DNA from: Melghirimyces profundicolus
GTDB lineage: Bacteria; Bacillota; Bacilli; Thermoactinomycetales; DSM-45169
Assembly (NCBI RefSeq): GCF_003054245.1
Contig: NZ_QBKR01000009.1
Span: 1 to 64,000, forward strand
DNA length: 64,000 nt
Reading direction: 5' to 3'
Within the stretch, counting starts at the first letter, position 1, and every line of letters begins with the position of its first letter. Under the pieces are notes generated by a model that made no database searches, was not told the origin of the DNA, and saw only the letters and a program-made list of their open reading frames with translations. Of the stretch, positions 1 to 64,000 are shown one piece after another. Position numbers and translations under genes: made by a program.

Positions 1-387
1 GCTTGGCGCTGGTGGTTGCAGCGGGTTCAGCGAATGGTGATCTTGGTCCTCACCTGTTCTTCCGACTTTCTTCGACAACTTTTTGCGACTTAGCTATAAA
101 TCTCAAAGCAGTACTAGGGAGGAGCGAGCAGGAGAAGAGTCAGGAAACAAACGGACAGAAGTGAAGCGGGCATCTGCGCTCAGCGTGGAGAGGTGCCGGG
201 TGTTGGGAACCTATTGGATGATCATCCAATTTTCTGTTTCCAGGTCCGGTGACCATTACTTCAGCCCTTCCGTGGCAGGCCCTGGGGAATAAAATAAACT
301 ATCAAATCTATGTGGGATTGGTACCTAATCGACTCTCCATTTCTGGTAATAAGGTTCATGATTATGCCGGAAACCGGATGAAGAGAG
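1..387. other. Left-edge stretch without an assignable gene
   Basis: No recognisable gene was found here. A reading frame is open on the plus strand from position 3 to a TGA at about 164, so it could be the tail of a gene that begins left of the window, but its translation matches no family I know. A second plus-strand frame (83-292) is serine- and arginine-rich and looks non-coding. The bases after 290 are AT-rich and probably hold the promoter of the ATP-grasp gene that follows. Confidence 0.4.
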
Positions 388-423
388 ATGAAGGAAAAAA
401 TTGATTCGCTGAAAGGTGATCAA

Positions 424-1173
424 ATGTCGATTAAAAAGCACCATGTGAAAAGCAAACTCGCCGTCGTTTACCAACTCATTCACACTCCTGGGGTTGCCGA
501 CTATATTCCTGAAACGGAACTGCTTAACAAAAGTTCGTTGCAACGAATGATACAGAAATATGAGAAGGTCTACCTCAAACCGGACAGAGGAAGAAAATCC
601 AAGGGAGTGATAAGAGTTGAAAGGTTAAAAGGCAACCGGTTTAAAATAAGGTACGGATCCCTCCAGAAATATGCAGATAAGAAGGATATATGGAAAAAAA
701 CAGATCGTTTGACAAAAGGAAAAAGATACATCGTTCAACAAGCCATTGAAAGTGTGACAAAGGATCGGCGGCACTTTGATCTTCGTTGCCATTTAGTGAG
801 AATTCAAGGTCAATGGAAGGTTGGGGGGATCTGTGGAAGGTTGGGGGAACCGGGAAGTATTGTGACCACTTATCATTCCGGGGGTACCCCGACTCCCCTG
901 AACACTCTCCTCACCCGACACTTGAATTATTCCGGCAGAAAGAAAGAGAATATGATCCGGCGATTGAAGGAATGTGCCATCCAAGCAGTCCACCATGTGA
1001 GCAAAATGTATCCGAATCTCAAAGAGTTCGCCGTGGACATGGGAATCGACCCCAAGAGGAGAATATGGATTTACGAGGTAAACATTGAACCGCTGATTCG
1101 GGCAAATTTTAAAAAGTTACCCGATAAAACGGTATATCGAAAAATTAAAAAGGTGAGAAAAATCGCCAGGTAA
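424..1173 (+). CDS. YheC/YheD-family ATP-grasp protein (paralogue 1)
   Basis: This 249-aa protein belongs to the YheC/YheD ATP-grasp family, known in Bacillus as spore-coat-associated proteins of unknown reaction. ATP-grasp enzymes normally join a carboxylate to an amine or thiol using ATP. Visible landmarks are VYLKPDRGRKSKG (nucleotide-binding lysine region), RYIVQQAIE, the FDLRCHLVR strand, and the C-terminal MGIDPKRRIWIYEVNIEP, which carries the D and E/N metal ligands of the fold. I chose ATG 424 because AAAGGTGAT lies just before it; an ATG at 388 has no comparable site. It is convergent with paralogue 2 and sits at the edge of the phosphonate operon. The substrate is unknown. Confidence 0.8.
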   Translation: MSIKKHHVKSKLAVVYQLIHTPGVADYIPETELLNKSSLQRMIQKYEKVYLKPDRGRKSKGVIRVERLKGNRFKIRYGSLQKYADKKDIWKKTDRLTKGKRYIVQQAIESVTKDRRHFDLRCHLVRIQGQWKVGGICGRLGEPGSIVTTYHSGGTPTPLNTLLTRHLNYSGRKKENMIRRLKECAIQAVHHVSKMYPNLKEFAVDMGIDPKRRIWIYEVNIEPLIRANFKKLPDKTVYRKIKKVRKIAR

Positions 1174-1178
1174 AAAAT

Positions 1179-1222
1179 TTTACGATGAATCGTAAATAAC
1201 TTTAAATCCCGATATGGGATTT
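1179..1222 (+). terminator. Inverted repeat and terminator after ATP-grasp paralogue 1
   Basis: Two structures follow the stop codon. TTTACGAT (1179-1186) and ATCGTAAA (1189-1196) form a perfect inverted repeat. AAATCCC (1204-1210) pairs with GGGATTT (1216-1222) and is followed by a T-rich run, as in a rho-independent terminator. Confidence 0.6.
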
Positions 1223-1265
1223 TTATTTTTCCAGGTAGTCTGAGCAAGTTGCTGTCAATAACTAA

Positions 1266-1307
1266 ACCAACCCAGCGGCCAAAATAACTTTGGTTCGCTG
1301 GGTTGGT
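1266..1307. other. Long perfect hairpin between convergent ATP-grasp genes
   Basis: ACCAACCCAGCG (1266-1277) is the exact reverse complement of 1296-1307, with CCAAA/TTTGG pairing inside the loop. It lies between two converging genes. It may act as a bidirectional terminator although it lacks a clear T run. Confidence 0.5.
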
Positions 1308-1402
1308 GCAATCTTGGAGGGGGTTTTTGCATTGGTTTGTGGATTATTCGCGAATCCTTTCCTTTTAGGTTCCATTTAACCCGGTATTCAAGCACTCCGG
1401 CA

Positions 1403-2146
1403 TCAACCCTTTTTATATCTCATAATTCGACGGTACATCGTTTGGTCTTTCAGTTTGCGGAAGTGGGATGTCATGGGGAGTCGATTCGCTTCGATGATCC
1501 AGATATGTCCGTTCGGATCCACCCCCATATCCATTCCGAACATGCGATGGTCAGGGTATCGGTCGGTCAATCTCTGGGCAGAGAGCAAAGCAACCCTTTT
1601 AATTTCGGACAGGATGCTTTTTTCGGAAAGATGTTTCAGAGAAGATTTTTGGATCGCGGATTCAACTGTCAGCAGGGTCCCTTTGCTCCTTTCATTGTTG
1701 GTGACAATGTACCCTTTTCCGGCCACTTTAGCCACTTTTCCCGTCACTTTCCATGAATCGGAGCTCTTTTTTCGTTGAACCATCACCCGTATATCAAACG
1801 GGCGGTTGCGTATTTCCGCAAGTTGAACCCGTTGCTGGACCATATACTTCCCGGACCCGATCAACTTTTTGATATACCGGTACATTCTGCTGAACCCCCG
1901 CTTCGTTTTCTTCTTTTTATCGATGTGGATTTCATAGCGTTTGTTTTCTAACCTTGATACCAGGATCACACCAGATCCTCGGCTCCCGATCTCAGGTTTC
2001 AGAATCACCTGTCCGTACTTTTTCATCATTTTTCGCAACGCTTTTGAGGTAAGAAGCTTTGTTTTCGGCAGATGGGGTGCCAACCGGTCATCCTCCGCCA
2101 TAAATGTGTATCTCAACCATTTGCTTAGTCGAAGGCTCCGTTTCAC
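1403..2146 (-). CDS. YheC/YheD-family ATP-grasp ligase, last gene of the phosphonate operon (paralogue 2)
   Basis: This 247-aa ATP-grasp protein starts with GTG at 2146, directly after the phnW stop codon, with AAGGGGG as ribosome site. It is therefore almost certainly translated with the phosphonate genes. Landmarks are VILKPEIGSRGSG, KYMVQQRVQLAEIRNRPFD, the IRVMVQ strand, and MFGMDMGVDPNGHIWIIEANRLP, in which D and E/N are the expected Mg-ATP ligands. Family knowledge says only that YheC/YheD proteins associate with spore coats. I infer from the operon that it may use 2-aminoethylphosphonate or a derivative as the amine acceptor in an ATP-dependent ligation. That chemistry is not shown by the sequence. 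Confidence 0.8.
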   Translation of the reverse strand: MKRSLRLSKWLRYTFMAEDDRLAPHLPKTKLLTSKALRKMMKKYGQVILKPEIGSRGSGVILVSRLENKRYEIHIDKKKKTKRGFSRMYRYIKKLIGSGKYMVQQRVQLAEIRNRPFDIRVMVQRKKSSDSWKVTGKVAKVAGKGYIVTNNERSKGTLLTVESAIQKSSLKHLSEKSILSEIKRVALLSAQRLTDRYPDHRMFGMDMGVDPNGHIWIIEANRLPMTSHFRKLKDQTMYRRIMRYKKG

Positions 2147-3271
2147 TCACTGTCCCCCTTTCGGAACATAACCGATGACTTTTAGGTAACTTTCCAAAAG
2201 GTTTAGAAATCGATCGATATCTTTGGGGGTGATATCGCCGATATTGGCGATTCTGAATGTTTTCGACTTCTCGAGTTTACCGGGATAAATCGTGAAGTTC
2301 CGGTCGTAAAAATAATCGTGCATTTCCGTGAAACTGTATCCGGCGCAATCCGGTTCAAGGATGGCTGTGATGAGTTTGGAATGATGTTGCTCCGGGACGA
2401 GACAGTCCAATCCAAGCCGGACAATCCCGTTTGTCAACGTTTCCCACGATTCAGCGTACCGTTGGTATCTCCCTTGGACTCCCTCTTGTTTCACCTCCAC
2501 AATCGCTTGTTGGAGGGCGTACAGAGTTTGAACGGGCGGGGTGAAACGCATTTGACGGGTTTCCAAGAAAAACTGATATTGAGCATGCAGATTCAGGTAG
2601 TAATTTCGCCCTTTCTTGTTCTTCAAGTCATTCAATTTGCCAAGGTCAGCGATCACGAAGGAAATCCCCGCCATCCCTTGAAGGTTTTTGTTGGAACTTG
2701 CAGCCAGAAAACTGATATTCATCGCCTTCATTTGGATCGGGATCGCCGCGAATGAACTCATGGCATCCACAATCAGATCCATCCGGTATTTCCTGCATAA
2801 TCGTCCGATCGACCCGATATCGTTTAACAGACCGGTGGTCGTCTCATGATGGACGACGGCGAGATGGGAGATCTTATGAGAGGAGGTTTGGATCCGTTTT
2901 TCCAAGGCGTGCAAGTCGATGGAGTCATCGGGAGGGCTGTTGAATTCGATGAAATTTAATCCATAGGCTTCCGCAATTTCGCACATCCGTTTACCGTACG
3001 CACCATTGTTGATAATGAGCAAGTAATCCTCATCCACCACGGAACTCAACATGGATTCGACCGCCGCCGTACCCGATCCGCCGAACAATACGGTGGCATA
3101 TTCTTGCGGATCGGCCACCAAACGGGTCAGTTCCGTGGACACGTTTTCCATCAGGCGACCAAACTCCGGTTCCCGCGGGCAGATATCGGGTACCACTTGC
3201 GAGTATTTAACGGTGTCTGTCGTGGTAGCGGGACCGGGAGTGAGCAGAATGTTTCTCTTGACCGTCCGCAT
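2147..3271 (-). CDS. phnW: 2-aminoethylphosphonate:pyruvate aminotransferase
   Basis: This 374-aa class V aminotransferase interconverts phosphonoacetaldehyde plus alanine and 2-aminoethylphosphonate plus pyruvate. The opening NILLTPGPATTT, the GGSGTAAVES segment, the aspartate in VDAMSSF and the PLP lysine in SSNKNLQG are typical of PhnW, and the length fits. PhnW can work in degradation or synthesis. Here it lies 15 bases after phosphonopyruvate decarboxylase and in one operon with PEP mutase, and no phosphonatase (phnX) is visible, so the biosynthetic direction is inferred. Its stop codon abuts the start of the ATP-grasp gene. Confidence 0.92.
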   Translation of the reverse strand: MRTVKRNILLTPGPATTTDTVKYSQVVPDICPREPEFGRLMENVSTELTRLVADPQEYATVLFGGSGTAAVESMLSSVVDEDYLLIINNGAYGKRMCEIAEAYGLNFIEFNSPPDDSIDLHALEKRIQTSSHKISHLAVVHHETTTGLLNDIGSIGRLCRKYRMDLIVDAMSSFAAIPIQMKAMNISFLAASSNKNLQGMAGISFVIADLGKLNDLKNKKGRNYYLNLHAQYQFFLETRQMRFTPPVQTLYALQQAIVEVKQEGVQGRYQRYAESWETLTNGIVRLGLDCLVPEQHHSKLITAILEPDCAGYSFTEMHDYFYDRNFTIYPGKLEKSKTFRIANIGDITPKDIDRFLNLLESYLKVIGYVPKGGQ

Positions 3272-3286
3272 ATGATTTTCCCTCCG

Positions 3287-4435
3287 TTAATCAAGGGAGT
3301 GATTGTTAATAAATGTCTTTAGCCGCTCTTTCACTTCATAGGGTTTGATTTTGGGGCGGCCCAGTTGTTTCCGGGATCCTTTGGAAATTTTCATATATAG
3401 AAAAGTCAATCCGCCGCTTTGCCTCCATTCGCGCAAGGCGGCTTGCAACTCTTTCAGGCTGTGGATGTAAATCGATTTTGTGTAACCACAGGAAGCGGCG
3501 ATTTCCACGAAATCGGTATGATGAGAGACCGTGCTTTGCCCTCCCGTCGAATCGTGGGCATGATTATCGAGCAGGATGTGGAGCATGTTTCGTGGGCTGT
3601 AATAACCGTTGGTGGCCAAACTCCCCATGCGCATGAGCAGAGAGCCATCCCCGTCGATCACAGTGATTTTCAGATCCTTCCTGGTCAGTGCCATGCCGAG
3701 TCCGAGAGAACTGGAACATCCCATGGAACCGACCATGTACAGATGGTTTGGGGCATCCTCGATTTCATATAATTCCCGGCCTGTTTTTCCGGTTGTGGCA
3801 ATCAGGACGGTGTTGCTCTTTTTCCATGCGCTGATGACGGGGAGTGCTTCATGCCGGCAGGGTATTTGATCCTTGAACCCTGCGTTTTTTTTCTTTTTGA
3901 TACGGTTTCGTTGAAGGGGAGGCGTTTGTTTTTTCAGGGGTTCATCGGCAAACGTCCCTTTCTTCACGACAAAAAAGAAAGGACGGTTGCCGGCAATCCA
4001 TTGATTGGCCTGGGACAGTTGTTGTCGGGCTTTTTTCAGATCGCAAGACAAAAACTGCCATTTCACTTGCATTAAATCCAGCATTTGCGTGGTGATTTGC
4101 CCCATCAGTTCATGCTGCGGTTCATCAGGAGTACCTGGTTCCCCGCGGAGGGTGACAAAACCGAGAACCGGAATCCGAAACGGATAGCTCAGAGAGACCA
4201 ACGGGGAAACCGCGTTGGTCAGCCCTGAATTTTGCATCAGGACCACGGATTTTTTCCCCGCCAGCCAGGCCCCGGATGCGATTGCGACGGCGTCGCCTTC
4301 GTTTGCCGCTGCGACATATTCGCATTCGTTGATGGCGTAGTTGATCAGATTTTTGAGAAAGGAGCACGGAACCCCGCTGTAAAACGAGAACCCCAATCTT
4401 TGCAGTTCATTCCCGAATGCTTTTGTATCCAGCAT
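3287..4435 (-). CDS. aepY: Phosphonopyruvate decarboxylase
   Basis: This 382-aa thiamine-diphosphate enzyme decarboxylates phosphonopyruvate to phosphonoacetaldehyde, the step that makes PEP mutase productive. Family signatures are the N-terminal FYSGVPCSFLKNLI, the AANEGDAVAIASG segment with the catalytic glutamate region, QNSGLTNAVSPL, and the C-terminal ThDP motif IDGDGSLLMRMGSLAT followed by LDNHAHDSTGGQ. Length is normal for a single-chain Ppd. It starts 6 bases after the PEP mutase stop codon and is followed by phnW after 15 bases, so the three enzymes form one transcription unit. The product enters PhnW directly. Confidence 0.92.
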   Translation of the reverse strand: MLDTKAFGNELQRLGFSFYSGVPCSFLKNLINYAINECEYVAAANEGDAVAIASGAWLAGKKSVVLMQNSGLTNAVSPLVSLSYPFRIPVLGFVTLRGEPGTPDEPQHELMGQITTQMLDLMQVKWQFLSCDLKKARQQLSQANQWIAGNRPFFFVVKKGTFADEPLKKQTPPLQRNRIKKKKNAGFKDQIPCRHEALPVISAWKKSNTVLIATTGKTGRELYEIEDAPNHLYMVGSMGCSSSLGLGMALTRKDLKITVIDGDGSLLMRMGSLATNGYYSPRNMLHILLDNHAHDSTGGQSTVSHHTDFVEIAASCGYTKSIYIHSLKELQAALREWRQSGGLTFLYMKISKGSRKQLGRPKIKPYEVKERLKTFINNHSLD

Positions 4436-4441
4436 CGACTG

Positions 4442-5329
4442 TCACTCCACTTTCTTTTTGGCCGGAAAGTATTTCTTTTCCGCGGCCATCAGCTCTTCCG
4501 CTCGTTGCAGGCGGAAGATTTCCTCGACGGTTGCCACGTTGCTCTCCACATTTATCAGGCTTTTCTCCCGATGGAGTTGTCTCGCTGTTTTTTGCATCGC
4601 ATCGATGGACGCTCTCATATTGTGGTTGGCCCAAATGATGAGGTTGATCCCCAATTCCTTAAACCGGGCCGTGGGAGTGGAATAATATTTGGTGGGCACA
4701 ATGACCACCGGGTGCCTTCCGTTCCATTCTTTCATAAATGCCTCGATTTCCTTGATGTCCGACCGTTTGCTGTGGATCAGGACAGCGTCCGCACCCGCTT
4801 GCCGATATGCTTCCGCCCTTCGCAGCGCTTCCTTCAAACCCCAGCCCGCAATAAAAGCCTCCACCCTCGTGACGACAATGAAGTCTTCATCCTGTTGCGT
4901 GTCTTTCATCGCTTTGATTTTGCCGCAAAACTCCTCTACATCGGCAAGGGGTTGGGCTTTACTGTTAATAAAGGAGTTGGTTTTTGGAAACAGCTTATCT
5001 TCTATGCAAACGCCCGCTATATTTCGCTGCTCCAGTTTTTGGACCAGCCGCCTTGCGTTATTGAAATTCCCGTATCCCGTATCACCATCCAGCAAGATCG
5101 GAATGGATGTGGCGTCACTCATAAACTCCAAAACATCCAATACTTGGGTCCAGGAAGCTTCGTTGTTATCCCGGACACCCAGGCTTGCGGAGATGGTGAA
5201 TCCGCTTGCCCAGATTCCTTTAAAACCGGCTTCCTCCACGATTTTTGCGGACATTCCGTTATGAGCTTCCATGATAAAATCCAGGTTCTTCGAGTAAATG
5301 GTCTCTTTTAATGTGGTTGTTTTTTTCAT
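4442..5329 (-). CDS. aepX: Phosphoenolpyruvate mutase
   Basis: This 295-aa isocitrate-lyase-superfamily enzyme rearranges PEP to phosphonopyruvate, creating the C-P bond. The diagnostic PepM motif appears as [11 protein letters not shown], and [13 protein letters not shown] carries the Mg-binding aspartates. I place the start at 5329 (MKKTTT) because AAAGGAGA precedes it by five bases; the frame stays open to 5365 without a ribosome site. It is the first gene of a four-gene operon: mutase, decarboxylase, aminotransferase, ATP-grasp. Some bacteria make 2-aminoethylphosphonate for lipids or polysaccharides, while others make phosphonate antibiotics. No antibiotic-type tailoring gene is seen here. 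Confidence 0.95.
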
Positions 5330-5701
5330 TGAATTCTCCTTTTCAGCAGAATCGTATTTAGTCATATAAAATATTTAGAGTAGAGATGAAATGAACCGGC
5401 TGGTATCTACTTGGATCTACCCAATTTACAAAACAAGACAGCGTTTATTGCCCTTGGGTTGATTGAATGGATCAGAACCCTCTGATGTGGGAAAGAACCG
5501 GCACGGGCCGTCCGTTGTTTCAATATTCGGAAACTGAGGATTGCAGTAAAAACACGCTTTCTTAAAGGAGTGCAGCAGATCCGCAGAGATGATGTCATCT
5601 GCGGATTATTTTCATGTACAGTATTTAAACAACCCGTTGTCAACGGATGTCCAGGCAATGAATAAGAGAGAAGCATAGGGTATACCAACGTCACAGGAAG
5701 G
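5330..5701. other. Divergent intergenic region of the phosphonate operon
   Basis: This 372-base gap separates the phosphonate operon (leftward) from ATP-grasp paralogue 3 (rightward). It holds an inverted repeat, ATCCGCAGA (5579-5587) against TCTGCGGAT (5598-5606), whose inner bases also pair. Near 5674-5682 lies CATAGGGTA, an exact match to the sigmaK -10 pattern CATANNNTA, although the matching -35 (GC in place of AC at 17 bases) is poor. No coding frame is convincing. Confidence 0.45.
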
Positions 5702-7072
5702 ATGGGATCTCAGTCTATGGGGAAATATTCGGTGTACCCGATAAGAGTTGGATTATTGAAGGGCCTCCGGAGACAAACCGTTTCCGTGTCTTACAAAATA
5801 TTCCTACGGTTGAATTCACCCTCAAAGATAAGGCTGAAAGTGGGTCAGTGGGAAACAGCCGTTGATCTGATTCAGCACTCATCGGACGAAAGAATTCTTT
5901 TGTCCGATGATCTTCTGTCAAAAAGCGGTTTGTTCGACGGGACGGAATGTCACGTAAAGGCAGGGGGTAAATACCTGCAATTGGGGCCCTTGATTGGTGT
6001 GTTCACCCGACGGCACTACATCCGAAGGCTGAATCGACAGAACGCCACCTTTCGTACCTCGGAGATGTTGAAGGCGAGCTCTGAAGCGGGGACAGTCATT
6101 TACCATTTCAGTGTTCGGGACCTGAAGCTGAAGGATAAAACTGTGAAGGGGACCGTTTTCAACCCATTAACCCAAAAATGGAAAAAAAGAATATTCCCCT
6201 TACCGGATGTCCTTTATGACCGATCCAGTGGGAGGGCTTACCGGAAATATAAGCGACATGTCTGGGCCAGAAAGAAAATGGATGAGATGAACATTGCCAA
6301 GATGAATGCTGTTCATTATTTTGATAAATGGGAGTTATTCCGCCAATTGGGTCAATACAGAAATGTGAGCAAATATCTTCCGGAAACCCGGGTATACCAA
6401 CCTTCCAGGCTGAAGAACATGCTGCTGAGAAATCCCGTGATTTACTTGAAAGCAACGATAGGCGGCATGGGGACCCGGATTATGCGCATAGAGAAAGAAG
6501 GCGGTGGTTATCGATACAGTGTATACAGAAGAAAACTGGAGAGCAATCGTCTATCCTCCGTTCAGAGAGTGAACCGAAGAGTAAACAGTTTCTTCGGTCC
6601 TGATCGAATTATTATGCAGCAGGGCATCCAATTGGTAAAAGCAAATAATGGAAACGTGGATATGCGCGCGACGGTACAAAGGAACGGAAAAGGGGAATTG
6701 GAGATCAACTCCATAGCGGTGCGAATGGGAAAAGAAGGATCTCCGATCACCAGTTCACGGACGGGGTCCAACATTGTACGTTTGGATGAGTTTATGAAAG
6801 CATCCGGATATTCGAATGAATTGAAAGAGAGGATCCATAAATTTCTGATCAGGGTCTATCGCAGGATTGAAGATGTATACGGACCGTTTGGAGAAATGGG
6901 AATCGATTTTGGTTTGGATGTATCGGGGAACATCCGCTTCATTGAATCCAATTCCAAACCAGCCAAAGATTCGCTTTATAAAGCCTTTGACAGGAAAACC
7001 ATCGACCTCGCATTCCGAAATCCGATGGAATATGCCAAGTACCTTTCGGGTTTCCGTTCCGAACTGCCGTAG
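5702..7072 (+). CDS. YheC/YheD-family ATP-grasp protein, long form (paralogue 3)
   Basis: At 456 aa this is the only long YheC/YheD protein here. An N-terminal domain of about 190 residues precedes the ATP-grasp part, as in full-length Bacillus YheC/YheD. Landmarks are VIYLKATIGGMGTRI (about residue 245), IIMQQGIQLVKANNGNVDMR, and MGIDFGLDVSGNIRFIESNSKP with the metal-binding D and E/N. The start is uncertain: ATG 5702 sits too close to AGGAAGG, ATG 5717 is 14 bases away, and GTG 5732 has GGGGAAA in front. It is divergent from the phosphonate operon and probably acts at the spore coat. Confidence 0.8.
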   Translation: MGSQSMGKYSVYPIRVGLLKGLRRQTVSVSYKIFLRLNSPSKIRLKVGQWETAVDLIQHSSDERILLSDDLLSKSGLFDGTECHVKAGGKYLQLGPLIGVFTRRHYIRRLNRQNATFRTSEMLKASSEAGTVIYHFSVRDLKLKDKTVKGTVFNPLTQKWKKRIFPLPDVLYDRSSGRAYRKYKRHVWARKKMDEMNIAKMNAVHYFDKWELFRQLGQYRNVSKYLPETRVYQPSRLKNMLLRNPVIYLKATIGGMGTRIMRIEKEGGGYRYSVYRRKLESNRLSSVQRVNRRVNSFFGPDRIIMQQGIQLVKANNGNVDMRATVQRNGKGELEINSIAVRMGKEGSPITSSRTGSNIVRLDEFMKASGYSNELKERIHKFLIRVYRRIEDVYGPFGEMGIDFGLDVSGNIRFIESNSKPAKDSLYKAFDRKTIDLAFRNPMEYAKYLSGFRSELP

Positions 7073-7195
7073 ACCGTTTATTGCCGTCAGGGGAATAACT
7101 CCCGGATTCGATCTGGGAGTTATTGGCCCATGATTCTGATTTTAATGGAAACAATGATCCTGTGAAGGGAAGACCGGTCCTTTTTGATGCTTGAT

Positions 7196-7948
7196 TTAAC
7201 CGTATTTTTTTTTGATATAGCGGTGGGTTTTAAGTGCCCGTCTATACATTTTTCGCTTGCCTAATTCCCTGAACATTTTTCGGAACATCGGGGAGGAATT
7301 CATCTCGATAAACCAGATATGACCTTGCTGATCCACCGCCATATCCAACCCGATGATCCGTAGATTAAAGTGGGTACCGAAGATTTCGGATATTTTGTGA
7401 CACAGATCCGTTAACTCCTTCAGAGCCTCAGGCATCTTTATGGAAGGGTGGGAGTTCAATGCCTTCTCCAACGGAAAAGGCTTGGCTCCCCGGATATGAT
7501 TTGTAACGATCCGGTCCTTTCTCCCCACCCGGGCCAACCAACCTGAAATTTGCCATTCATCTTCCGGTTTGTGCATCAGAATACGGATATCATAAGGGTT
7601 TCCATTCAGAGTAGCCAGGTTCAGTCCTTGTTGGACAATATATTTGCGGGGTTGATCCATCCTTTGAACCAATGTTTTATAAAGCATGGAATGCGGTACT
7701 TGTTCGATTTGATCATTGCTGCTTGATTGAATCATGCACGTGCCGTCTTTTGCCGAGACCCGGTAAATCCCGTTTCCCCGGTGGTTGGAATTGGGTTTTA
7801 AATAAAGTGTTACGTGATGATCGATCATTTGTTGCAATGTTTTTTTTGAAAACCAGACGGTTTCGGGAACATGAGGTTCCAGATCAGGGTTTTCGACGAG
7901 GAGATCATGATATTTCATCTTATCGGAAACATATCGTTGAACCGCCAA
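7196..7948 (-). CDS. YheC/YheD-family ATP-grasp protein (paralogue 4)
   Basis: This 250-aa protein has the short YheC/YheD layout. LYLKPNSNHRGNG is the nucleotide-binding segment, KYIVQQGLNLATLNGNPYD and IRILMHK form the central sheet, and IIGLDMAVDQQGHIWFIEMN holds the metal ligands. I prefer the TTG start at 7948 because GGAGG lies seven bases upstream; in-frame ATGs at 7963 and 8008 lack such a site. A sigmaK-like promoter (8061-8088) lies upstream, which would suit mother-cell expression late in sporulation. It is convergent with paralogue 3. The substrate is unknown. Confidence 0.78.
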   Translation of the reverse strand: MAVQRYVSDKMKYHDLLVENPDLEPHVPETVWFSKKTLQQMIDHHVTLYLKPNSNHRGNGIYRVSAKDGTCMIQSSSNDQIEQVPHSMLYKTLVQRMDQPRKYIVQQGLNLATLNGNPYDIRILMHKPEDEWQISGWLARVGRKDRIVTNHIRGAKPFPLEKALNSHPSIKMPEALKELTDLCHKISEIFGTHFNLRIIGLDMAVDQQGHIWFIEMNSSPMFRKMFRELGKRKMYRRALKTHRYIKKKYG

Positions 7949-8060
7949 ACAAAAAACCTCCATTCTTATAAAATATAAAGTATGGCACAGAGGAGGGGAT
8001 ATCTCCAAAAAGGGATGAAGGGCAAAAGCTGAATTCTCTCCTTTCTTGCTTTATATGATT

Positions 8061-8088
8061 TAAAGTATGAAAATAATATAAAGGTTGT
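8061..8088 (-). promoter_or_regulatory. SigmaK-like promoter before ATP-grasp paralogue 4
   Basis: On the minus strand AC (8087-8088) is followed after exactly 17 bases by CATACTTTA (8061-8069), which fits the sigmaK pattern AC-N16/17-CATANNNTA. A second CATACTTTA lies at 7976-7984 without a -35 match. This is inferred from sequence only. Confidence 0.45.
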
Positions 8089-8166
8089 TCCTCAGAACTC
8101 ATTTTTAGGTGTTTCATAGAAGGAATTTGGGCTTACGGTAATCATGGGTCTTGATCCAAAAATAAG

Positions 8167-8190
8167 AAACCCCCGCAAATCCGGGGGTTC
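8167..8190 (-). terminator. Terminator after udk
   Basis: AACCCCC and GGGGGTT form a stem with a short AT-rich loop just beyond the udk stop codon. On the minus strand it is followed by a T-rich run. Confidence 0.75.
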
Positions 8191-8197
8191 TTCTGAA

Positions 8198-8818
8198 TTA
8201 GTTATTTCTTAAAAGGATGGTCTGAATCTGGTTGACCAACAGATTGACGGCCACCTGGTTGTATCCTCCTTCGGGGATGATCAGATCGGCATACCGCTTG
8301 CTGGGCTCGATGAACTGCAGGTGCATCGGGCGGACGACGGTCAGGTATTGCTGAATCACCGAATCCAACGTCCGGCCCCGGTTTTTCATGTCGCGCTCCA
8401 GTCGGCGCAGGATCCGCACGTCGGCGTCGGTGTCCACAAAAACCTTGATGTCCATCCGGTCCCGGAGGCGTTCGTCCTCCAGAATGAGGATCCCTTCCAG
8501 GATGATGACATCCTTCGGCTCCACGGTGACGCTTTTGGGAGCCCGGGTATGTTGACTGTAATCATAGACGGGTTTTTGAATGGGCTCCCGTTTTAACAGT
8601 TTGTCCAGGTGGTCCAGCAGCAGGTCCGTGTCAAAAGCGAGAGGGTGATCGTAATTGGTTTTAATGCGCTCCCCCATCGGCAGATGGGACTGATCCTTGT
8701 AGTAGGCGTCCTGCTCAATCAAAGCCACGGAGTCGGAAAAGCGTTCGCAAATATTGCGGGCGACGGTGGTCTTTCCGGAGCCGCTCCCTCCGGCTACACC
8801 AATGATGATCGGTTTCAT
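8198..8818 (-). CDS. udk: Uridine kinase
   Basis: This 206-aa kinase phosphorylates uridine and cytidine to UMP and CMP in the pyrimidine salvage pathway. The N-terminal Walker A motif reads [14 protein letters not shown], followed by the [10 protein letters not shown] segment and [12 protein letters not shown], which are typical of bacterial Udk. IILEGILIL contains the acidic Walker B region. Length is standard. It stands alone with its own terminator, and the next gene in the same direction (pckA) is separated by a terminator hairpin. Confidence 0.95.
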
Positions 8819-9003
8819 CTAGGGTTCCTTCCTTGTCCCTCGATCTTGAAAGCCAAAAATTGATCCGCTTACCACTTCGTGATGATAGCAATTCCAGGTG
8901 CTTTTTTCAAGCAAACGGAACAGAGTGGGACTTTTCGTGCTTTTTGAACCCCGAAAAAGTTGCGGATCGGGTTCATCCGTTCACCTGCCGAATGACAGAA
9001 ATA

Positions 9004-9029
9004 CCCTTCCCTCTGCAAACCGGGAAGGG
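9004..9029. terminator. Terminator hairpin between udk and pckA
   Basis: CCCTTCCC (9004-9011) pairs with GGGAAGGG (9022-9029). It lies just beyond the pckA stop codon and is flanked by a T run on the plus strand and a weaker one on the minus strand. Confidence 0.65.
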
Positions 9030-9052
9030 CACTTCTTTTTTTTCCGCGGGAT

Positions 9053-10633
9053 TCAGTCGTTTCGGGGGCCGGCGTTTCGGATGACATCGCTTACACCGGA
9101 GAAACGTCGGAAATTCTTCCGGAAGCGACGGGCCAACTCCCTTGCTTTCGCGTCGTAAGCTTCGGGGTCTTTCCAGGTGTTTCGGGGGATGAGAACTTCC
9201 GTGGGCACCTCCGGGCAACGGTCGGGAACATGGATCCCGAAAACGGGGTCCGGCGTGAAGCTCGCCTCTTCCAAGGTTCCGTCCAGAGCGGCCCGGACCA
9301 TGGAACGGGTATATCTCAATTCCATCCGTTCCCCTTCCCCGTAAGGACCGCCGGACCAGCCGGTATTCACCATGTAGACGCGGACGTTGTGACGGTGGAT
9401 CTTTTCTCCGAGCATCTCGGCGTAAACCCCTGCCGGACGCGGCAGAAAAGGCGCGCCGAAGCAGGCGGAAAAGGTCGCTTCGGGTTGGGTGATTCCCCGT
9501 TCGGTTCCGGCCAATTTGCTGGTGTAGCCCGACAGGAAGTGGTACATCGCCTGTTCGGGCGTCAGTTTTGCGATCGGTGGCAATACACCGAACGCGTCAG
9601 CGGTCAAGAAGATGATCACCTCGGGATGCTCCCCGATTCCGGGGACTTTGGCCGAAGGGATGTGCTCCACCGGATAGGCGGCTCGGGTGTTTTCGGTAAG
9701 GGAGCTGTCATGGTAGTCCGGACGCCTTTCATCATCCAATACCACGTTCTCCAGTACGGCACCGAAGCGGATGGCGTTCCATATCTGCGGTTCTTTTTCG
9801 GCGGACAGGCCGATGCATTTGGCATAACAGCCGCCTTCGATGTTGAAGATCCCGTTGTCCGACCAGCCGTGTTCGTCGTCACCGATCAAACTTCGCGCCG
9901 GATCGGCGGAAAGGGTGGTTTTGCCGGTCCCGGAGAGCCCGAAGAAGAGAGCCGTGTCTCCCCCGGCACCCATGTTGGCGGAGCAATGCATGGGGAAAAT
10001 CCCTTTTTCCGGGAGCAGGTAATTCATCACACTGAAGACAGACTTCTTCATCTCGCCGGCGTACTGGGTTCCGCCGATCAGGATCACCCGGTGTTTCAGA
10101 CTGATGACAATAAAGGTTTCGGAACGGGTTCCGTCACGTTTCGGATCCGCTTGGAAAGAGGGAGCGCTCACCACGGTGAAACGGGGTTCATGGACGACGG
10201 GTTCCTCCGCCGAGGAACGGATGAACAGCTGTCTGGCGAACAGGTTGTGCCAGGCCAGTTCGTTGATGACCCGGATGGGCAGGCAATATTCCGTATCGGC
10301 TCCGGCAAAGCCGTCAAAAATAAACACATCCCGTTTCCTGAGGTGGTCCCGGACCCGCCGGAACAGACGGTCAAAGTTTTCGGGATCCATGGGACGGTTA
10401 ACGGTTCCCCAGTCAATCTGTTCCCGTATTTCCGGGTCCTCCACCACATATTTATCCTTGGGGGAACGACCGGTAAATTTTCCCGTCGTGGCGCAGAAGG
10501 CGCCGTTGGAAGCAAGATGCCCCTCTCCCCGCTCCAACGCCTTTTCCACCAGTCGGGCGGTGGACAGATTGCGATATACCGTCCCTTCCAGCACAAGGTC
10601 CAAGGAGCATTGGGCGTCAATATGTGTTTTCAT
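9053..10633 (-). CDS. pckA: Phosphoenolpyruvate carboxykinase (ATP)
   Basis: This 526-aa enzyme converts oxaloacetate and ATP to PEP, CO2 and ADP, the first committed step of gluconeogenesis. The kinase-1a motif [16 protein letters not shown] and the following [23 protein letters not shown] are the hallmarks of ATP-type PckA. I place the start at ATG 10633 (MKTHIDAQ) behind AAGGGATGG, which gives the usual family length. A further open stretch upstream, to 10771, lacks a ribosome site. PEP from this enzyme could also feed the PEP mutase encoded nearby, but they are not co-transcribed. Confidence 0.96.
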
Positions 10634-10705
10634 CTGTCCATCCCTTTCTTTCTGCCGTACCATATAGTATGAAAAGGAAACTGAATCGCAACGACTGACG
10701 GAAAA

Positions 10706-10734
10706 AGTATAACACATTTCGGTTTTGGTTTGAA
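10706..10734 (-). promoter_or_regulatory. Probable sigmaA promoter of pckA
   Basis: On the minus strand TTCAAA (10729-10734) and TATACT (10706-10711) are separated by 17 bases. The leader to the pckA start is about 70 bases. Confidence 0.55.
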
Positions 10735-10786
10735 TCGGTATGGGATAAAGGACAGAGTAAGCCTTTGGCACTGGGTGGTTGACCCA

Positions 10787-10815
10787 TTGACTTGAAATCG
10801 AATAAGTGTTATCTT
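10787..10815 (+). promoter_or_regulatory. SigmaA promoter of the S1-domain gene
   Basis: TTGACT (10787-10792) and TATCTT (10810-10815) are spaced by 17 bases, with a ribosome site GGGAGTG and ATG 10850 shortly downstream. Confidence 0.7.
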
Positions 10816-10849
10816 CATACAGAATGAATAAGTTTGCGGGAGTGTTTGA

Positions 10850-11215
10850 ATGAGTCAGCTAGCGGAAGGATCCGTCGTGACCGGAGAAGTCGTCGCCATT
10901 AAACCTTTCGGTGCCTTCGTTAAATTGGAATCCGGGGAAACGGGTCTGGTTCACATCTCACAAATTTCCAACAAATTCGTTGAAAAGGTGGAAGACGAAT
11001 TGTCCGTTGGGGATGCGGTAAAGGCGAAGGTGCTTTCCATTGACTCTTCCGGTAAAATTTCTTTGTCGATCAAAGCACTGACCGACGACCGTCCGCGGGG
11101 TGGACGTCGTGGTCGCCGGGGAGCCCCGGACTTTGAGGATATGATGAAGAAGTGGATGAAGAGCAGTGAGGAACGCCTGAGCGCGTTGGCGGCCAAACAA
11201 AAGAAAGGCCGTTGA
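10850..11215 (+). CDS. S1-domain RNA-binding protein (YugI/YabR type)
   Basis: This 121-aa protein has one S1 RNA-binding domain in its first 75 residues: [20 protein letters not shown], then GLVHISQIS and the closing ISLSIKAL. The C-terminal tail is rich in Arg, Gly and Lys. It resembles the Bacillus YabR and YugI proteins, which are thought to contact ribosomes or RNA; the exact role is unclear. A near-consensus sigmaA promoter lies directly upstream and a strong bidirectional terminator follows, so it is a single-gene unit. Confidence 0.88.
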
Positions 11216-11282
11216 GACATAAATATTGCATCGTTGCCCGTCACATCTTCCGGAAGACCCCACGGAAGGTGTTTTTTATGGC

Positions 11283-11318
11283 AAAAAGCCCGCCGGGATC
11301 GCCTCGGCGGGCTTTTTT
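11283..11318. terminator. Bidirectional terminator
   Basis: AAAAAGCCCGCCG (11283-11295) pairs with CGGCGGGCTTTTTT (11305-11318). It serves the S1-domain gene on the plus strand and the kinase gene on the minus strand. Confidence 0.9.
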
Positions 11319-12939
11319 AATCGCTCCGTTCATCGAGGATTTTGACCGCTTCCTCCGAACCCTTGTAAAGCCGGATCTTAACCAATCCTTTCTCCGGAAG
11401 GTCGGATACCTCCACCGGAAAGGTGAGCTCTTTGAATTTCCCCTCTTCACCGGAAGAGACAGGGATGCCGGTGGCGGCGTTTCGTTCCCCGTCCGCGTCG
11501 TAGATCAGCACATCATAATGGAATCCGGAAAAGTCGGTTTCCAGGGTGACTTCGTATCGGCCGTCACCAACGCTTTCGGAATCCACATTTTGAAAGTGGG
11601 GATTGTCGGTTTCGCCCTTATGGCGTTCCCAGTCGTAATCATCGGAGGGAGCCTCATCCCGGTCTTTTTCCCCATCCTCTTCCCCTTCTTCCCGCGAAGG
11701 AGAGTGGGGGGATTGGCTGTTTGTCCGGTCCGGATTCGTTTCCGGCGCCGGCTTGCGATCCTCCTCGTGGTTCTCCGATTCGTTTTCGGGAACCGCCCGG
11801 TCGTCTTTTTCCGTCCGGTTCGAAGGGGGTTTCTCCCGGGCCTGCGCATCCTTCACATTTCCCGCTGAAGGATCTTCGCTTCCGTCAAAAGCCCTTACAC
11901 CCATCAGCATCAACAGGGCCGCTGCCACCGCTGATGTAAGAATCAGCCATTTCTTTTGCCGGTTCCGTCTGTGGACGTTCCTTCTGGAGGCCGTCATCCG
12001 GTTGCTCCGGCTCCCCGTTGTCCCAAAATGCCGTTTCGCTTCGGTTGCCGGATCCGAGAGTTTCCCCTCACCGTAATTCCGGGTGGGGCGACGGTTCGTC
12101 TCCCTGTTTCCGGTGGGAGCAGCGTGAAGGTTTCGGAGTGCGTTTCCCAATTCCCTGGCGGAACCGAACCTCTTTTCAGGCATTTTTTCCATCGCGCGAG
12201 AGAGGATTCGGCACAATTCTTCCGGAACGTCGGGTGAGAAGGTACGGGGATCGGGGACGGGTTCCTGCAGGTGCTTCAAGGCGATGGCAACCGCCTCCTC
12301 CCCGTCGAAGGGAAGCCGTCCGGTCACCATCTCAAAAAGAACCACTCCCAGAGAATATAGGTCGGAAGGATAACCGGCCCCTTCTCCCCTTGCCTGTTCG
12401 GGGGAGAAATAGTGAACGGATCCCATGACATACCCGGTTTTGGTGATGGTCGAGGACCGGGTGGATCGGGAGATGCCGAAGTCCGTCAGCTTGAAATGGC
12501 CTCCGGGGGTGCTCATGATATTGTGAGGTTTGATGTCCCGGTGGACAATCCCGTTTTCATGGGCGTGGGCCAGCCCGTCACAAATTTGCGAGGCGATGGC
12601 AACCGCCTCTCCGGGAGGGATCCGGCCCCGGTCCCGGATCAGCTCCATCAGAGTGGGACCTTCGATATATTCCATCACCATGTAATAAGTGTGGCCTTCA
12701 CTGCCCGCGTCATACACATTGACCACATTGGGGTGGGACAGGCTGCCGGCAGCCCGGGCTTCCCGGTGGAAACGTCGGATAAATGCCTCGTCGTGGCTGA
12801 GGGACTCGTTCATCACTTTCACGGCGACATGGCGGCCCAAGGCCGTGTCGTTCGCTTTGTAGACGACGGCCATCCCGCCGCCGCCCACACGCTCGATGAT
12901 CTGATACCGGCCGCCCAACCGCTTTCCTAGCACCTTCAT
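11317..12939 (-). CDS. Membrane-anchored Ser/Thr protein kinase (PrkC-like, no PASTA)
   Basis: This 540-aa Hanks-type kinase has its catalytic domain at residues about 10-270: glycine loop GGGGMAVVYKA, VAVKVM lysine, HRDIKPHNIM catalytic loop, DFG in KLTDFGISRS, and SVHYFSPEQARG. A basic juxtamembrane stretch precedes one transmembrane segment (WLILTSAVAAALLMLMGV, about residue 345). Outside follows a very acidic, Pro/Glu-rich linker of about 90 residues and a small C-terminal domain of about 100 residues. PrkC-type kinases usually carry PASTA repeats that sense muropeptides. None is visible here, so the external ligand must differ. Confidence 0.88.
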   Translation of the reverse strand: MKVLGKRLGGRYQIIERVGGGGMAVVYKANDTALGRHVAVKVMNESLSHDEAFIRRFHREARAAGSLSHPNVVNVYDAGSEGHTYYMVMEYIEGPTLMELIRDRGRIPPGEAVAIASQICDGLAHAHENGIVHRDIKPHNIMSTPGGHFKLTDFGISRSTRSSTITKTGYVMGSVHYFSPEQARGEGAGYPSDLYSLGVVLFEMVTGRLPFDGEEAVAIALKHLQEPVPDPRTFSPDVPEELCRILSRAMEKMPEKRFGSARELGNALRNLHAAPTGNRETNRRPTRNYGEGKLSDPATEAKRHFGTTGSRSNRMTASRRNVHRRNRQKKWLILTSAVAAALLMLMGVRAFDGSEDPSAGNVKDAQAREKPPSNRTEKDDRAVPENESENHEEDRKPAPETNPDRTNSQSPHSPSREEGEEDGEKDRDEAPSDDYDWERHKGETDNPHFQNVDSESVGDGRYEVTLETDFSGFHYDVLIYDADGERNAATGIPVSSGEEGKFKELTFPVEVSDLPEKGLVKIRLYKGSEEAVKILDERSD

Positions 12940-13065
12940 CCACCTTTCTCTGGTTAAAGCGATCCATGACCGGCCAAAAGGGCGGCCACAGGCTCGTTAA
13001 TGATTCTATCACGACCGTAATGTTATAAAAATAATATTTGACAAAAAAGTGTTTCATCTTGCAGC

Positions 13066-13106
13066 AAAAAAACCGGAGGCGGAGGATGATCCTATCCGCC
13101 CGGTTT
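13066..13106 (-). terminator. Terminator overlapping the end of mnmM
   Basis: AAACCGG (13070-13076) pairs with CCGGTTT (13100-13106) and inner GGCGGA with TCCGCC. On the minus strand a T run follows. The mnmM stop codon lies in the loop. Confidence 0.7.
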
Positions 13107-13667
13107 GAATACGGCGATCAGGGAAGGGGCGTGGCGGCGGTTCAGAAAGCGGTATTGGACGGCCCGGTAAGCTCGGGGGTCCAATTCATGGATGTAACGG
13201 AGGACTCTGTCGGCTTCTTCCGCCCCGCCGGGATGACGGGTGTAGAGAACGGCGGTGAGTATGCCGCCGGGAGAAAGCCATTCCAGCGCCTGGGAGAGGG
13301 CGGGGAGGGTGGTGGCGGGACGGGTGATGACAGTGGGATCTCCCTTGGGAAGATACCCCAGGTTGAACATGACGGCCGATACCTTCCCCTTCCACTCGGG
13401 GGGAAGATATTCTTTCATCCGGTGGTGTCCCTGATGATGAAGAGTGACCCGGTGGGCCACCCCGTTGTCCCGAAGCCGGGCTTCGGCCCGTTCCAACGCT
13501 TCCCGTTGGATATCGAAACCGTGGACCTTTCCTCCGGCCCCCACGCTCCGGGCGAGAAACAGGGTGTCGTGTCCGTTGCCCACCGTGGCGTCCACGGCCC
13601 ATCCTCCAGGTGGCAACACCCCTTTGACCAGTTGATGGGCAAAGGGGAGAGTGGCCGGCAAACTCAT
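13092..13667 (-). CDS. mnmM: tRNA (mnm5s2U34)-methyltransferase / YtqB-family SAM methyltransferase
   Basis: This 191-aa class I methyltransferase matches the YtqB family, shown in Bacillus to methylate the wobble uridine of certain tRNAs (MnmM). The SAM-binding motif I reads AVDATVGNGHDTLFLA, and VSAVMFNLGYLPKGD is the family-typical post-motif IV region. The start at 13667 overlaps the ytqA stop codon by an ATGA junction, so the two are translationally coupled, as in Bacillus ytqAB. The frame extends further upstream inside ytqA but has no ribosome site there. Confidence 0.9.
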   Translation of the reverse strand: MSLPATLPFAHQLVKGVLPPGGWAVDATVGNGHDTLFLARSVGAGGKVHGFDIQREALERAEARLRDNGVAHRVTLHHQGHHRMKEYLPPEWKGKVSAVMFNLGYLPKGDPTVITRPATTLPALSQALEWLSPGGILTAVLYTRHPGGAEEADRVLRYIHELDPRAYRAVQYRFLNRRHAPSLIAVFKPGG

Positions 13668-14671
13668 CGACCGGCTCCCTGTTCCCGGCGGGGGAGAGGA
13701 GTGGGGCGGGAGGGGGACCATTTTTTTCCTTGCCAGGAACTGCGCTGTTTCAGTTCGTCGTCGATGGCGTTGAGGGTCTCCCACTTCTTGGTGCTCCACA
13801 AGGGGCCGATCATCAAATCGGGGGGGCCGTCCCCGGTCACCCGGTGGATCACCATGTCAGGGGGGAGCGTTTCCAGGGTGTCGGCCACAAGCCGGACATA
13901 GGTCTTCTTGTCCAGGAACTGAAGAAGCCCCTCCTTGTATTGTTTGACCATCGGTGTTTTTTTCAGCAGATGAAGAGAATGAATTTTGAGTCCCTGGATA
14001 TCCATGGCGGCACAGGCTCTGGCGGTTTCCAACATCATCTCCTCGGTTTCCTGGGGAAGACCGAAGATGATGTGGGCGCAGGTGCGAATGCCGTGACGGC
14101 GAAGTTTGGCCACGCCGTCCAGGAAGCAGGCGTAGTCGTGCCCCCGGTTGATCAGGTCCGAGGTGGTGTCATGGACGGTTTGAAGGCCCAGTTCGACCCA
14201 TAGATAGGTCCGCTCGTTCAATTCGGCTAAGAGCTCCACCACGTCGTCGGGCAAGCAATCCGGCCGGGTGGCAATGGACAGGCCGACTACGCCGGGCTGC
14301 TCCAGAACCGTCTCGTACATGGGGCGCAACACCTCAACGGGAGCGTAGGTGTTGCTGAAAGCTTGGAAATAGCCGATGTATTTGGCTTTGGGCCATTTTT
14401 GATGCATCCGGTTCCGAACCGTGTTGAATTGCCGGACGAGGTCTTGGCGCCGATCGCCGGCAAAATCACCGGAACCGCGGGGGCTGCAGAAGGTGCAGCC
14501 CCCGGCGGCCACCGTTCCGTCCCGGTTGGGGCAGGTGAAACCGCCGTCCAAGGGGATTTTGAACACTTTCTCCCCGAAGTGACTGCGCAGGTGGTGGTTC
14601 CACGTATGATATCGTTTGTCTCCCCAAAAAAGAGGGACCGGTTCCATCGGTTGGGTGTTCAGGTCGGGCAT
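13664..14671 (-). CDS. ytqA: Radical SAM protein YtqA (TIGR01212 family)
   Basis: This 335-aa radical SAM protein carries the family-specific cluster motif in GGFTCPNRDGTVAAGGCTFCS, with three cysteines in a longer spacing than the usual CX3CX2C. Other family segments are YFQAFSNTYAP and VVGLSIATRPDCLPD. The substrate of YtqA is not established; coupling to mnmM by a 4-base overlap suggests a tRNA-modification role. Length matches the family. The ribosome site is AAAGGA upstream of ATG 14671. Confidence 0.9.
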   Translation of the reverse strand: MPDLNTQPMEPVPLFWGDKRYHTWNHHLRSHFGEKVFKIPLDGGFTCPNRDGTVAAGGCTFCSPRGSGDFAGDRRQDLVRQFNTVRNRMHQKWPKAKYIGYFQAFSNTYAPVEVLRPMYETVLEQPGVVGLSIATRPDCLPDDVVELLAELNERTYLWVELGLQTVHDTTSDLINRGHDYACFLDGVAKLRRHGIRTCAHIIFGLPQETEEMMLETARACAAMDIQGLKIHSLHLLKKTPMVKQYKEGLLQFLDKKTYVRLVADTLETLPPDMVIHRVTGDGPPDLMIGPLWSTKKWETLNAIDDELKQRSSWQGKKWSPSRPTPLPRREQGAGR

Positions 14672-14822
14672 GAGACATCCGTCCTTTAAAGAGCAGAATC
14701 AATCTCCATTATACCTGGATAGGGTTCAAATCCAAAGTTTGATTCTCGGCGGAATTGGGAAATCCTTTATCAGAACCGGGCAACGTGGACTCCGAGAACC
14801 GAAAACGGAAAGGAGAATCCCC

Positions 14823-15254
14823 GTGAATCAAGATATTCAACCCCTGATCGACGGATTAAATGAAGATTTGGCCTGCGAATACGCGGCGGTGATCACTTAC
14901 ACTTACAACGCCGCCATGGTGTCCGGGCTGGCCCGGCCGATTCTGAAGGAGTTTTTTGAAAGAGAAGCGCAGGATGAGATCAAACACGCCAGCTACCTTT
15001 CGGAAAAAATTGCCGCGCTTGGAGGGACGCCGGTGGTGCAGCCGGCCGAGGTGAAGCAGGCAAAAGAAGTCCGGGAAATGCTTGAAAACTCCATCGCGGA
15101 TGAAGAAGCCACCATCCAACGATACCTGGAACGGATTCAACAGGCGGAAAAAGCGGGCCAATACGGCCTGAAGATCGAACTCGAAGATATGATGGCCGAC
15201 GAGTCCAACCATAAAGAAGAATTGCAACGTCTGCTGAATGATCCCCGTCTGTAA
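14823..15254 (+). CDS. Ferritin-like / bacterioferritin-type di-iron protein
   Basis: This 143-aa protein starts with GTG 14823 behind AAAGGAG. It is a four-helix bundle of the ferritin-like superfamily. Probable di-iron ligands are the glutamate in LACEYAAV, the E and H in REAQDEIKHA, the glutamate in IADEEATI, and the E and H in MMADESNHKEEL. Such proteins store or detoxify iron or protect DNA under oxidative stress; which one applies cannot be told. It is a single-gene unit ending in a strong terminator. Confidence 0.82.
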   Translation: MNQDIQPLIDGLNEDLACEYAAVITYTYNAAMVSGLARPILKEFFEREAQDEIKHASYLSEKIAALGGTPVVQPAEVKQAKEVREMLENSIADEEATIQRYLERIQQAEKAGQYGLKIELEDMMADESNHKEELQRLLNDPRL

Positions 15255-15265
15255 GGGGAAACGTA

Positions 15266-15296
15266 AAAAAACCGCGACCGAAGGGTTGCGGTTTTT
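15266..15296 (+). terminator. Terminator after the ferritin-like gene
   Basis: AACCGCGACC (15270-15279) pairs with GGTTGCGGTT (15284-15293) around a GAAG tetraloop, followed by TTTTTT. Confidence 0.9.
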
Positions 15297-15384
15297 TGTG
15301 GTTCCGGATGACTCCTTGCTCCCTTCAGTGCCGGTTCATCGGAAGAGGGTCATGGCTGTTCCACCGCTGTTTCAATATCTGTAC

Positions 15385-15411
15385 TTGTCAACTGTGCATA
15401 TCTGTTATAAT
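15385..15411 (+). promoter_or_regulatory. Extended -10 promoter of the pdh operon
   Basis: TATAAT (15406-15411) is preceded by TG one base away (an extended -10), with TTGTCA at 15385-15390 (15-base spacer). It would give a leader of about 300 bases before pdhA. Confidence 0.6.
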
Positions 15412-15719
15412 ACGCAAAATACAGTTATATCAATGGAAGGATCGATTTTCTGTCAGTGTTGACGGTGCCGGATGTGAGGTGTATCATGCAATTGTAATGG
15501 GGAAAAGTGAATCCGGTTGCATATCCATACGCTGTCTGTGGGAGAAGTTTCCGACACGGAGGTGTCGGGTATTTGTGTGATTGGAAGATTCTGTGGACGT
15601 CGAGTCTTTTTCAAGGAATTGGAATTGATCGGGTGGTTCTAACGCAATCTATGGGATGAACTGCCTGAAACGATGTTCCTTATTTTCGGGTCGAACCCAA
15701 ACAAGCGAGGTGTATCATC
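15412..15719 (+). other. Long 5' leader of pdhA
   Basis: No gene is visible in this stretch. It holds a perfect hairpin, CCGACAC (15551-15557) with GTGTCGG (15562-15568) around a GGAG loop. GAGGTG before the GTG start of pdhA is the ribosome site. The leader length suggests post-initiation control, but no known riboswitch was recognised. Confidence 0.45.
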
Positions 15720-16805
15720 GTGCCGAAAGTGATGGAATTGAAGCAGGAGGCGGAGATGTTCCAAATCCTGAATGAAAACGGCGAGATCGTGGAAGGTCAG
15801 AGGGCTCCGGACCTCAGCGACGATGAGCTGAAAGACATATACCGCTGGATGCTCCGGATTCGGACGTTCGACGGCCGGGCCATCAAGCTGAACCGCCAGG
15901 GTCGCCTCGGTTTCTACGCTCCGATGGCGGGACAGGAAGCCTGTCAAATTGCATCCATGGCCGCTCTGAAGCGTTCCGACTGGCTCTTCCCCAGTTACCG
16001 GGATCTCGGGACCGCGATGTTTCACGGTCTCCCGATGGAGATGGGTTTCCTGTACTCCCGCGGGATGAAGAACGGCATGAAAATCCCGGATGACGTGAAC
16101 ATGTTTCCTCCCCAGATCATTATCGCGGGGCACGTCCCCCATGCCGCCGGTGCCGGGTGGGCGTTCCGGTTGCGTGAGGAAGATCATGTGGCCATTGCCT
16201 TCTTCGGGGACGGCGCCACTTCCGAAGGGGACTTCCACGAAGGCCTCAACTTCGCCGGGGTCTATGACGCAAACGCGATCTTCTTCTGCCAGAACAACCA
16301 ATATGCCATCAGCGTGCCCCTGTCCAAACAGACGCGTTCCGAAACCATCGCCCAGAAAGCTGTCGCTTATGGCATCCACGGGATCCAGGTGGACGGAAAC
16401 GATGCTCTTGCCGTCTACCAGGCCACCAAGGAAGCCGCCGACCGGGCCCGCCGAGGGGAAGGCCCGACCCTGATCGAAGGCGTCACTTACCGCTTGGGCC
16501 CCCACACCATGGCCGGTGACGACCCGGGCCGCTACCGGACCAAGGAAGAGGAAGAGAACTGGGCTTCCAAGAAGGATCCCCTCAAGCGTTTCCGCAAGTA
16601 CCTGGAGTCCAAAAACCTCTGGTCCGACGAGGAAGAAGAGAAGACGAAAGAAGAAGTGCTGGAAGAAATGAATGAAGCGATCAAGAAGGTCGAAAAGATG
16701 CCCAAAGGCACCGTCGCCGAATTGATCGAAGATGTTTACACCGAAACTCCGGCCCTTCTCAAAAAACAAAAAGAAGAATACCTCTCCTGGAAGGAGGGCA
16801 AATAA
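15720..16805 (+). CDS. pdhA: Pyruvate dehydrogenase E1 alpha subunit
   Basis: This 361-aa subunit forms with PdhB the ThDP-dependent E1 that decarboxylates pyruvate and acetylates the E2 lipoyl group. Typical segments are INRQGRLGFYAP-like LNRQGRLGFYAPMAGQEA and the ThDP motif AIAFFGDGATSEGDFHEGLNFA. The phosphorylation-loop-like YRLGPHTMAGDDPGRYR is also present. The C-terminal 80 residues are rich in Glu and Lys. The start is GTG 15720; a second in-frame start, ATG at residue 5, is close. First gene of a four-gene operon. Confidence 0.96.
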   Translation: MPKVMELKQEAEMFQILNENGEIVEGQRAPDLSDDELKDIYRWMLRIRTFDGRAIKLNRQGRLGFYAPMAGQEACQIASMAALKRSDWLFPSYRDLGTAMFHGLPMEMGFLYSRGMKNGMKIPDDVNMFPPQIIIAGHVPHAAGAGWAFRLREEDHVAIAFFGDGATSEGDFHEGLNFAGVYDANAIFFCQNNQYAISVPLSKQTRSETIAQKAVAYGIHGIQVDGNDALAVYQATKEAADRARRGEGPTLIEGVTYRLGPHTMAGDDPGRYRTKEEEENWASKKDPLKRFRKYLESKNLWSDEEEEKTKEEVLEEMNEAIKKVEKMPKGTVAELIEDVYTETPALLKKQKEEYLSWKEGK

Positions 16806-16808
16806 TCC

Positions 16809-17789
16809 ATGACCACCATGACTTTGATCAATGCCATTAACAATGCGTTGCGCGTGGAGATGGAGCGGGACGAAAACGTGATGGTGTTGGGTGAGGACGT
16901 CGGAGTCAACGGCGGTGTGTTCCGCGCTACCGCCGACCTCTACCAAACCTTTGGTGAAAAGCGGTCTGTCGACACTCCGCTGGCCGAATCGGCCATCATC
17001 GGAACCGCGATCGGGCTGGCTTCCCAAGGGTTCCGTCCGGTTCCGGAAATCCAGTTCGCCGGTTTCGTTTACGAATGTATGGACCAGATTTCCACCCAGG
17101 CGGCCCGTCTTCGCATGCGTTCCGGCGGACGTTTCAACGTGCCGATCACCATCCGGATCCCCTACGGCGGTGGAGTCAAAACCCCCGAGATGCATTCCGA
17201 CAGCCTGGAAGCGCTCTTCCTCCACAGTCCCGGGGTCAAAGTGGTGGTTCCCAGCAACCCTTATGATGCCAAAGGACTGTTGATTTCCGCCATCCGTGAC
17301 GACGATCCGGTCATCTTCTACGAACCGATGAAGCTGTACCGCTCCGTCAAGGCCGATGTGCCGGAAGGCGACTACACCGTGCCGCTGGGCAAAGCCAACG
17401 TGGTGAAAGAAGGCACCGACGTGACGGTGATCGCTTACGGCGCCATGGTCCCCCTGGCGGAAAAAGCAGCCGCCCAGGCGGAAAAAGAGCGCGACGTCAA
17501 CGTGGAAGTGATCGACCTCCGGACCATCTCTCCCTTCGATCTGGAGACGATCGTCCAATCCGTCGAGAAGACCAACCGGGCCGTCATCGTTCACGAAGCG
17601 GCCCAGACCGGCGGTGTCGGCGCCGAACTGGCGGCCCGCATCAACGAAGAAGCGATTCTGTCGCTGGAATCCCCGGTGGTGCGCGTGACCGGGTTTGACA
17701 CGCCTTACCCGTTAACCGCCATTGAAGACGAATGGCTTCCGTCTGTGGAACGGGTGTGCGCCGGCATCTACAAAACCTTGGACTTTTAA
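16809..17789 (+). CDS. pdhB: Pyruvate dehydrogenase E1 beta subunit
   Basis: This 326-aa subunit is the transketolase-like partner of PdhA. Recognisable segments are VLGEDVGVNGGVFRAT near residue 27, VDTPLAESAIIGTAIGLA, and the C-terminal IVHEAAQTGGVGAEL. The E1 beta chain completes the ThDP site and docks onto E2. It starts three bases after the pdhA stop codon, so the E1 chains are made together. Length is the usual 325 residues. Confidence 0.97.
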   Translation: MTTMTLINAINNALRVEMERDENVMVLGEDVGVNGGVFRATADLYQTFGEKRSVDTPLAESAIIGTAIGLASQGFRPVPEIQFAGFVYECMDQISTQAARLRMRSGGRFNVPITIRIPYGGGVKTPEMHSDSLEALFLHSPGVKVVVPSNPYDAKGLLISAIRDDDPVIFYEPMKLYRSVKADVPEGDYTVPLGKANVVKEGTDVTVIAYGAMVPLAEKAAAQAEKERDVNVEVIDLRTISPFDLETIVQSVEKTNRAVIVHEAAQTGGVGAELAARINEEAILSLESPVVRVTGFDTPYPLTAIEDEWLPSVERVCAGIYKTLDF

Positions 17790-17815
17790 TTTGATCCGGA
17801 AAGGAGGGAACAGGA

Positions 17816-19093
17816 TTGGCTTACGAGTTTAAACTGCCTGACGTGGGTGAAGGGATTCACGAAGGAGAAATCGTGAAGTTCCACGTTCAGGAAGGTGATT
17901 CGATCAACGAAGACGATGTATTGGCGGAAGTTCAGACGGACAAAGCTGTGGTGGAAATCCCCGCCCCCGTGACCGGGACGGTGAAGAAGCTGAACGCCGA
18001 CGAAGGCGATGTGGTGGAAGTCGGTTCGGTCCTGGCGGTTTTCGACACCGGGGAAGGGGATGACGCCGTCGATCAGGAAGAAGAGAAAAAAGAAGAAAAG
18101 CAACAGGAATCCAAAGAAGACAAATCGAAAAAAGAAGAACGGCCCGTTGCCCGGGTTGGGGGTGCCAAATCCGGAAAACAGGTGCTGGCCATGCCCTCCG
18201 TCCGTAAAAAAGCCCGGGAGATGGGGATTGATATCACCCAAGTCGAAGGAACCGGTAAAAACGGCCGTGTCACTCTCGAAGACCTGAACCGCTTCAAGGA
18301 AGGCGGAGCTGCAGCCGAGGAGAAACCCGCAGCGGAAGCCAAGGCCGAAGCGCCCCGGGAAGAACAACCGGCTGCTCCTCTGCCGCAGGGAGACGAAGAG
18401 CGGATCCCGCTTCGGGGGATGCGTCGCACCATTGCCAAGCGGATGGTTCAAAGCAAATACACCGCTCCCCATGTGACCGTGATGGACGAAGTGGATGCTT
18501 CCGAACTGGTCGAAGTGCGCAAATGGGCCAAGCAGATGGCCGAACAGCGGGGAATCAAACTGACTTACCTGCCCTTTGTCATCAAAGCCCTTACCGCCGC
18601 ATTGCGTGAATTTCCGACCCTGAACGCTTCCATCGATGACGAAAAGGAAGAAATCGTCATCAAGAAGTATTACCACATGGGGATCGCCACTGCCACCGAA
18701 GACGGACTGGTGGTGCCGGTCATCAAAGATGTGGACCGCAAGTCCATCTTCCAATTGGCCGATGAAATCCGCGATCTGGTCACCCGAACCCGGGAACGCA
18801 AGGCCGGCGTGGACGAATTGAAAGGAAGCACCTTCAGCATTACCAACATCGGTTCTTTCGGCGGACAATTCTTCACGCCGATCATCAACTATCCGGAAGT
18901 GGCCATATTCGGCATGGGCAAAATGGCCGAACGTCCGGTGGCCGTGGACGGTGAAGTGGTGATCCGCCCGATGATGAACGTCTCTCTCTCCATCGATCAC
19001 CGCCTGATTGACGGAGATGTGGCGGCCCGCTTCTTGAACCGCGTCAAAGAGTTGCTGGAAAACCCCAAACTCTTGATGATGGAGATGAATTAA
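17816..19093 (+). CDS. pdhC: Dihydrolipoamide acetyltransferase (E2)
   Basis: This 425-aa E2 core protein has one lipoyl domain (residues 1-78, lipoyl lysine in [10 protein letters not shown]) and a charged Glu/Lys-rich linker. Then come a peripheral-subunit-binding domain ([20 protein letters not shown], about residue 125), an Ala/Glu-rich linker, and the catalytic acetyltransferase domain with [13 protein letters not shown]. It starts with TTG 17816 behind AAGGAGGG. Only one lipoyl domain is present, as in other Bacillales. Confidence 0.97.
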
Positions 19094-19094
19094 C

Positions 19095-20510
19095 ATGGTA
19101 GTAGGAGATTTCGCAACGGAAGTCGACGTCTTGGTCGTGGGCGGTGGGCCCGGCGGTTATGTGGCCGCCATTCGCGCCGCCCAGATGGGGAAAAAAGTCA
19201 CGCTTGTGGACAAGGCCGAGCTCGGAGGAGTGTGTCTCAACCGGGGGTGCATTCCCTCCAAGGCTCTCATCCACGCCGCGGACGAAGTGCACAAGGTGAA
19301 AAACGCCTCCCACATGGGAATTGAAGTGGACGGCGTCAACATCAACTTCACCGAAATGATGAAGTGGAAAGACGATGTCGTCGGCAAGCTGACCGGCGGA
19401 GTGGCCTCCCTCCTGAAAGGGAACAAGGTCGAAGTGATTCAGGGTGAGGTGTACTTCTCCGGGGAGAACACGGTCAAAGTGGCCACCGAGAAGGACAGCA
19501 CCACCTACCAATTCAACCACTGCATCCTGGCCACCGGTTCCCGTCCGACGGAGATTCCGTCCCTGAAATTTGACGGAGAGAAGATCATCTCTTCCACTGA
19601 AGCCCTGTCCCTTCAGGAAATCCCGGACAAACTGGTCGTGGTCGGCGGCGGTTACATCGGGCTGGAGCTGGGCACCGCCTACAGCAAGCTCGGCACCGAA
19701 GTCACCATATTGGAAGGGATGGATTCCATCCTGCCGGGGGTGGATGCCTCCATGGTGCGCATGGTGAAGCGCAACCTGAAGAAGCTGGGTGTGAATGTGG
19801 TGACCCATGCCATGGTGCAAAGTGCCGACACCTCCGGAGACGGGGTGACTGTTACCGCGGAAGTGAAAGGAAAAGAGAAAACCTTCTCCGCGGACAAAGT
19901 GCTGGTGTCCATCGGACGTACGCCCAACACCGATGAGCTGGGTCTGGATCAGGCGGGTCTCGAGACGGATGACAAGGGGTTCATCCCCGTGGACAAACAG
20001 ATGCGGACCAAGAACGAAAGGATCTTCGCCATCGGTGACATCGCCGGACAGCCGATGCTGGCCCACAAAGCGAGCTACGAAGGAAAAGTGGCTGCGGAAG
20101 CCATCGCCGGGGAACCCAGCGAGGTGGACTACCGGGCCATGCCCTACGTCATCTTTTCCGATCCGGAACTGGCTTACACCGGTCTGACGGAAAAAGAGGC
20201 CAAGGAAGAAGGCTACGACGTCGAAGTGAGCCGCTTCTCCTTCGCCGCCAACGGTCGTGCCCTTTCCCTGGATGCAGCCGAAGGTTTCTTCCAGGTCGTG
20301 GCCGACAAGGGGTCCAAGCAAATTCTGGGCGCCCAAATCGTCGGCCCGGAAGCGGCCAGCCTGATTTCCGAAGTCGTCCTGGCCATCGAAATGGGGGCCA
20401 ATGCCGAAGACATCGCCCTCACCATCCACGCCCATCCCACCCTCCCCGAAACCTTCATGGAAGCGGCGGAAGGCATCATGGGCAACGCCATCCACATGGT
20501 CAACAAATAA
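19095..20510 (+). CDS. lpdA: Dihydrolipoamide dehydrogenase (E3)
   Basis: This 471-aa flavoprotein reoxidises dihydrolipoyl groups with NAD. The FAD motif is VVGGGPGGYVAA, the redox disulfide lies in GGVCLNRGCIPSKAL, a second nucleotide motif reads VVVGGGYIGLELG, and the catalytic His-Glu pair is in HAHPTLPETF near the C-terminus. It begins one base after the pdhC stop codon. The protein may also serve other 2-oxoacid complexes. A terminator ends the operon. Confidence 0.97.
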   Translation: MVVGDFATEVDVLVVGGGPGGYVAAIRAAQMGKKVTLVDKAELGGVCLNRGCIPSKALIHAADEVHKVKNASHMGIEVDGVNINFTEMMKWKDDVVGKLTGGVASLLKGNKVEVIQGEVYFSGENTVKVATEKDSTTYQFNHCILATGSRPTEIPSLKFDGEKIISSTEALSLQEIPDKLVVVGGGYIGLELGTAYSKLGTEVTILEGMDSILPGVDASMVRMVKRNLKKLGVNVVTHAMVQSADTSGDGVTVTAEVKGKEKTFSADKVLVSIGRTPNTDELGLDQAGLETDDKGFIPVDKQMRTKNERIFAIGDIAGQPMLAHKASYEGKVAAEAIAGEPSEVDYRAMPYVIFSDPELAYTGLTEKEAKEEGYDVEVSRFSFAANGRALSLDAAEGFFQVVADKGSKQILGAQIVGPEAASLISEVVLAIEMGANAEDIALTIHAHPTLPETFMEAAEGIMGNAIHMVNK

Positions 20511-20520
20511 CCGAATCGGT

Positions 20521-20556
20521 CGAACCCCGGGGAACCCCTCCCTGGGGTTCGTTTTT
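20521..20556 (+). terminator. Terminator of the pdh operon
   Basis: CGAACCCC (20521-20528) pairs with GGGGTTCG (20544-20551), followed by TTTTT. Confidence 0.85.
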
Positions 20557-20840
20557 ACGGGAAGGAATGAAAGCGGGTGGCCAGCAAAGGGAAGGGAGCG
20601 ATTTTTTGAATGGTTGAATCACCTCACATCGTGATTAGAAATACAGGCTGTCGTTAATGCTTTTTATCGGGAATATGGACGATTTAGAGATCGGTTTATC
20701 GCTGGTTTGGTAAACTCCGGCTCCTACTGACAGGCAAAGGATATTGCTTCAGTTGCCAATCGGTGACCTCCCGTTTGTTTTCAGCTGTTCCTTTCATGGC
20801 TTGGGTTTCGGACTGCACCGGTGATCCCCCGTGGCGGATC
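20557..20840. other. Intergenic stretch before a small sporulation-type gene
   Basis: I see no gene, repeat or convincing structure here. The only recognisable elements are the promoter and small gene that follow. Confidence 0.4.
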
Positions 20841-20868
20841 TTGTAACTACCACTGTTCATGGTATAAT
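20841..20868 (+). promoter_or_regulatory. SigmaA-type promoter of the 34-aa gene
   Basis: TTGTAA (20841-20846) and a perfect TATAAT (20863-20868) with TG extension are 16 bases apart. Confidence 0.6.
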
Positions 20869-20962
20869 CACACATTTTTGTAGATAGGTTTGTCTGCCTG
20901 TGTCAATGATAACAGAGAAACATAATATGAGATGAGCTTTGGTTCGAAAGGGGGAGAGGTTC

Positions 20963-21067
20963 ATGAGTGGATACGGGTCTCTTGGTTTGCGCCGACTGCT
21001 TCTCTTTCTGCTGGTCATTGCCACCATTTTCGGCTTGGTCGGTGTCATTAATGGGTACGGGTACTGA
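20963..21067 (+). CDS. 34-aa small hydrophobic protein (YjcZ-like sporulation type)
   Basis: The peptide begins MSGYGSLGLRR, continues with one membrane-spanning stretch (LLLFLLVIATIFGLVGV) and ends NGYGY. A Gly/Tyr-rich start plus a single hydrophobic helix is typical of the tiny YjcZ-type sporulation membrane proteins of Bacillales, but similarity at this size is weak evidence. The ribosome site AAAGGGGGAGAGG is very strong, a good promoter lies 100 bases upstream, and a terminator follows. Function unknown. Confidence 0.65.
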   Translation: MSGYGSLGLRRLLLFLLVIATIFGLVGVINGYGY

Positions 21068-21189
21068 TTCCCGAAATAAATCAGGCAGGATCGAGGGCGA
21101 CCGGCAAGTATTCGTGCCTTTGCTCATTTGAACTGAAACAGCTAAAACCGTAGCCCCACCAGCTTAGCCTTTGTCAGTCACCCTTAACA

Positions 21190-21220
21190 GCAGCCCCCTT
21201 CCCAATTGAAAGGGGGCTGC
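21190..21220. terminator. Terminator hairpin
   Basis: GCAGCCCCCTT (21190-21200) pairs with AAGGGGGCTGC (21210-21220). It ends the small-protein transcript before the transporter gene. Confidence 0.7.
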
Positions 21221-21351
21221 TTGCATTTCAGGAGTGGTGTTATCCATTATTTTGACGGACTGTCGGGGTGACTGGTGAATATCACTTGATTTATATACGA
21301 TAACAATTTAGGAAATGATGTTAACACTACGGAACAAAGGAAAATCCAAGC

Positions 21352-22319
21352 ATGTCTCTGGTGGAGTTATTAAAAAAAGGGAATCAATCGGCGGCTGCTG
21401 CTGCCTTAGGAAATGCCATTATCGCGGTATCCAAAGGAACAGCCGCTTGGTTGAGTGGTAGTGGCGCCATGTTGGCAACCACAATTCACTCCATCGCGGA
21501 CACCCTGAATCAAGCCTTTGTTTTTGCGGGGAGCATTCTCGCCGAAAAGAGGCCGACCAAACGATTTCCGGCCGGTTTTGGGCGGGTGGTCAATCTGTTT
21601 GTGTTAATCGCAGTCATTATCATCTCCATTATGGCTTATGAGACCATCAAAGAAGGTTGGCATTTGATTCAACATCCTGAGCCTTCTCAAAACCTTCTGT
21701 TAAATGTAGTTATTTTGGTACTGGCGGTTGTGATTGATGGTTATGTATTATTCAAAGCCATGAAAGAAATTGTCAAAGAAACCGGAGCGAATGCCACGGG
21801 GTGGCAAACGATTCGGGCTTCGTTTCAAAATGTGGGGTTGGCTTCCCCTCCCACCCGATTGGTTTTTTATGAAGATATCTTAGCCACCTTCAGCGCCATG
21901 TTGGCATTGATGTTTATCTTTTTGGCGGACTTAACAGGTGTTTACATACTGGATGGAATCGGAACGCTTCTGATTGGTTCTCTGTTGATTGGCATTGCGA
22001 TAAAAATCGGATATGAAAATACGATCGGTCTGATTGGAGTAGCGGCCCCTAAAGTGATTCAGGAACGCATCGCCAAAATCATTCTCGATGATCCGGATGT
22101 GGTGGATATTAAAAAAATGCGGATCCTTCAGGAAGGCCGGAAGTATCACGTGGAAGTTACATTGAACTGCGGAAAGGATTTTCCCTTGCTGTAGCGGATG
22201 ACATTAAGTTGCGTGTGATTGAAAAAGTGCTGAAAGACCCGGATGTGGATGATGTCACGATGGGGATTTTGGAATCTGATGATAAACAAAACTGGGTTCC
22301 GTCGGAACAAAATTCATGA
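21352..22319 (+). pseudogene. Cation diffusion facilitator transporter, frameshifted
   Basis: The first frame (21352-22194, 280 aa) is a CDF-family metal exporter: GNQSAAAAALGNAIIAVSKG, IHSIADTLNQ in the first metal-site helix, five to six membrane segments, and a cytoplasmic domain starting near VIQERIAKII. It stops early at FPLL. The expected C-terminal domain continues in another frame (LAVADDIKLRVIEKVLKDPD onward) to TGA 22317. One missing base after TTG at about 22164 explains this: inserting a G restores VTLELRKGFSLAV. It is either a real recent mutation that leaves a membrane domain without its full metal-sensing tail, or a sequencing error. Confidence 0.8.
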
Positions 22320-22430
22320 GCTTGGGATGGAAAACGGAAGGTCTTATCAGAAGAAGAAAACCTATTTCAAATCGAAATTCATCTCTTTTTCAAGTACAAT
22401 GACAGTACAAGAACTTAAGGAGGTTAACGT

Positions 22431-22547
22431 ATGTCGGACCCCAATGACAAAGTGGAAGTTGAGATTGAAGACGGAGAACTGGAAATCGAAATCGGTGATT
22501 TGGAAATTGAAATCAGTGAAGACGGCATCGAGCTTGAGTTTGACTAA
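22431..22547 (+). CDS. 38-aa highly acidic peptide with alternating E/I/L pattern
   Basis: The peptide starts MSDPNDKVEVEIEDGELEIE and continues IGDLEIEISEDGIELEFD. About half of it is Glu or Asp, alternating with Val, Ile or Leu as in an amphipathic beta hairpin or sheet. It has a near-perfect ribosome site (AAGGAGG, seven bases before ATG) and is followed by a long hairpin, so expression is likely. I do not recognise a family. It lies just after the metal transporter, so a metal-binding role is possible but purely speculative. Confidence 0.55.
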   Translation: MSDPNDKVEVEIEDGELEIEIGDLEIEISEDGIELEFD

Positions 22548-22610
22548 AGGGTCGGAGTAGGGAGCAGTAGGCTGCAAAGGGCGTGTTTATGACACAGAAT
22601 GGAGGTAAGG

Positions 22611-22651
22611 GGCAAGGCAAATGCAGCCGTTTCGGCTGTATTTGTCTTGCC
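22611..22651. other. 18-bp hairpin downstream of the acidic peptide
   Basis: Positions 22611-22628 pair with 22634-22651 over 18 positions, with only two G-T wobbles, around a five-base loop. No T run follows, so it may be an RNA-stabilising structure or an inefficient terminator. Confidence 0.55.
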
Positions 22652-22759
22652 ATTTGAACTGAGATGGGGAGATCAGGATTGCTTTCTTGGGCAGAACGAT
22701 GGATTGAACAGCCTTGGTTTATCGGCTTTTTTTGTTTCTCATTTTTTTGAACGCCCTAT

Positions 22760-23024
22760 AAGCGTTGTGAAAAAGTGAGCGGCAGCAATTACCCAAAACC
22801 GCTCCGGCTGCACTCACAGAGCGCAAGTCTCGCCTGGGGTCGTTTCACTCCCCGGTCTCGCTATGCTGTCCTGCGAAGATGGTTGCACTGTCCGCTCCGA
22901 ATCATCCTGCTGCGGGCAGGGGCAAACGCCTGCGGATGCAACACAGAGAAGCTTTTGCCCCTGAACGACGTTGCTGGCTGATTCTTCGCCGGGCAGGACA
23001 GCAAAGTCGCTGTTTCGAGTAAAA
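22760..23024 (+). mobile_element. MITE-like repeat, copy A (right end missing)
   Basis: It starts with the 11-bp terminal repeat AAGCGTTGTGA and runs through the same interior as copies B-D (AAAAAGTGAGCGGCAG near the start, CTGTCCTGC/GCAGGACAG inner inverted repeat, GCAAAGTCGC near the end). After GTAAA at about 23024 the similarity stops, five bases before the stop codon of the adjacent MFS gene, so the right terminal repeat is lost. A conserved-looking 68-codon frame inside is shared with copy C but has no ribosome site. Confidence 0.8.
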
Positions 23025-23028
23025 ACGG

Positions 23029-24300
23029 TCAGATCACGTCTTTTTCCGGAGCTTTGGAGGCCCATGCCGCGGCTGTTCCAATGATGGGACAGGTCATGGT
23101 CGCCAAGATCACTTCCGTATAGCCGCCGAACCAGTCGTAAGTCATGCCGTAAGGCAGGGGGCCCAAGGCCGAACCCACGACCGTGACGGCCATGACAATC
23201 CCCTTGATGCTTCCGAGATGACGTCGTCCGAAATATTGGGGCCATATGGCATTCAGCACGATCTGTCCCAGTCCGTTGCAGGCCCCCCATACGACGGCGA
23301 AGAGCACGGCTGTCGTGACGGAATGGACATTCAGAATCAAAACCAGAAAAGACAATTGCAACAAGAAGACAAAAGCCAAGACCCGGTTAACGGGATACCG
23401 GTCCACCGCAATCCCGCCGACGAAGGTCATGGGAAAACCGATGCCCGCCATCAGGCTCAGGACGAGGGCCGCCGTGGAAACTCCCAGCCCCTGTTCTTCC
23501 ATGATCGACGTCAGGTGGAAGGTGAGTCCGGTGTTGACCAGAGCCGGAAAACTCACGCAGAGAAGGATCAGCCAAAAGGCGTGGGTTTGCATCGCTTCCC
23601 TCAGTGTCCAGTTTGTTTCATTTAAAGCAGCCGACGGGTCCGGTTGACTGTTGCTCCCGGTTTGGTCCGGCACCAGTCCTACATCCTCCGGCCGGTTCCG
23701 TACGAAGATGGCCGCCAGGGGGACGAAAACCACCAGCAGCAGGATCCCCCAAATGCGCCAAGCAGTGGGCCAACCCCAATGGTCGATCATCCAGGCGTTG
23801 AAGATCGGTGCCAGGGTGGCCCCGGCGAATCCGCCGATCATCATCAGGCTCAGGGCACGGCCCCGCTTGCGGATGAACCACTGGGGCACCAGGGTATTGG
23901 GCAAGAGGGTCATGGAACCCTGTCCCAACAGGCGAACCGTCAGAAACCCGACGAACAGCATCACGGGCGTGAAGACGAAACTGTTCCAGAAACAGGCGAG
24001 AGCCAAGAGAGCCCCCACGATGGTCATCATGATACGTGGACCGAACCGGTCCACCATCCGGCCGATGAACATTAACAGGAACCCGGCAATCAGTGTCGCC
24101 CCGGAATAGATCCCGGAGACCAGTGAACGGCTCCAGCCAAAATCACGGATGTAATAATCGATAAAAATGGAATTCGAATACGTCTGGCCCGGTGCGGAAA
24201 AAAAGACTCCCAACCCGCCAATCAGTACCATCAACCAACCGTAATAAATGGGAGTGTGAATCACCCTCTGCGGGCTGTGTAACAAACGTGTCCCCAACAT
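23029..24300 (-). CDS. MFS transporter, OFA (oxalate/formate antiporter) type
   Basis: This 423-aa protein has about 12 membrane segments and OFA-subfamily features: it opens with YYGWLMVLIGGLGVFFSAPGQTY, and FIDYYIRDFGWSRSLVSGIYSG follows. Members move oxalate, formate, pyruvate or other monocarboxylates; the substrate here is unknown. I chose ATG 24300 behind GGGAGG. The frame remains open upstream through a leader containing a hairpin. Its stop codon almost touches MITE copy A. Confidence 0.85.
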   Translation of the reverse strand: MLGTRLLHSPQRVIHTPIYYGWLMVLIGGLGVFFSAPGQTYSNSIFIDYYIRDFGWSRSLVSGIYSGATLIAGFLLMFIGRMVDRFGPRIMMTIVGALLALACFWNSFVFTPVMLFVGFLTVRLLGQGSMTLLPNTLVPQWFIRKRGRALSLMMIGGFAGATLAPIFNAWMIDHWGWPTAWRIWGILLLVVFVPLAAIFVRNRPEDVGLVPDQTGSNSQPDPSAALNETNWTLREAMQTHAFWLILLCVSFPALVNTGLTFHLTSIMEEQGLGVSTAALVLSLMAGIGFPMTFVGGIAVDRYPVNRVLAFVFLLQLSFLVLILNVHSVTTAVLFAVVWGACNGLGQIVLNAIWPQYFGRRHLGSIKGIVMAVTVVGSALGPLPYGMTYDWFGGYTEVILATMTCPIIGTAAAWASKAPEKDVI

Positions 24301-24319
24301 CCATCCTCCCAACAAACAA

Positions 24320-24402
24320 AGAAGCCTGATGGCTTCTCTTCCTTCATTGTTTCTGTTTTTCAGGCAGGCTTCCGAAATGTACATTTCCTCTTGATTATAC
24401 CA
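24320..24402 (-). promoter_or_regulatory. Promoter and hairpin leader of the MFS gene
   Basis: On the minus strand an extended -10 (TGG then TATAAT, 24394-24402) precedes a leader of about 85 bases. It contains AGAAGCC (24320-24326) pairing with GGCTTCT (24331-24337), followed by TTGTTTGTT, a terminator-like element just before the ribosome site. An upstream GAAGCCTG could pair with the 3' arm as an antiterminator. Confidence 0.4.
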
Positions 24403-24586
24403 CGATGACAGCAATCAGGGATCCCTTTAAAAAGAGAGAGATCCGGGAACACGGGACCGGCATGATGCAGGGAGAAAGGTCATTCCACCGTTTGGAAGAA
24501 GGAGTCGGGAAAGACCGCGGTGCTGGTGGGGCAGGAGAAAGAGTGATAGAATATTCGCAAGTGATCGGGTAGGAAGGGGGAGCAAG

Positions 24587-24982
24587 ATGGAAACTTCCAT
24601 TGAAATTGAAGTGCGCCCGACGGAAATCGATGTCATGGGCCATGTCAACAATGCCAAGTACTTGGAATACATGGAATGGGGACGGGAAGACTGGTACAAC
24701 AAAGCGAATCTTTCTTTTGACCGGTTTACCGAAATGAACATCGGCACAGTGACGGTGAACATCAACATCAACTACCGGAAAGAGGCCCGTCTGGGGGAGC
24801 ATCTGACCATCCGGACCCGTCCTCTGAAAAGAGGGCGCACCAGTTATGTATTGGAACATGTGATCGAGAACGAGCAACAGGAGCTTGTGGCGGACGCGGA
24901 AGTCGTCAACGTCACCATCGATCTGAAAACACGGAAGAGCGTGCCGATCCCCAAGGAGTTGGCGGACCGGTTCCCTTCATAA
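24587..24982 (+). CDS. Acyl-CoA thioesterase, hotdog fold (4HBT type)
   Basis: This 131-aa protein has the single hotdog domain of YbgC/4-hydroxybenzoyl-CoA-type thioesterases. The key segment is TEIDVMGHVNNAKYLEYMEWGRE, in which the aspartate and the H-N pair form the active site. Such enzymes hydrolyse acyl-CoA or acyl-ACP thioesters; the substrate is not determined. It starts behind GGGGGAGC and ends in its own terminator. Confidence 0.88.
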   Translation: METSIEIEVRPTEIDVMGHVNNAKYLEYMEWGREDWYNKANLSFDRFTEMNIGTVTVNININYRKEARLGEHLTIRTRPLKRGRTSYVLEHVIENEQQELVADAEVVNVTIDLKTRKSVPIPKELADRFPS

Positions 24983-25008
24983 AAAAACCGCCTGTTCCGG
25001 CGGTTTTT
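24983..25008. terminator. Bidirectional terminator
   Basis: AAAAACCGCC pairs with GGCGGTTTTT around TGTTCC. It serves the thioesterase gene and the convergent DUF1128 gene. Confidence 0.9.
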
Positions 25009-25015
25009 CCCGTTC

Positions 25016-25243
25016 TCAGTTTTGTCGTAGTTCGCTCAATTCCTGAAGGATCCCTTCCAATTCCATCATGGTGAGATTGCCTTTCTTCTTCTCCATCATG
25101 TTGTAAAGATCACGGATGTCCCCGTACTTCTCCAGACTGAAATCTTCGGGGCGGATCATGGAAGCATTGACCAGGTTCAGACGGTTTTTGATGGCATCGA
25201 TCATAAAAACCAGGTTTTCCCGGTTCGGTTGTTCCAGGTTCAT
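25016..25243 (-). CDS. DUF1128 (UPF0435) protein
   Basis: This 75-aa cytosolic helical protein matches the UPF0435/YfkK family of Bacillales: FMIDAIKNRLNLVNASMIRPEDFS, then YGDIRDLYNMMEKK and ELEGILQELSELR. Function is unknown. The start at 25243 is set by GAGAGGAG upstream. The frame extends further upstream across the divergent promoter region without support. Confidence 0.88.
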   Translation of the reverse strand: MNLEQPNRENLVFMIDAIKNRLNLVNASMIRPEDFSLEKYGDIRDLYNMMEKKKGNLTMMELEGILQELSELRQN

Positions 25244-25345
25244 GAAATCGCTCCTCTCTGCCCTTTCTTTTTTCCATTGTAAAGCATCGGGACAAAAATT
25301 CCACCGGGCCGGCGGGAAGAGTCCGAAATTTTTCGGGAGGGATGG

Positions 25346-25780
25346 ATGTTGGATCACTCCGGTGACAGTCGCTATTCTCCCCTTTTCATCCGTTTTCTTT
25401 ACCATTTTAACGTGGATCGGGACTATTTTGAATGTCACGAGGTGCTGGAAGCGTTGTGGATGGAAGAAGGAAGAGATCCGCTTTATCAGGGGCTGTTGCA
25501 GGCGGCGGTGGGCTTGTACCACCACCGCAACGGGAACGTGAACGGCGCCCGGAAACTGTTCCGCGCTGCGTTGGAGAAGCTTACGAATGAACCCGGTGAT
25601 TCACTGGGGATCGATTTGGCGGGGTTCCGACAACAGGCGGAGCATTATCTGAACCGATTGGAGCGTGCGGAAGCGGAGCCGGTTTCATTTCATGATCTGA
25701 ATATCCGGATTTTGGACCCGGAGTTGGAGCGGCGGTTGAAGGAGATGCGGCGGGGGAAAAATCATACCGAAGAGTCCTGA
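25346..25780 (+). CDS. DUF309 protein (YpuF-like)
   Basis: This 144-aa protein has the DUF309 signature: FLYHFNVDRDYFECHEVLEALW and YQGLLQAAVGLYHHRNGNVNGA. The conserved E, H and E in the ECHEVLE motif suggest a metal or active site, but the function is unknown. The last 30 residues are charged. It starts 100 bases from the divergent DUF1128 gene and is followed by a TatD-family gene after 24 bases, probably as an operon. Confidence 0.86.
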   Translation: MLDHSGDSRYSPLFIRFLYHFNVDRDYFECHEVLEALWMEEGRDPLYQGLLQAAVGLYHHRNGNVNGARKLFRAALEKLTNEPGDSLGIDLAGFRQQAEHYLNRLERAEAEPVSFHDLNIRILDPELERRLKEMRRGKNHTEES

Positions 25781-25804
25781 AAAGAAGGAAAGGGGGAGGA
25801 AGCC

Positions 25805-26596
25805 ATGTACACCCTGCAGTTGGTGGATACCCACGTGCATTGGGACCGGCTGCCGGAAAAAGAATGGGAAGGAATCGTCGACCGGGCCCGGCGAGCGGGC
25901 GTGGTGAAGGCGGTGGCCGTGGGAACCGATGCGGCTTCTTGTACCACCCTTCTCCGGGCTAAAAAACGGTTCCCCGATTTTCTTGATATCTCCTTGGGCT
26001 ATCATCCCGAGCAAGCGGTGCGATGGGATGAAGTGGAGACGGTTCTCCGGCAGATCCGGGAGCACCGGGATCTCCTCGCCGGTGTGGGGGAAGTGGGGTT
26101 GCCCTGGTATTCCCTCTCCGAAGAAAAACGGAGCGATCCTTCCGATCCCGACCACAAAGGAGCCTTGGAACGGCTGATGCGAACGGCGGTGGAGCTGGAT
26201 TTGCCGGTTCTCCTCCATGCCGTTCATGACCGGGCCGAAGAGATGTTTCGCATCTTGCAGGCCCACGGGGTCCGGAAGGCGGTTTTCCATTGGCTCAAAG
26301 CTCCGGAGAAGACGGTGGACAAAATAGCAGGCGCCGGCTATTTGATTTCCGTCACTCCCGAAGTGTGTTACCGGAGCCGGGATCGGGAATTAGCAAAACG
26401 GGTTCCTGTCTCACAAATCCTGTTGGAGACGGATGCCCCTTGGCGTTACAGAGGCCCTTTTCGTAACCGTTCCGCGGAGCCGGCATGGGTCCGGCGGACG
26501 GCGGAAGCCCTCTCGCAGATCAAACGGGTCTCTTTCCTTCAGGTTTCGGAACAAACCACGGCCAATGCGGCCCGACTCTTCGGTTGGCCGAAATGA
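25805..26596 (+). CDS. TatD-family metal-dependent hydrolase
   Basis: This 263-aa TIM-barrel hydrolase shows VDTHVHWD (the HxH metal ligands), GVGEVGLPWY (the glutamate ligand), VLLHAVHDRA, FHWLKAP and the final aspartate in LLETDAPWR. TatD proteins are DNases or D-aminoacyl-tRNA deacylase-like hydrolases. This member is shorter and more divergent than TatD itself (usual GLDY replaced by GLPWY), so the exact substrate is uncertain. It follows the DUF309 gene with a GGGGGAGG ribosome site. Confidence 0.85.
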   Translation: MYTLQLVDTHVHWDRLPEKEWEGIVDRARRAGVVKAVAVGTDAASCTTLLRAKKRFPDFLDISLGYHPEQAVRWDEVETVLRQIREHRDLLAGVGEVGLPWYSLSEEKRSDPSDPDHKGALERLMRTAVELDLPVLLHAVHDRAEEMFRILQAHGVRKAVFHWLKAPEKTVDKIAGAGYLISVTPEVCYRSRDRELAKRVPVSQILLETDAPWRYRGPFRNRSAEPAWVRRTAEALSQIKRVSFLQVSEQTTANAARLFGWPK

Positions 26597-26659
26597 CGCC
26601 GCTCACTACATCCGGGGATTTTGACGGAGAACCCTCCTGAAACGGGCCCAATGGAAAAT

Positions 26660-26684
26660 CGGTCCGCGGGGGGACCGTTTTTTT
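26660..26684 (+). terminator. Terminator after the TatD-family gene
   Basis: CGGTCC and GGACCG (26660-26677) pair around a G-rich loop, followed by a T run. Confidence 0.8.
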
Positions 26685-26736
26685 CTTTCCTTTTCCTCCC
26701 CCACGCGGTAAGATAACGATGGATGAAACAAGCGGA

Positions 26737-27297
26737 TCAACGCAGAAGATAATATTTGACAAGTGCGAGGCATTCCCGCGTCTTATGATAAGAGATCCGC
26801 AGGCTCCCGCTCTTAAAGGGAGCCGGAGTGACCGGAACTCCCGCTCTCTTGGCGTACCTTGCCGCCCGGTACATATGGAAATCGTGGGTGATCAGGTAGA
26901 CATCCCGGATTCCGTGACGGCGAAGGATCTCACGGGTATTCGACAGGTTTTCCGAGGTATCCGTCGAGCGGTCTTCCAGGAGGAGAGCTTTTTCCGGGAC
27001 CCCCTGCGCCGTCAGCCAGTCTTTCATCACTTGCGCTTCGACGGCTTTTTTTCCGGGAGCGCCACCGGACAGAATCAGACGGGGAGCGAGCCCTTCCCGA
27101 TGCATCTTGAGAGCCTGATCCAGCCGTTCGGTCAACGCGGGGCCGGGTTGCCCGTTTTTCAGAGAGGCCCCGAGTACGATGGCCCCTTCCCTTCGCACCG
27201 GTTGACAGGTCTTTCCGTCATAACTGGAGACGAGACGCCACATCCCGAACCAGCCGATCCCGGCCACCGCTCCGGCCGGGACGATCCACTCGATCAT
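26737..27297 (-). CDS. YdcF/SanA family (DUF218) protein
   Basis: This 186-aa protein starts with a hydrophobic stretch (about residues 3-25: WIVPAGAVAGIGWFGMW) that may anchor it in the membrane. A DUF218 domain follows, with AIVLGASLKNGQPGPALTERLDQA, LILSGG, STDTSENLSNTREIL and YLITHDFHMYRAARYA. These are the family's conserved segments (ElyC/SanA/YdcF). Members take part in envelope integrity; the enzymatic activity is not settled. It is convergent with the TatD gene and backed by MITE copy B. Confidence 0.86.
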   Translation of the reverse strand: MIEWIVPAGAVAGIGWFGMWRLVSSYDGKTCQPVRREGAIVLGASLKNGQPGPALTERLDQALKMHREGLAPRLILSGGAPGKKAVEAQVMKDWLTAQGVPEKALLLEDRSTDTSENLSNTREILRRHGIRDVYLITHDFHMYRAARYAKRAGVPVTPAPFKSGSLRISYHKTRECLALVKYYLLR

Positions 27298-27322
27298 CCT
27301 GCGGGCCCCCTTCTCTTCTTAG

Positions 27323-27532
27323 ATGTATTGTGAAAAAGTGAGCGGCGGCATTTACCCGAAGCCGCTCCGGTTGTACTCACAGAGCACAAGTCTCGCCTGG
27401 GTCGCTTGCTCCCCGGTCCTCGCTATGCTGTCCTGCAGGGATAGATGCACTCTCCGCCGGGCAGGACAGTAAAGTCGCTGTTTCGGGTAAACGCTTCCCT
27501 TCTTCTGGGCCTGACAATCAATCACAACGCTT
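27323..27532 (+). mobile_element. MITE-like repeat, copy B (internally deleted)
   Basis: At 210 bases this is the shortest copy, with ATGTATTGTGA at the left and TCACAACGCTT at the right end. About 90 bases in the middle, present in copies A and C, are absent; the deletion joins the two CTGTCCTGC/GCAGGACAG arms. The flanks are TTAG (left) and CTAT (right), so no target duplication remains. Confidence 0.82.
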
Positions 27533-27658
27533 CTATAATCGCAAGTGGGGTGACTTCCCGGAGACCCTGTTCATTGTAAGCCGGGTTCGCCGGGGGGACA
27601 AGACTTTCACCCGATGCTTTCCTCTTCAAACCCATTTGATTGGATCGGAGAAAGGTGG

Positions 27659-27853
27659 ATGGGGTTGAAAACACAACGTCGTTGGACGCTGGCCATCCTC
27701 GGCGTCCTGATCGTTTCCGCTTATGTTGTTCCTTATGTGTTTCTTTCCCGGATTGAATCCTGGTACGGAAGCTTTCTGTTTTGGATTCTTTTTTCTCTGG
27801 CGTCCATTTTGGTCATTTCCCGGATCGCCTGTCAATGGAGGGATCCCGAATGA
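27659..27853 (+). CDS. Small membrane protein paired with a sodium/solute symporter (DUF3311-like)
   Basis: This 64-aa protein has two hydrophobic helices (WTLAILGVLIVSAYVVPYVF and FLFWILFSLASILVIS). Its stop codon overlaps the symporter start by ATGA. Such small two-helix proteins (DUF3311-type) commonly precede sodium/solute symporter genes and are thought to be accessory subunits. I chose ATG 27659, which has GGAGAAAGGTGG upstream; ATG 27614 would add 15 residues but lacks a site. Confidence 0.72.
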   Translation: MGLKTQRRWTLAILGVLIVSAYVVPYVFLSRIESWYGSFLFWILFSLASILVISRIACQWRDPE

Positions 27854-29325
27854 GTGCGGCACTGGTGGTGTGGGGGCTGGGTCTGTATATCCTTTTTGCC
27901 CTTGTGATTGCCTTTCTTGCCAGGAGCGGGAAAGCCGCCTCCCTCTCCGATTACTTTCTGGCGGGTCGGTCCCTCGGCGGTGTGGTGTCGGCATTGAGTT
28001 ACAGTGCCACCACCTACAGCGCGTTCATGTTGGTGGGGTTGGCCGGATTGACTTATCGGGGCGGGGTGGGGGCACTCGGGTTTGAGCTTGTCTACCTTTC
28101 CGGGATGGTGCTGGTCGCTTTTTTCGGGCCCCGATTTTGGCTGGTCGGAAAGAAGTTCGGATACGTCACCCCGCCGGAAATGCTGGGAGACCGGTACGGC
28201 AGCCGGGGGGTGGCCGTGATCGCCGCTTTGGCCAGTTGTCTCTTTCTCATTCCATACTGCGCGGTCCAACTGGCGGGAGTGGGATACCTCCTGGAGGGCA
28301 TGACCGGCGGGGCGGTCTCCTTCACCGCAGGAGCGGTTTTGGCCACGGTCCTGGCGGTACTGTTGGCCTGGATCGCGGGTATGCGCTCCGTCGCATGGAC
28401 CGATGCCTTTCAGTCTCTGGTGATGATTCTCACCGCCACGGCGGTCGTCCTGGTGGTGGTGAGTGAACTGGGGGGGTTCGGAGGGCTTTTTTCCCGTCTG
28501 GAAGCCGAAAAGCCGGAGTTGCTTACCGTCCCGGGAAACGGATTTTTCAGCTTTTCCACCTTTGTGGGACTGACGCTCCCATGGTTCTTTTTCAGTATTT
28601 CCAATCCCCAGGTGAGTCAGCGTCTCTTTATGCCGAAGAGCCTTGTGGAAATGCGCCGGATGCTCATCATCTTTCTCGGCTTCGGGTTGGTGTACACGCT
28701 GGTTTCGGTCCTGTGGGGATTTTCGGCGGCCGTCCGGTTTCCCTCGCTGGCCTCCCCCGACCTGGCCACCCCGACGCTGCTTTCCTCCGGATGGGTGCCG
28801 CCACTCTTGGGTGTGATCGTCATGGTGGGAATCATGGCCGCGGCCATTTCCACGGTGGACTCGATTCTGTTGACTCTGTCGTCCATCGTAGCGAGGGACT
28901 TGTACGGTTCGATGGGGAAAGAGAGGGATCCGGCCCGGCAGCTTCGGGCCGGACTTTGGGTCATCCCCCTGATCGCCCTTCTTTCGTATCTGTTTGCCAG
29001 CCTGAAACTGAATCTGATCGCGGTGTTGGCGGTCTCGTCTTCGGCCGGATTGCTGGTGATGGTCCCCTCGGTGTTGGGAGCTTTTTTCTGGAAACGGGGG
29101 ACTTCCGCGGGAGTGCTGGCCAGCATCCTCGGAGGCGGCATCACCGTCATATGGTTGGAATGGACCCAGACCCGTTGGTTCGGGCAGGCGTCCGGGGTCT
29201 GGGGGCTGGCCTTCTCCCTGCTTCTGTTCGTGGGGGTCAGTCTGCTGACAAAGCCGGCGGAAGAACCCGCCGACCGGTTTCTCGGATACCTCCGGGGGGC
29301 CTTGAAAGAGAGGAACATCTGGTGA
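27850..29325 (+). CDS. Sodium/solute symporter (SSS family)
   Basis: This 491-aa membrane protein has about 13 helices. SSS-family features include LSDYFLAGRSLGGVVSALSYSATTYSAFM, GYVTPPEMLGDRYGS, WTDAFQSLVMI and the sodium-site region MAAAISTVDSILLTLSSI. The family covers pantothenate, proline and organic-acid symporters. The pairing with a small upstream subunit and the sequence of TM1-3 fit a pantothenate or organic-acid carrier, but the substrate is unknown. Start ATG 27850 has GGAGGGAT upstream and overlaps the previous gene. Confidence 0.88.
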   Translation: MSAALVVWGLGLYILFALVIAFLARSGKAASLSDYFLAGRSLGGVVSALSYSATTYSAFMLVGLAGLTYRGGVGALGFELVYLSGMVLVAFFGPRFWLVGKKFGYVTPPEMLGDRYGSRGVAVIAALASCLFLIPYCAVQLAGVGYLLEGMTGGAVSFTAGAVLATVLAVLLAWIAGMRSVAWTDAFQSLVMILTATAVVLVVVSELGGFGGLFSRLEAEKPELLTVPGNGFFSFSTFVGLTLPWFFFSISNPQVSQRLFMPKSLVEMRRMLIIFLGFGLVYTLVSVLWGFSAAVRFPSLASPDLATPTLLSSGWVPPLLGVIVMVGIMAAAISTVDSILLTLSSIVARDLYGSMGKERDPARQLRAGLWVIPLIALLSYLFASLKLNLIAVLAVSSSAGLLVMVPSVLGAFFWKRGTSAGVLASILGGGITVIWLEWTQTRWFGQASGVWGLAFSLLLFVGVSLLTKPAEEPADRFLGYLRGALKERNIW

Positions 29326-29330
29326 AGGAG

Positions 29331-29357
29331 GGCCATCCCGCAAAGGGTGGCCTTTTT
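29331..29357 (+). terminator. Terminator after the symporter gene
   Basis: GGCCATCCC pairs with GGGTGGCC (29345-29352) with one bulge, followed by TTTTT. Confidence 0.75.
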
Positions 29358-29857
29358 GGTTGAATGGTCCAGTGTGTGGGGGCTTGTCATTCCATCTTTT
29401 ATATTAGCGTTGGGTGCTGTACTTCTGGTTTTCGGTACCGGACTTCCATTTTTTCGTTGCAGGAGGCTCCTTGGTTTGGAACCGTCTTGCGAGGCCTGGA
29501 CAGGGGAGAGTGAGAGGAAATGGTTAGGTTTTGAAAAGGGATGGGTTCGGACTCATTTTCTTCGTATGAACGGGATGTCAGACGGTGCAAGGATCGTGGG
29601 TACAATCGCCCCAAAATCAAGCGGGTTGTTTTGATGCTCTTTCCAACTTGAAAGGCCATTATTCAGAGTTGGGTGGGTTGTTCCAAAAAGTCTTTAAAGG
29701 ACCGGTTTTTTTGAGACGTCCCGGAATGTCCTTTTTGTGAAGGGATTTATACAAAAGGAGAGAAAAATAACACCATTGAGCTGATTCCGCACCAACTGAC
29801 GGCGAAACCATGACATGGTATGATGACAGAGAACGCTTTCATTGGGAGGGGATCATC
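29358..29857. other. Gene-free stretch before the quinone reductase
   Basis: These 500 bases hold frames that look random in composition. I see no RNA gene or repeat. The ribosome site of the next gene lies at its right end. Confidence 0.4.
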
Positions 29858-30853
29858 TTGAGCGATCGTTTTCGCGCACTGGTGGTGGACAAGACGGAGG
29901 AATCCTTTGCCGTTGATGTGAAAGAGCGGACCCTGGAGGATCTTCACCCGGGGGAGGTGGTGATCCGTGTCGCCTGGTCCGGAGTGAACTACAAGGACGG
30001 CCTCGCCGCGACCCCCAAGGGGCGGATCGCCGAAACCTACCCCCTGATCCCGGGGATCGACCTGGCTGGAACGGTGGTCCGCTCCGGGGACACCCGCTTT
30101 AAAGAAGGGGATGAAGTCATCGTGGCCAGCGCCGAACTGGGGGTTTCCCATCACGGCGGTTTCAGCGAAATGGCCCGGGTCCCCGGGGATTGGATCATTC
30201 CCCTGCCCGAAGGACTCACCCTGAAGGAGGCCATGGTCTTCGGCACCGCCGGATTCACCGCGGCCATGTCGATTCAGCGGATGGAAGAGAACGGTCTCCG
30301 GCCGGAGGCGGGTCCCGTCGTGGTGGCCGGGGCCACCGGTGGCGTGGGGAGCACCGCCGTCGCCATGTTGGCCAAGCGGGGCTATACGGTGGTCGCCGGT
30401 ACGGGGAAAACCTCGGAGCACGACTATCTCCGCAAACTGGGGGCGGCGGAAATTCTGGACCGGGAAGAACTGACCGGGGCGGAACGTCCTCTCCAAAAAT
30501 CCCGGTGGGCCGGGGCGGTGGACCCCGTCGGGGGTGAGACCCTTTCGTATCTCCTCAGCACGATGAAATTCGGGGGCTCCGTCGCCTTGAGCGGCCTGGC
30601 CGGGGGACCCCAATTCTCCTCCACCGTTTTTCCTTTCATTTTGCGGGGGGTGAATCTCCTCGGCATCGACTCCGCCCACATTTCCAACGGGTACCGGAGA
30701 AAGGTCTGGAACCGTCTGGCCACGGATCTGAAGCCGGAAGGGCTTCTCGATTTGATCGGCGCGGATGAGATTACTCTGGACGAGCTTCCCGACACCCTGT
30801 CCGCGATCCTGAAAGGCGAGGTCCGGGGCAGGAGACTGGTGAAACTGATCTGA
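29858..30853 (+). CDS. YhdH/YhfP-family NAD(P)H-dependent quinone or acryloyl-CoA reductase
   Basis: This 331-aa MDR-superfamily oxidoreductase starts with TTG 29858 behind GGGAGGGG; the frame is open 48 bases further upstream. The family start (FRALVVDKTEESF), GVNYKDGLAATPKGRIA, PLIPGIDLAGTVV and VVVAGATGGVGSTAVAMLA (NADPH motif) match YhdH/YhfP/AcuI. AcuI reduces acryloyl-CoA, and relatives reduce quinones. No zinc ligands are present, as expected. The gene is monocistronic with a terminator. Confidence 0.9.
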   Translation: MSDRFRALVVDKTEESFAVDVKERTLEDLHPGEVVIRVAWSGVNYKDGLAATPKGRIAETYPLIPGIDLAGTVVRSGDTRFKEGDEVIVASAELGVSHHGGFSEMARVPGDWIIPLPEGLTLKEAMVFGTAGFTAAMSIQRMEENGLRPEAGPVVVAGATGGVGSTAVAMLAKRGYTVVAGTGKTSEHDYLRKLGAAEILDREELTGAERPLQKSRWAGAVDPVGGETLSYLLSTMKFGGSVALSGLAGGPQFSSTVFPFILRGVNLLGIDSAHISNGYRRKVWNRLATDLKPEGLLDLIGADEITLDELPDTLSAILKGEVRGRRLVKLI

Positions 30854-30870
30854 ACGGATCGTACAAAGAG

Positions 30871-30898
30871 AGCGCCGCCCTGAAGGGGCGGTGCTTTC
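30871..30898 (+). terminator. Terminator after the YhdH-type gene
   Basis: AGCGCCGCCC (30871-30880) pairs with GGGCGGTGCT (30886-30895) with one wobble, followed by TTT. Confidence 0.7.
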
Positions 30899-30919
30899 CC
30901 TTTGGTGGGAAATGTTTCC

Positions 30920-30947
30920 TTGTCCCCGTTCGATCTTGTGGTAAGAT
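30920..30947 (+). promoter_or_regulatory. SigmaA promoter of the FxLYD lipoprotein gene
   Basis: TTGTCC (30920-30925) and TAAGAT (30942-30947, with TG extension) are 16 bases apart. Confidence 0.5.
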
Positions 30948-31000
30948 AGAATCTGTATTCCAGAACTGGAACGAAATAGAGAGAAACAGGAGGGAGAAGT

Positions 31001-31777
31001 GTGGCAGCGAATGGCCTTGTCCGCCGGGGGATGGTGTTCCTGGCGGGCGTAACCGTTTTGGTTTCGGGGTGCTCGTCGGATGACGGGGACAGGGTCCGGG
31101 CCGAAAAGGAAGAAAAGCCGGAAGTGAAGGTGGCATCGGAACCAACCGCGTCCGAAGAGAATCTGAAGACCGAAAGCACCCCGGTCTGGAAGGCATGGAA
31201 AACATCGGACGGAAAAGTCATGGCCCATGGGGCCGCCGAAATTAAAAACAAGGGAAAAAAGCCGATCCGGTTCGATTCCGCCCGATTGAACTTCCTGGGC
31301 AAAGACGGGCGCGTTCTCGCGACGGAAGAAGTGCTGTCGGTTGTCCCCAAAGTGATCCAACCCGGTGAGTCCGCTTACGTGGGCGGAACCGTCCAAATGG
31401 AACCGGCGAAAAAACCGGAGGAACTGAGGGAAGTCACTGTCAACGCCGATTTTCATCCGACTTACCGGAAGCCGGTCAAACTGAAAACCGAGGGGCTTCA
31501 AACCACCGAAAGCGTCGGTGAGCGGAAGCTGGTAACGGGCCAGGTATCCAATCCCAACGGAGAAACGGTCAAAGATGTTTTGATCGTCACCGCCCTGAAG
31601 GATTCACGGGGGAAGTTAGTGGCCGTGGTCGGAGACTACCTGAACACCGGGATCCCGCCGGGGGGTCAGACGGGCTTCACCGCCCGGGACGACCGGTTGC
31701 CCCCCGAACTGACGGATCAAGCCACCCAGGCGGAGGCCCATGCCTATCCGCTGTTTACCGGTGAAGACAATCAATAA
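31001..31777 (+). CDS. FxLYD-domain lipoprotein
   Basis: This 258-aa secreted lipoprotein starts with GTG 31001 (ribosome site GGAGGGAG). It has a signal peptide ending in a lipobox (LVSGC, cysteine at residue 24). After a charged linker, two related beta domains follow. The first reads AHGAAEIKNKGKKPIRFDSARLNFL, and the second, VTGQVSNPNGETVKDVLIV, fits the FxLYD type seen in Bacillales lipoproteins. Function unknown; it probably sits on the outer face of the membrane. Confidence 0.78.
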   Translation: MAANGLVRRGMVFLAGVTVLVSGCSSDDGDRVRAEKEEKPEVKVASEPTASEENLKTESTPVWKAWKTSDGKVMAHGAAEIKNKGKKPIRFDSARLNFLGKDGRVLATEEVLSVVPKVIQPGESAYVGGTVQMEPAKKPEELREVTVNADFHPTYRKPVKLKTEGLQTTESVGERKLVTGQVSNPNGETVKDVLIVTALKDSRGKLVAVVGDYLNTGIPPGGQTGFTARDDRLPPELTDQATQAEAHAYPLFTGEDNQ

Positions 31778-31973
31778 AGCCGATCGTCGCAACATTGCCG
31801 AATGATCGGAATGGTGGAATCGGAAAAAAGTTGTAAGGTCAGAGGGCGCACGGGCACCGAGGGGAGCGGTCAGTAAAACGGTTTTGGGATCCTTCCGGTA
31901 GAGATACAGGACGGAGAGCCAAGGGAGCACCCATCCGGAAACATTCTTGCCTGATGGACATCTTACCCATAAC

Positions 31974-32001
31974 AAAAGCCGACGGTGATCCGTCGGCTTT
32001 T
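31974..32001. terminator. Bidirectional terminator
   Basis: AAAAGCCGACGG pairs perfectly with CCGTCGGCTTTT around TGAT. It lies between the lipoprotein gene and the convergent RraA-like gene. Confidence 0.92.
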
Positions 32002-32005
32002 CCCT

Positions 32006-32482
32006 TTACAGCGTCCCTTCCCGGGGGGAAATCACCACTCCGTCTTCGTCGGCATAGACGTAATGACCGGGTTCCCAGCGGACCCCGCCGAACTCGACGG
32101 GGACTTCCCGCTCTCCTTTGCCTTCCTTTCGGCTCTTCAGGGGCATAGGGGCGAGAGCCAGCACGCCGAGGTCCATCTCACTGAGCTCCGCCGAGTCCCG
32201 CACACAGCCGTTGATGATGACTCCGGCCAATCCCCTTGAGACGGCGATCCCGCCCAGTCGATCCCCCATCAGAGCACAATTTTTCGAACCGCCTCCATCC
32301 ACCACCAGGACGGAACCCGGGGGGATCGTCTCCAGCGCTTCCCGGACCAGCACGTTGTCCTCCAGCACCTTCACCGTGGCGATCCGACCGGAGAACCTTT
32401 GTCTTCCGCCGAAGGATTGAAAGATGGGCTGACAGATCTGCAACTCTTCATGGAAACGATCGCATAAATCCGCGGTTTTCAT
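32006..32482 (-). CDS. RraA-like protein (RNase E regulator / HMG aldolase family)
   Basis: This 158-aa protein has the RraA fold: TADLCDRF start, [37 protein letters not shown] and [11 protein letters not shown]. The family includes the E. coli RNase E inhibitor and class II 4-hydroxy-4-methyl-2-oxoglutarate/oxaloacetate aldolases. The metal-binding R-D pair (CVRD) is present, so aldolase or oxaloacetate decarboxylase activity is plausible; Firmicutes usually lack a classical RNase E. The gene is monocistronic. Confidence 0.87.
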
Positions 32483-32711
32483 TTAAAACCTACCCCTTTA
32501 TCCTGTTATATAACAATATGTTAAACGATGGAGTTCAGGTGAACAACCGGGGAACCGTCATGTGAAATGAACCGGAAGAGATGGTCAAAATAAAAGCGTA
32601 ACCACAGCCATCGTAAGATCCGCCATTGAATCGTGAAACTCCGGTTCGGGAAACCGGGATCAAAAGTGGTATACTGGTGGCAACAGACTGGTGAACCAAG
32701 GTGATACGCAT

Positions 32712-33272
32712 ATGGCAAACAACCACGAGGAACGGCCCGACTACGGACCGGAGAAAAATGCGAACTACACCCCCTGGGTGGTGGGTCTGTCCATTCTCAT
32801 TTTGGCGGTTGTGACCGTGTTGTACGTGATCCCGAAAGAGGAGACCACGGGACACGAAAGTCTTTTGTTCCTGCCGCGGCTGAATGCGATCTTCAATACA
32901 TTCACCACGCTGTTCCTGCTGGCCGCTCTTTACTTCATCCGAAGGAAAAACGTCATGATGCACCGGCGGTTGATCTATGCCGCCTTCGGGACGACCTTTC
33001 TTTTCCTGATCTCTTACCTTTACTACCACGCCAACGCCCCTTCCACCAGTTACGGCGGGGAAGGGTGGCTTGCGTATGTCTACTATTTCATCCTGATCAC
33101 CCACATCGTCCTGGCGGCGGTGATCGTGCCCCTCGCCCTGATCACCTTCTTCCGGGGGATCAACATGAAGGTGGAAAAACACCGCAAGATCGCACGCTGG
33201 ACGATGCCCTTGTGGCTGTATGTCAGCGTGACCGGAGTGCTGGTGTACATCCTGATCTCGCCTTATTACTGA
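32712..33272 (+). CDS. DUF420 membrane protein (YozB/CtaM-like)
   Basis: This 186-aa protein has about five membrane helices and DUF420 features: LPRLNAIFNTFTTLFLLAALYFI, VMMHRRLIYAAF, LITHIVLAAVIVPLAL and HRKIARWTMPLWLYVSVTGV. Conserved histidines within helices suggest heme or metal contact. DUF420 proteins (CtaM in staphylococci) are needed to mature heme-copper oxidases. I chose ATG 32712 behind AAGGTGAT; a GTG at 32691 is in frame. Confidence 0.87.
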   Translation: MANNHEERPDYGPEKNANYTPWVVGLSILILAVVTVLYVIPKEETTGHESLLFLPRLNAIFNTFTTLFLLAALYFIRRKNVMMHRRLIYAAFGTTFLFLISYLYYHANAPSTSYGGEGWLAYVYYFILITHIVLAAVIVPLALITFFRGINMKVEKHRKIARWTMPLWLYVSVTGVLVYILISPYY

Positions 33273-33303
33273 ACCCGGTTCCCGGCGCCCCGGTGTGGAT
33301 CCG

Positions 33304-33324
33304 CCCGGCGCGGCCGGGTTTTTT
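33304..33324 (+). terminator. Terminator between DUF420 and LOG-family genes
   Basis: CCCGGC (33304-33309) pairs with GCCGGG (33313-33318), followed by TTTTTT. Confidence 0.8.
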
Positions 33325-33343
33325 ACATGGGAGGGCAAACGTC

Positions 33344-33895
33344 ATGAAACGAATCTGTGTTTTTGCCGGCTCCAGACCCGGGGGGCATCCGGGGTATATG
33401 GAAGCGGCGACCCGATTGGGCGAAATCCTGGCGGAAGAAGAATTGGAGCTTGTTTATGGAGGGGCCGGCGTCGGATTGATGGGACGGATCGCCGATACGG
33501 TGCTGGAGCGGGGAGGCAAAGTGACCGGTGTCATCCCATCAAGGCTCTTCGACCGGGAAGTGGCCCACACACAGGTGACAGAATTGATCGAAGTGAAGGA
33601 TCTGCACGAACGGAAAGCCAAGATGGCGGAACTCTCCGACGCCTTCATCGCCCTGCCGGGGGGCTACGGGACCCTGGAGGAAATTTTTGAAGTGGTCAGC
33701 TGGGGGCACTTAAGAATCCACCAAAAGCCGATCGGGCTCTTGAACGTTCACGGTTTCTACAATCCCTTGGTCCATATGGTGGCCAAAATCGCTCAAGCCG
33801 GGTTTATTCCGGAGCGGAGCAGGCAATTGTTGATTCCGGAAGAAGATCCCCGCACATTGGTCAGTCGGCTTCGGGAGACCGCTTCCTCCCCATAA
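33344..33895 (+). CDS. LOG-family protein (TIGR00730 Rossmann fold)
   Basis: This 183-aa protein carries the LOG signature PGGYGTLEE, plus ICVFAGSRPGG, LVYGGAGVGLMG and LHERKAKMAELSDAFIALP. Family members (YvdD, plant LONELY GUY) release free cytokinin-like bases from nucleoside monophosphates by phosphoribohydrolase action. The catalytic arginine and glutamate are within these motifs. The start ATG 33344 follows GGGAGGG after a terminator. Confidence 0.9.
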   Translation: MKRICVFAGSRPGGHPGYMEAATRLGEILAEEELELVYGGAGVGLMGRIADTVLERGGKVTGVIPSRLFDREVAHTQVTELIEVKDLHERKAKMAELSDAFIALPGGYGTLEEIFEVVSWGHLRIHQKPIGLLNVHGFYNPLVHMVAKIAQAGFIPERSRQLLIPEEDPRTLVSRLRETASSP

Positions 33896-33912
33896 GGAAC
33901 GTGGAGACAACG

Positions 33913-34490
33913 ATGGAGAAGATCAAAAAGTGGGCTTAGCGGCTGAAGCGGGAGACCGGCACCTTGGGCCGGGCCTGGCGGGATCCGCGGACTCCTTGGT
34001 ATGCCAGGGCGTTAGATGCGTTGTGAAAAAGTAAGCGGCAGTGCATTTACCAAAGCCGCTCCGGCTGCACTCACAGAGCAGCACAAGTCTCGCCTGGGTC
34101 GCTTGCGCTCCCCGGTCTCGCTATGCTGTCCTGCGGAGATGGTTGCGCTGTCCTCTCCGAATCTTCCTGCTGCGGGCAGGGGCCAACGCCTTCGGATGCA
34201 ACACAGAGAAGCTTTTGCCCCTGAACGCCCTTGCCGGCTGATTCTCCGCTGGGCAGGACAGCAAAGTCGCTATTTTGGGTAAACGCTTCCCCTTTTCTCG
34301 AAACGAACATGAAATCACAACGCTTTTAGTGGCTGTTATAGTGGCTTATTGAGTCCCATCGACCTGGTTCCCGACTTCATTCCCGTGTTGGGCCACCTGG
34401 ACGATGTGATTCTTCTTCCCCGGCATCCCCCTGTCTCTGCGTCTGATCCCGAAAGAGTCATCCGGGAGGCACGGGAGGAGGGGAGCGCAT
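33913..34490 (+). pseudogene. DUF1232 (YkvA-like) gene, split by MITE copy C
   Basis: The N-terminal part (33913-34015) reads MEKIKKWA, an amber stop, then RLKRETGTLGRAWRDPRTPW and YARAL. The repeat then intervenes, and after 34330 the same gene resumes with VAVIVAY and, in a shifted frame, [20 protein letters not shown]. That segment is the DUF1232 core. Removing the element and one TTAG rejoins the frame as GCG-TTA-GTG-GCT (ALVA). Besides the insertion there are a nonsense codon and at least two indels, so the gene is dead. Confidence 0.82.
34016..34325 (+). mobile_element. MITE-like repeat, copy C (complete, with target duplication)
   Basis: This 310-base complete copy runs from ATGCGTTGTGA to TCACAACGCTT (11-bp inverted ends with one mismatch). 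TTAG flanks both sides (34012-34015 and 34326-34329), a 4-bp target duplication. It interrupts a DUF1232 gene. The interior holds the CTGTCCTGC/GCAGGACAG inverted repeat and other stems, and no transposase. The TTAG duplication fits the YTAR preference of IS5-group elements, so an IS5-like transposase may have moved it (inference). Confidence 0.88.
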
Positions 34491-34596
34491 GGAGATCGAA
34501 AGGCGCGGATGTCGCATCTTCGGTCTGATTGTCCTCACCTTGTGGGGATGGGCCGGGGTTTGGGCGGTTTGGATACGGATCCGCCGGTGGGGTTGA
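34489..34596 (+). CDS. 35-aa Trp-rich single-span membrane peptide
   Basis: The peptide begins [20 protein letters not shown] and ends in a basic tail (WIRIRRWG). It has one Trp-rich hydrophobic helix and a good ribosome site (GGGAGGAGGGG). It sits directly behind the DUF1232 remnant and in front of the NRDE gene. It could be a genuine small membrane protein or the relic of a partner of the dead gene. I recognise no family. Confidence 0.4.
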
Positions 34597-34635
34597 GGAG
34601 TTTACGACAGCAAACGGAAAACGGAGGAGTGCCCC

Positions 34636-35397
34636 ATGTGTCTGATTTTGCTTGCATTGCGGGTCCGTCCGGAGATCCCCCTGATTGTGGCTGCCAACCG
34701 GGACGAATTTCTGGACCGGCCGACGGACCCGGCCCGTTTCTGGCCGGATGCGCCCCGGATATTGGCGGGACGGGACCGGGTTGGGGGAGGCACCTGGCTG
34801 GGAGTGACCCGGGAAGGACGGTTTGCCGCGCTCACCAACTACCGGGACCCGTCGGAACCAAGGTCGGGAAAGGAATCCCGGGGCCGTCTGGTCCGGGACT
34901 ATCTGGCGGATGACTTTCTTCCCGTGGAGTATCTGAGGAGGGTGGCGGAAGAGAGGGACCGTTACCCGGGATTCAATCTTCTCGTGGGAAACCCGGGGGA
35001 GCTTTGGTACTATTCCAACCGGGCAGACTGGATCACCCCGGTGAAACCGGGGATTCACGGAGTGAGCAATGCTTTCTTGAACACCCCCTGGACCAAGGTG
35101 GTCCGGGGCAAGCAGGGGTTGTCCGATGGTTTGAATGGGCGGCTTCGGGACTGTCTCTTCGATGTTTTGGCCGACTCCGAGCCGGCCCCCGACGGGGAGC
35201 TCCCGGATACCGGGGTTGGATTGGAACTGGAACGGGGGCTCTCTCCCGTCAGAATCGACCTTCCCGGTTACGGAACGCGGTCCTCCACGGTCCTGACGGT
35301 GAAGAATGACGGGGAAGTGACCTTTGTGGAACGTACCTTTTCCGGAGATCAGGTGGTCGAGTCTTCCTTCCGGTTTTTCATCGAGGACGAAAAATAA
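34636..35397 (+). CDS. NRDE-family (TANGO2-like) protein
   Basis: This 253-aa protein has the family's N-terminal MCLILLAL start and the name-giving NRDEF motif (VAANRDEFLDRPTDPARFW), then GGGTWLGVTREGRFAALTNYRDP and HGVSNAFLNTPWTKV. Cys2 would be the N-terminal nucleophile after methionine removal, as in other Ntn-like hydrolases. The cellular role is unclear; human TANGO2 affects lipid and heme handling. Monocistronic; ribosome site GGAGGAG. Confidence 0.9.
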   Translation: MCLILLALRVRPEIPLIVAANRDEFLDRPTDPARFWPDAPRILAGRDRVGGGTWLGVTREGRFAALTNYRDPSEPRSGKESRGRLVRDYLADDFLPVEYLRRVAEERDRYPGFNLLVGNPGELWYYSNRADWITPVKPGIHGVSNAFLNTPWTKVVRGKQGLSDGLNGRLRDCLFDVLADSEPAPDGELPDTGVGLELERGLSPVRIDLPGYGTRSSTVLTVKNDGEVTFVERTFSGDQVVESSFRFFIEDEK

Positions 35398-35415
35398 AGG
35401 ACCGATCCGACGGGG

Positions 35416-35868
35416 TCAGTCCAGTGGTCTTCGGAACACTTTCTGTGATTTTACGTTTTCATATCCGATCTTTTGGTAAAATTCGTGGGCTTCGGACCGG
35501 ATTTCGCCCGAGCGGAGCCGGATCTCCGCCAGGCCGGAGCGGACTGCCCACCCTTCGCACTCGGCCATCAGAAGTTTCCCCGCGCCCGATTTCCGGTACG
35601 CTTCGTCCACCACAATGCCGCCGATCTCACCGAATGGTGGCGTGTAGAGAAACTGACGTTCATGAACATGAACCCAGCCGATGACATGGCCGCCGGTTTC
35701 CGCCACGTACACTGCATGGTCCGGCCGGTGCATCAACTCCGCCAACCTTCGCGAAACGTCATCCGGGTCGCACGGATATCCCAACTGGGCGGAGAGGATG
35801 GTGAGGGCAGGAGCGTCCTCCACCCTGGCGGAGCGGATCCGAACGCCGGATTGGACCATTCGGTTCAA
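35416..35868 (-). CDS. GNAT-family N-acetyltransferase
   Basis: This 150-aa protein has a standard GNAT fold: IRSARVEDAPALTILSAQLG start, GWVHVHERQF, the acetyl-CoA pocket IGGIVVDEAYRKSGAGKLLM, and the C-terminal AHEFYQKIGYEN. The target is unknown. It starts with TTG 35868 (or ATG 35859) four bases after the upstream small gene, so the two are probably co-transcribed. Confidence 0.86.
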   Translation of the reverse strand: MNRMVQSGVRIRSARVEDAPALTILSAQLGYPCDPDDVSRRLAELMHRPDHAVYVAETGGHVIGWVHVHERQFLYTPPFGEIGGIVVDEAYRKSGAGKLLMAECEGWAVRSGLAEIRLRSGEIRSEAHEFYQKIGYENVKSQKVFRRPLD

Positions 35869-35872
35869 AATG

Positions 35873-36085
35873 TCACCGACCTTTCTTTTCCGTGAAGCGA
35901 ACCGAAGATCCCTGACCGGCCTTTTGATGGCCCCCGGGAAGGACGGTCAGCGTCCTTCGCCGCGTTCGGGTTCGCAACCGTTTGATCCATTTCTCGATCA
36001 ACCACGCCCCGGTGATGGAAAACAGGAGACCCGAGGCGAAAAACAGGGCGATCACCGCTTGGGGTTCCCAATCACTCATTTTCAC
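35873..36085 (-). CDS. 70-aa single-span membrane protein
   Basis: This small protein has one hydrophobic helix (AVIALFFASGLLFSITGAWL) followed by a strongly basic cytoplasmic tail (KWIKRLRTRTRRRT). It begins with GTG 36085 behind GAGGG and ends four bases before the acetyltransferase start. No family recognised. Coding status rests on the helix, the ribosome site and the tight spacing; an overlapping frame of similar length (35865-36071) is less plausible. Confidence 0.5.
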   Translation of the reverse strand: MKMSDWEPQAVIALFFASGLLFSITGAWLIEKWIKRLRTRTRRRTLTVLPGGHQKAGQGSSVRFTEKKGR

Positions 36086-36260
36086 TTGACCCTCTTTCTT
36101 TTATCGTTGTATCTGTCTCTACATAATGGTTACGACAGGAGCGGCGGTTCTCCTTCCGTTTCCCGGAAACGGAAGGAAGGGAAGGTTCGTTGTCGAAATC
36201 GGAAGGGGAATGGGTGACGAAACCCTCTCCCCCCGCATCTATTGTTAGGGAGGGGAAAAA

Positions 36261-36986
36261 ATGACGGACAACGGGAAGCTGAAACGATTACTCGCGTGGC
36301 TGGAAGAATCCCGCTGCACCTCGGTCCTGACCGGGGCCGGGATGTCGACGGAGAGCGGCATCCCCGACTTTCGCTCCCGGGAAGGATTTTGGCGAAACCT
36401 GGACCCCCGGACCGTGGCCACCGTCGACGCGATGAAACACCATTATGACGAATTCCACCGGTTCTATTCCGCCCGGATCCGGGCGCTGAGGAAAGTGCGG
36501 CCCCACCGGGGGCATGACGTCCTGGCTTCCTGGGAGCGTCAGGGACGGGTCCACGCCGTGGCCACACAGAACGTGGAACGGCTTCATCAGGAAGCGGGCA
36601 GCCGCAATGTTTATGAGCTGCACGGGTCCATCCTGGACTTCCGCTGTGCCCGGTGTGGAGAGGATGCGGAGCGGGAAGAATTCCTTCGCCGTTCTCCCTG
36701 TCCGTCCTGCGGGGGGCCGCTTCGCCCGGGAATCGTTCTCTTCGGGGAGATTCTTCCGGAAAGAGCTTGGGAAAACGCCTTTCAATCGATGGAAAGGTCC
36801 GACCTCGTGCTGGTGATCGGGACCCGTCTCGAAGTCTCTCCCGTCAACCGGCTGCCGATGGTGAGCGGTGGCAAAAAAGTGTTGATCAATGCACAACCGA
36901 CGGAGATGGATCACGACTTCGACCTTGTAATCCGGGGAAAAGCCGGGGAACTGCTTCATCAATTGGAAACCATGCGGAAGTCATAG
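36261..36986 (+). CDS. Sirtuin-type NAD-dependent protein deacylase
   Basis: This 241-aa protein removes acyl groups from lysines using NAD. Motifs are TGAGMSTESGIPDFRS (NAD binding), the catalytic histidine in YELHGSILDF, four zinc cysteines (CARC and CPSC), PGIVLFGEILPE and VIGTRLEVSPV. The usual TQNIDGLH appears as TQNVERLH: the catalytic Asn stays but Asp becomes Glu and Gly becomes Arg. The next gene, a double GGCT protein, follows after 15 bases. Confidence 0.9.
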   Translation: MTDNGKLKRLLAWLEESRCTSVLTGAGMSTESGIPDFRSREGFWRNLDPRTVATVDAMKHHYDEFHRFYSARIRALRKVRPHRGHDVLASWERQGRVHAVATQNVERLHQEAGSRNVYELHGSILDFRCARCGEDAEREEFLRRSPCPSCGGPLRPGIVLFGEILPERAWENAFQSMERSDLVLVIGTRLEVSPVNRLPMVSGGKKVLINAQPTEMDHDFDLVIRGKAGELLHQLETMRKS

Positions 36987-37001
36987 AAAGGGGAGACCGG
37001 T

Positions 37002-37877
37002 TTGACCGGAAAAAAACAACGGGTTTTTGTTTACGGCTCCCTGCGCCGGGGGGAGAAGTACCATTCTTTGATGGCCCGGGTCAGGCCGGAAGCGATGCAG
37101 GCCTGGACGGAAGGGGAGTTGTTCGACACCGGACGGGGATATCCGGGTCTTGCCAAAGGGAGAAGGCGGGTCTACGGAGAAGTGTACCGGGTGAACTCGA
37201 GGGCGCTGGCAAGGATCGACCGGTTGGAAGGCCACCGGGAGGAGGCATCGGACATTCCGGGCGAGTTCCGAAGGATCCGTCGCCGGGTTCTGACGGACAG
37301 AGGACCGGTGGAGGCTTACGTTTACCTTTTTAACGGGCCCCGGAAAGGCCACATGGAAAACGTGCCCTATGGCGACTGGAAAGCCCGGCACCTGGATCGT
37401 CGGACAGAATGGCTTTACTTTGCTTACGGTTCCTGCATGGATGACGAACGCATCCGTTCCCAGGGAGTCGGAGAGGAATTCCTTGACGTCGTGGGACGGG
37501 GGGTGCTCCGCGGACACGCCATGCGGTACACCCTTCCTTATTCCGACGGAGGACGGGCGGATGTTGTGGAACATCCCGGCAGCACGGTGGAAGGAAAAGT
37601 GTACCGGATCGGTCGAAAGGGGCTGAACTACCTTTTTTGGAGGGAAGGAGTGGATTCCGGCGTCTATCGTCCCGCCTGGGTCCCCGTGGTGATCCGCGGG
37701 ATCACGGTGGAGAATGTCCTGACTTTCATCGTGATTGAAAAGGGAAAGGAAACCCCCCCTCCCGAACACTACGCCAGGGAAATCCTCCGGGGCAGCGAGG
37801 GGACGGTCAGCGAAGTCTACCACCGCCGTCTCCGGCGTTATCTGAAGGAAAAGTTCAAGATGACGGTCTCGTACTGA
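37002..37877 (+). CDS. Tandem gamma-glutamylcyclotransferase-like protein (YkqA type)
   Basis: This 291-aa protein is a fusion of two AIG2/GGCT domains. The first begins RVFVYGSLRRGEKYHSLM and the second WLYFAYGSCMDDERI, each with the family's YGS substrate loop. Bacillus YkqA has the same two-domain layout. GGCT enzymes release 5-oxoproline from gamma-glutamyl amines, but the substrate here is unknown. It starts with TTG 37002 behind AAAGGGGAG and probably shares a transcript with the sirtuin gene. Confidence 0.86.
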   Translation: MTGKKQRVFVYGSLRRGEKYHSLMARVRPEAMQAWTEGELFDTGRGYPGLAKGRRRVYGEVYRVNSRALARIDRLEGHREEASDIPGEFRRIRRRVLTDRGPVEAYVYLFNGPRKGHMENVPYGDWKARHLDRRTEWLYFAYGSCMDDERIRSQGVGEEFLDVVGRGVLRGHAMRYTLPYSDGGRADVVEHPGSTVEGKVYRIGRKGLNYLFWREGVDSGVYRPAWVPVVIRGITVENVLTFIVIEKGKETPPPEHYAREILRGSEGTVSEVYHRRLRRYLKEKFKMTVSY

Positions 37878-37885
37878 GATCCGAA

Positions 37886-37911
37886 AAAGCCCGCTCATGA
37901 AGCGGGTTTTT
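37886..37911 (+). terminator. Terminator after the sirtuin-GGCT pair
   Basis: CCCGCT (37890-37895) pairs with AGCGGG (37901-37906), followed by TTTTTG. Confidence 0.8.
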
Positions 37912-38041
37912 GTTTCAGGATGTGTCTGGTCATTCTTCCAAAGCAGCTTGGGACTGATTTCCGGGTGATGCCTTTATGCCCGTTGCCGGCCATGTGTGGT
38001 TTCATTCTTATATCCATTCTCGGCTTTTCCTCACACAACAC

Positions 38042-38412
38042 CTGGTAAAATACAACGCCGGCGGTTGTGGGGCGAGGTTGATCGAGTACGAGGAATTGTT
38101 CGAGGATGAACCAAATGGAAAGAATGAGCCAAGGCGTTTGTCGCTAAAACGAAAGACATTAGCCAATTATTGGTCGAACTGGACACACTGACTTTTACGA
38201 AACCTGTACACGAAATCGTAACCTACCAATCGTCGTGCCTCATGTTGAATGTGCAGCGCGTAGTAGAAGCACCGCTTCGCTTATTGAAATTCATACCCGG
38301 AGTCGTTTACCGGGAGATGGGGGGGGGCGGATCGATGCTGTGGATCCGCCGGCATTTACAACGTCATTCAATACGATGAATCCATGGAGATTCCGGATCA
38401 AAAAATGGAATG
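38042..38412 (+). pseudogene. Remnant of a glycolate-oxidase-type Fe-S subunit (GlcF-like)
   Basis: Three frame-shifted pieces line up with the C-terminal CCG domains of GlcF-like proteins. They are NAGGCGARLIEYEELFEDEP, then DISQLLVELDTL and EIVTYQSSCLMLNVQRVVEA, then CCGSAGIYNVIQYDESMEI. The conserved Cys-Cys-Gly and His/Cys heterodisulfide-reductase-type motifs are recognisable. There is no start and at least two frameshifts. The upstream FAD subunit and N-terminal ferredoxin part are missing from the window. Confidence 0.72.
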
Positions 38413-38484
38413 GAGGAATGGAAATAGCCGTCTGATTCCGTTTCCGGAGAAACTGAGGCCCGCAGGTGCCGTGCTGGTCATGCC

Positions 38485-38700
38485 ACATCGGCTAACGCAC
38501 TTGATTTGGACGACGGACACCGATTAACCAAAGGTCAACTTGGGGCGCTCGTTTTTTCCGCTGTGCTGACGGCGGCGGAAGAAGAGAGAATCAGTGGGAG
38601 AGATTTTCTGACTGCCTCTTAATCGGATATGAAGTGGGAATCCGGGCGGGGATCACTCATCAACTCAGGGGGGGACTATCACTGCACTGATTCCTGGGGA
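38485..38700 (+). pseudogene. Remnant of an MmgE/PrpD-family gene
   Basis: The frame from about 38491 reads ANALDLDDGHRLTKGQLGAL, then VFSAVLTAAEEERISGRDFL and a stop. The next frame continues LLIGYEVGIRAGITHQLR. This is the alpha-helical dehydratase core of MmgE/PrpD (2-methylcitrate dehydratase family). The piece is only about 70 codons long and frameshifted, so it is a relic. Together with the GlcF-like relic it marks a lost catabolic cluster. Confidence 0.7.
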
Positions 38701-38793
38701 GCTGGGTGCCCCCGCAACTAACAACGGTTCCGTTTTGCCAATCGGCGGATGATCGGGGGAGTTTACTGGGTATGCTTTGAAGAGAGGTGTTTC

Positions 38794-39654
38794 ATGATGG
38801 ACAGGAAAACGGAAAATCCGATGGAAGGGAAATGGATTCCTGCGACGTCGGTCAGAAGCGGTGCAGGGGAAGAGGTCGTTTCCGATGTATACAGTTTGAC
38901 GGTGCAGATTGTGAATGTCAGTTTTGTAGGCGATCCGGAATCGAAGCAAGGCTGGGTCCTGGTCGATGCCGGCATGCCGGGGTCGGCTGATGATATCCTG
39001 TCGACAGCGGCGGATCGCTTTGGGGGTCGTAAGCCAACGGCCATCATTCTGACACACGGTCATTTCGATCATGTGGGAGCAGTGGTCTATTTAGCGAAGA
39101 AATGGAACGTTCCGGTTTACACCCATCCACGGGAAATGCCGTATTTGACCGGAAGATCCCGTTATCCTGAGCCGGATGCCACGGTGGAAGGCGGCTGGGT
39201 GGCCAAGATCTCCCCCCTGTTTCCGACGGAGCCGGTCGATCTGGGGGGCTATGTTAAGGAGCTGCCGGAGGACGGCAGGGTTCCGGGAATGGAGGGCTGG
39301 CGATGGCTCCATACCCCTGGTCACACCCCCGGACATATCTCCTTGTACCGCAAAAGAGATCGCTCTTTGCTGGCGGGGGACGCCTTTGTCACTGTGCGGC
39401 AGGATTCGGTTTATCAAGTGATGACCCAGGCGCCGGAAGTGAACGGCCCGCCCCGATATTTAACGACGGACTGGCAGGCGGCGCGGGAATCCGTGAGGAA
39501 ACTTGCGTCCTTAGAACCGGCTGCGGTGGTTACCGGTCACGGACGGCCGATGGCAGGAGAAGAGCTGTCCCGGGGTCTGGAACAGCTGGCACGGGACTTT
39601 GACCGCGTCGCCGTGCCGGATTACGGACGCTATGTGGATCGCATTGAACATTGA
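38794..39654 (+). CDS. MBL-fold metallo-hydrolase
   Basis: This 286-aa metallo-beta-lactamase-fold protein has the motif THGHFDHVG, a later histidine in HTPGHTPGHIS, the aspartate in LLAGDAF and the final histidine in VVTGHGRPM, so both metal sites are complete. N-terminal WVLVDAGMPGS also fits. Family activities range from glyoxalase II to lactonases and thioesterases; nothing here fixes the substrate. ATG 38794 has AGAGAGGTG upstream. It stands between two zones of decayed genes. Confidence 0.88.
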   Translation: MMDRKTENPMEGKWIPATSVRSGAGEEVVSDVYSLTVQIVNVSFVGDPESKQGWVLVDAGMPGSADDILSTAADRFGGRKPTAIILTHGHFDHVGAVVYLAKKWNVPVYTHPREMPYLTGRSRYPEPDATVEGGWVAKISPLFPTEPVDLGGYVKELPEDGRVPGMEGWRWLHTPGHTPGHISLYRKRDRSLLAGDAFVTVRQDSVYQVMTQAPEVNGPPRYLTTDWQAARESVRKLASLEPAAVVTGHGRPMAGEELSRGLEQLARDFDRVAVPDYGRYVDRIEH

Positions 39655-39759
39655 TTAGCTCTGGGAGCGGATCGACCCAGCGAGACTTTGCTGCTAAGTC
39701 CTTTGCCATCCTATCCAGCGGAGAAACTGGAGGGAGGGCGCTTAGGGGCTACAACCTTC

Positions 39760-40305
39760 CTTGTGACGCTTCCGAAAGGCTTTGCCCCTGCCCGATCGGT
39801 CGAACCAATGGTGCACCCGGTTCTTGACCCGTATCAAGTTCTCTGATTTCGTTGGATCATGGCGATGCGTAGATCGGCGTAAACACCGGTGGGTACGTAG
39901 GGTTTCTGTACAGATCCTCTTTCACCAGGTTGAGCGATGACTTGGCATCATTGACATCATTCTTGGTTGGAGAGTTGTCGTCAGCTCTTTGCTCTTTTTA
40001 ACGTGTTAAGGGTTGGCCAGTACCACTGAATCCCTTGTTTCCTCAGGAATGGGTCAACGGCGACCAGTAGTGGCCGGTCAGTTCCAACCCAAAAAGCACG
40101 TTCTTTTTCCCATGTTCCGCTTGGAGCGTTCGAATCCACCGAATCAGTCGGTAGAATCCGGCACGCATGATCTCAAACGTCTGGCGTGAACCATATTCGA
40201 TTCCACGAAAGTTTTGTGCCCGGGCCATATGAACTTTCTTGGCGATGTCCACTCCGACGATGAGGGTGGATTCCGTAATTTGCTCCAGTTTGCTTATACT
40301 TCATG
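39760..40305 (-). pseudogene. IS110-family transposase remnant
   Basis: On the minus strand the first piece (LEQITESTLIVGVDIAKKVH, then LFGLELTGHYWSPL) is the DEDD RuvC-like N-terminal domain of IS110 transposases. Stops and frameshifts follow, with recognisable fragments DDNSPTKNDVNDAK, VYADLRIAM-like text and RVKNRVHHWFD. The C-terminal Ser domain is absent. It is dead and truncated, so it cannot supply transposition. Confidence 0.75.
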
Positions 40306-40326
40306 TGAGTGTCTCCTTGTTATTTT

Positions 40327-40346
40327 GGGGTCAAGCGCTTGACCCC
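40327..40346. repeat. 20-bp perfect palindrome beside the IS110 remnant
   Basis: GGGGTCAAGC followed by GCTTGACCCC forms an uninterrupted palindrome 20 bases upstream of the transposase start. It may be part of the element's left non-coding end or an operator. Confidence 0.5.
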
Positions 40347-40443
40347 TCGTATGCTAACGGAGGTACTATCTTTTTAGTTCCAAGTCTTTTGTTACAGGAA
40401 TGCTCATAATACGAAAATGACCTGTCTGACAGGATGGGTATGG

Positions 40444-41160
40444 TTATCGATGGAACAGTTCGGTCAGGAACTGACGGTCCTCAAGGGACCAGTTTCCGGT
40501 TTGGAGGGCTTCCATTGCATCCGGCGAAAGAGGGGATTGGATGGTCAAGGGAATGTTGTGTTCCATGGCCAGACGGTGGATGGAACGGAGATCGCCCGGC
40601 CCCATGCCTCCGCCGTTCCAGATTTCCAGGCTGTCGCCGTCCTTGAATTGCAGGAGGTAGGAACCGGTGAAGACTTTCTCGTATTCATCCCCGAGCGTAT
40701 ATCCCACCGTAATTTTATCCACGTCTTCCCACTGGCGGGTGCTCTCCCGGCCAAGGGTCAGGAAGCTGGAATGGACCATTCCCCGGTCATTGACCAGAAT
40801 GTACGAGTCCAGGAGCAGGAGGAACAAAGGAATGAGCGCCACGAGGGGGATCCAGTTCCGGCGAAGGATTTCACGCCAGCGGCGAATCCCGTTTTTGAGA
40901 AGCTGAAATTGGAAAAAGACCGTCAGAAGGATCATCAAAATAAATGCGGTCCGGCTGTCGCCGTTTTGGTAGGAATGAAAGTAGAGCGCTCCCTGCTTGT
41001 GGAAAAACCAGTCCTGCAACCAATGGAGGGACTGAATCAGAAGGGCGACGGGCAGCACCAAGACCGTCAGGTTCCACAAGGCGGAGCCGAGCGCTTTCCA
41101 AAACCGGGCAAGGGCTGGGCGGGCGTGTCCCTGGCGCAGCGATTTTTGGTCGACTGTCAT
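40444..41160 (-). CDS. Uncharacterised membrane protein with a soluble C-terminal domain
   Basis: This 238-aa protein has three hydrophobic helices in its first 125 residues (LTVLVLPVALLIQSLHWL, FILMILLTVFFQFQL, WIPLVALIPLFLLLL). About 110 soluble residues follow that look like a small beta-rich domain (WEDVDKITVGYTLGDEYEKV, YLLQFKDGDSLEIWNGGG), perhaps PH-like. I recognise no family. It stands alone between the IS110 remnant and a divergent SDR gene. Coding status is supported by the length and clean helices. Confidence 0.65.
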   Translation of the reverse strand: MTVDQKSLRQGHARPALARFWKALGSALWNLTVLVLPVALLIQSLHWLQDWFFHKQGALYFHSYQNGDSRTAFILMILLTVFFQFQLLKNGIRRWREILRRNWIPLVALIPLFLLLLDSYILVNDRGMVHSSFLTLGRESTRQWEDVDKITVGYTLGDEYEKVFTGSYLLQFKDGDSLEIWNGGGMGPGDLRSIHRLAMEHNIPLTIQSPLSPDAMEALQTGNWSLEDRQFLTELFHR

Positions 41161-41350
41161 CCGAACTTCTCCTTTTGTGAAAGATCATTGTTTTCTTACC
41201 TATCATGATACGAAAAAGTGACTGGATATACCATTACAAGAGATTTACAACTACATTGGAAGTCGGAGGTTCCGCAAATGCCGGAATGTCGGAAGAAAGG
41301 GGAGGGAAAAGTATCCATGTGAAAATCGGTGACCATAGGAGGATTCGACC

Positions 41351-42223
41351 ATGTCCAAAAAGGAACAGCAACAAGCGACACTTCAACCCCCGCAACACCA
41401 GGACCGGCAACCCGGCATCGAGTCGGTGATGGTTCCCCGTCCCTTGGCGGAGGACGCGGAATATCGGGGAAGCGGAAAATTGGAGGGAAAAAGAGCTCTG
41501 ATCACCGGAGGGGACAGCGGGATCGGGCGTGCCGTGGCGATCGCTTTCGCCAAGGAAGGGGCCGACGTGGCCGTCCTGTACCTCGACGAACACAACGATG
41601 CCCAAACGACCAAGCAGGACGTGGAAGAAGAGGGCCGTCGCTGCCTCCTGATCGCCGGTGACATCGGTGATGAAGGATTCTGCCGCCAGGCGGTGGAGCA
41701 GACGGTGACTGAACTGGGCGGGCTCGACATCTTGGTGAACAATGCCGCCGAGCAACATCCCCGGGACGGGATCGAACAAATCACGTCCGAACAGTTGGAA
41801 AACACGTTCCGGACCAATGTGTATTCATTTTTTTATCTGACCAAAGCGGCCCTTCCCCATTTGAAACCAGGGAGCACCATCATCAACACCACGTCGGTCA
41901 CCGCTTACAAGGGAAATCCGGTTCTGTTGGACTACTCATCCACCAAAGGGGCCATTGTGTCTTTTACCCGGTCCCTTTCCCAATCCCTGGTGAAAAAAGG
42001 GATCCGTGTGAACGGTGTGGCTCCCGGCCCGATCTGGACCCCTCTGATTCCCTCCACCTTCTCGGAAGAACAGGTGGAATCCTTCGGAGCCAGCACGCCG
42101 ATGGGGCGACCGGGTCAGCCTGCGGAACTGGCGGCCAGCTACGTGTTCCTGGCGTCGAAGGATTCATCTTACATCACCGGGCAGGTGCTTCACCCCAACG
42201 GAGGCGTGGTGGTCAACGGCTGA
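41351..42223 (+). CDS. SDR-family oxidoreductase (general-stress GSP39 type)
   Basis: This 290-aa short-chain dehydrogenase has an N-terminal extension of about 45 residues, as in Bacillus YdaD/YhdF/YhxC. The nucleotide motif is ALITGGDSGIGRAVAIAF, NNAAEQHP is the NAG motif, and the catalytic set includes Ser (TTSVTAY) and YSSTKGAIVSF (YxxxK). The substrate is unknown; relatives are general-stress proteins induced by sigmaB. The ribosome site is AGGAGGATTCGACC. Confidence 0.9.
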   Translation: MSKKEQQQATLQPPQHQDRQPGIESVMVPRPLAEDAEYRGSGKLEGKRALITGGDSGIGRAVAIAFAKEGADVAVLYLDEHNDAQTTKQDVEEEGRRCLLIAGDIGDEGFCRQAVEQTVTELGGLDILVNNAAEQHPRDGIEQITSEQLENTFRTNVYSFFYLTKAALPHLKPGSTIINTTSVTAYKGNPVLLDYSSTKGAIVSFTRSLSQSLVKKGIRVNGVAPGPIWTPLIPSTFSEEQVESFGASTPMGRPGQPAELAASYVFLASKDSSYITGQVLHPNGGVVVNG

Positions 42224-42250
42224 TGCCCCGAAGGGAAAGGAGGAGTTCCC

Positions 42251-42615
42251 ATGCCCGACGGGCGGGTCAAAAATGAGGATCGGCACGGGTCCGGTCCGGA
42301 CTCCTCCCGTGTGGGCGCTGTTTCTGATCGATGTGATCAACCGGCTTGATTGCACACTGGGGAACGTTTCTGAAATATGCCTTGAAGCTAGCGCAAAAAA
42401 GTCGGGATTGCGGTCATCCACGTCAATGACAACAATAGAGGGGAAGACCGATTTCCATCCGATCGACCGGATCTGCATGCAGGAGTTGCCCGGGTTTCTC
42501 GAATGCTGGTACCGGACGGGGACGGCGATTCCGTCGTCAAGCCCAAAGTGGGCGGCAGCATTTTCCAATGCCGCTCCGGCTGCTGTCTTCTTTTGGCCTG
42601 CCTCAAAGGTAAAAA
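42251..42615 (+). pseudogene. Remnant of an isochorismatase-like cysteine hydrolase
   Basis: A strong ribosome site (AAAGGAGGAG) and ATG 42251 open a 32-codon frame that ends early. Shifted frames then give WALFLIDVINRLD, FLKYALKLAQK, VGIAVIHVNDNN and DSVVKPKVGGSIF. These match the order of conserved strands in isochorismatase-family hydrolases (D in LIDVIN, then VIYVND and K-P-K). At least three frameshifts make it non-functional. The identification rests on short matches. Confidence 0.55.
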
Positions 42616-42703
42616 GAGAGACTCTCCCCTTGACGGTTCGGGGAAGAAGGAGAGCATCGGGAAACGCCCCGATCATGATTGCACGGGGCGTAAGGGGTAA
42701 AGG

Positions 42704-43651
42704 TCACAGGTGGGAGACGATCCATTCCCCCCGGCCCAAGATCCGGAAACGCCCCAGGCCGGTGGGAAGGATCAAGTGATCTCCTTTTCGGAAAGGAAAA
42801 CGGCCGGCTTCCGTCACCAATTCCCCGGATCCCTTCAGAACACTGGCCAACAGAAAGGGTTGATCCTGGTTTAATTCTCCCTCTCCGTCGATGCGCCAGC
42901 GGTGGACGGTGAAGTGGCGGCTCTCGATCAAGGTGGTCCATTCCACGCCGCCCAGCTTTCGAATCCGCCGGTCGGGGATGACGGTTCGGTGGGGAACCGT
43001 GATTACATCCAGCGCCTTGTCAATGTGCAATTCCCGGGTGTTTCCTTCCGCATCCCGGCGGTCGTAGTCGTAGACCCGGTAAGTGGTGTCGGAACTTTGC
43101 TGGGTTTCGAGGACGAGGGTGCCTGCGCACAGGGCGTGGAGAGTGCCGCTGGGGACGTAAAAGAAATCCCCCGGACGGATTTTAATCCGCTGGAGAAGCG
43201 AGGACCATTCTCCCTGCCGAATCCTTTTTTCCAGCTCCTCCCGGCTTTCCGCGCGGTGACCGAAGACCAGTTCGGCGTCTTCCTCGCAGTCGATGATATA
43301 CCAGCATTCCGTTTTGCCCTGTTCCCCGTTTTCATGTTTCCGGGCGTATTCATCATCGGGATGGACCTGGACGGACAGATCGGCGTTGGCATCCAGAATT
43401 TTGGTTAACAGGGGAAAGCGGTCTCCCCCGGAATTTCCGAAGAGTTCACGGTGTTCTTCCCAAAGCCGGTCCAGGGTTTCCCCTTGGAAGGGGCCGTTTT
43501 TCACCTTGCAGGGGCCGTGGGGATGAGCGGAGATCGCCCAGCATTCCCCGGTTCGTTCTGAAGGAATGCGGTAACCGAACCGGTCCCTCAGTGCGGTCCC
43601 TCCCCAAATGCGCTCTTTAAAAACGGGTTCGAGAAAAAGGGGGGTCTTCAT
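42704..43651 (-). CDS. manA: Mannose-6-phosphate isomerase, class I
   Basis: This 315-aa cupin enzyme interconverts fructose-6-phosphate and mannose-6-phosphate. Bacillus-type ManA features are EPVFKERIWGGTALRDRFGY, the zinc ligands in VQVHPDDEYA, KTECWYII, and PSGTLHALCAGTLVLETQQSSDTTYRVYD cut by family-typical length. It supplies mannose units for wall or capsule sugars. It stands alone and ends near 42704 next to the hydrolase remnant. Confidence 0.94.
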   Translation of the reverse strand: MKTPLFLEPVFKERIWGGTALRDRFGYRIPSERTGECWAISAHPHGPCKVKNGPFQGETLDRLWEEHRELFGNSGGDRFPLLTKILDANADLSVQVHPDDEYARKHENGEQGKTECWYIIDCEEDAELVFGHRAESREELEKRIRQGEWSSLLQRIKIRPGDFFYVPSGTLHALCAGTLVLETQQSSDTTYRVYDYDRRDAEGNTRELHIDKALDVITVPHRTVIPDRRIRKLGGVEWTTLIESRHFTVHRWRIDGEGELNQDQPFLLASVLKGSGELVTEAGRFPFRKGDHLILPTGLGRFRILGRGEWIVSHL

Positions 43652-43836
43652 CTGCTTCCACTCCTTGCCTGGGTTTGAGGATCCCTGCGGGTTCTTTTCG
43701 TCAACGTCATTATAAAGAAACCTTTGTGCCGAAGGAAATACCCGGAGAAAGTTTCCCCCGGACTCTTGAAGAGAAAGGTGGGATACGGTACCGTTAGATT
43801 TATAGAGTGTATCCTACATATTAGGAGGCAGATCCG

Positions 43837-44355
43837 ATGGCACAAGAACGGGAAGGCGCAATCACCTTCAAAGGCAACCCTGTGACACTTCTGGGTCCGG
43901 AGCTGAAAACCGGGGATCCCGCTCCTGATTTCCATGTGTTGGCCAACGACCTGAGCCCGGTCACCCTGGTGGACAGCAAAGGGAGCGTCCGGATTTTCAG
44001 CGTGGTCCCCTCCCTGGACACCGGGGTGTGTGATGCACAGACCCGCCGGTTCAACGAAGAAGCCGTCAACCTGGGAGACAACGTGAAAGTGATCACCGTC
44101 AGCGTGGACCTGCCCTTCGCTCAGAAGCGTTGGTGCGGGGCCGCGGGGATCGACCGTGTGCAGACCGTTTCCGACCACCGGGACCTCTCCTTCGGCACCG
44201 CGTACGGGGTGGCGATCAAGGAACTCCGTCTGCTGGCCCGCGCCGTATTCGTCGTCGATGCCAACGACAAGCTGGTTCACGTGGAATACGTCTCCGAGGC
44301 GACCCATCACCCCGATTACGAAGCTGCGGTGGAAGCAGCCAAAAAAGCCCTCTGA
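43837..44355 (+). CDS. tpx: Thiol peroxidase
   Basis: This 172-aa atypical 2-Cys peroxiredoxin reduces hydrogen peroxide and alkyl peroxides with thioredoxin. The peroxidatic cysteine lies in [15 protein letters not shown] and the resolving cysteine in [10 protein letters not shown], as in all Tpx proteins. The N-terminal [12 protein letters not shown] is also typical. Ribosome site AGGAGG. A perfect terminator follows. Confidence 0.95.
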
Positions 44356-44366
44356 TCTTCCTCATC

Positions 44367-44396
44367 AAAAACCCGGGTACCCTCTCCCGGGTTTTT
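44367..44396 (+). terminator. Terminator after tpx
   Basis: ACCCGGG and CCCGGGT pair (44371-44377 with 44386-44392), with A and T runs on either side. Confidence 0.9.
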
Positions 44397-44579
44397 CCCT
44401 CTTTGATTTCTGAACATTTTTGGCCAACCTGCATTGTTTAAATAAGAGACAGGTTCTTCCTTTTGCCCGACGTCGGCAGATAACGAGAAAGAGGTGAGCG
44501 CCGCCGAACTCGGATCCGGGGCTTCGGTTCCCGTTTGACGTTCCATGGCCATTACGTGATGGAAGGCAGGTGCGCACCC

Positions 44580-45155
44580 ATGGGCTCCAATCCTCTTCAT
44601 CGTCTGTTCATCGCCCTTCCGCTGCCCGGTGAGCAAAAGGAATTGCTTGCCCATTGGAGCGGGCTCCTGTCGGAACGTTGGCCCTTCAAGAAATGGGTCC
44701 ATCCCTCCGATTACCATATCACGGTCCAATTTCTCGGTCCCTGCACCTTCCGTCAGCGGCGGAAAGTCAAGAATGCCTTGAAGGAACTGGCTCCCGGATT
44801 GGAACCTTTCCGTTTGAGGATCGATGGCATCGGTCATTTCGGCGTCAAAACCCGCCCCCGGATTCTCTGGGCGGGGGTGGACGGGGAATTGAACGCCCTC
44901 CACCATTTGCACGATGTGGTCATTGACGCCGTGGAATCCCTGGGCTTTGAGCGGGAAAAGCGTCCTTACCGTCCCCATATCACCCTGGCGAAAAAGTACA
45001 AGTATAACGATTTTCCCTATGAGTCGATGAACCGGGTATTCAGCCCGGACCCGGATCGGTGCGAATGGACGGTCCGGGAACTGATCCTTTACGAAACCCA
45101 CATCTACCGTTCCCCCATGTACCACCCCCTGGCCGCCTTCCGGCTGGGGGAGTAG
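44580..45155 (+). CDS. thpR: RNA 2',3'-cyclic phosphodiesterase
   Basis: This 191-aa 2H phosphoesterase opens RNA 2',3'-cyclic phosphates. Both histidine motifs are present: DYHITVQFLG (HxTV) and PHITLAKKY (HxTL). RLFIALPLPGEQ is the usual start. I chose ATG 44580 behind AGGTG; ATG 44559 is a possible earlier start. It ends in a terminator just before the queuosine cluster. Confidence 0.9.
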   Translation: MGSNPLHRLFIALPLPGEQKELLAHWSGLLSERWPFKKWVHPSDYHITVQFLGPCTFRQRRKVKNALKELAPGLEPFRLRIDGIGHFGVKTRPRILWAGVDGELNALHHLHDVVIDAVESLGFEREKRPYRPHITLAKKYKYNDFPYESMNRVFSPDPDRCEWTVRELILYETHIYRSPMYHPLAAFRLGE

Positions 45156-45163
45156 ACACAATT

Positions 45164-45184
45164 CCGCCCTTCGGCGGGCTTTTC
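45164..45184 (+). terminator. Terminator after thpR
   Basis: CCGCC (45164-45168) pairs with GGCGG (45173-45177), followed by GCTTTT. Confidence 0.7.
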
Positions 45185-45219
45185 TGTCCGTCGGTTCCTG
45201 TTCCGCCCGGGAAATGTGT

Positions 45220-45225
45220 TACACT
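45220..45225 (+). promoter_or_regulatory. Extended -10 of the que operon
   Basis: TACACT is preceded by TGT. No convincing -35 is seen. A start near 45232 would place the riboswitch at the 5' end of the transcript. Confidence 0.4.
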
Positions 45226-45249
45226 GGAGCCGGGTTGGTTTAAGCCCGC

Positions 45250-45293
45250 AAAGAGTGTCGGAAACCCACCACTCTTAAAAAAATACTAGGGGA
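45250..45293 (+). promoter_or_regulatory. Probable preQ1-I riboswitch
   Basis: AAGAGTG (45251-45257) pairs with CACTCTT (45270-45276). The loop contains TCG and AACCC, and an A-rich tail ends in GGGG that can pair with the loop CCC. This hairpin plus A-rich tail plus pseudoknot is the preQ1-I fold, close to the Thermoanaerobacter tengcongensis version. It lies directly before queD, the first gene of preQ1 synthesis here. Confidence 0.68.
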
Positions 45294-45363
45294 CCGAAAA
45301 GCATACCACTCCTCCATGGACCGGCAGTCCCACGTGGACCCGGTCCGGGAGGCTTTTCCACGT

Positions 45364-45387
45364 CCCCCTTGTCGAAAGGGGTTTTTT
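45364..45387 (+). terminator. Terminator that includes the queD ribosome site
   Basis: CCCCTT (45365-45370) pairs with AAGGGG (45376-45381), followed by TTTTTT and ATG 45389. The 3' arm AAGGGG is also the only ribosome site of queD, so the hairpin can stop transcription or hide the site. An upstream stem (CCTCC near 45311 with GGGAGG near 45350) may be the alternative structure. Confidence 0.7.
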
Positions 45388-45388
45388 C

Positions 45389-45874
45389 ATGGAATTCAAG
45401 ATACCCGATCGGGTGGAACGGCTGGGGATGGACATCGGGCGGCACGAGCTGCGCTATCACCGGAAGCGGGTGGCCGTTACCCGGGAGTTCACCTTTGACG
45501 CCGCCCACCATTTGCATCTGTACGAAGGAAAGTGCAAGAATCTTCATGGCCACACCTACCGTTTGGTGATCACCGTCAGCGGGTTTGTCGACGAAGTCGG
45601 GATCGCCGTCGATTTCGGTGAAATCAAACGGATGTACAAGGAGGAAATCGAAGAGCGGTTGGACCACCGCTACCTCAACGAAGTTCTTCCCCACATGAAT
45701 ACTTCCGCGGAAAACATGGTCGTCTGGATGTGGGAACGGTTGGACGCCCGTCTGGAACGGGATGGCTGGAAAAGTCGGGGGCACCGGCTGGAGGAGCTGG
45801 TTCTCTATGAGACTCCCACCAGTCGGGTCACGATGAAACGGGAATGGATGGAAGCGGGGGATCCGGATGAATAA
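45389..45874 (+). CDS. queD: 6-carboxy-5,6,7,8-tetrahydropterin synthase
   Basis: This 161-aa enzyme turns dihydroneopterin triphosphate into 6-carboxytetrahydropterin, the first dedicated step to preQ0/preQ1. TFDAAHHLHLYEGKCKNLHGHTY contains the zinc histidines and the catalytic cysteine. It carries about 30 extra N-terminal residues before this core. The gene opens the queDEC operon behind the riboswitch-terminator and overlaps queE by eight bases. Confidence 0.93.
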   Translation: MEFKIPDRVERLGMDIGRHELRYHRKRVAVTREFTFDAAHHLHLYEGKCKNLHGHTYRLVITVSGFVDEVGIAVDFGEIKRMYKEEIEERLDHRYLNEVLPHMNTSAENMVVWMWERLDARLERDGWKSRGHRLEELVLYETPTSRVTMKREWMEAGDPDE

Positions 45875-46595
45875 ATGGGAACTGCCGACACCGATGGAAT
45901 ACCGGGCTTGGAAACTGCCGATGGTGGAGATCTTCGAAACGGTGGAAGGGGAAGGGACGGCCGCGGGCTATCCCACCGTCTTTGTCCGGGTGTTTCACTG
46001 CAACCTCCGGTGTGCCTGGTGTGACACCCCCTACAGCTATGCCCCCGCCCGGCCGGAGTTCGAGGCGACGATTGGAGAAATTCTGGACCAAGTGAAGCGT
46101 TATCCGAGCCGGAGAATCTGCCTGACGGGAGGGGAGCCCTTGATGCATCGCGGGAAATCGGCTGCTTTATTGGCTGCCCTCGCCGATTTGGATCAGGTGG
46201 AAGATGTCCATGTGGAAACCAACGGGGCCATCGACCTGGCCCCCTTCGACCGTCTCCGCCGGGAACGGGCGGAACGGAGGGAAAAAATCCGGTTCATCAT
46301 GGATTACAAACTGCCCGCCTCCGGCGAGGCGCACCGCATGGTACGGGAGAATTTCAGGGTGTTGACGGACCGGGATGAAGTGAAGTTTGTCATCGGGGAC
46401 CGGGAGGATTTCCGTTCCGCCGTTCGCGTGGTGAAGGACTGGCACCGGGAAGGGCAAATCCTCTTCAGCCCGGTGTTTGAAACCCTGCCCCCGAGAAGGC
46501 TGGTCGAATGGGTGTTGGCGGAACCTCTTCCCCAAGTGAAGGTGAACCTGCAGCTTCATAAATGGATCTGGGATCCTGCGGAAAGAGGGGTGTAA
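45867..46595 (+). CDS. queE: 7-carboxy-7-deazaguanine synthase
   Basis: This 242-aa radical SAM enzyme contracts carboxytetrahydropterin to 7-carboxy-7-deazaguanine. The cluster motif is CNLRCAWCDTPYSY and EIFETVEGEG precedes it, as in QueE. ICLTGGEPLMH binds SAM. It overlaps queD and is followed by queC after three bases. Confidence 0.94.
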   Translation: MNKWELPTPMEYRAWKLPMVEIFETVEGEGTAAGYPTVFVRVFHCNLRCAWCDTPYSYAPARPEFEATIGEILDQVKRYPSRRICLTGGEPLMHRGKSAALLAALADLDQVEDVHVETNGAIDLAPFDRLRRERAERREKIRFIMDYKLPASGEAHRMVRENFRVLTDRDEVKFVIGDREDFRSAVRVVKDWHREGQILFSPVFETLPPRRLVEWVLAEPLPQVKVNLQLHKWIWDPAERGV

Positions 46596-46598
46596 GTC

Positions 46599-47285
46599 AT
46601 GGGTGAAAAAGCGGTGGTGATATTGAGTGGGGGACTGGACAGCACCACTTGTATGGGGTTGGCCCGGGAGGCGGGTTATGAACTGTACCCCCTCACCTTT
46701 CATTACGGGCAACGCCATGACCGGGAGGTGGAGCAGGCCCGGAAGGTGGCGGAGTATTTCGGGGTGAAGGAACACCGGGTGGTCGACATCGGTTTTCTGC
46801 GTCAGATCGGCGGGAGTGCGCTGACCGACGAAGCAATGGACGTACCCGGGCCCGACGACCCGGATGAGGAAATCCCTTCCACTTATGTTCCGGCCCGCAA
46901 CCTCATCTTTCTCTCCCTGGCCGCCGCCTACGCGGAGGTGATCGGTGCCGTGACCATCTATATCGGCGTGTCGGCGGTGGATTACAGCGGTTATCCCGAC
47001 TGCCGGCCGGAATTCATCCGCAGCATGGAGGAGACGGTCCGCCGTGCGACCAAAACCGGGATAAGCGGAAACCCGATCCGGCTGGAAGCCCCCTTGATCC
47101 GTCTCTCCAAAGCGGAGACCATCCGGGAAGGCCTTCGGCTGAAGGTTCCTTATCACTTGACCACCTCCTGCTACCGGGGCGGTGAGGTGGCCTGTGGCGT
47201 CTGTGACAGCTGCCGCCTCCGTCTGAAAGGTTTCCGCGAGGCCGGAGCAAAGGACCCGATCCCCTATTCGAAAAACGTTGGCTGA
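46599..47285 (+). CDS. queC: 7-cyano-7-deazaguanine synthase
   Basis: This 228-aa ATP-dependent enzyme makes preQ0 from 7-carboxy-7-deazaguanine and ammonia. The PP-loop is LSGGLDSTTCMGLA. Zinc is bound by four cysteines in SCYRGGEVACGVCDSCRLR. FHYGQRHDREVEQA and STYVPARNLIFLSLAA are conserved. queF, which reduces preQ0, is not in the window. Confidence 0.95.
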   Translation: MGEKAVVILSGGLDSTTCMGLAREAGYELYPLTFHYGQRHDREVEQARKVAEYFGVKEHRVVDIGFLRQIGGSALTDEAMDVPGPDDPDEEIPSTYVPARNLIFLSLAAAYAEVIGAVTIYIGVSAVDYSGYPDCRPEFIRSMEETVRRATKTGISGNPIRLEAPLIRLSKAETIREGLRLKVPYHLTTSCYRGGEVACGVCDSCRLRLKGFREAGAKDPIPYSKNVG

Positions 47286-47298
47286 AAGGAATAAGAAG

Positions 47299-47573
47299 AT
47301 GGAACCATCACCTGAAATGTTGCTGAAAATTTTCGAGGGTGGCACTTCTACAACCGGTTGGAAGGCCGAAGGTGGGATTTCACCGCATCCCAGTTTGCGG
47401 AACCCATCCATTACCAAGACCTTTCCTCCGACCGAGCGGAAGCCTTCGCCGATCCCGATCACCGGCAGTACCGTTACCTGAAGGAAGCGGTCATCATCGG
47501 AATTCAAAATGAATCCGATTGGGGTAAGTTAAAATCATCGTGGAAAGAAAAGGCAGGAGGGGACGAGGGATGA
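47299..47573 (+). pseudogene. Truncated, frameshifted YunG-like gene
   Basis: Starting behind AAAGGA, the frame first reads MEPSPEMLLKIFEG. Shifted by one base it continues GWHFYNRLEGRRWDFTASQF and then DLSSDRAEAFADPDHRQYRY. The second part matches the C-terminal half of YunG-family proteins (WHFYN and D-F-T-x-S-Q-F motifs). The N-terminal half with the expected cysteine is gone. The shifted frame ends in an ATGA overlap with pabB, so translation of it may once have been coupled to pabB. Confidence 0.62.
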
Positions 47574-48937
47574 AGACGGCGTGGACGCGTTTGGAGACAA
47601 AACCGGATGCGGTGCGGGAGGAGGCCCGGCTCACCGGGGGAGGAGACACCGTGCTCCTGGACAGCTGCGGGCGGGGGCGATACACGGTTCTGGCTTGGGA
47701 TCCGGTTTGGAAAGGCGTGTTTCACCACGGGGATCAGCCGGACGTTTTCCGGGTGTTGGACGACCTCCTGAGCGATATGACCGCATTGAAGGCTCCGTCC
47801 GACGCCCCGCCCTTCCTCACCGGGGTGCTCGGCTGTCTGGGGTATGAACTGGCCTGGGATCTGGAGAGGATTGCTCCGCCCAAGAAACGGATGACCTCCG
47901 TCCCCGACGCCGTCCTCATGATCCCCGGCAAGGTGTTGGTGACGGACGGAGAAACGGATGCCGCCTGGGTGACGGTGACGGTGCGGGAAGGGGATCCGGA
48001 AAGGGAGTTGGAGCAGCTGGTCCGGAAGCTGACCTCGGAAAAAAACCGGGAGCCATCCGGACGAAAGATGCCGGTGGAGATCCTCCGCCCCATGACCCCG
48101 GAAATCGGGCGGGAGGAATATATGCACCGGGTCCTCCGGGTCCAGGAATATATCGGACGGGGGGACATCTATCAGGCCAACCTGGCTTATCGAGTGGAAG
48201 GAGAGATGAGAGGGGACCCCCGGGGGCTCTTTGAGGCGCTCCGGAAGACCAATCCCGGAGCCTGGTCGGCTTTTTTGCGGTTCCCGGGTTTCTCTGTCCT
48301 CTCTTCTTCCCCCGAGCAGTTTTTGCGCTGGGAACGGGGATTCATCGAAACCCGTCCGATCAAGGGCACCCGCCCCAGGGGAGAGAACCCGGCGGAAGAC
48401 CGGCATTACCGGGAGGAACTGAAGATGAGCGAAAAGGACCGGGCGGAACTGGTGATGATCGTCGATCTGGAACGGAACGACTTCGGGAAGTTCTGCAAGA
48501 CAGGTTCGATCCGGGTGCCCGAACTCTTCACCATTGAAGCCCATCCGACGGTCTGGCACCAGGTGGCCCGGGTCACGGGCCGTTTTCCGGAGGAAACGGG
48601 GCCGGGGCAGATCTTTCGTCACGTCTTTCCCGGCGGCTCCATCACCGGAGCGCCCAAACTTCGATCGATGCAGGTGATCCACGAGGTGGAAAAGAGTCGT
48701 CGCGGCTTTTATACCGGTTCCATCGGATACGCGGATCCGAGAGGGACCGGTGAATGGAACATCGCCATCCGGACGATGACCTGGACCGGTGGTGAGACGG
48801 GGACCCTTTCCTACCACGTGGGCGGGGGCATCGTGGCCGATTCCGATCCCCTTCTGGAATACGAAGAAACCCGGGCCAAAGGCCGGGGGATGGAGGAAGC
48901 AATCCGACAATGGGCGGCAAAGGGGATGAAAGTGTGA
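47570..48937 (+). CDS. pabB: Aminodeoxychorismate synthase component I
   Basis: This 455-aa chorismate-binding enzyme makes 4-amino-4-deoxychorismate with a PabA partner, for folate. Typical chorismate-site segments are GDIYQANLAYR, SSSPEQFLRW, ETRPIKGTRPRG, LVMIVDLERNDFGK and FPGGSITGAPKLRSM. The PIKGT lysine is the one that attacks chorismate in PabB-type enzymes. I place the start at ATG 47570; it overlaps the YunG-like stop. No pabA is visible nearby, so the amidotransferase must be elsewhere, perhaps shared with tryptophan synthesis. Confidence 0.92.
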   Translation: MKTAWTRLETKPDAVREEARLTGGGDTVLLDSCGRGRYTVLAWDPVWKGVFHHGDQPDVFRVLDDLLSDMTALKAPSDAPPFLTGVLGCLGYELAWDLERIAPPKKRMTSVPDAVLMIPGKVLVTDGETDAAWVTVTVREGDPERELEQLVRKLTSEKNREPSGRKMPVEILRPMTPEIGREEYMHRVLRVQEYIGRGDIYQANLAYRVEGEMRGDPRGLFEALRKTNPGAWSAFLRFPGFSVLSSSPEQFLRWERGFIETRPIKGTRPRGENPAEDRHYREELKMSEKDRAELVMIVDLERNDFGKFCKTGSIRVPELFTIEAHPTVWHQVARVTGRFPEETGPGQIFRHVFPGGSITGAPKLRSMQVIHEVEKSRRGFYTGSIGYADPRGTGEWNIAIRTMTWTGGETGTLSYHVGGGIVADSDPLLEYEETRAKGRGMEEAIRQWAAKGMKV

Positions 48938-49791
48938 AGTGGATCGTGAGCGGTGAAGGAGTGGAGGAAGTCGATGCCCGGATCCCGGTGCGGGACCGGG
49001 GGGCGTTGTTCGGAGACGGGTTGTTTGAAACGTTCCGGGTGGAACGGGGGATCCCTCTTTTTTTGGAGGAGCACCTGGACCGCCTGATCCGGAGCGCGAA
49101 GACCCTCCGGTTTGCCCGGGTGCCCGGAGAGGACGAGCTGAAAGGAGCCATCCGGGAGGCCATCCGGCTGAACGGGGTGGGGAGCGGATATCTGCGCCTC
49201 ACCCTGACCCGGGGAGACGGAGGGTACGGGATCCCCTTGGACCGGCTGGACCGGCCCCGCTATTGGGTGGAAGCCGGAGAACAGCGGTTGGATCCGGGGC
49301 GGTATGAACAGGGGATCCCCGCGGTGGTTTCCTTTCCGGCGAGAAACCCCGCCTCTCCGATTTCCGGCCACAAAACCCTCCACTTTCTCGAAAGCCTCCT
49401 GGCAAAAGACGATGCGGAAAAAAAGGGAGCCCGGGAGGCGATTCTCCGGACGATGGAAGGAGACCTTTCGGAAGGGGCCTCCTCCAACCTGTTTCTCGTC
49501 ACCCGGGGAACGATCCGCACCCCGGGCCTCGATCGGGCACCGCTTCCCGGAGTGGCCCGGGCCTGGACGATCCGGACGGCGCGAAGGCTGAAACTTCCGC
49601 TGGAGGAGACCCGGCTGGAGACCGCGGAGTTGTGGAAAGCGGAGGAGGTCTTTTTCACCAACTCCACCTGGGGTCCCTTTCCCTGCCGGGAAATTGACGG
49701 ATGTCCGGTCGGCGACGGCACCCCCGGCCCCGTCACCCGTCGTCTGATCCGGGCCTGGCGGGAGGATATTGATCGGCAGACCCGGAGATGA
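48934..49791 (+). CDS. pabC: Aminodeoxychorismate lyase
   Basis: This 285-aa fold-type IV PLP enzyme releases pyruvate from aminodeoxychorismate to give p-aminobenzoate. Features are PVRDRGALFGDGLFETFRV, the PLP lysine in SGHKTLHFLES, and SEGASSNLFLVTRG. The GTG start at 48934 overlaps the pabB stop (GTGA), with AAAGGGG as ribosome site. A terminator follows, so pabB-pabC is the end of the unit. Confidence 0.92.
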   Translation: MKWIVSGEGVEEVDARIPVRDRGALFGDGLFETFRVERGIPLFLEEHLDRLIRSAKTLRFARVPGEDELKGAIREAIRLNGVGSGYLRLTLTRGDGGYGIPLDRLDRPRYWVEAGEQRLDPGRYEQGIPAVVSFPARNPASPISGHKTLHFLESLLAKDDAEKKGAREAILRTMEGDLSEGASSNLFLVTRGTIRTPGLDRAPLPGVARAWTIRTARRLKLPLEETRLETAELWKAEEVFFTNSTWGPFPCREIDGCPVGDGTPGPVTRRLIRAWREDIDRQTRR

Positions 49792-49814
49792 AAAACCGGC
49801 GGATTCGCCGGCTT
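49791..49814. terminator. Terminator after pabC
   Basis: CCGGCG (49796-49801) pairs with CGCCGG (49806-49811), preceded by an A run that would serve the convergent acetyltransferase gene. Confidence 0.75.
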
Positions 49815-49817
49815 TGT

Positions 49818-50285
49818 TCAAAGCTCTTTGACAAACAGGACGCGGTCCCTTCCGGGACCGTCGTAGTCTTTGTGGATGGGAATTTCATCTTCGGTATCCG
49901 TCGGTGCCATCCGGAAGCCGAGAGAGGTGTGGAAGGCGATGGATCCTTTGTTGACCGGAGAGGTGAGGCAGCGGACCCGACGGCATCCCCGGCAGGAAAC
50001 CGAATCGAAAAACGCTTCGTACAACCGGCGACCCAGCCCTTTTCTCCGGTGGCGAGGGTCAATCCCCACGAAGTGGACGTAGGCTTCCTCCGGCTGACCG
50101 GGTGAGATGAAACCCACCAGAAACGCGATCACTTCACCTTCCTCTTCCAGGGCCAGACTGGTGGGATGGAAGTGGTTGAAGAAGAGCTTGGGGAGCATGT
50201 CGCTTACATGCCGTCCCCCCCACCACATGTTGAGCACCCGGATGACCCGGTCGTAATCGGAAGGCCGGAGGGGTCGCATCTCCAA
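49818..50285 (-). CDS. GNAT-family N-acetyltransferase
   Basis: This 155-aa acetyltransferase starts with TTG 50285 behind AAAGGAG (ATG 50279 is in frame). The fold is visible as MRPLRPSDYDRVIRVLNMWW, GFISPGQPEEAYVHFVGIDP, the acetyl-CoA loop RHRRKGLGRRLYEAFFD, and SIAFHTSLGFRM. Its substrate is unknown. It follows a methyltransferase gene closely, and both may be one transcript. Confidence 0.86.
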   Translation of the reverse strand: MEMRPLRPSDYDRVIRVLNMWWGGRHVSDMLPKLFFNHFHPTSLALEEEGEVIAFLVGFISPGQPEEAYVHFVGIDPRHRRKGLGRRLYEAFFDSVSCRGCRRVRCLTSPVNKGSIAFHTSLGFRMAPTDTEDEIPIHKDYDGPGRDRVLFVKEL

Positions 50286-50308
50286 GGGGAACACTCCTTT
50301 TTTCAAGA

Positions 50309-50869
50309 TCAAGGCTTTTGACAGACATAAACAAAAGCACAGGGAATATTCAGGGGCACAAACCGCACGTCTTTCAAATGAAAAAGCCGACTCAACTCCC
50401 TTTTCATCTGAAGGGAATATTGATAAGTGACGAAGATGCCGCCCTTTTTCAGGGATCGGAAGATCGCCTCCAGGATGATTTCCCTCTTTTCCGGGGGGAA
50501 ATTGAAAAAGGGCAGGCTCGACAGGACACAATCGACTTGTCCGGGGGGAAAGGGCTCCCCACTTCCCAATTCTTCCGCCCGGGAGTAATGACGGTAACGG
50601 GGGAAGGTTTGCCTCAGTTTTTCGCGCAACTCCGGATCTTGTTCAAAGACCGCGACCCGACAATTCGGATGGATTTGCTCCTGGATGTGGCGGGTGAGGA
50701 CACCGGTGCCCGCCCCCAGTTCGACGAGGGTGCGGGTTTGCTGCCAGTCCACCGGTTTCAGCATGGCCTGAACCAAAAACCGGGAACTGGGCAGAACCGA
50801 ACCGATGTTTCCCGGTGACTGAAGGAATTTGGTGAAAAACAGCGTCCGTTCTGTAAAAAGGTTTTTCAT
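50309..50869 (-). CDS. SAM-dependent methyltransferase (phospholipid N-methyltransferase-like)
   Basis: This 186-aa class I methyltransferase has motif I VELGAGTGVLTRHI, acidic motif II VAVFEQDPELREKL, and DCVLSSLPFFNFP, where the usual N-P-P-F-like post-motif is SSLPF. FFTKFLQSPGNIGSVLPSS is typical of the PmtA/rRNA-adenine-methylase-like group that acts on phospholipids. Substrate not proven. ATG 50869; upstream lies a divergent-looking but unrelated short gene. Confidence 0.83.
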   Translation of the reverse strand: MKNLFTERTLFFTKFLQSPGNIGSVLPSSRFLVQAMLKPVDWQQTRTLVELGAGTGVLTRHIQEQIHPNCRVAVFEQDPELREKLRQTFPRYRHYSRAEELGSGEPFPPGQVDCVLSSLPFFNFPPEKREIILEAIFRSLKKGGIFVTYQYSLQMKRELSRLFHLKDVRFVPLNIPCAFVYVCQKP

Positions 50870-50986
50870 GTGTCTTGGAACTCCTTGTTCGGTTTAGTTG
50901 TGAATCCGGAGAAAACCCCTTATCCAAGATTACGAGTTCCATCAGGGTTCCGTTTCATCCGTTTTCACCACGGATGGACCAAGGAG

Positions 50987-51017
50987 AAAACCGCCCCTCC
51001 TCTGGGGCGGTTTTTTT
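50987..51017. terminator. Bidirectional terminator near the 51-aa gene
   Basis: CCGCCCC (50991-50997) pairs with GGGGCGG (51004-51010), with A and T runs on each side. It ends the minus-strand 51-aa gene. Confidence 0.85.
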
Positions 51018-51023
51018 CGCTGA

Positions 51024-51179
51024 TCACTCTTCCCTCCGGGGACTCTGCTGTGGGGCGGATTTCGGAAAAGGAACGCCTTCTTCTTTTTCCCCGGCACGGA
51101 CCGGTGGTTTTCTCCCGGCGTTGTTTCGCTCCGCGGGTTCCACCACGGGGCTTTTGTGACGTTCGTCGTTGGTCGGCAT
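51024..51179 (-). CDS. 51-aa charged, proline-rich small protein
   Basis: The peptide starts MPTNDERHKSPVVEPAERNN and continues with basic and Pro-rich text (GRKPPVRAGEKEEG), ending PQQSPRREE. It is hydrophilic and probably disordered. The ribosome site AAGGAGGG lies six bases before ATG 51179, and a terminator lies seven bases past the stop codon, which together make a complete small unit. I recognise no family. Confidence 0.6.
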   Translation of the reverse strand: MPTNDERHKSPVVEPAERNNAGRKPPVRAGEKEEGVPFPKSAPQQSPRREE

Positions 51180-51348
51180 GGGGCACCCTCCTTGTGCGGT
51201 TTCTGATATAAGCTTTCGTCTCCGTCGTCGGGATTATGCAAACAAGCGGTAAACCAACGGCCTGTCATAATCGGGACCGGCCCGCCATATATCAGGAGTG
51301 AGCAAGTCCTGGTCAACACCGGTCACAATCGGGAGGAGGCAAAGATCG

Positions 51349-51972
51349 ATGACGGGCTTTCCGGGAGGGAAAATGGGGTGGGGGTTGGCAATGGCGGCGG
51401 TTCTGACGCTTTACGGTTGGTTGGACTGGGACCGGGAAACTCTGGATCCCGGTCCCGATGCCATCGGGGTGAACAGTTCCCCGATTCCGGTGTTCACTTA
51501 TACCGACCAAAATGGAAAGCCCTTCGGGACAAAAGAACTGAAGGGAACTGTCTGGATGGCAAACCTCATCTACACCCGTTGTCCCGACACGGCTCCCCCC
51601 ATGACGGCCAATATGGCCCGCCTCCGGGACCGGCTGAAAGAAACCGGTCTGAATGTGAAGCTGGTCTCTTTCAGTGTGGATCCGCTCCATGACACCCCCG
51701 ATGTTCTCAAGCGCTATGCACACAACCTGAGGACCGACTCCGGCAACTGGCACTTCCTGACTGACGACAGCGAACCGGAATTCCACCGGTTCTTGAAGAC
51801 CGCTTTCGGAACTCCGGTACAGCCGCAGGACATTCCGGGGGAAGGGCCTCCCGTCATCGGTCATTCCACCCGCTTTTATCTGGTTAACGGCCACGGGAAG
51901 GTGATGTCGTCCTATGACGGACTCCGTCCGGATTACGATCAAATTCTGCGGGATGTTCATTCCCTCCAGTGA
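51349..51972 (+). CDS. SCO1/SenC-family protein with an altered copper motif
   Basis: This 207-aa thioredoxin-fold protein has an N-terminal membrane anchor (residues 10-28) and faces outward. SCO proteins deliver copper to cytochrome oxidase through a CxxxC motif and a distant histidine. Here the motif reads YTRCPDTAPPM: the second cysteine is alanine (GCT codon), while the histidine in VIGHSTRFYLVN is kept. With one cysteine it may not bind Cu(I) normally and may have another redox role. Ribosome site GGAGGAGG; start ATG 51349. Confidence 0.87.
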   Translation: MTGFPGGKMGWGLAMAAVLTLYGWLDWDRETLDPGPDAIGVNSSPIPVFTYTDQNGKPFGTKELKGTVWMANLIYTRCPDTAPPMTANMARLRDRLKETGLNVKLVSFSVDPLHDTPDVLKRYAHNLRTDSGNWHFLTDDSEPEFHRFLKTAFGTPVQPQDIPGEGPPVIGHSTRFYLVNGHGKVMSSYDGLRPDYDQILRDVHSLQ

Positions 51973-51978
51973 CGGCGG

Positions 51979-52009
51979 AACAAGACCCTTTGTCAGGAGG
52001 GGCCTTGTT
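51979..52009. terminator. Weak convergent terminator
   Basis: AACAAG and CTTGTT with adjoining CCC/GGG pair imperfectly between the SCO-like gene and the YcgQ-like gene. Confidence 0.45.
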
Positions 52010-52014
52010 TCAAG

Positions 52015-52848
52015 TCAGAAACCGGCATAGATATAAGGATCTGCGGGAGCGGGGATCCGTTTGTAACCGTCGGCTTTCACCAACGGCATGTCACTGTTTT
52101 GGAAGCGGACGGATTTCAGCGGCCCCTCCACTTCGATCCAGATTCCTTCCCCGAGTTGCTCCACTCCGGGAAACGAGGCGAAAACCCCCACGACACTGGC
52201 GTCCGCCGCACAGCAGGTGACGGTGTAGCGGGACACCATCACGATCCCTTCGGGGAGGTCGTCGGAACGGTATACAAACCCGCGGATTCGGGTGCGTTTA
52301 TTTTTCAGATCTTTTTTATGATACAACTGGATCGTACTCAGCCGGCTGATGTATTTCTCGTCCTTCAAATCGATCACCGGTGCGGATTTCATTTCTTCGA
52401 GAAACCGTTGGTAGTATTCATTCGGATCGGTTTCGGACAGCGGCTCATCGTTCTCTCCCGGGTCTTTGTCGGGCGATTCGCCCTTTTTTCGTTGCTCAGC
52501 CTCTTTTTGGGTCAGGGGCTTCTGCTCCTTTTGCATGGCTTCGGGGGAAAGATACGAGACTCCCTTGTTGGCGGCTATGGAAACGTCCAATGCACCGGGC
52601 CGGACAAGAATGAAAAGCAGAAGAGGCGTAAGGAGAAGAAGGTAGCCGATCACCCCCGTCCGGTGAAGTGCCGGTGTCCGCAGGTTCCAGAGTTGCACCA
52701 GACCGAGGAGGAGGAGGAAGAGCACCCCGGCGGCGGTGAAAGGCAAAAAACGGGGATTCACATAGAACCGGAGTTCTCCGGTAACGATCAGCACGGTCAG
52801 CAACAGGGCCGTTCCCAAGCAGACGGAAGCGCGAAGAAAAGCGCCCAT
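52015..52848 (-). CDS. TIGR03943-family membrane protein (YcgQ-like, permease partner)
   Basis: This 277-aa protein has two or three N-terminal helices (LGTALLLTVLIVTGELRFYV and LPFTAAGVLFLLLLGLV), another near residue 85, and a soluble domain with the conserved TVTCCAADASVVGV stretch holding a Cys-Cys pair. In Bacillus, YcgQ and the permease YcgR form a pair regulated by the zinc repressor Zur. It starts 18 bases after the permease stop codon behind AAAGGAGATC. A zinc-related role follows from the shared operator upstream. Confidence 0.85.
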   Translation of the reverse strand: MGAFLRASVCLGTALLLTVLIVTGELRFYVNPRFLPFTAAGVLFLLLLGLVQLWNLRTPALHRTGVIGYLLLLTPLLLFILVRPGALDVSIAANKGVSYLSPEAMQKEQKPLTQKEAEQRKKGESPDKDPGENDEPLSETDPNEYYQRFLEEMKSAPVIDLKDEKYISRLSTIQLYHKKDLKNKRTRIRGFVYRSDDLPEGIVMVSRYTVTCCAADASVVGVFASFPGVEQLGEGIWIEVEGPLKSVRFQNSDMPLVKADGYKRIPAPADPYIYAGF

Positions 52849-52866
52849 GGTTTTGATCTCCTTTCC

Positions 52867-53907
52867 TCATTGGAAGGCTTTCCAGGCGATGATGGCAGTC
52901 AGGGTAAGAAGCGAGGTGCCCCCGAAGAAGATGCCGATCACCCGGAGACGGAAACTTCCCACCATCATAAAGAGGTTCTTCAGGTCCATCATGGGTCCGA
53001 ACACCAGAAAAGCCAGAAGAGAGGTGGTCGGCAAAGCGTTGCGGAAGGAGGCCGCCACGAAAGCGTCGGCCGATGAACACAGGGAAAGACCGAAAGCCAG
53101 ACCCATCATGAGGAGCACGGTGATCCATTCGTTCTGGGCAAAATCGCGGATGGCGGACAAACCGATCACGGTTTGAAACAGGGCGGCCACCATGGCTCCG
53201 GCAACAAAGTATTTTCCCATATCCATGAATTCAAAAACGGCGTGATACAGGGCATGACCCAACCGGTCTTCCCGGTGGCGGCGGGAGTGTGCGTGATGGT
53301 TACATGCGGGTTCCTGACACGGATGGTTTTCATCCTCTTTTCCATCCGGCCGAAGAGGACTTCCTTTCAAAAACCAAGAGAACACCCACCCCATGGTACA
53401 GGCGATGATTCCCGCCAGGGCCAGTCGGGAGAGGGTGATTCCCCAATCAAACCCGAAGGCGATGTAAGTGGACACGATGGTGATCGGGTTGACAACCGGG
53501 GCCGAAAGCAGAAAAGTGAAAGCGGTGTGAGGAGGCAGCCCCTTTTGGATCAGGCGCCTTGTCACCGGAACGATCCCGCATTCGCACACGGGGAGCAAAA
53601 GCCCCAGCAAGCTTGCCATGGGGATGGAGAGTATCCTTTTTTTCGGGACGAGTCGCCAGATGAGTTCCTCACGGACATACACCTGGATCAAACCGGATAC
53701 CAGCACGCCCATCAGGATGAAGGGGATCCCTTCGATAAAAATGCTGAGAAACAGAGTGGTTACGGTTTCCACTTCCACAGAGACGGTTAAGCTCGGGAAT
53801 TTCAGACCGTACAGCGTCTCGATGCCGCCCTGGATCAACCAGAAAAACAGGAGAAGAACGGCAAACCCCCCGATTTCCGCCGACCAATTACGGATCCAAC
53901 GAGCCAT
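52867..53907 (-). CDS. Permease of the YcgR/YraQ family
   Basis: This 346-aa permease has about eight membrane helices. Conserved segments include LLLPVCECGIVPVTRRLIQKG, a Cys-rich CEC site likely to touch a metal, LSAPVVNPITIVSTYIAFGF, and LCSSADAFVAASF. A His/Cys-rich cytoplasmic loop (NHPCQEPACNHHAHSRRHRE) may bind zinc. I set the start at ATG 53907 behind GGGAGGTG; the frame runs on upstream to 54084, but that would cross the promoter. It is first in the operon with the YcgQ-like gene under a Zur-type operator. Confidence 0.87.
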   Translation of the reverse strand: MARWIRNWSAEIGGFAVLLLFFWLIQGGIETLYGLKFPSLTVSVEVETVTTLFLSIFIEGIPFILMGVLVSGLIQVYVREELIWRLVPKKRILSIPMASLLGLLLPVCECGIVPVTRRLIQKGLPPHTAFTFLLSAPVVNPITIVSTYIAFGFDWGITLSRLALAGIIACTMGWVFSWFLKGSPLRPDGKEDENHPCQEPACNHHAHSRRHREDRLGHALYHAVFEFMDMGKYFVAGAMVAALFQTVIGLSAIRDFAQNEWITVLLMMGLAFGLSLCSSADAFVAASFRNALPTTSLLAFLVFGPMMDLKNLFMMVGSFRLRVIGIFFGGTSLLTLTAIIAWKAFQ

Positions 53908-54018
53908 TTTGCACCTCCCGTCGCTTTTGGACAAGTTTATTCCCGTCCGGTCTGATTTAGAACCGGTTATCGTCATCATCATACAGGCGATTCCTCCGTT
54001 ATACAACCCTTCATAAGC

Positions 54019-54047
54019 TTTATAATCGTAATAATTACGATTTACAA
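54019..54047 (-). promoter_or_regulatory. Leftward promoter of the permease operon
   Basis: On the minus strand TTGTAA (54042-54047) and TATAAA (54019-54024) are 17 bases apart. The Zur box fills the spacer. Confidence 0.7.
54024..54042. promoter_or_regulatory. Zur box (9-1-9 inverted repeat)
   Basis: AATCGTAAT and ATTACGATT flank one A in a perfect palindrome, matching the Bacillus Zur operator TCGTAATNATTACGA. It lies between -35 and -10 of the leftward promoter and touches the -35 of the rightward one. Zinc-loaded Zur would thus repress both the permease pair and znuA. Confidence 0.88.
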
Positions 54048-54069
54048 ACCGGGGAACAGGGATTATAAT
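54041..54069 (+). promoter_or_regulatory. Rightward promoter of znuA
   Basis: TTTACA (54041-54046) and TATAAT (54064-54069) are 17 bases apart. MITE copy D begins 19 bases after the -10, so it occupies the znuA leader. Confidence 0.75.
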
Positions 54070-54087
54070 GAGATCAGTCATCATAAG

Positions 54088-54336
54088 AAGCGTTGTGATG
54101 GATTGTCAGGCTCAGAAGAAGGGAACGTTTACCCAAAATAGCGACTTTGCTGTCCTGCCCAGCGGAGAATCAGCCGGCAAGGGCGTTTAGGGGCAAAAGC
54201 TTCTCTGTGTTGCATCCAAAGGTGTTTGCCCCTGCCCGCAGCAGGAAGATTCGGAGCGGACAGTGCCTACATCTCTGCAGGACAGCAGCCGGAGCGGCTT
54301 TGGGTAAATGCTGCCGCTTACTTTTTCACAATACTT
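54088..54336 (-). mobile_element. MITE-like repeat, copy D (inverted, in the znuA leader)
   Basis: This 249-base copy is in reverse orientation to A-C, from AAGCGTTGTGA to TCACAATACTT. Flanks are TAAG and TCAG, a degenerate 4-bp duplication. It lies entirely between the znuA promoter and its ribosome site, adding about 250 structured bases to the leader. Confidence 0.85.
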
Positions 54337-54372
54337 TCAGGGGATGGAATTTCTTACGGGAGGTGCGGGTTG

Positions 54373-55341
54373 TTGAACAGAGCGATCATCAGGGTCGGCA
54401 TCCTGGTCCTCGTCGTCCTGCTGGCAGCTTCGGGCTGCAGCAGCGGCGGCGGGGATGACGCTTCTGCGGACGGAAAATTGAAGGTGCAGACCAGCATGTA
54501 TCCGTTGGCCTTCTTTGCCGAAGAAATCGGCGGAAAGCATGTGGAAGTGACCCATGCGGTCCCGGCGGGGGCGGATCCCCACTCTTATGAACCCACGGCC
54601 AGGGAAGTGGTCGAAATCTCCGAAGCCGACGTGTTTCTTTACAACGGTGTCGGTTTTGAGGGCTGGATCGATCAGGTAAAGAAGACGCTGGACGGGGAAA
54701 AGACGACGGTGGTGGAAACGGCCAAGGGGATTCCGCTCATCGAAGCGGATGAAGCACATGGTCATCACGAGGAAGAGCATGGTCACAGTCAGGAAGAAGG
54801 GCACGGTCACGGGGACCACGACCCCCATGTCTGGCTGGATCCCCTGCGGGCCAAAAAACAGGCCGCCACGATTCGGGACGCCTTGGTGAAAAAGGACCCC
54901 GAACACAAAGAAGCCTATGAAAAAAACTATGATAAGTTGGCCGGAAAGCTGGACCGATTGCATGAGAAATTCAAGAAAACAGTGGAAAAAGGAGACAAGA
55001 AAACCTTTGTCGTCTCCCACGCCGCCTTCGGCTACATCGCGGACCGTTACGGCCTGAACCAGGTGGCCGTCTCCGGCCTGTCTCCTTCCGACGAACCGAG
55101 CGCGAAGGAACTTCGGGAAGTGGTGAAAATCGCCCGGAAACATAAAGTGAACTACATCCTTTTTGAAACCCTGGTAAACGGAAAAGTAGCCAAAGCCGTG
55201 CAGAAGGAAGTGGGGGCCCGGTCCTTGACCCTCCACCCCCTGGAGGGCCTGACCCCGGCGGAAAAGAAGAAAGGGGAAAATTACTTCACGCTGATGGAGA
55301 AAAACATCGACCACTTGGGGAAAGCCCTGGGCGCCAAATGA
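54373..55341 (+). CDS. znuA: Zinc ABC transporter substrate-binding lipoprotein
   Basis: This 322-aa cluster A-I binding protein captures Zn at the membrane. The signal peptide ends in a lipobox (LLAASGC). Metal ligands are the histidine in PAGADPHSYEPTA, HVWLDP, SHAAFGYIADRYG and the acidic C-terminal site; the His/Glu/Asp-rich loop between residues about 135 and 160 (HGHHEEEHGHSQ) is typical of ZnuA. It starts with TTG 54373 behind GGGAGGTG. The permease and ATPase genes are not adjacent, so they lie elsewhere. Confidence 0.93.
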   Translation: MNRAIIRVGILVLVVLLAASGCSSGGGDDASADGKLKVQTSMYPLAFFAEEIGGKHVEVTHAVPAGADPHSYEPTAREVVEISEADVFLYNGVGFEGWIDQVKKTLDGEKTTVVETAKGIPLIEADEAHGHHEEEHGHSQEEGHGHGDHDPHVWLDPLRAKKQAATIRDALVKKDPEHKEAYEKNYDKLAGKLDRLHEKFKKTVEKGDKKTFVVSHAAFGYIADRYGLNQVAVSGLSPSDEPSAKELREVVKIARKHKVNYILFETLVNGKVAKAVQKEVGARSLTLHPLEGLTPAEKKKGENYFTLMEKNIDHLGKALGAK

Positions 55342-55346
55342 GAAGT

Positions 55347-55377
55347 CAAAAACCGTCCGTTCCGGAGACGGTTTTTT
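55347..55377 (+). terminator. Terminator after znuA
   Basis: AACCGTC (55351-55357) pairs with GACGGTT (55367-55373), followed by TTTT. Confidence 0.85.
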
Positions 55378-55466
55378 GCATGAAATGGAAATTGGATGGG
55401 AGCGTTTTCATCACTTCCCTGGTTTCCGCATGTATAGTACATTGTGAGAGAATCGGGTGGATCGGG

Positions 55467-56078
55467 GTGAAAACGTTGGTCTGGGAGATCCTTAACCTCA
55501 TCGGGGTGGTCGCTTTCGCCGTCAGCGGGGCGCTGGTGGCGATGGAGGAAAAATACGACTTGTTCGGGACATTGGTGCTTGGATTTGTCACTGCCTTCGG
55601 GGGCGGAGTCATCCGAAACATCCTCATCGGTGTGCCGGTTTCTTCCCTTTGGAGGGAGGAGATGTCGATCTACCTTGCTCTGTTCGTTATCCTGTTTATC
55701 ACGGCGGTTCCTTCCTTCCGGGTCGAGAGGTGGAAAACCTGGTACCCTGTTTTCGATGCCGTCGGTCTGGCGGCTTTCTCCATACAGGGGGCGCTGTCCG
55801 CCATCCGGATGGAACTGCCTGCCATCGCCGTGGTGACGGCGGCGGTGTTGACGGGAATCGGCGGGGGGGTCATCCGGGATGTGCTGGCCGGACGGAAGCC
55901 CCTCGTCTTCCGGAGAGAAATCTACGCCGTTTGGGCGGTGATCGCCGGCTGGATGATCGGCGTCGGTCTTGTCCGGGAAGATTGGCAGCTTTATCTTCTC
56001 TTTGTGTCGGTATTGCTGTTGCGGTTGGCTTCTCTCATCTTACACTGGGAACTTCCCCGCCGGATTTCCAAGACCTGA
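55467..56078 (+). CDS. TRIC-type (UPF0126) cation channel protein
   Basis: This 203-aa membrane protein has two copies of the three-helix UPF0126 unit. Each carries the family's Gly-rich kink: VTAFGGGVIRNILIGV in the first and LTGIGGGVIRDVLAGR in the second. Bacterial TRIC proteins form potassium-permeable trimers. The start is GTG 55467, with weak ribosome site GGGTGG; the frame is open further upstream without support. It ends in a strong bidirectional terminator. Confidence 0.9.
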   Translation: MKTLVWEILNLIGVVAFAVSGALVAMEEKYDLFGTLVLGFVTAFGGGVIRNILIGVPVSSLWREEMSIYLALFVILFITAVPSFRVERWKTWYPVFDAVGLAAFSIQGALSAIRMELPAIAVVTAAVLTGIGGGVIRDVLAGRKPLVFRREIYAVWAVIAGWMIGVGLVREDWQLYLLFVSVLLLRLASLILHWELPRRISKT

Positions 56079-56096
56079 ACAGGGACCGCAAGACAG

Positions 56097-56127
56097 AGAA
56101 AGCACCCTCGCTGCGAGGGTGCTTTCT
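56097..56127. terminator. Bidirectional terminator
   Basis: AGAAAGCACCCTCG pairs perfectly with CGAGGGTGCTTTCT around CTG, between the TRIC gene and the convergent amidase gene. Confidence 0.93.
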
Positions 56128-56132
56128 TCGTT

Positions 56133-59100
56133 TCATTCTTTGATCAGGCGAATGGCGTCCGCGACCACGATCCCGTCGGCATCATCGGAGAGGACGACTT
56201 TGCCCGTGCCGGTGTCAAAGTTGTAGGTTCCGATGTAGACCCATTGGCTTCCACCGGTGCGCTGGTCCACCCGTTTGGTGGTTTGGCCGTCTTTGTGGTG
56301 GATGGTGTAGGGAGCATTGGTTGCCCGGTCGGTGTAAGACATGTATTTGGCGTAGACTTTGTAGGAGCCGGCTTCCTTCACGTCAAAGTTCCAGGTGAAG
56401 GTGTGATCCCCCGTTCCTTTGTAGTCGTATTGGTAGTTCGTCCCTTCATAGCCGGAGATATTGTTTGACACCTTCCAGGCGCCGATGCCTTCGTTTCCGG
56501 TGTCGGCGTTGTCGCTGGTGATGGTGGTGGGCGCCTTCTCCAGCTTGACGGAATCGGCGATGACGAAGCCGTCCGCGTCATCGGAGAGAACGATTTTGCT
56601 TGTTCCCTGATCAAAGTTATAGGTCCCGATGTAGACCCACTGGCTTCCACCTGTCCGTTGGTCCACCCGGCGGGTGGTCTGCCCGTCCCTGTGGTGGATG
56701 GTGTAAGGCGCGTTGCTTGCCCGGTCTTTATAGGCCATGTATTTGACATAAACGTCGTAGGAACCGGCTTCCGGGATGTTCAGGTTCCAGGCGAACCAAG
56801 CTCCCTCTCCGGGGTTGTTGGGACCGTTGTACTGGTAGCTGGTCCCGGTGTAACCGGAAATGTTGTTCGAGGTCTTCCAGGTTCCCACGGAGTCCACATT
56901 GGAGTCGGTGTTGTCCCCGGTGACGGTTACCGGCGCAGGCTCCAGCTTGACGGAGTCCGCCACGACAATGCCGTCGGCCTTGTCCGAGAGGACGATTTTG
57001 CTGCCGGTGCCGGCTTCAAACCGGAAGGTGCCCAGCTCCACCCATTGGCTGCCGTTTTTCCGCTGGTTGACTCGCTGGACGGTTTGCCCGTCCTGGTGAT
57101 AGATCGTGTAGGGGGCGTTGGTCGCCCGGTCGGTGTAGGCCATATATTTGGCATAAACCTTGTAATACCCGGCCTTGGGGATGTTCAGATTCCAAGTGAA
57201 GGTATGGTCTCCGGTTCCCTTGTAGTCGTACTGGTAGTCGTCGCCTTCAAACCCGGCCACGTTGTTGGAACTCTTCCAAGCCCCGATGCCCTCGTTTCCG
57301 GGGTCGCCGTTGTCACTGATCACCGTGTTTTGCTCGACGCGCTCCAACTTGATGGCGTCGGCGACAACGATGCCGTCGGCGTTGTCGGAGAGGATCACCT
57401 TGCTGCCGGTGCCCTGTTCAAAGTTGTAGGTCCCCAGATCCACCCATTGACTGCCGTTGACCCGCTGGTCCACCTTGACCGTCGAGGTCCCGCTTTGGTG
57501 GTGGATGGTGTAGGGAGCGTTGGAGGCCCGGTCGGTATACGCCTGGTACTGGGCGTAGACCCGGTAGGTTCCCGTTTCCGGGATCTTCAGGTTCCAGGTG
57601 AAGGTATGGTCCCCGGTCCCCTTGTAGTCATATTGGTAGTTGCTTCCGTAATGTTTGAGATTGGTGGATGTCTTCCAGGTTCCAATGCCTTCATTTTCGC
57701 TGTCGGCGTTATCGCTGATCAGCACGTCCGAAGTCCGTTCAAATTTGACGGCATCGGCGATCACGTAGCCGTCGGCATCATCGGTCAGGGTAACCTTGCC
57801 TGTGGTGCCCTGGGTAAAGTGATAGGTGCCGAGGTCCACCCACTGACCGCCGTTGGTCCGTTGGTCCACCCGCCGGGTCGCCGTTCCATCCCCGTGAAGG
57901 ATGGTGAACGGAGCGTTGGAAGCCCGGTCGGAAGCTGCCGCGTAATAGACGGAGACCTTGTAACTGCCGGTTTCCGGAGGGGTGAACTTCCAGGTGAAGG
58001 TGTCACCGCCGCTGCCCGCCGCATTGGGCTGGTAATTGGAACCGTAGTAACCCGGTGCGTTGGTCGATGTGGGCCAGCTGCCGCTGGAAGTGGTGTACTG
58101 GCTGTCGGTGTTGTCCACGATGGCCGTGGCGGGTTGGGCTTCGGGAGCATCTTCCACCTTTTCCAGCCGGAGACCGTCGGCGATCACGTACCCGTCGGCA
58201 TCATCGGTCTGAACGACTTTGTTGGCGCCGCTGTTGAACTCGTAGGTGCCGAGTTCCACCCAGGAGCTTCCGTTTACCTGCTGATTGACTTCTTTGGTGA
58301 CGACGCCGTTTTTGGTGTGGATCTCATAGGGGGCGTCGGTGGCCCGGTCAAAAGCCGCTGTGTAGTAGGCATAGACCCGGTACTTGCCGGCCGCCGGCAG
58401 GTTGAAGTTCCAGGTGAAGGTGTCCGGCGCGATTCCCCAGCCGCTGTCATTGGCCTGGTAGTTGGAACCGTAATAGCCGGAAACGTTGGTGGAAGTGACC
58501 CAATCCCCGTCGGCCACGTTGTCCGGATCACTGTTGTCCAGCGTGATGGTGGACCCGTCCGCCGCCGCCAGCCGGTCGGCCACCTCCTGACGAATCCGTT
58601 CATATTCCGCGTCCAGCATATCGCCGGGGCAGCTCGTCGATGCCCGGGGGACGCGTCGGTGATCCAGGATGTTGGGTACGTCGGGGTCCTCTTTCGGGAT
58701 TCCGGTGCTTTCGTCATATTCATAGTTGCGCACATAATCCGTGCTCCCCAGGGGATCGATTCCGTGCAGGTCCGCCTGGTAGGAAAGTAAGTCGATCAGG
58801 GCGTTGTGCATATGGTCCGGGAGTTGAGCATCCGTGTAGGTCCCCATCATGGAGACGCCGAAGGAATAGTGGTTGAATCCGTACGCATGAGCGCCCACCA
58901 CTCCGGGGGTGAGAACGTCCCCGTCTTTCCCTTTCCGGCCTTCGTAAATCTTGCCGTCGCTTCCGATAACGGCGTTGTAGCCGATGTCACCCCATTCATT
59001 CACCTTGGCGTGATAGTAATAGATGGAACGCACCCGGGCCGCCGGATCGGGGTCGTCGTTGGGGGTATCGGTATGATGGAAGACCAGGTGGTTGACATGA

Positions 59101-59840
59101 TCATCGTACTCCCTGGGCCAGTCTTCCTTTCCGTCAACATAGCGGAGGGACTCATCCGCTCCCCACTCCGCCCGGCTGACAATGTTGGGGCGGTCAATGG
59201 CGGCCTGGGCTCTCTCTGACAGGAACCCGGCCAGGGTCATTTTGCCCTTGGCTTCCACTTTGGTTCCGTCTTCCGAGTTGAGCAGGAACAGTTTGATGTC
59301 CCGGATCCGGGGCTTGACGCCCTTGTGGGCTTTCATGGTGATTTTGTACTGAATGAATTTTCCGTGATCCCCGTACACCAGGTCACCGAGCGTTTCCTCG
59401 CTCTGTTTGTGTTCCGGTCCTTGGTGGGAGACGTGGACTTCTTTCCATTCCGTCCACTTTTCCCCGTCTTTGGAAGTTCGGAGGGAAAATTGAGCGGAAT
59501 GGTAATGTGGGTTTTTTGCCGCCTTGGCGGTGTTTGTCCAATGCAACCCCACATCGGTGAAAACCATGTCGGACTGGATGACCGGGGAGGTGTATTCCGC
59601 CTCTTCCCCGTCCGTTTTCATGGAGAGAAGTGCTTTGTTTCCACTGGACTGAATGTCGAGGTTTTTGCCTTTCCCTTTGGCGAAATCCGATTTGGACCGG
59701 TGATGGATGGTCTTTTCCATCACTTTGATCTTCGCCGGCTTCGCCCAGGAAGCGGGCACCACCGGCAGCGCCATCAATAGGAAGAGTATGAATAGGGAGA
59801 CAACGCCAACAGCAATAGACCGTTTGGTTAAACGTTTCAG
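56133..59840 (-). CDS. Secreted PGRP-type N-acetylmuramoyl-L-alanine amidase with six golvesin-like repeats
   Basis: This is a 1235-aa secreted protein if it starts at CTG 59840. That start gives a textbook signal peptide: KRLTKR, a long hydrophobic core, then PASWA before cleavage. AAAGGGGGACAGGA is its ribosome site. Without it the frame opens only at TTG 59777 in mid signal peptide. After a beta domain (residues about 45-215) comes the amidase domain (about 225-445) with PNIVSRAEWGADES, zinc histidine LVFHHTDTPN, SDGKIYEGRKG and DHRRVPRASTSCPG (His and Cys ligands). Six tandem domains of about 130 residues end the protein. Confidence 0.85.
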   Translation of the reverse strand: MKRLTKRSIAVGVVSLFILFLLMALPVVPASWAKPAKIKVMEKTIHHRSKSDFAKGKGKNLDIQSSGNKALLSMKTDGEEAEYTSPVIQSDMVFTDVGLHWTNTAKAAKNPHYHSAQFSLRTSKDGEKWTEWKEVHVSHQGPEHKQSEETLGDLVYGDHGKFIQYKITMKAHKGVKPRIRDIKLFLLNSEDGTKVEAKGKMTLAGFLSERAQAAIDRPNIVSRAEWGADESLRYVDGKEDWPREYDDHVNHLVFHHTDTPNDDPDPAARVRSIYYYHAKVNEWGDIGYNAVIGSDGKIYEGRKGKDGDVLTPGVVGAHAYGFNHYSFGVSMMGTYTDAQLPDHMHNALIDLLSYQADLHGIDPLGSTDYVRNYEYDESTGIPKEDPDVPNILDHRRVPRASTSCPGDMLDAEYERIRQEVADRLAAADGSTITLDNSDPDNVADGDWVTSTNVSGYYGSNYQANDSGWGIAPDTFTWNFNLPAAGKYRVYAYYTAAFDRATDAPYEIHTKNGVVTKEVNQQVNGSSWVELGTYEFNSGANKVVQTDDADGYVIADGLRLEKVEDAPEAQPATAIVDNTDSQYTTSSGSWPTSTNAPGYYGSNYQPNAAGSGGDTFTWKFTPPETGSYKVSVYYAAASDRASNAPFTILHGDGTATRRVDQRTNGGQWVDLGTYHFTQGTTGKVTLTDDADGYVIADAVKFERTSDVLISDNADSENEGIGTWKTSTNLKHYGSNYQYDYKGTGDHTFTWNLKIPETGTYRVYAQYQAYTDRASNAPYTIHHQSGTSTVKVDQRVNGSQWVDLGTYNFEQGTGSKVILSDNADGIVVADAIKLERVEQNTVISDNGDPGNEGIGAWKSSNNVAGFEGDDYQYDYKGTGDHTFTWNLNIPKAGYYKVYAKYMAYTDRATNAPYTIYHQDGQTVQRVNQRKNGSQWVELGTFRFEAGTGSKIVLSDKADGIVVADSVKLEPAPVTVTGDNTDSNVDSVGTWKTSNNISGYTGTSYQYNGPNNPGEGAWFAWNLNIPEAGSYDVYVKYMAYKDRASNAPYTIHHRDGQTTRRVDQRTGGSQWVYIGTYNFDQGTSKIVLSDDADGFVIADSVKLEKAPTTITSDNADTGNEGIGAWKVSNNISGYEGTNYQYDYKGTGDHTFTWNFDVKEAGSYKVYAKYMSYTDRATNAPYTIHHKDGQTTKRVDQRTGGSQWVYIGTYNFDTGTGKVVLSDDADGIVVADAIRLIKE
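56136..58560 (-). repeat. Six tandem golvesin-like repeat units inside the amidase gene
   Basis: Each unit is about 400 bases and encodes a start like DNADTGNEGIGAWK, a middle TFTWN(L/F) strand, KVYAKYMAYTDRATNAPYTI, and an end like SKVVLSDDADGIVVADAIRL. Units three to six are nearly identical in parts, units one and two more divergent. Such beta-sandwich modules usually bind glycans or extracellular partners. The DNA similarity allows unequal crossover and changes in copy number. Confidence 0.85.
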
Positions 59841-60035
59841 GATTCCTGTCCCCCTTTATTTGAATTGGGTCCACCCCGATCAGGAGATGAGCCGGGCTCA
59901 TCCCGATCGGTTAATTCCCCCCCCAAATAAGTTATTCGAAAGCACTTTCCCTTTTGTGACCGTTTTCGACAATTTTTTACGAAAAATTGAACGAAACACC
60001 ATCCTCTGTCCATAAATCCCTGCCAAAAGTGAAGC

Positions 60036-60060
60036 GCGCACCGGGAAGCGGTGCGCGCGG
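60036..60060 (-). terminator. Terminator after the purine permease gene
   Basis: GCGCGCACCG pairs with CGGTGCGCGC around a short loop; on the minus strand a moderately T-rich stretch follows. Confidence 0.7.
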
Positions 60061-60063
60061 TGA

Positions 60064-61347
60064 TCAGTGAATCATGGAGACGGCGATCAGGTTGGCCAGA
60101 AACAAACCCGCGATGAGATAGACGGGGACGGGAACCTGCCGCCATTTGCCTGCCGCCGTTTTCAAGAGCGGATACGTGATAAAACCGAAGGCCAGTCCGT
60201 CGGCGATGCTGGAGGTCAGCGGGATGCCGGCGAGAATGAAGAACGCCGGGAACCCCTCGGAGAAATCGGAAAAGGGAATGTGCTGGACGCTCTGCACCAT
60301 CAGGGCTCCGATGACGATCAGGACGGGAGCCACCGCATGGTCCGGAATCTTCCCCAACAGTGGGAGAGCGGGAAAGGCGAGCAAAAAGAGAAGTCCCGTC
60401 ACGAGCGGCGGGATCCCGGTCCGCCCCCCTTCGGCGATTCCGGAGGCGCTTTCCGCCGCCGCGACGGTCGGGCTGGTTCCCAGAAAACCGGAAGCGACGG
60501 TGGAGACGGCGGTGGCCCGGTAAGCCTTCGGAAATTGTTTTGGGTCGGACAGCATCCCCTGCAACAATCCCATGTTTTCAAAGACGACGATCATGGTGAG
60601 GGAAAAGACGGCCACCCAGAACGGGTAATGAAACAGATTCCACTTCGCCGAAAAGAGGACCGTGCCAAACTCCATCAGCCGGGGAGAGGGAGTGTTTGCA
60701 TCCGGCATCCCTCCGATTCCGTAAGTGAGCAGGGTGGTGACCAGAATCCCCCACAGCAAGCTGCCCGGTACTTTCCGCGAATAGAGAAGCAGCGTGATCA
60801 GCAGTCCGGTCACGGTCACCAGAGGGACTGGCTGTCCGAAGTCACCCAACGCCACCATCGTGTTCTCGTCGGTTTGAATCCATTGGGCCTTTTGCAGGCC
60901 GATAAAAGCGAGAAACAAGCCGATCCCGGCGGTGACGCCGTGCTTCAGGGAAGCCGGCACGGCTTGGAAAAGCCGGGAGCCGAGACGGGTTGCCGCGGCC
61001 ATCCAGAAGAGGATCCCCGAAACGGTCACGGCCGCCAGTCCTTCCTGCCAGCTGAGGCCCAGCGATTGGATGAGGGTGTAGCTGAAGAAGGCGTTGACCC
61101 CCATCCCGGGAATCAAGAGAACCGGAGCCCGGGCACCAAACGCCATCCACAGGCAGCCGAAGGCGGTGGCGGCCACCGTGGCCGCCACTCCCGCTCCCAG
61201 GGGAATACCGGCATCCCTCAGGATCATCGGATGGACCACCAGGATATAAGCGGCCGTGAAAAAGGAAGTCAAACCGGCCATCCATTCCCGCTTCCATTCC
61301 ACCGCATCGGACGAATCCGCCATTCTTCGCAAGAACCAACTTTTCAA
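60064..61347 (-). CDS. NCS2-family purine permease (guanine/hypoxanthine type)
   Basis: This 427-aa protein has about 12-14 helices of the AzgA/PbuG-like NCS2 branch: MAGLTSFFTAAYILVVHPMIL, PVLLIPGMGVNAFFSYTL, LKHGVTAGIGLFLAFIGLQKA, and the substrate region GTSPTVAAAESASGIAEGGRTG. It takes up hypoxanthine, guanine or adenine with protons. I chose TTG 61347 behind AAAAGGA; the frame is open upstream to 61404. No purine riboswitch was recognised upstream. Confidence 0.9.
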   Translation of the reverse strand: MKSWFLRRMADSSDAVEWKREWMAGLTSFFTAAYILVVHPMILRDAGIPLGAGVAATVAATAFGCLWMAFGARAPVLLIPGMGVNAFFSYTLIQSLGLSWQEGLAAVTVSGILFWMAAATRLGSRLFQAVPASLKHGVTAGIGLFLAFIGLQKAQWIQTDENTMVALGDFGQPVPLVTVTGLLITLLLYSRKVPGSLLWGILVTTLLTYGIGGMPDANTPSPRLMEFGTVLFSAKWNLFHYPFWVAVFSLTMIVVFENMGLLQGMLSDPKQFPKAYRATAVSTVASGFLGTSPTVAAAESASGIAEGGRTGIPPLVTGLLFLLAFPALPLLGKIPDHAVAPVLIVIGALMVQSVQHIPFSDFSEGFPAFFILAGIPLTSSIADGLAFGFITYPLLKTAAGKWRQVPVPVYLIAGLFLANLIAVSMIH

Positions 61348-61493
61348 TGAGAAAATCCTTTTCTGTATCGAACCCTCAACCCACCCGTTGTGCCTCCACG
61401 GCACAACACTTCCATTATAGCGGTCAGGGGACGGTCGGGGGTATCAAAAACTGTAAAAGAATGGATTGGAAAATATGAAATTGCGAAAAATTA

Positions 61494-61523
61494 TTGAAAT
61501 CCTTATGGGAGGTGTGCTATTAT
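61494..61523 (+). promoter_or_regulatory. Promoter of the ROK regulator gene
   Basis: TTGAAA (61494-61499) and TATTAT (61518-61523) are 18 bases apart. AT-rich near-palindromes between here and the gene may include its own operator. Confidence 0.55.
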
Positions 61524-61620
61524 CTTATCAACTTATTAAAGGCTGTTTATAAACTCCGGTGAACTCAAACCTATTTTTTTGATTACTTATTTAACTTTGT
61601 TTAAAAAGGAGGGGGTTCGG

Positions 61621-62820
61621 CTGATCAAAGGAAACCAGCGGTTGCTGAAAAAGATGAACCGGACCCAGGTGCTGGATTTGATTCGCCGAGAAGGGCCCCT
61701 GTCCAAAGCGCAATTGGCGGAACGGATGAAGTTGACCTTCGCGGGGGTCTCCAAAATCGTCAATGATCTGGAATCCTCCGGCATTCTGTTTCTCCGGGGG
61801 GAAGGGAGGTCCAGCGGCGGGAGAAAACCCGCATTGTATGCGTTGAATGCCACGGCGTTTTACGTGGTGGCCGTCGACTTGTCCGTGGATGAAATCCATG
61901 TGGCCCTAATGGATCTGTCTACCGTCACTGTCGACGAGACATGTTTGGCTGCACCCGGGGACCGGACGCCCCGGTCGTATGTTGAGGCGGTTCGACTCGG
62001 GGTGCAGACCCTGCTGGAACGTTCGGGAATTCCTCGAAAAAAAATTCTGGGCGTGGGGGTTTCGTCACCCGGTCCGGTCAATTCGGTCACGGGGGAGGTC
62101 CTTTACCCTCCCAACCTTCCGCTTTGGAACGTGGTTCCGTTAAAGGAACGCCTGGAGCAAGAACTCCGGATGCCGGTCAAAGTGGAAAAGGACGCTAACC
62201 TCCACGCTTTGGGTGAAAAGTGGTTCGGTGCGGGACGGGGGGCCGATAACCTGGTTTACGTATTGGTCGGGGAAGGGATCGGGGGAGGGATTGTGATTGA
62301 AGGATCCCTGTACCGTGGCACCCCTTTCGGAGCGGGGGAAATCGGCCACGGGACGGTGGATCTCCACGGGCCGCGCTGCAATTGCGGTAACTACGGTTGC
62401 TTGGAAGTCATGGCTTCGGGTTTGGCCGTCATTCGACGTATTCGGGAGAAAATCCGTGCCGGTCACGCGTCCCCGCATTACCCGGCTCCGGAGAAAATTC
62501 AATTATCGAATGTATTGAAAGCGTTTCAATGCGGTGATGACTTGACCATCCGGGAGCTGGAAGAGACATCGAGGGTGATCGCAGCGGGTTTAATCGGAGT
62601 GGTGAACTCCCTGCGCCCCGACATGCTGATTCTTGGAGGAAAGCTTTCCCGGGGATTTCCCCTGATGACCGACATTGTGAAAGGCGTGATCAGGGAGCGG
62701 GTCGTGCCTGCACTGAGTGAGCAGCTCCAAATTGTGAAAGGAGAGCTGCGAGACAAATCCGGGCTGGTTGGAGCCGCCGCTCTGGTGATGGAAGAAATCT
62801 TTACTCTGCAGTTGAAATAA
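61621..62820 (+). CDS. ROK-family transcriptional repressor (XylR type)
   Basis: This 399-aa regulator has an N-terminal winged helix-turn-helix (VLDLIRREGPLSKAQLAERM and AGVSKIVNDLESSGIL), then a ROK sugar-kinase-like domain with VGVSSPGPVNS, VYVLVGEGIGGGIV and the zinc motif CNCGNYGCLE. The best start is CTG 61621: AAAGGAGGG lies about eight bases upstream and the N-terminus then reads IKGNQRLLKKMNRTQ, as in relatives. The next ATG (61654) would cut into the conserved region. It probably controls the sugar transporter that follows 12 bases later. Confidence 0.87.
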   Translation: MIKGNQRLLKKMNRTQVLDLIRREGPLSKAQLAERMKLTFAGVSKIVNDLESSGILFLRGEGRSSGGRKPALYALNATAFYVVAVDLSVDEIHVALMDLSTVTVDETCLAAPGDRTPRSYVEAVRLGVQTLLERSGIPRKKILGVGVSSPGPVNSVTGEVLYPPNLPLWNVVPLKERLEQELRMPVKVEKDANLHALGEKWFGAGRGADNLVYVLVGEGIGGGIVIEGSLYRGTPFGAGEIGHGTVDLHGPRCNCGNYGCLEVMASGLAVIRRIREKIRAGHASPHYPAPEKIQLSNVLKAFQCGDDLTIRELEETSRVIAAGLIGVVNSLRPDMLILGGKLSRGFPLMTDIVKGVIRERVVPALSEQLQIVKGELRDKSGLVGAAALVMEEIFTLQLK

Positions 62821-62832
62821 GGAGGGAACGAC

Positions 62833-64000
62833 ATGAAAAAACTTGGATGGATCCTTGTGTCGGTTTTGTTGTTGGTGGCACAGACGTCTTGTTCTTCCGC
62901 TGGGGACAGCGGTAAGGTTGAGTTGACTTATTGGCCCGCGGCCCACCCGGTGGAAGTGAAGTTTGCCAAGGACGTGGTGAAGGAGTGGAACCGGAAACAT
63001 CCCGACATCCAGGTGAAAGTGGAACCCTTGCCCGCCAGCCGTTCGACTGAGGAAGTGTTGCTGACATCCATTGCAGGGGGAACGACACCGGACCTCACTT
63101 CCAACATCAATCCAGGGGCGTTGAGCCAATTTGTGGAGGCCGGGGGGATGTATGCGATCGACAAGATTGATGGTGCGATGAAAACCATCTCCGAGCGGAC
63201 GCCGAAAGACACGGTGGAATCCTTCAAATCGAAGGACGGCCATTTGTACCAGATCCCCTGGAAGGGCAATCCCGTGATGGTGATCTACAACAAAAAACAT
63301 TTTAAAGAGGCGGGACTGGATCCGGAAAACCCGGATATCGGCACCTATTCCAAGTTTCTGAAAGCCGCGGATAAATTGACCCGGGACAAAAACGGGGACG
63401 GAAAAACTGATGTTTGGGCGATGAATCCCAACGTGGAACAAACCTGGTGGCAGCGGTTTTTCGACTTTTATCCCTGGTATCTGGCCGCGAAGGAAGGTGA
63501 AACCCTGTTGAAGGGAAACCAGGCGGCCTTTGACAATCCCGAAGCTGTGGAGACGATTCGCTTTTTCAAAAAGGTATTTGACGAGGGCTACGCCCCCAAA
63601 TCCACTTTCAAAGAGAACCTGCTGGCCAAAGGCAAGGTTTCGATGACCATCACCGGCCCCTTTGCCCTGGCGGATCTGGAAAAACAGGCTCCCGATACGG
63701 AGTTTGGGGTGGTACCGGTACCGGTTCCGGATGACATGGAAGGAAACCAGGTGATCACCTACGGGGATCCCAAGAACATCGGCATTTTCAAAAGCACCGA
63801 GCATCCGAAGGAAACCTGGGAATTTGCCAAGTTCCTCATCTCCAAAAAGAACGATCTCAAGTTTCTGAAGGAGACCCAACAGATTCCGTTCCGAAAAGAT
63901 TTGGAGAAAGATGAAGAGGCCCGTTCTTTTTTCGAGGAAAACCCATTGTTGCGCCGGTTCGCCGAACAGGCTCCCTACACGCGAGCCACCGACGATTCGC
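62833..64000 (+). CDS. Sugar ABC transporter substrate-binding lipoprotein (partial)
   Basis: At least 389 residues are present and the gene runs off the right edge. The signal peptide ends with a lipobox-like AQTSC. The family 1 extracellular binding-protein fold is visible: LTYWPAAHPVEVKFAKDVVKEWNRKHPDI, TPDLTSNINPGALSQF, YQIPWKGNPVMVIYNKKHF and KVSMTITGPFALADLEKQ. The ligand is probably an oligosaccharide or sugar. Ribosome site AAGGAGGGAACGAC. The upstream ROK gene is its likely regulator and permease genes presumably follow beyond the window. Confidence 0.9.
   Translation, partial: MKKLGWILVSVLLLVAQTSCSSAGDSGKVELTYWPAAHPVEVKFAKDVVKEWNRKHPDIQVKVEPLPASRSTEEVLLTSIAGGTTPDLTSNINPGALSQFVEAGGMYAIDKIDGAMKTISERTPKDTVESFKSKDGHLYQIPWKGNPVMVIYNKKHFKEAGLDPENPDIGTYSKFLKAADKLTRDKNGDGKTDVWAMNPNVEQTWWQRFFDFYPWYLAAKEGETLLKGNQAAFDNPEAVETIRFFKKVFDEGYAPKSTFKENLLAKGKVSMTITGPFALADLEKQAPDTEFGVVPVPVPDDMEGNQVITYGDPKNIGIFKSTEHPKETWEFAKFLISKKNDLKFLKETQQIPFRKDLEKDEEARSFFEENPLLRRFAEQAPYTRATDDS

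Follow-up and report, generated by a model that had tools for sequence, protein, structure and literature searches.

What does an ATP-grasp ligase of the YheC/YheD (YheCD) family do at the end of an operon for 2-aminoethylphosphonate (AEP)? The question is raised by a 64,000-nucleotide stretch of Melghirimyces profundicolus DNA (the window), in which genes for pepM, ppd, an AEP aminotransferase (AEPT) and a YheC/D ATP-grasp protein lie head-to-tail on the minus strand. Our analysis suggests that the ligase of this operon very likely joins the amine of AEP to a carboxylate.

The operon and its conserved junction

The first operon gene, pepM (4442..5329, minus strand), encodes a phosphoenolpyruvate phosphomutase that matches TIGR02320 (E=4.7e-118; 393 bits vs. 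a cut-off of 320) and shows the EDKx5NS motif in its translation; an AAGGAG precedes the start placed at 5329, and the longest open reading frame offers an alternative start at 5365. It is followed by ppd (3287..4435, minus), for phosphonopyruvate decarboxylase, a TPP enzyme (TIGR03297, E=1.2e-126; 423 bits vs. 312); by a phnW/aepZ-type AEP aminotransferase gene (2147..3271, minus; TIGR03301, E=1.3e-113; 380 bits vs. 361); and by the gene of the predicted AEP-amine:carboxylate ligase (1403..2146, minus), a 247-residue YheCD protein (PF14398, E=1.5e-57; 195 bits vs. a gathering score of 26.8). The ligase has a GTG start with a plausible ribosome-binding site ahead of it, and this GTG abuts the aminotransferase TGA with zero gap (2144..2149, minus; AAAGGGGGACAGTGA followed directly by GTGAAACGG). 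The gene order and the touching codons given in the first-pass annotation are correct as read in the sequence.

From established enzymology, PepM, Ppd and the aminotransferase would together produce AEP. Phosphonoacetaldehyde hydrolase (PhnX, TIGR01422) reaches its cut-off in none of the 42 genomes of the window's order, and for this reason we set AEP breakdown aside and read the operon as biosynthetic.

The four genes recur in this order in Thermoactinomycetaceae, Paenibacillaceae, Alicyclobacillaceae, Bacillaceae and Caryophanaceae, and the gap between aminotransferase and ligase has a median of 0 bp over 47 AEP loci (at most 30 bp in 41 of them). All 17 ligases encoded downstream of an aminotransferase fall into one clade of the tree (support 99/86), to which the window's ligase belongs and whose sister members adjoin AEP genes too, and at one locus (L075) aminotransferase and YheCD are fused into a single protein of 623 residues. 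Within the window's order, 10 of the 11 genomes whose pepM exceeds the cut-off encode a ligase of this clade, vs. 0 of the 31 others (Fisher p=7e-9); the clade members score 356 bits or more, the best score in the other 31 genomes being 247, on a profile that was built from AEP-linked sequences and whose scores therefore lean towards such ligases. The first-pass annotation expected relatives to keep this junction, with a single clade of ligases, and this is strongly borne out in several families.

The association has exceptions. Some clade ligases lie away from AEP genes, most of the genomes concerned having pepM elsewhere; Salipaludibacillus has a clade ligase and no pepM; L064, L082 and L086 have AEP genes with neither a clade ligase nor a nucleotidyltransferase; and L168 and L174 retain ppd, aminotransferase and ligase beside remnants of pepM in place of an intact gene, and are thus decayed operons.

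Because the genome holds 18 PF14398 genes, 4 of which lie within the first 8 kb of the window, a single YheCD near the operon could be luck; conservation of the tight junction across the 47 AEP loci, and across families, rules out such chance placement. Three paralogues lie around the operon. One is convergent with it (388..1173, plus; E=3.1e-53) and has relatives in L033, L066 and L085, close to AEP loci; relatives of a 456-residue protein encoded divergently from pepM (5702..7072, plus; E=3.4e-67) recur near AEP operons in L033, L066, L074, L085 and L162. A second YheCD ligase (7196..8008, minus; E=1.3e-54) takes the tree position of L006_2398: in Paenibacillus, Thermoflavimicrobium and Thermoactinomyces the sister branch within its clade is encoded ahead of pepM, and its own branch lies upstream of PanD in relatives. 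Many Paenibacillus loci have one YheCD ahead of pepM and another after the aminotransferase.

Exchange of AEP genes for PanD

In pantothenate synthesis, aspartate 1-decarboxylase (PanD) supplies beta-alanine, which is isosteric with AEP and has a carboxylate where AEP has the phosphonate. The main new result of our analysis is that sister ligases of the AEP-linked clade are paired with this enzyme: in genomes without pepM, a second PanD adjoins them. PF02261 (PanD) lies next to a ligase at 16 named loci as well as in the window's own genome, and within the window's order YheCD adjoins 13 of 15 extra PanD loci vs. 0 of 30 canonical ones (p=1e-9), genomes with a ligase-linked copy having the canonical PanD as well. 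The second YheCD clade, upstream of pepM, splits likewise into an AEP-linked and a PanD-linked branch. As beta-alanine has the same amine and spacing as AEP, and a different acid group, a reaction common to both sets of ligases is most simply placed at the amine; the AEP amine is probably the nucleophile.

The two sets of ligases have residues K9, R125, K140, D206, E219 and N221 in common, and the ATP-grasp metal ligands among these (D206, E219 and N221) are conserved in 97% or more of the members linked to AEP or PanD. They differ chiefly at position 228, which is His in 44 of 46 AEP-linked ligases vs. Leu in 19 of 20 PanD-linked ones.

Predicted fold, proposed reaction and candidate acceptor

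The AlphaFold2 model of the AEP-linked ligase (pLDDT 95.5) matches TTLL6 (Z 16.9), RimK (16.5), ArgX (16.4) and LysX/ArgX (16.4) in VIA-align, with Z of 15–17 overall, and a sequence profile search with the ligase matches TTLL6, TTL and glutathione synthetase; sequence identity to the TTL/TTLL6, RimK and LysX/ArgX ligases is about 21% or less. These enzymes join the amine of an amino acid to a carboxylate of a protein or peptide, and we know of no phosphonate substrate for any of them. Such a resemblance in fold is no proof of the substrate. The fusion, the swap between AEP genes and a beta-alanine gene beside sister ligases, and the fold of amino-acid:protein ligases back the AEP-amine ligation put forward in the first-pass annotation; its acceptor, named there as spore coat, wall or peptide, is conjectural.

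We propose that YheCD would spend ATP and activate a carboxylate of the acceptor as an acyl phosphate, a mechanism transferred from established enzymology, and that the amine of AEP would attack the acyl phosphate, giving the amide acceptor-CO-NH-CH2-CH2-PO3. Since AEP itself lacks a carboxylate, its addition would leave the acceptor capped. The PanD-paired sister enzymes would carry out the same reaction with beta-alanine, leaving a carboxylate in place of the phosphonate. In many relatives a second YheCD gene lies directly ahead of pepM, and its product may belong to the same pathway, perhaps preparing the acceptor, although the order of the two ligases is our supposition. The acceptor itself would be a carboxylate of a protein or peptide made during sporulation for the spore surface.

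Several observations suggest a link between the operon and sporulation. A sigma-K-like −10 box (CATANNNTA) is found upstream of 10 of the 41 AEP operons left after dereplication, compared with 7% of controls (p=7.5e-4); the box is absent at the window operon and missing from most AEP operons, and the sigma-E, sigma-G and sigma-A consensus sequences show no enrichment upstream of AEP operons. SpoVIF lies next to the ligase in two loci, a homologue occurring in a third; in Brevibacillus a gerA operon lies downstream; and YheCD families multiply in spore formers. Among short open reading frames (22–109 residues) near 40 loci, screened as potential acceptors, none is widely conserved; the search returned only a SpoVIF-like protein, shared by three related loci, and a few clustered shadow frames in the pepM/ppd region. 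The yheC and yheD genes of B. subtilis are under sigma-E and SpoIIID, that is, under mother-cell sporulation control (PMC517825). Their products belong to the same Pfam family (PF14398) as the ligase of the window. To our knowledge, neither B. subtilis gene lies next to phosphonate or beta-alanine genes. The sigma-K-like promoters and the SpoVIF and gerA neighbours are suggestive of a spore-surface protein or peptide as our best guess for the acceptor; that it sits on the spore at all we regard as close to an even question, tilting slightly to the negative.

Taken as a whole, an AEP amide ligase with a PanD counterpart and a candidate spore-surface acceptor is the explanation we favour, and we hold it to be reasonably likely. 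More tentatively, spore-forming Bacillota may modify spore proteins or peptides with amide-linked AEP or beta-alanine; the amine would come from one of two interchangeable modules (PepM-Ppd-AEPT or PanD) that feed paired YheCD ligases. The literature searched, outside which most subscription papers fell, yielded neither a reaction for YheC/YheD nor a phosphonate system using one, and so does not contradict the first-pass annotation on either point. Our analysis points to an undescribed attachment of a carbon-phosphorus compound through an amide bond, to a non-nucleotidyl route for bacterial AEP use, and to a specific reaction for a large ATP-grasp family, present in 18 copies in this genome. 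Modification of spore proteins or peptides in this way would, if true, count as a phosphonate post-translational modification and give the YheCD family its first assigned reaction; should the acceptor lie on the spore, phosphonate or beta-alanine would emerge as a spore modification in Paenibacillus, Brevibacillus and Alicyclobacillus, genera of agricultural and industrial use.

Other readings of the operon

The closest precedent for two ATP-grasp ligases acting on a PepM-derived phosphonate is phosphonoalamide synthesis, in which PnaB and PnaC join phosphonoalanine to other molecules and yield small antimicrobial peptides (PMC11867202); phosphonoalanine has a carboxylate, which AEP lacks. By analogy, the product of the operon might be a small phosphonopeptide, acyl-AEP or peptidyl-AEP, for secretion or storage and no surface modification, its two YheCDs acting like PnaC and PnaB, one building the peptide and the other joining the phosphonate; the paired YheCDs of many Paenibacillus loci would fit. 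However, the PanD form would yield beta-alanyl peptides, an unlikely antibiotic, and no recurrent transporter, resistance or regulator gene was noticed by eye beside the operon in the mapped loci. The expansion of YheCD in spore formers and the sporulation genes adjoining some loci also speak against a phosphonopeptide, which we consider unlikely. ATP-grasp enzymes perform other chemistries as well, RNA ligation being an example (PMC11071452), and YheCD might be a kinase or an adenylyltransferase, or might target the phosphonate oxygen; its closest sequence and fold matches are nonetheless amino-acid:protein or peptide ligases, and such activities are highly improbable.

In the Pnt pathway, PntC makes CMP-AEP for the decoration of cell-surface glycans (Rice et al. 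2019, PMC6697681). The two systems share the PepM-Ppd-AEPT route to AEP, apparently for tailoring, and in both the aminotransferase is linked, or even fused, to the enzyme that acts next. That enzyme is a cytidylyltransferase there and an ATP-grasp ligase here, predicted to form an amide with the AEP nitrogen. The two enzymes nearly exclude each other: among 22 ligase loci and 10 loci with a PntC-like nucleotidyltransferase, a single locus has both (p=4e-5). A PntC-like gene is near none of the 35 named pepM loci, and no PntC-type nucleotidyltransferase was found near the window operon. The CMP-AEP route within the same clusters is therefore rejected as the rule, a nucleotidyltransferase occurring in 1 of the 22 ligase loci; where the usual route has its nucleotidyltransferase, these clusters have the ligase. 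A distant enzyme might still form CMP-AEP for glycans, with YheCD merely co-expressed; this rarity of PntC-like genes near the operon loci, the fusion and the PanD exchange, which argue for direct handling of AEP by the ligase, make that reading quite improbable, and ligation of the AEP amine by YheCD is the one we retain.

Among viral contigs, one phage-like contig carries pepM, ppd, methyltransferase, nucleotidyltransferase and aminotransferase genes, and its map shows no YheCD match.

The AEP operon and its ligase clade

Our analysis confirms the four-gene arrangement described in the first-pass annotation, all on the minus strand: pepM (PEP mutase, 4442-5329, carrying EDKx5NS), ppd (phosphonopyruvate decarboxylase, 3287-4435) and the 2-aminoethylphosphonate (AEP) aminotransferase gene (2147-3271), each above its NCBIfam equivalog cut-off, followed by the YheCD ATP-grasp ligase gene (1403-2146; PF14398, E=1.5e-57). 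In the sequence the two codons of the last junction touch, TGA/GTG, with AAAGGGGG upstream. As phosphonoacetaldehyde hydrolase scored above cut-off in none of the 42 genomes of the order, the operon is one of AEP biosynthesis.

The window's own genome carries 18 PF14398 genes, four of them around the AEP operon, and the association therefore had to be tested for conservation against chance. We retrieved and mapped the loci with PEP mutase above cut-off (11/42 genomes of the order, 34/399 of the class). The order pepM-ppd-aminotransferase-YheCD is kept in 10 of the 11 pepM-positive genomes of the order and also in other Bacilli families; conservation of the junction in relatives is thus borne out. 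In a tree of 60 YheCD proteins, the 17 aminotransferase-downstream ligases form one clade (support 99/86), followed by three rows that are AEP-adjacent as well. A profile of this clade reaches ≥356 bits in exactly 10 genomes of the order, always at the operon and all with pepM above cut-off (p=7e-9); no genome of the order lacking pepM above cut-off exceeds 247 bits, and one pepM genome holds an additional copy away from the operon (303 bits). In the class sample, the 20 best-matching genomes (≥324 bits) are all pepM-positive. Because AEP-linked sequences made up its training set, the profile is biased towards them; this bias is not by itself enough to exclude high scores from pepM-negative genomes.

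With the clade profile as query, a scan of 84,980 species genomes yielded 80 named loci; mapping places the ligase next to AEP genes in 36 of these (Marinithermofilum, Kroppenstedtia, Shimazuella, Thermoflavimicrobium, Thermoactinomyces, Seinonella, Brevibacillus, Paenibacillus, Gordonibacillus, Chengkuizengella, Alicyclobacillus, Halalkalibacter and Sporosarcina). Two Paenibacillus loci retain an intact aminotransferase and ligase beside a decayed pepM, reduced to a C-terminal remnant (L168:6610-6684), or an in-frame pepM-ppd remnant fusion (L174:6745-7131). Close to AEP loci of two genera, a radical SAM protein of ~370-390 aa is encoded amid the YheCD genes (L175:6564-7727, L066:11804-12907), and the window's own genome has four tandem YheCD genes away from the AEP operon (G000:C4:103201-107838, loci L001-L004).

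Exchange with beta-alanine genes and the proposed reaction

Where Paenibacillus genomes lack pepM, their sister-clade ligases have a small gene directly upstream, identified by Pfam in the five tested as PanD, the aspartate 1-decarboxylase that makes beta-alanine (E 1e-42 to 1e-44). PanD adjoins the ligase in 16/80 named loci, and 52/80 nearest homologues adjoin AEP or beta-alanine genes. In the order, PanD is present in 41/42 genomes, with an extra copy at 15 further loci; 13 of these 15 adjoin YheCD, and several of them overlap it by 4 bp; at the 30 canonical PanD loci, YheCD is absent within 1.5 kb in every case (p=1e-9). The window's own genome has two PanD-YheCD pairs. The YheCD that many Paenibacillus and some Thermoactinomycetaceae carry upstream of pepM forms a second clade, whose sister group is the YheCDs preceding PanD, so both ligases of the pair show the AEP/PanD exchange. 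Within this second clade, the window's gene at 7196-8008 falls on the PanD-type branch. In Paenibacillus terrigena, upstream- and downstream-type YheCD are adjacent away from pepM (L184:8161-9732), as if kept as a pair. Two genomes that also carry the AEP operon have a PanD beside YheCD that is split or has an in-frame stop (L285 in G014; G007:C1:205603-205942), which, judged from sequence, suggests loss of the beta-alanine module.

AEP is beta-alanine with a phosphonate in place of the carboxylate, and on the simplest reading the AEP- and PanD-linked ligases therefore act on the amine common to both. Both share K9, R125, K140, D206, E219 and N221; their clearest difference is position 228 (His in 44/46 AEP-linked, Leu in 19/20 PanD-linked), in a region that may correspond to the D-Ala:D-Ala ligase loop that holds the incoming amino acid by its acid group. 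An AlphaFold2 model of the window ligase (pLDDT 95.5) has tubulin tyrosine ligase, TTLL6, RimK, ArgX and LysX as top structural matches, and the sequence profile matches TTLL6, TTL and glutathione synthetase. In these enzymes the acceptor carboxylate is phosphorylated and then attacked by the amine. In one genome (G343, L075) aminotransferase and ligase are a single 623-aa protein (Aminotran_5 34-331, ATPgrasp_YheCD 383-618). The clade, this fusion, the PanD exchange and the predicted fold together strengthen the earlier proposal as regards the reaction, in which AEP is joined through its amine to a carboxylate; the window ligase is probably an amide ligase, and its acceptor may be of the spore-coat, wall or peptide kind named in that proposal. 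Each component is of a known kind; we did not find the AEP operon-YheCD combination or the interchangeable AEP/beta-alanine modules in the literature searched, which left out most subscription papers.

Possible sporulation context

A sigma-K-like CATANNNTA box lies upstream of 10/41 dereplicated AEP operons, against 7% of controls (p=7.5e-4), and Brevibacillus shows a clear AC-N16-CATAAGATA; no such box lies upstream of the window operon. In two loci the ligase gene has a SpoVIF family member as its neighbour, and a third locus also holds a homologue; in one Brevibacillus locus a gerA operon lies downstream of the ligase. Together with control of B. subtilis YheC and YheD by sigma-E and SpoIIID (PMC517825), these boxes and neighbours suggest that the AEP operon may act in sporulation. 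Conserved short ORFs near the AEP loci yielded no acceptor gene, and we place the acceptor on the spore tentatively.

Nucleotidyl activation as an alternative

The majority route for AEP in print is nucleotidyl activation, in a study that makes no mention of ATP-grasp or YheC (PMC6697681). The clade ligase is present in 22 of 34 Bacillota pepM loci and a PntC-like nucleotidyltransferase in 10, with a single locus holding both (p=4e-5); the nucleotidyltransferase occurs in none of the 35 named loci with pepM. Three loci of the nucleotidyltransferase form, from three Bacilli families, constitute a second kind of AEP-YheCD arrangement (L072:4601-13015, L080:4919-13961, L084:5048-13017), comprising a ~900-aa ligase, a Mur ligase-like protein, pepM, ppd and a nucleotidyltransferase-aminotransferase fusion, with a NUDIX protein also in L072 and L080. 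Pfam resolves the large ligase of L072 and L084 into a COOH-NH2 ligase (PF14395) and a YheCD joined in one protein, with a Mur ligase following. As the upstream ligase of all three differs from the clade ligase, the AEP-YheCD association has apparently evolved on at least two occasions.

Halalkalibacter alkaliphilus, with pepM elsewhere in its genome, has a row of PntC-like nucleotidyltransferase, NUDIX, PhyH-type 2-oxoglutarate dioxygenase and AEP-clade YheCD genes (L186:6901-9717), a gene content that suggests a putative hydroxylated AEP variant. Genes for PEP mutase (pepM), Ppd, a methyltransferase, a PntC-like nucleotidyltransferase and an AEP aminotransferase also occur on an IMG/VR contig that is phage-like and has a prohead-protease-like gene (L110:4092-8601).
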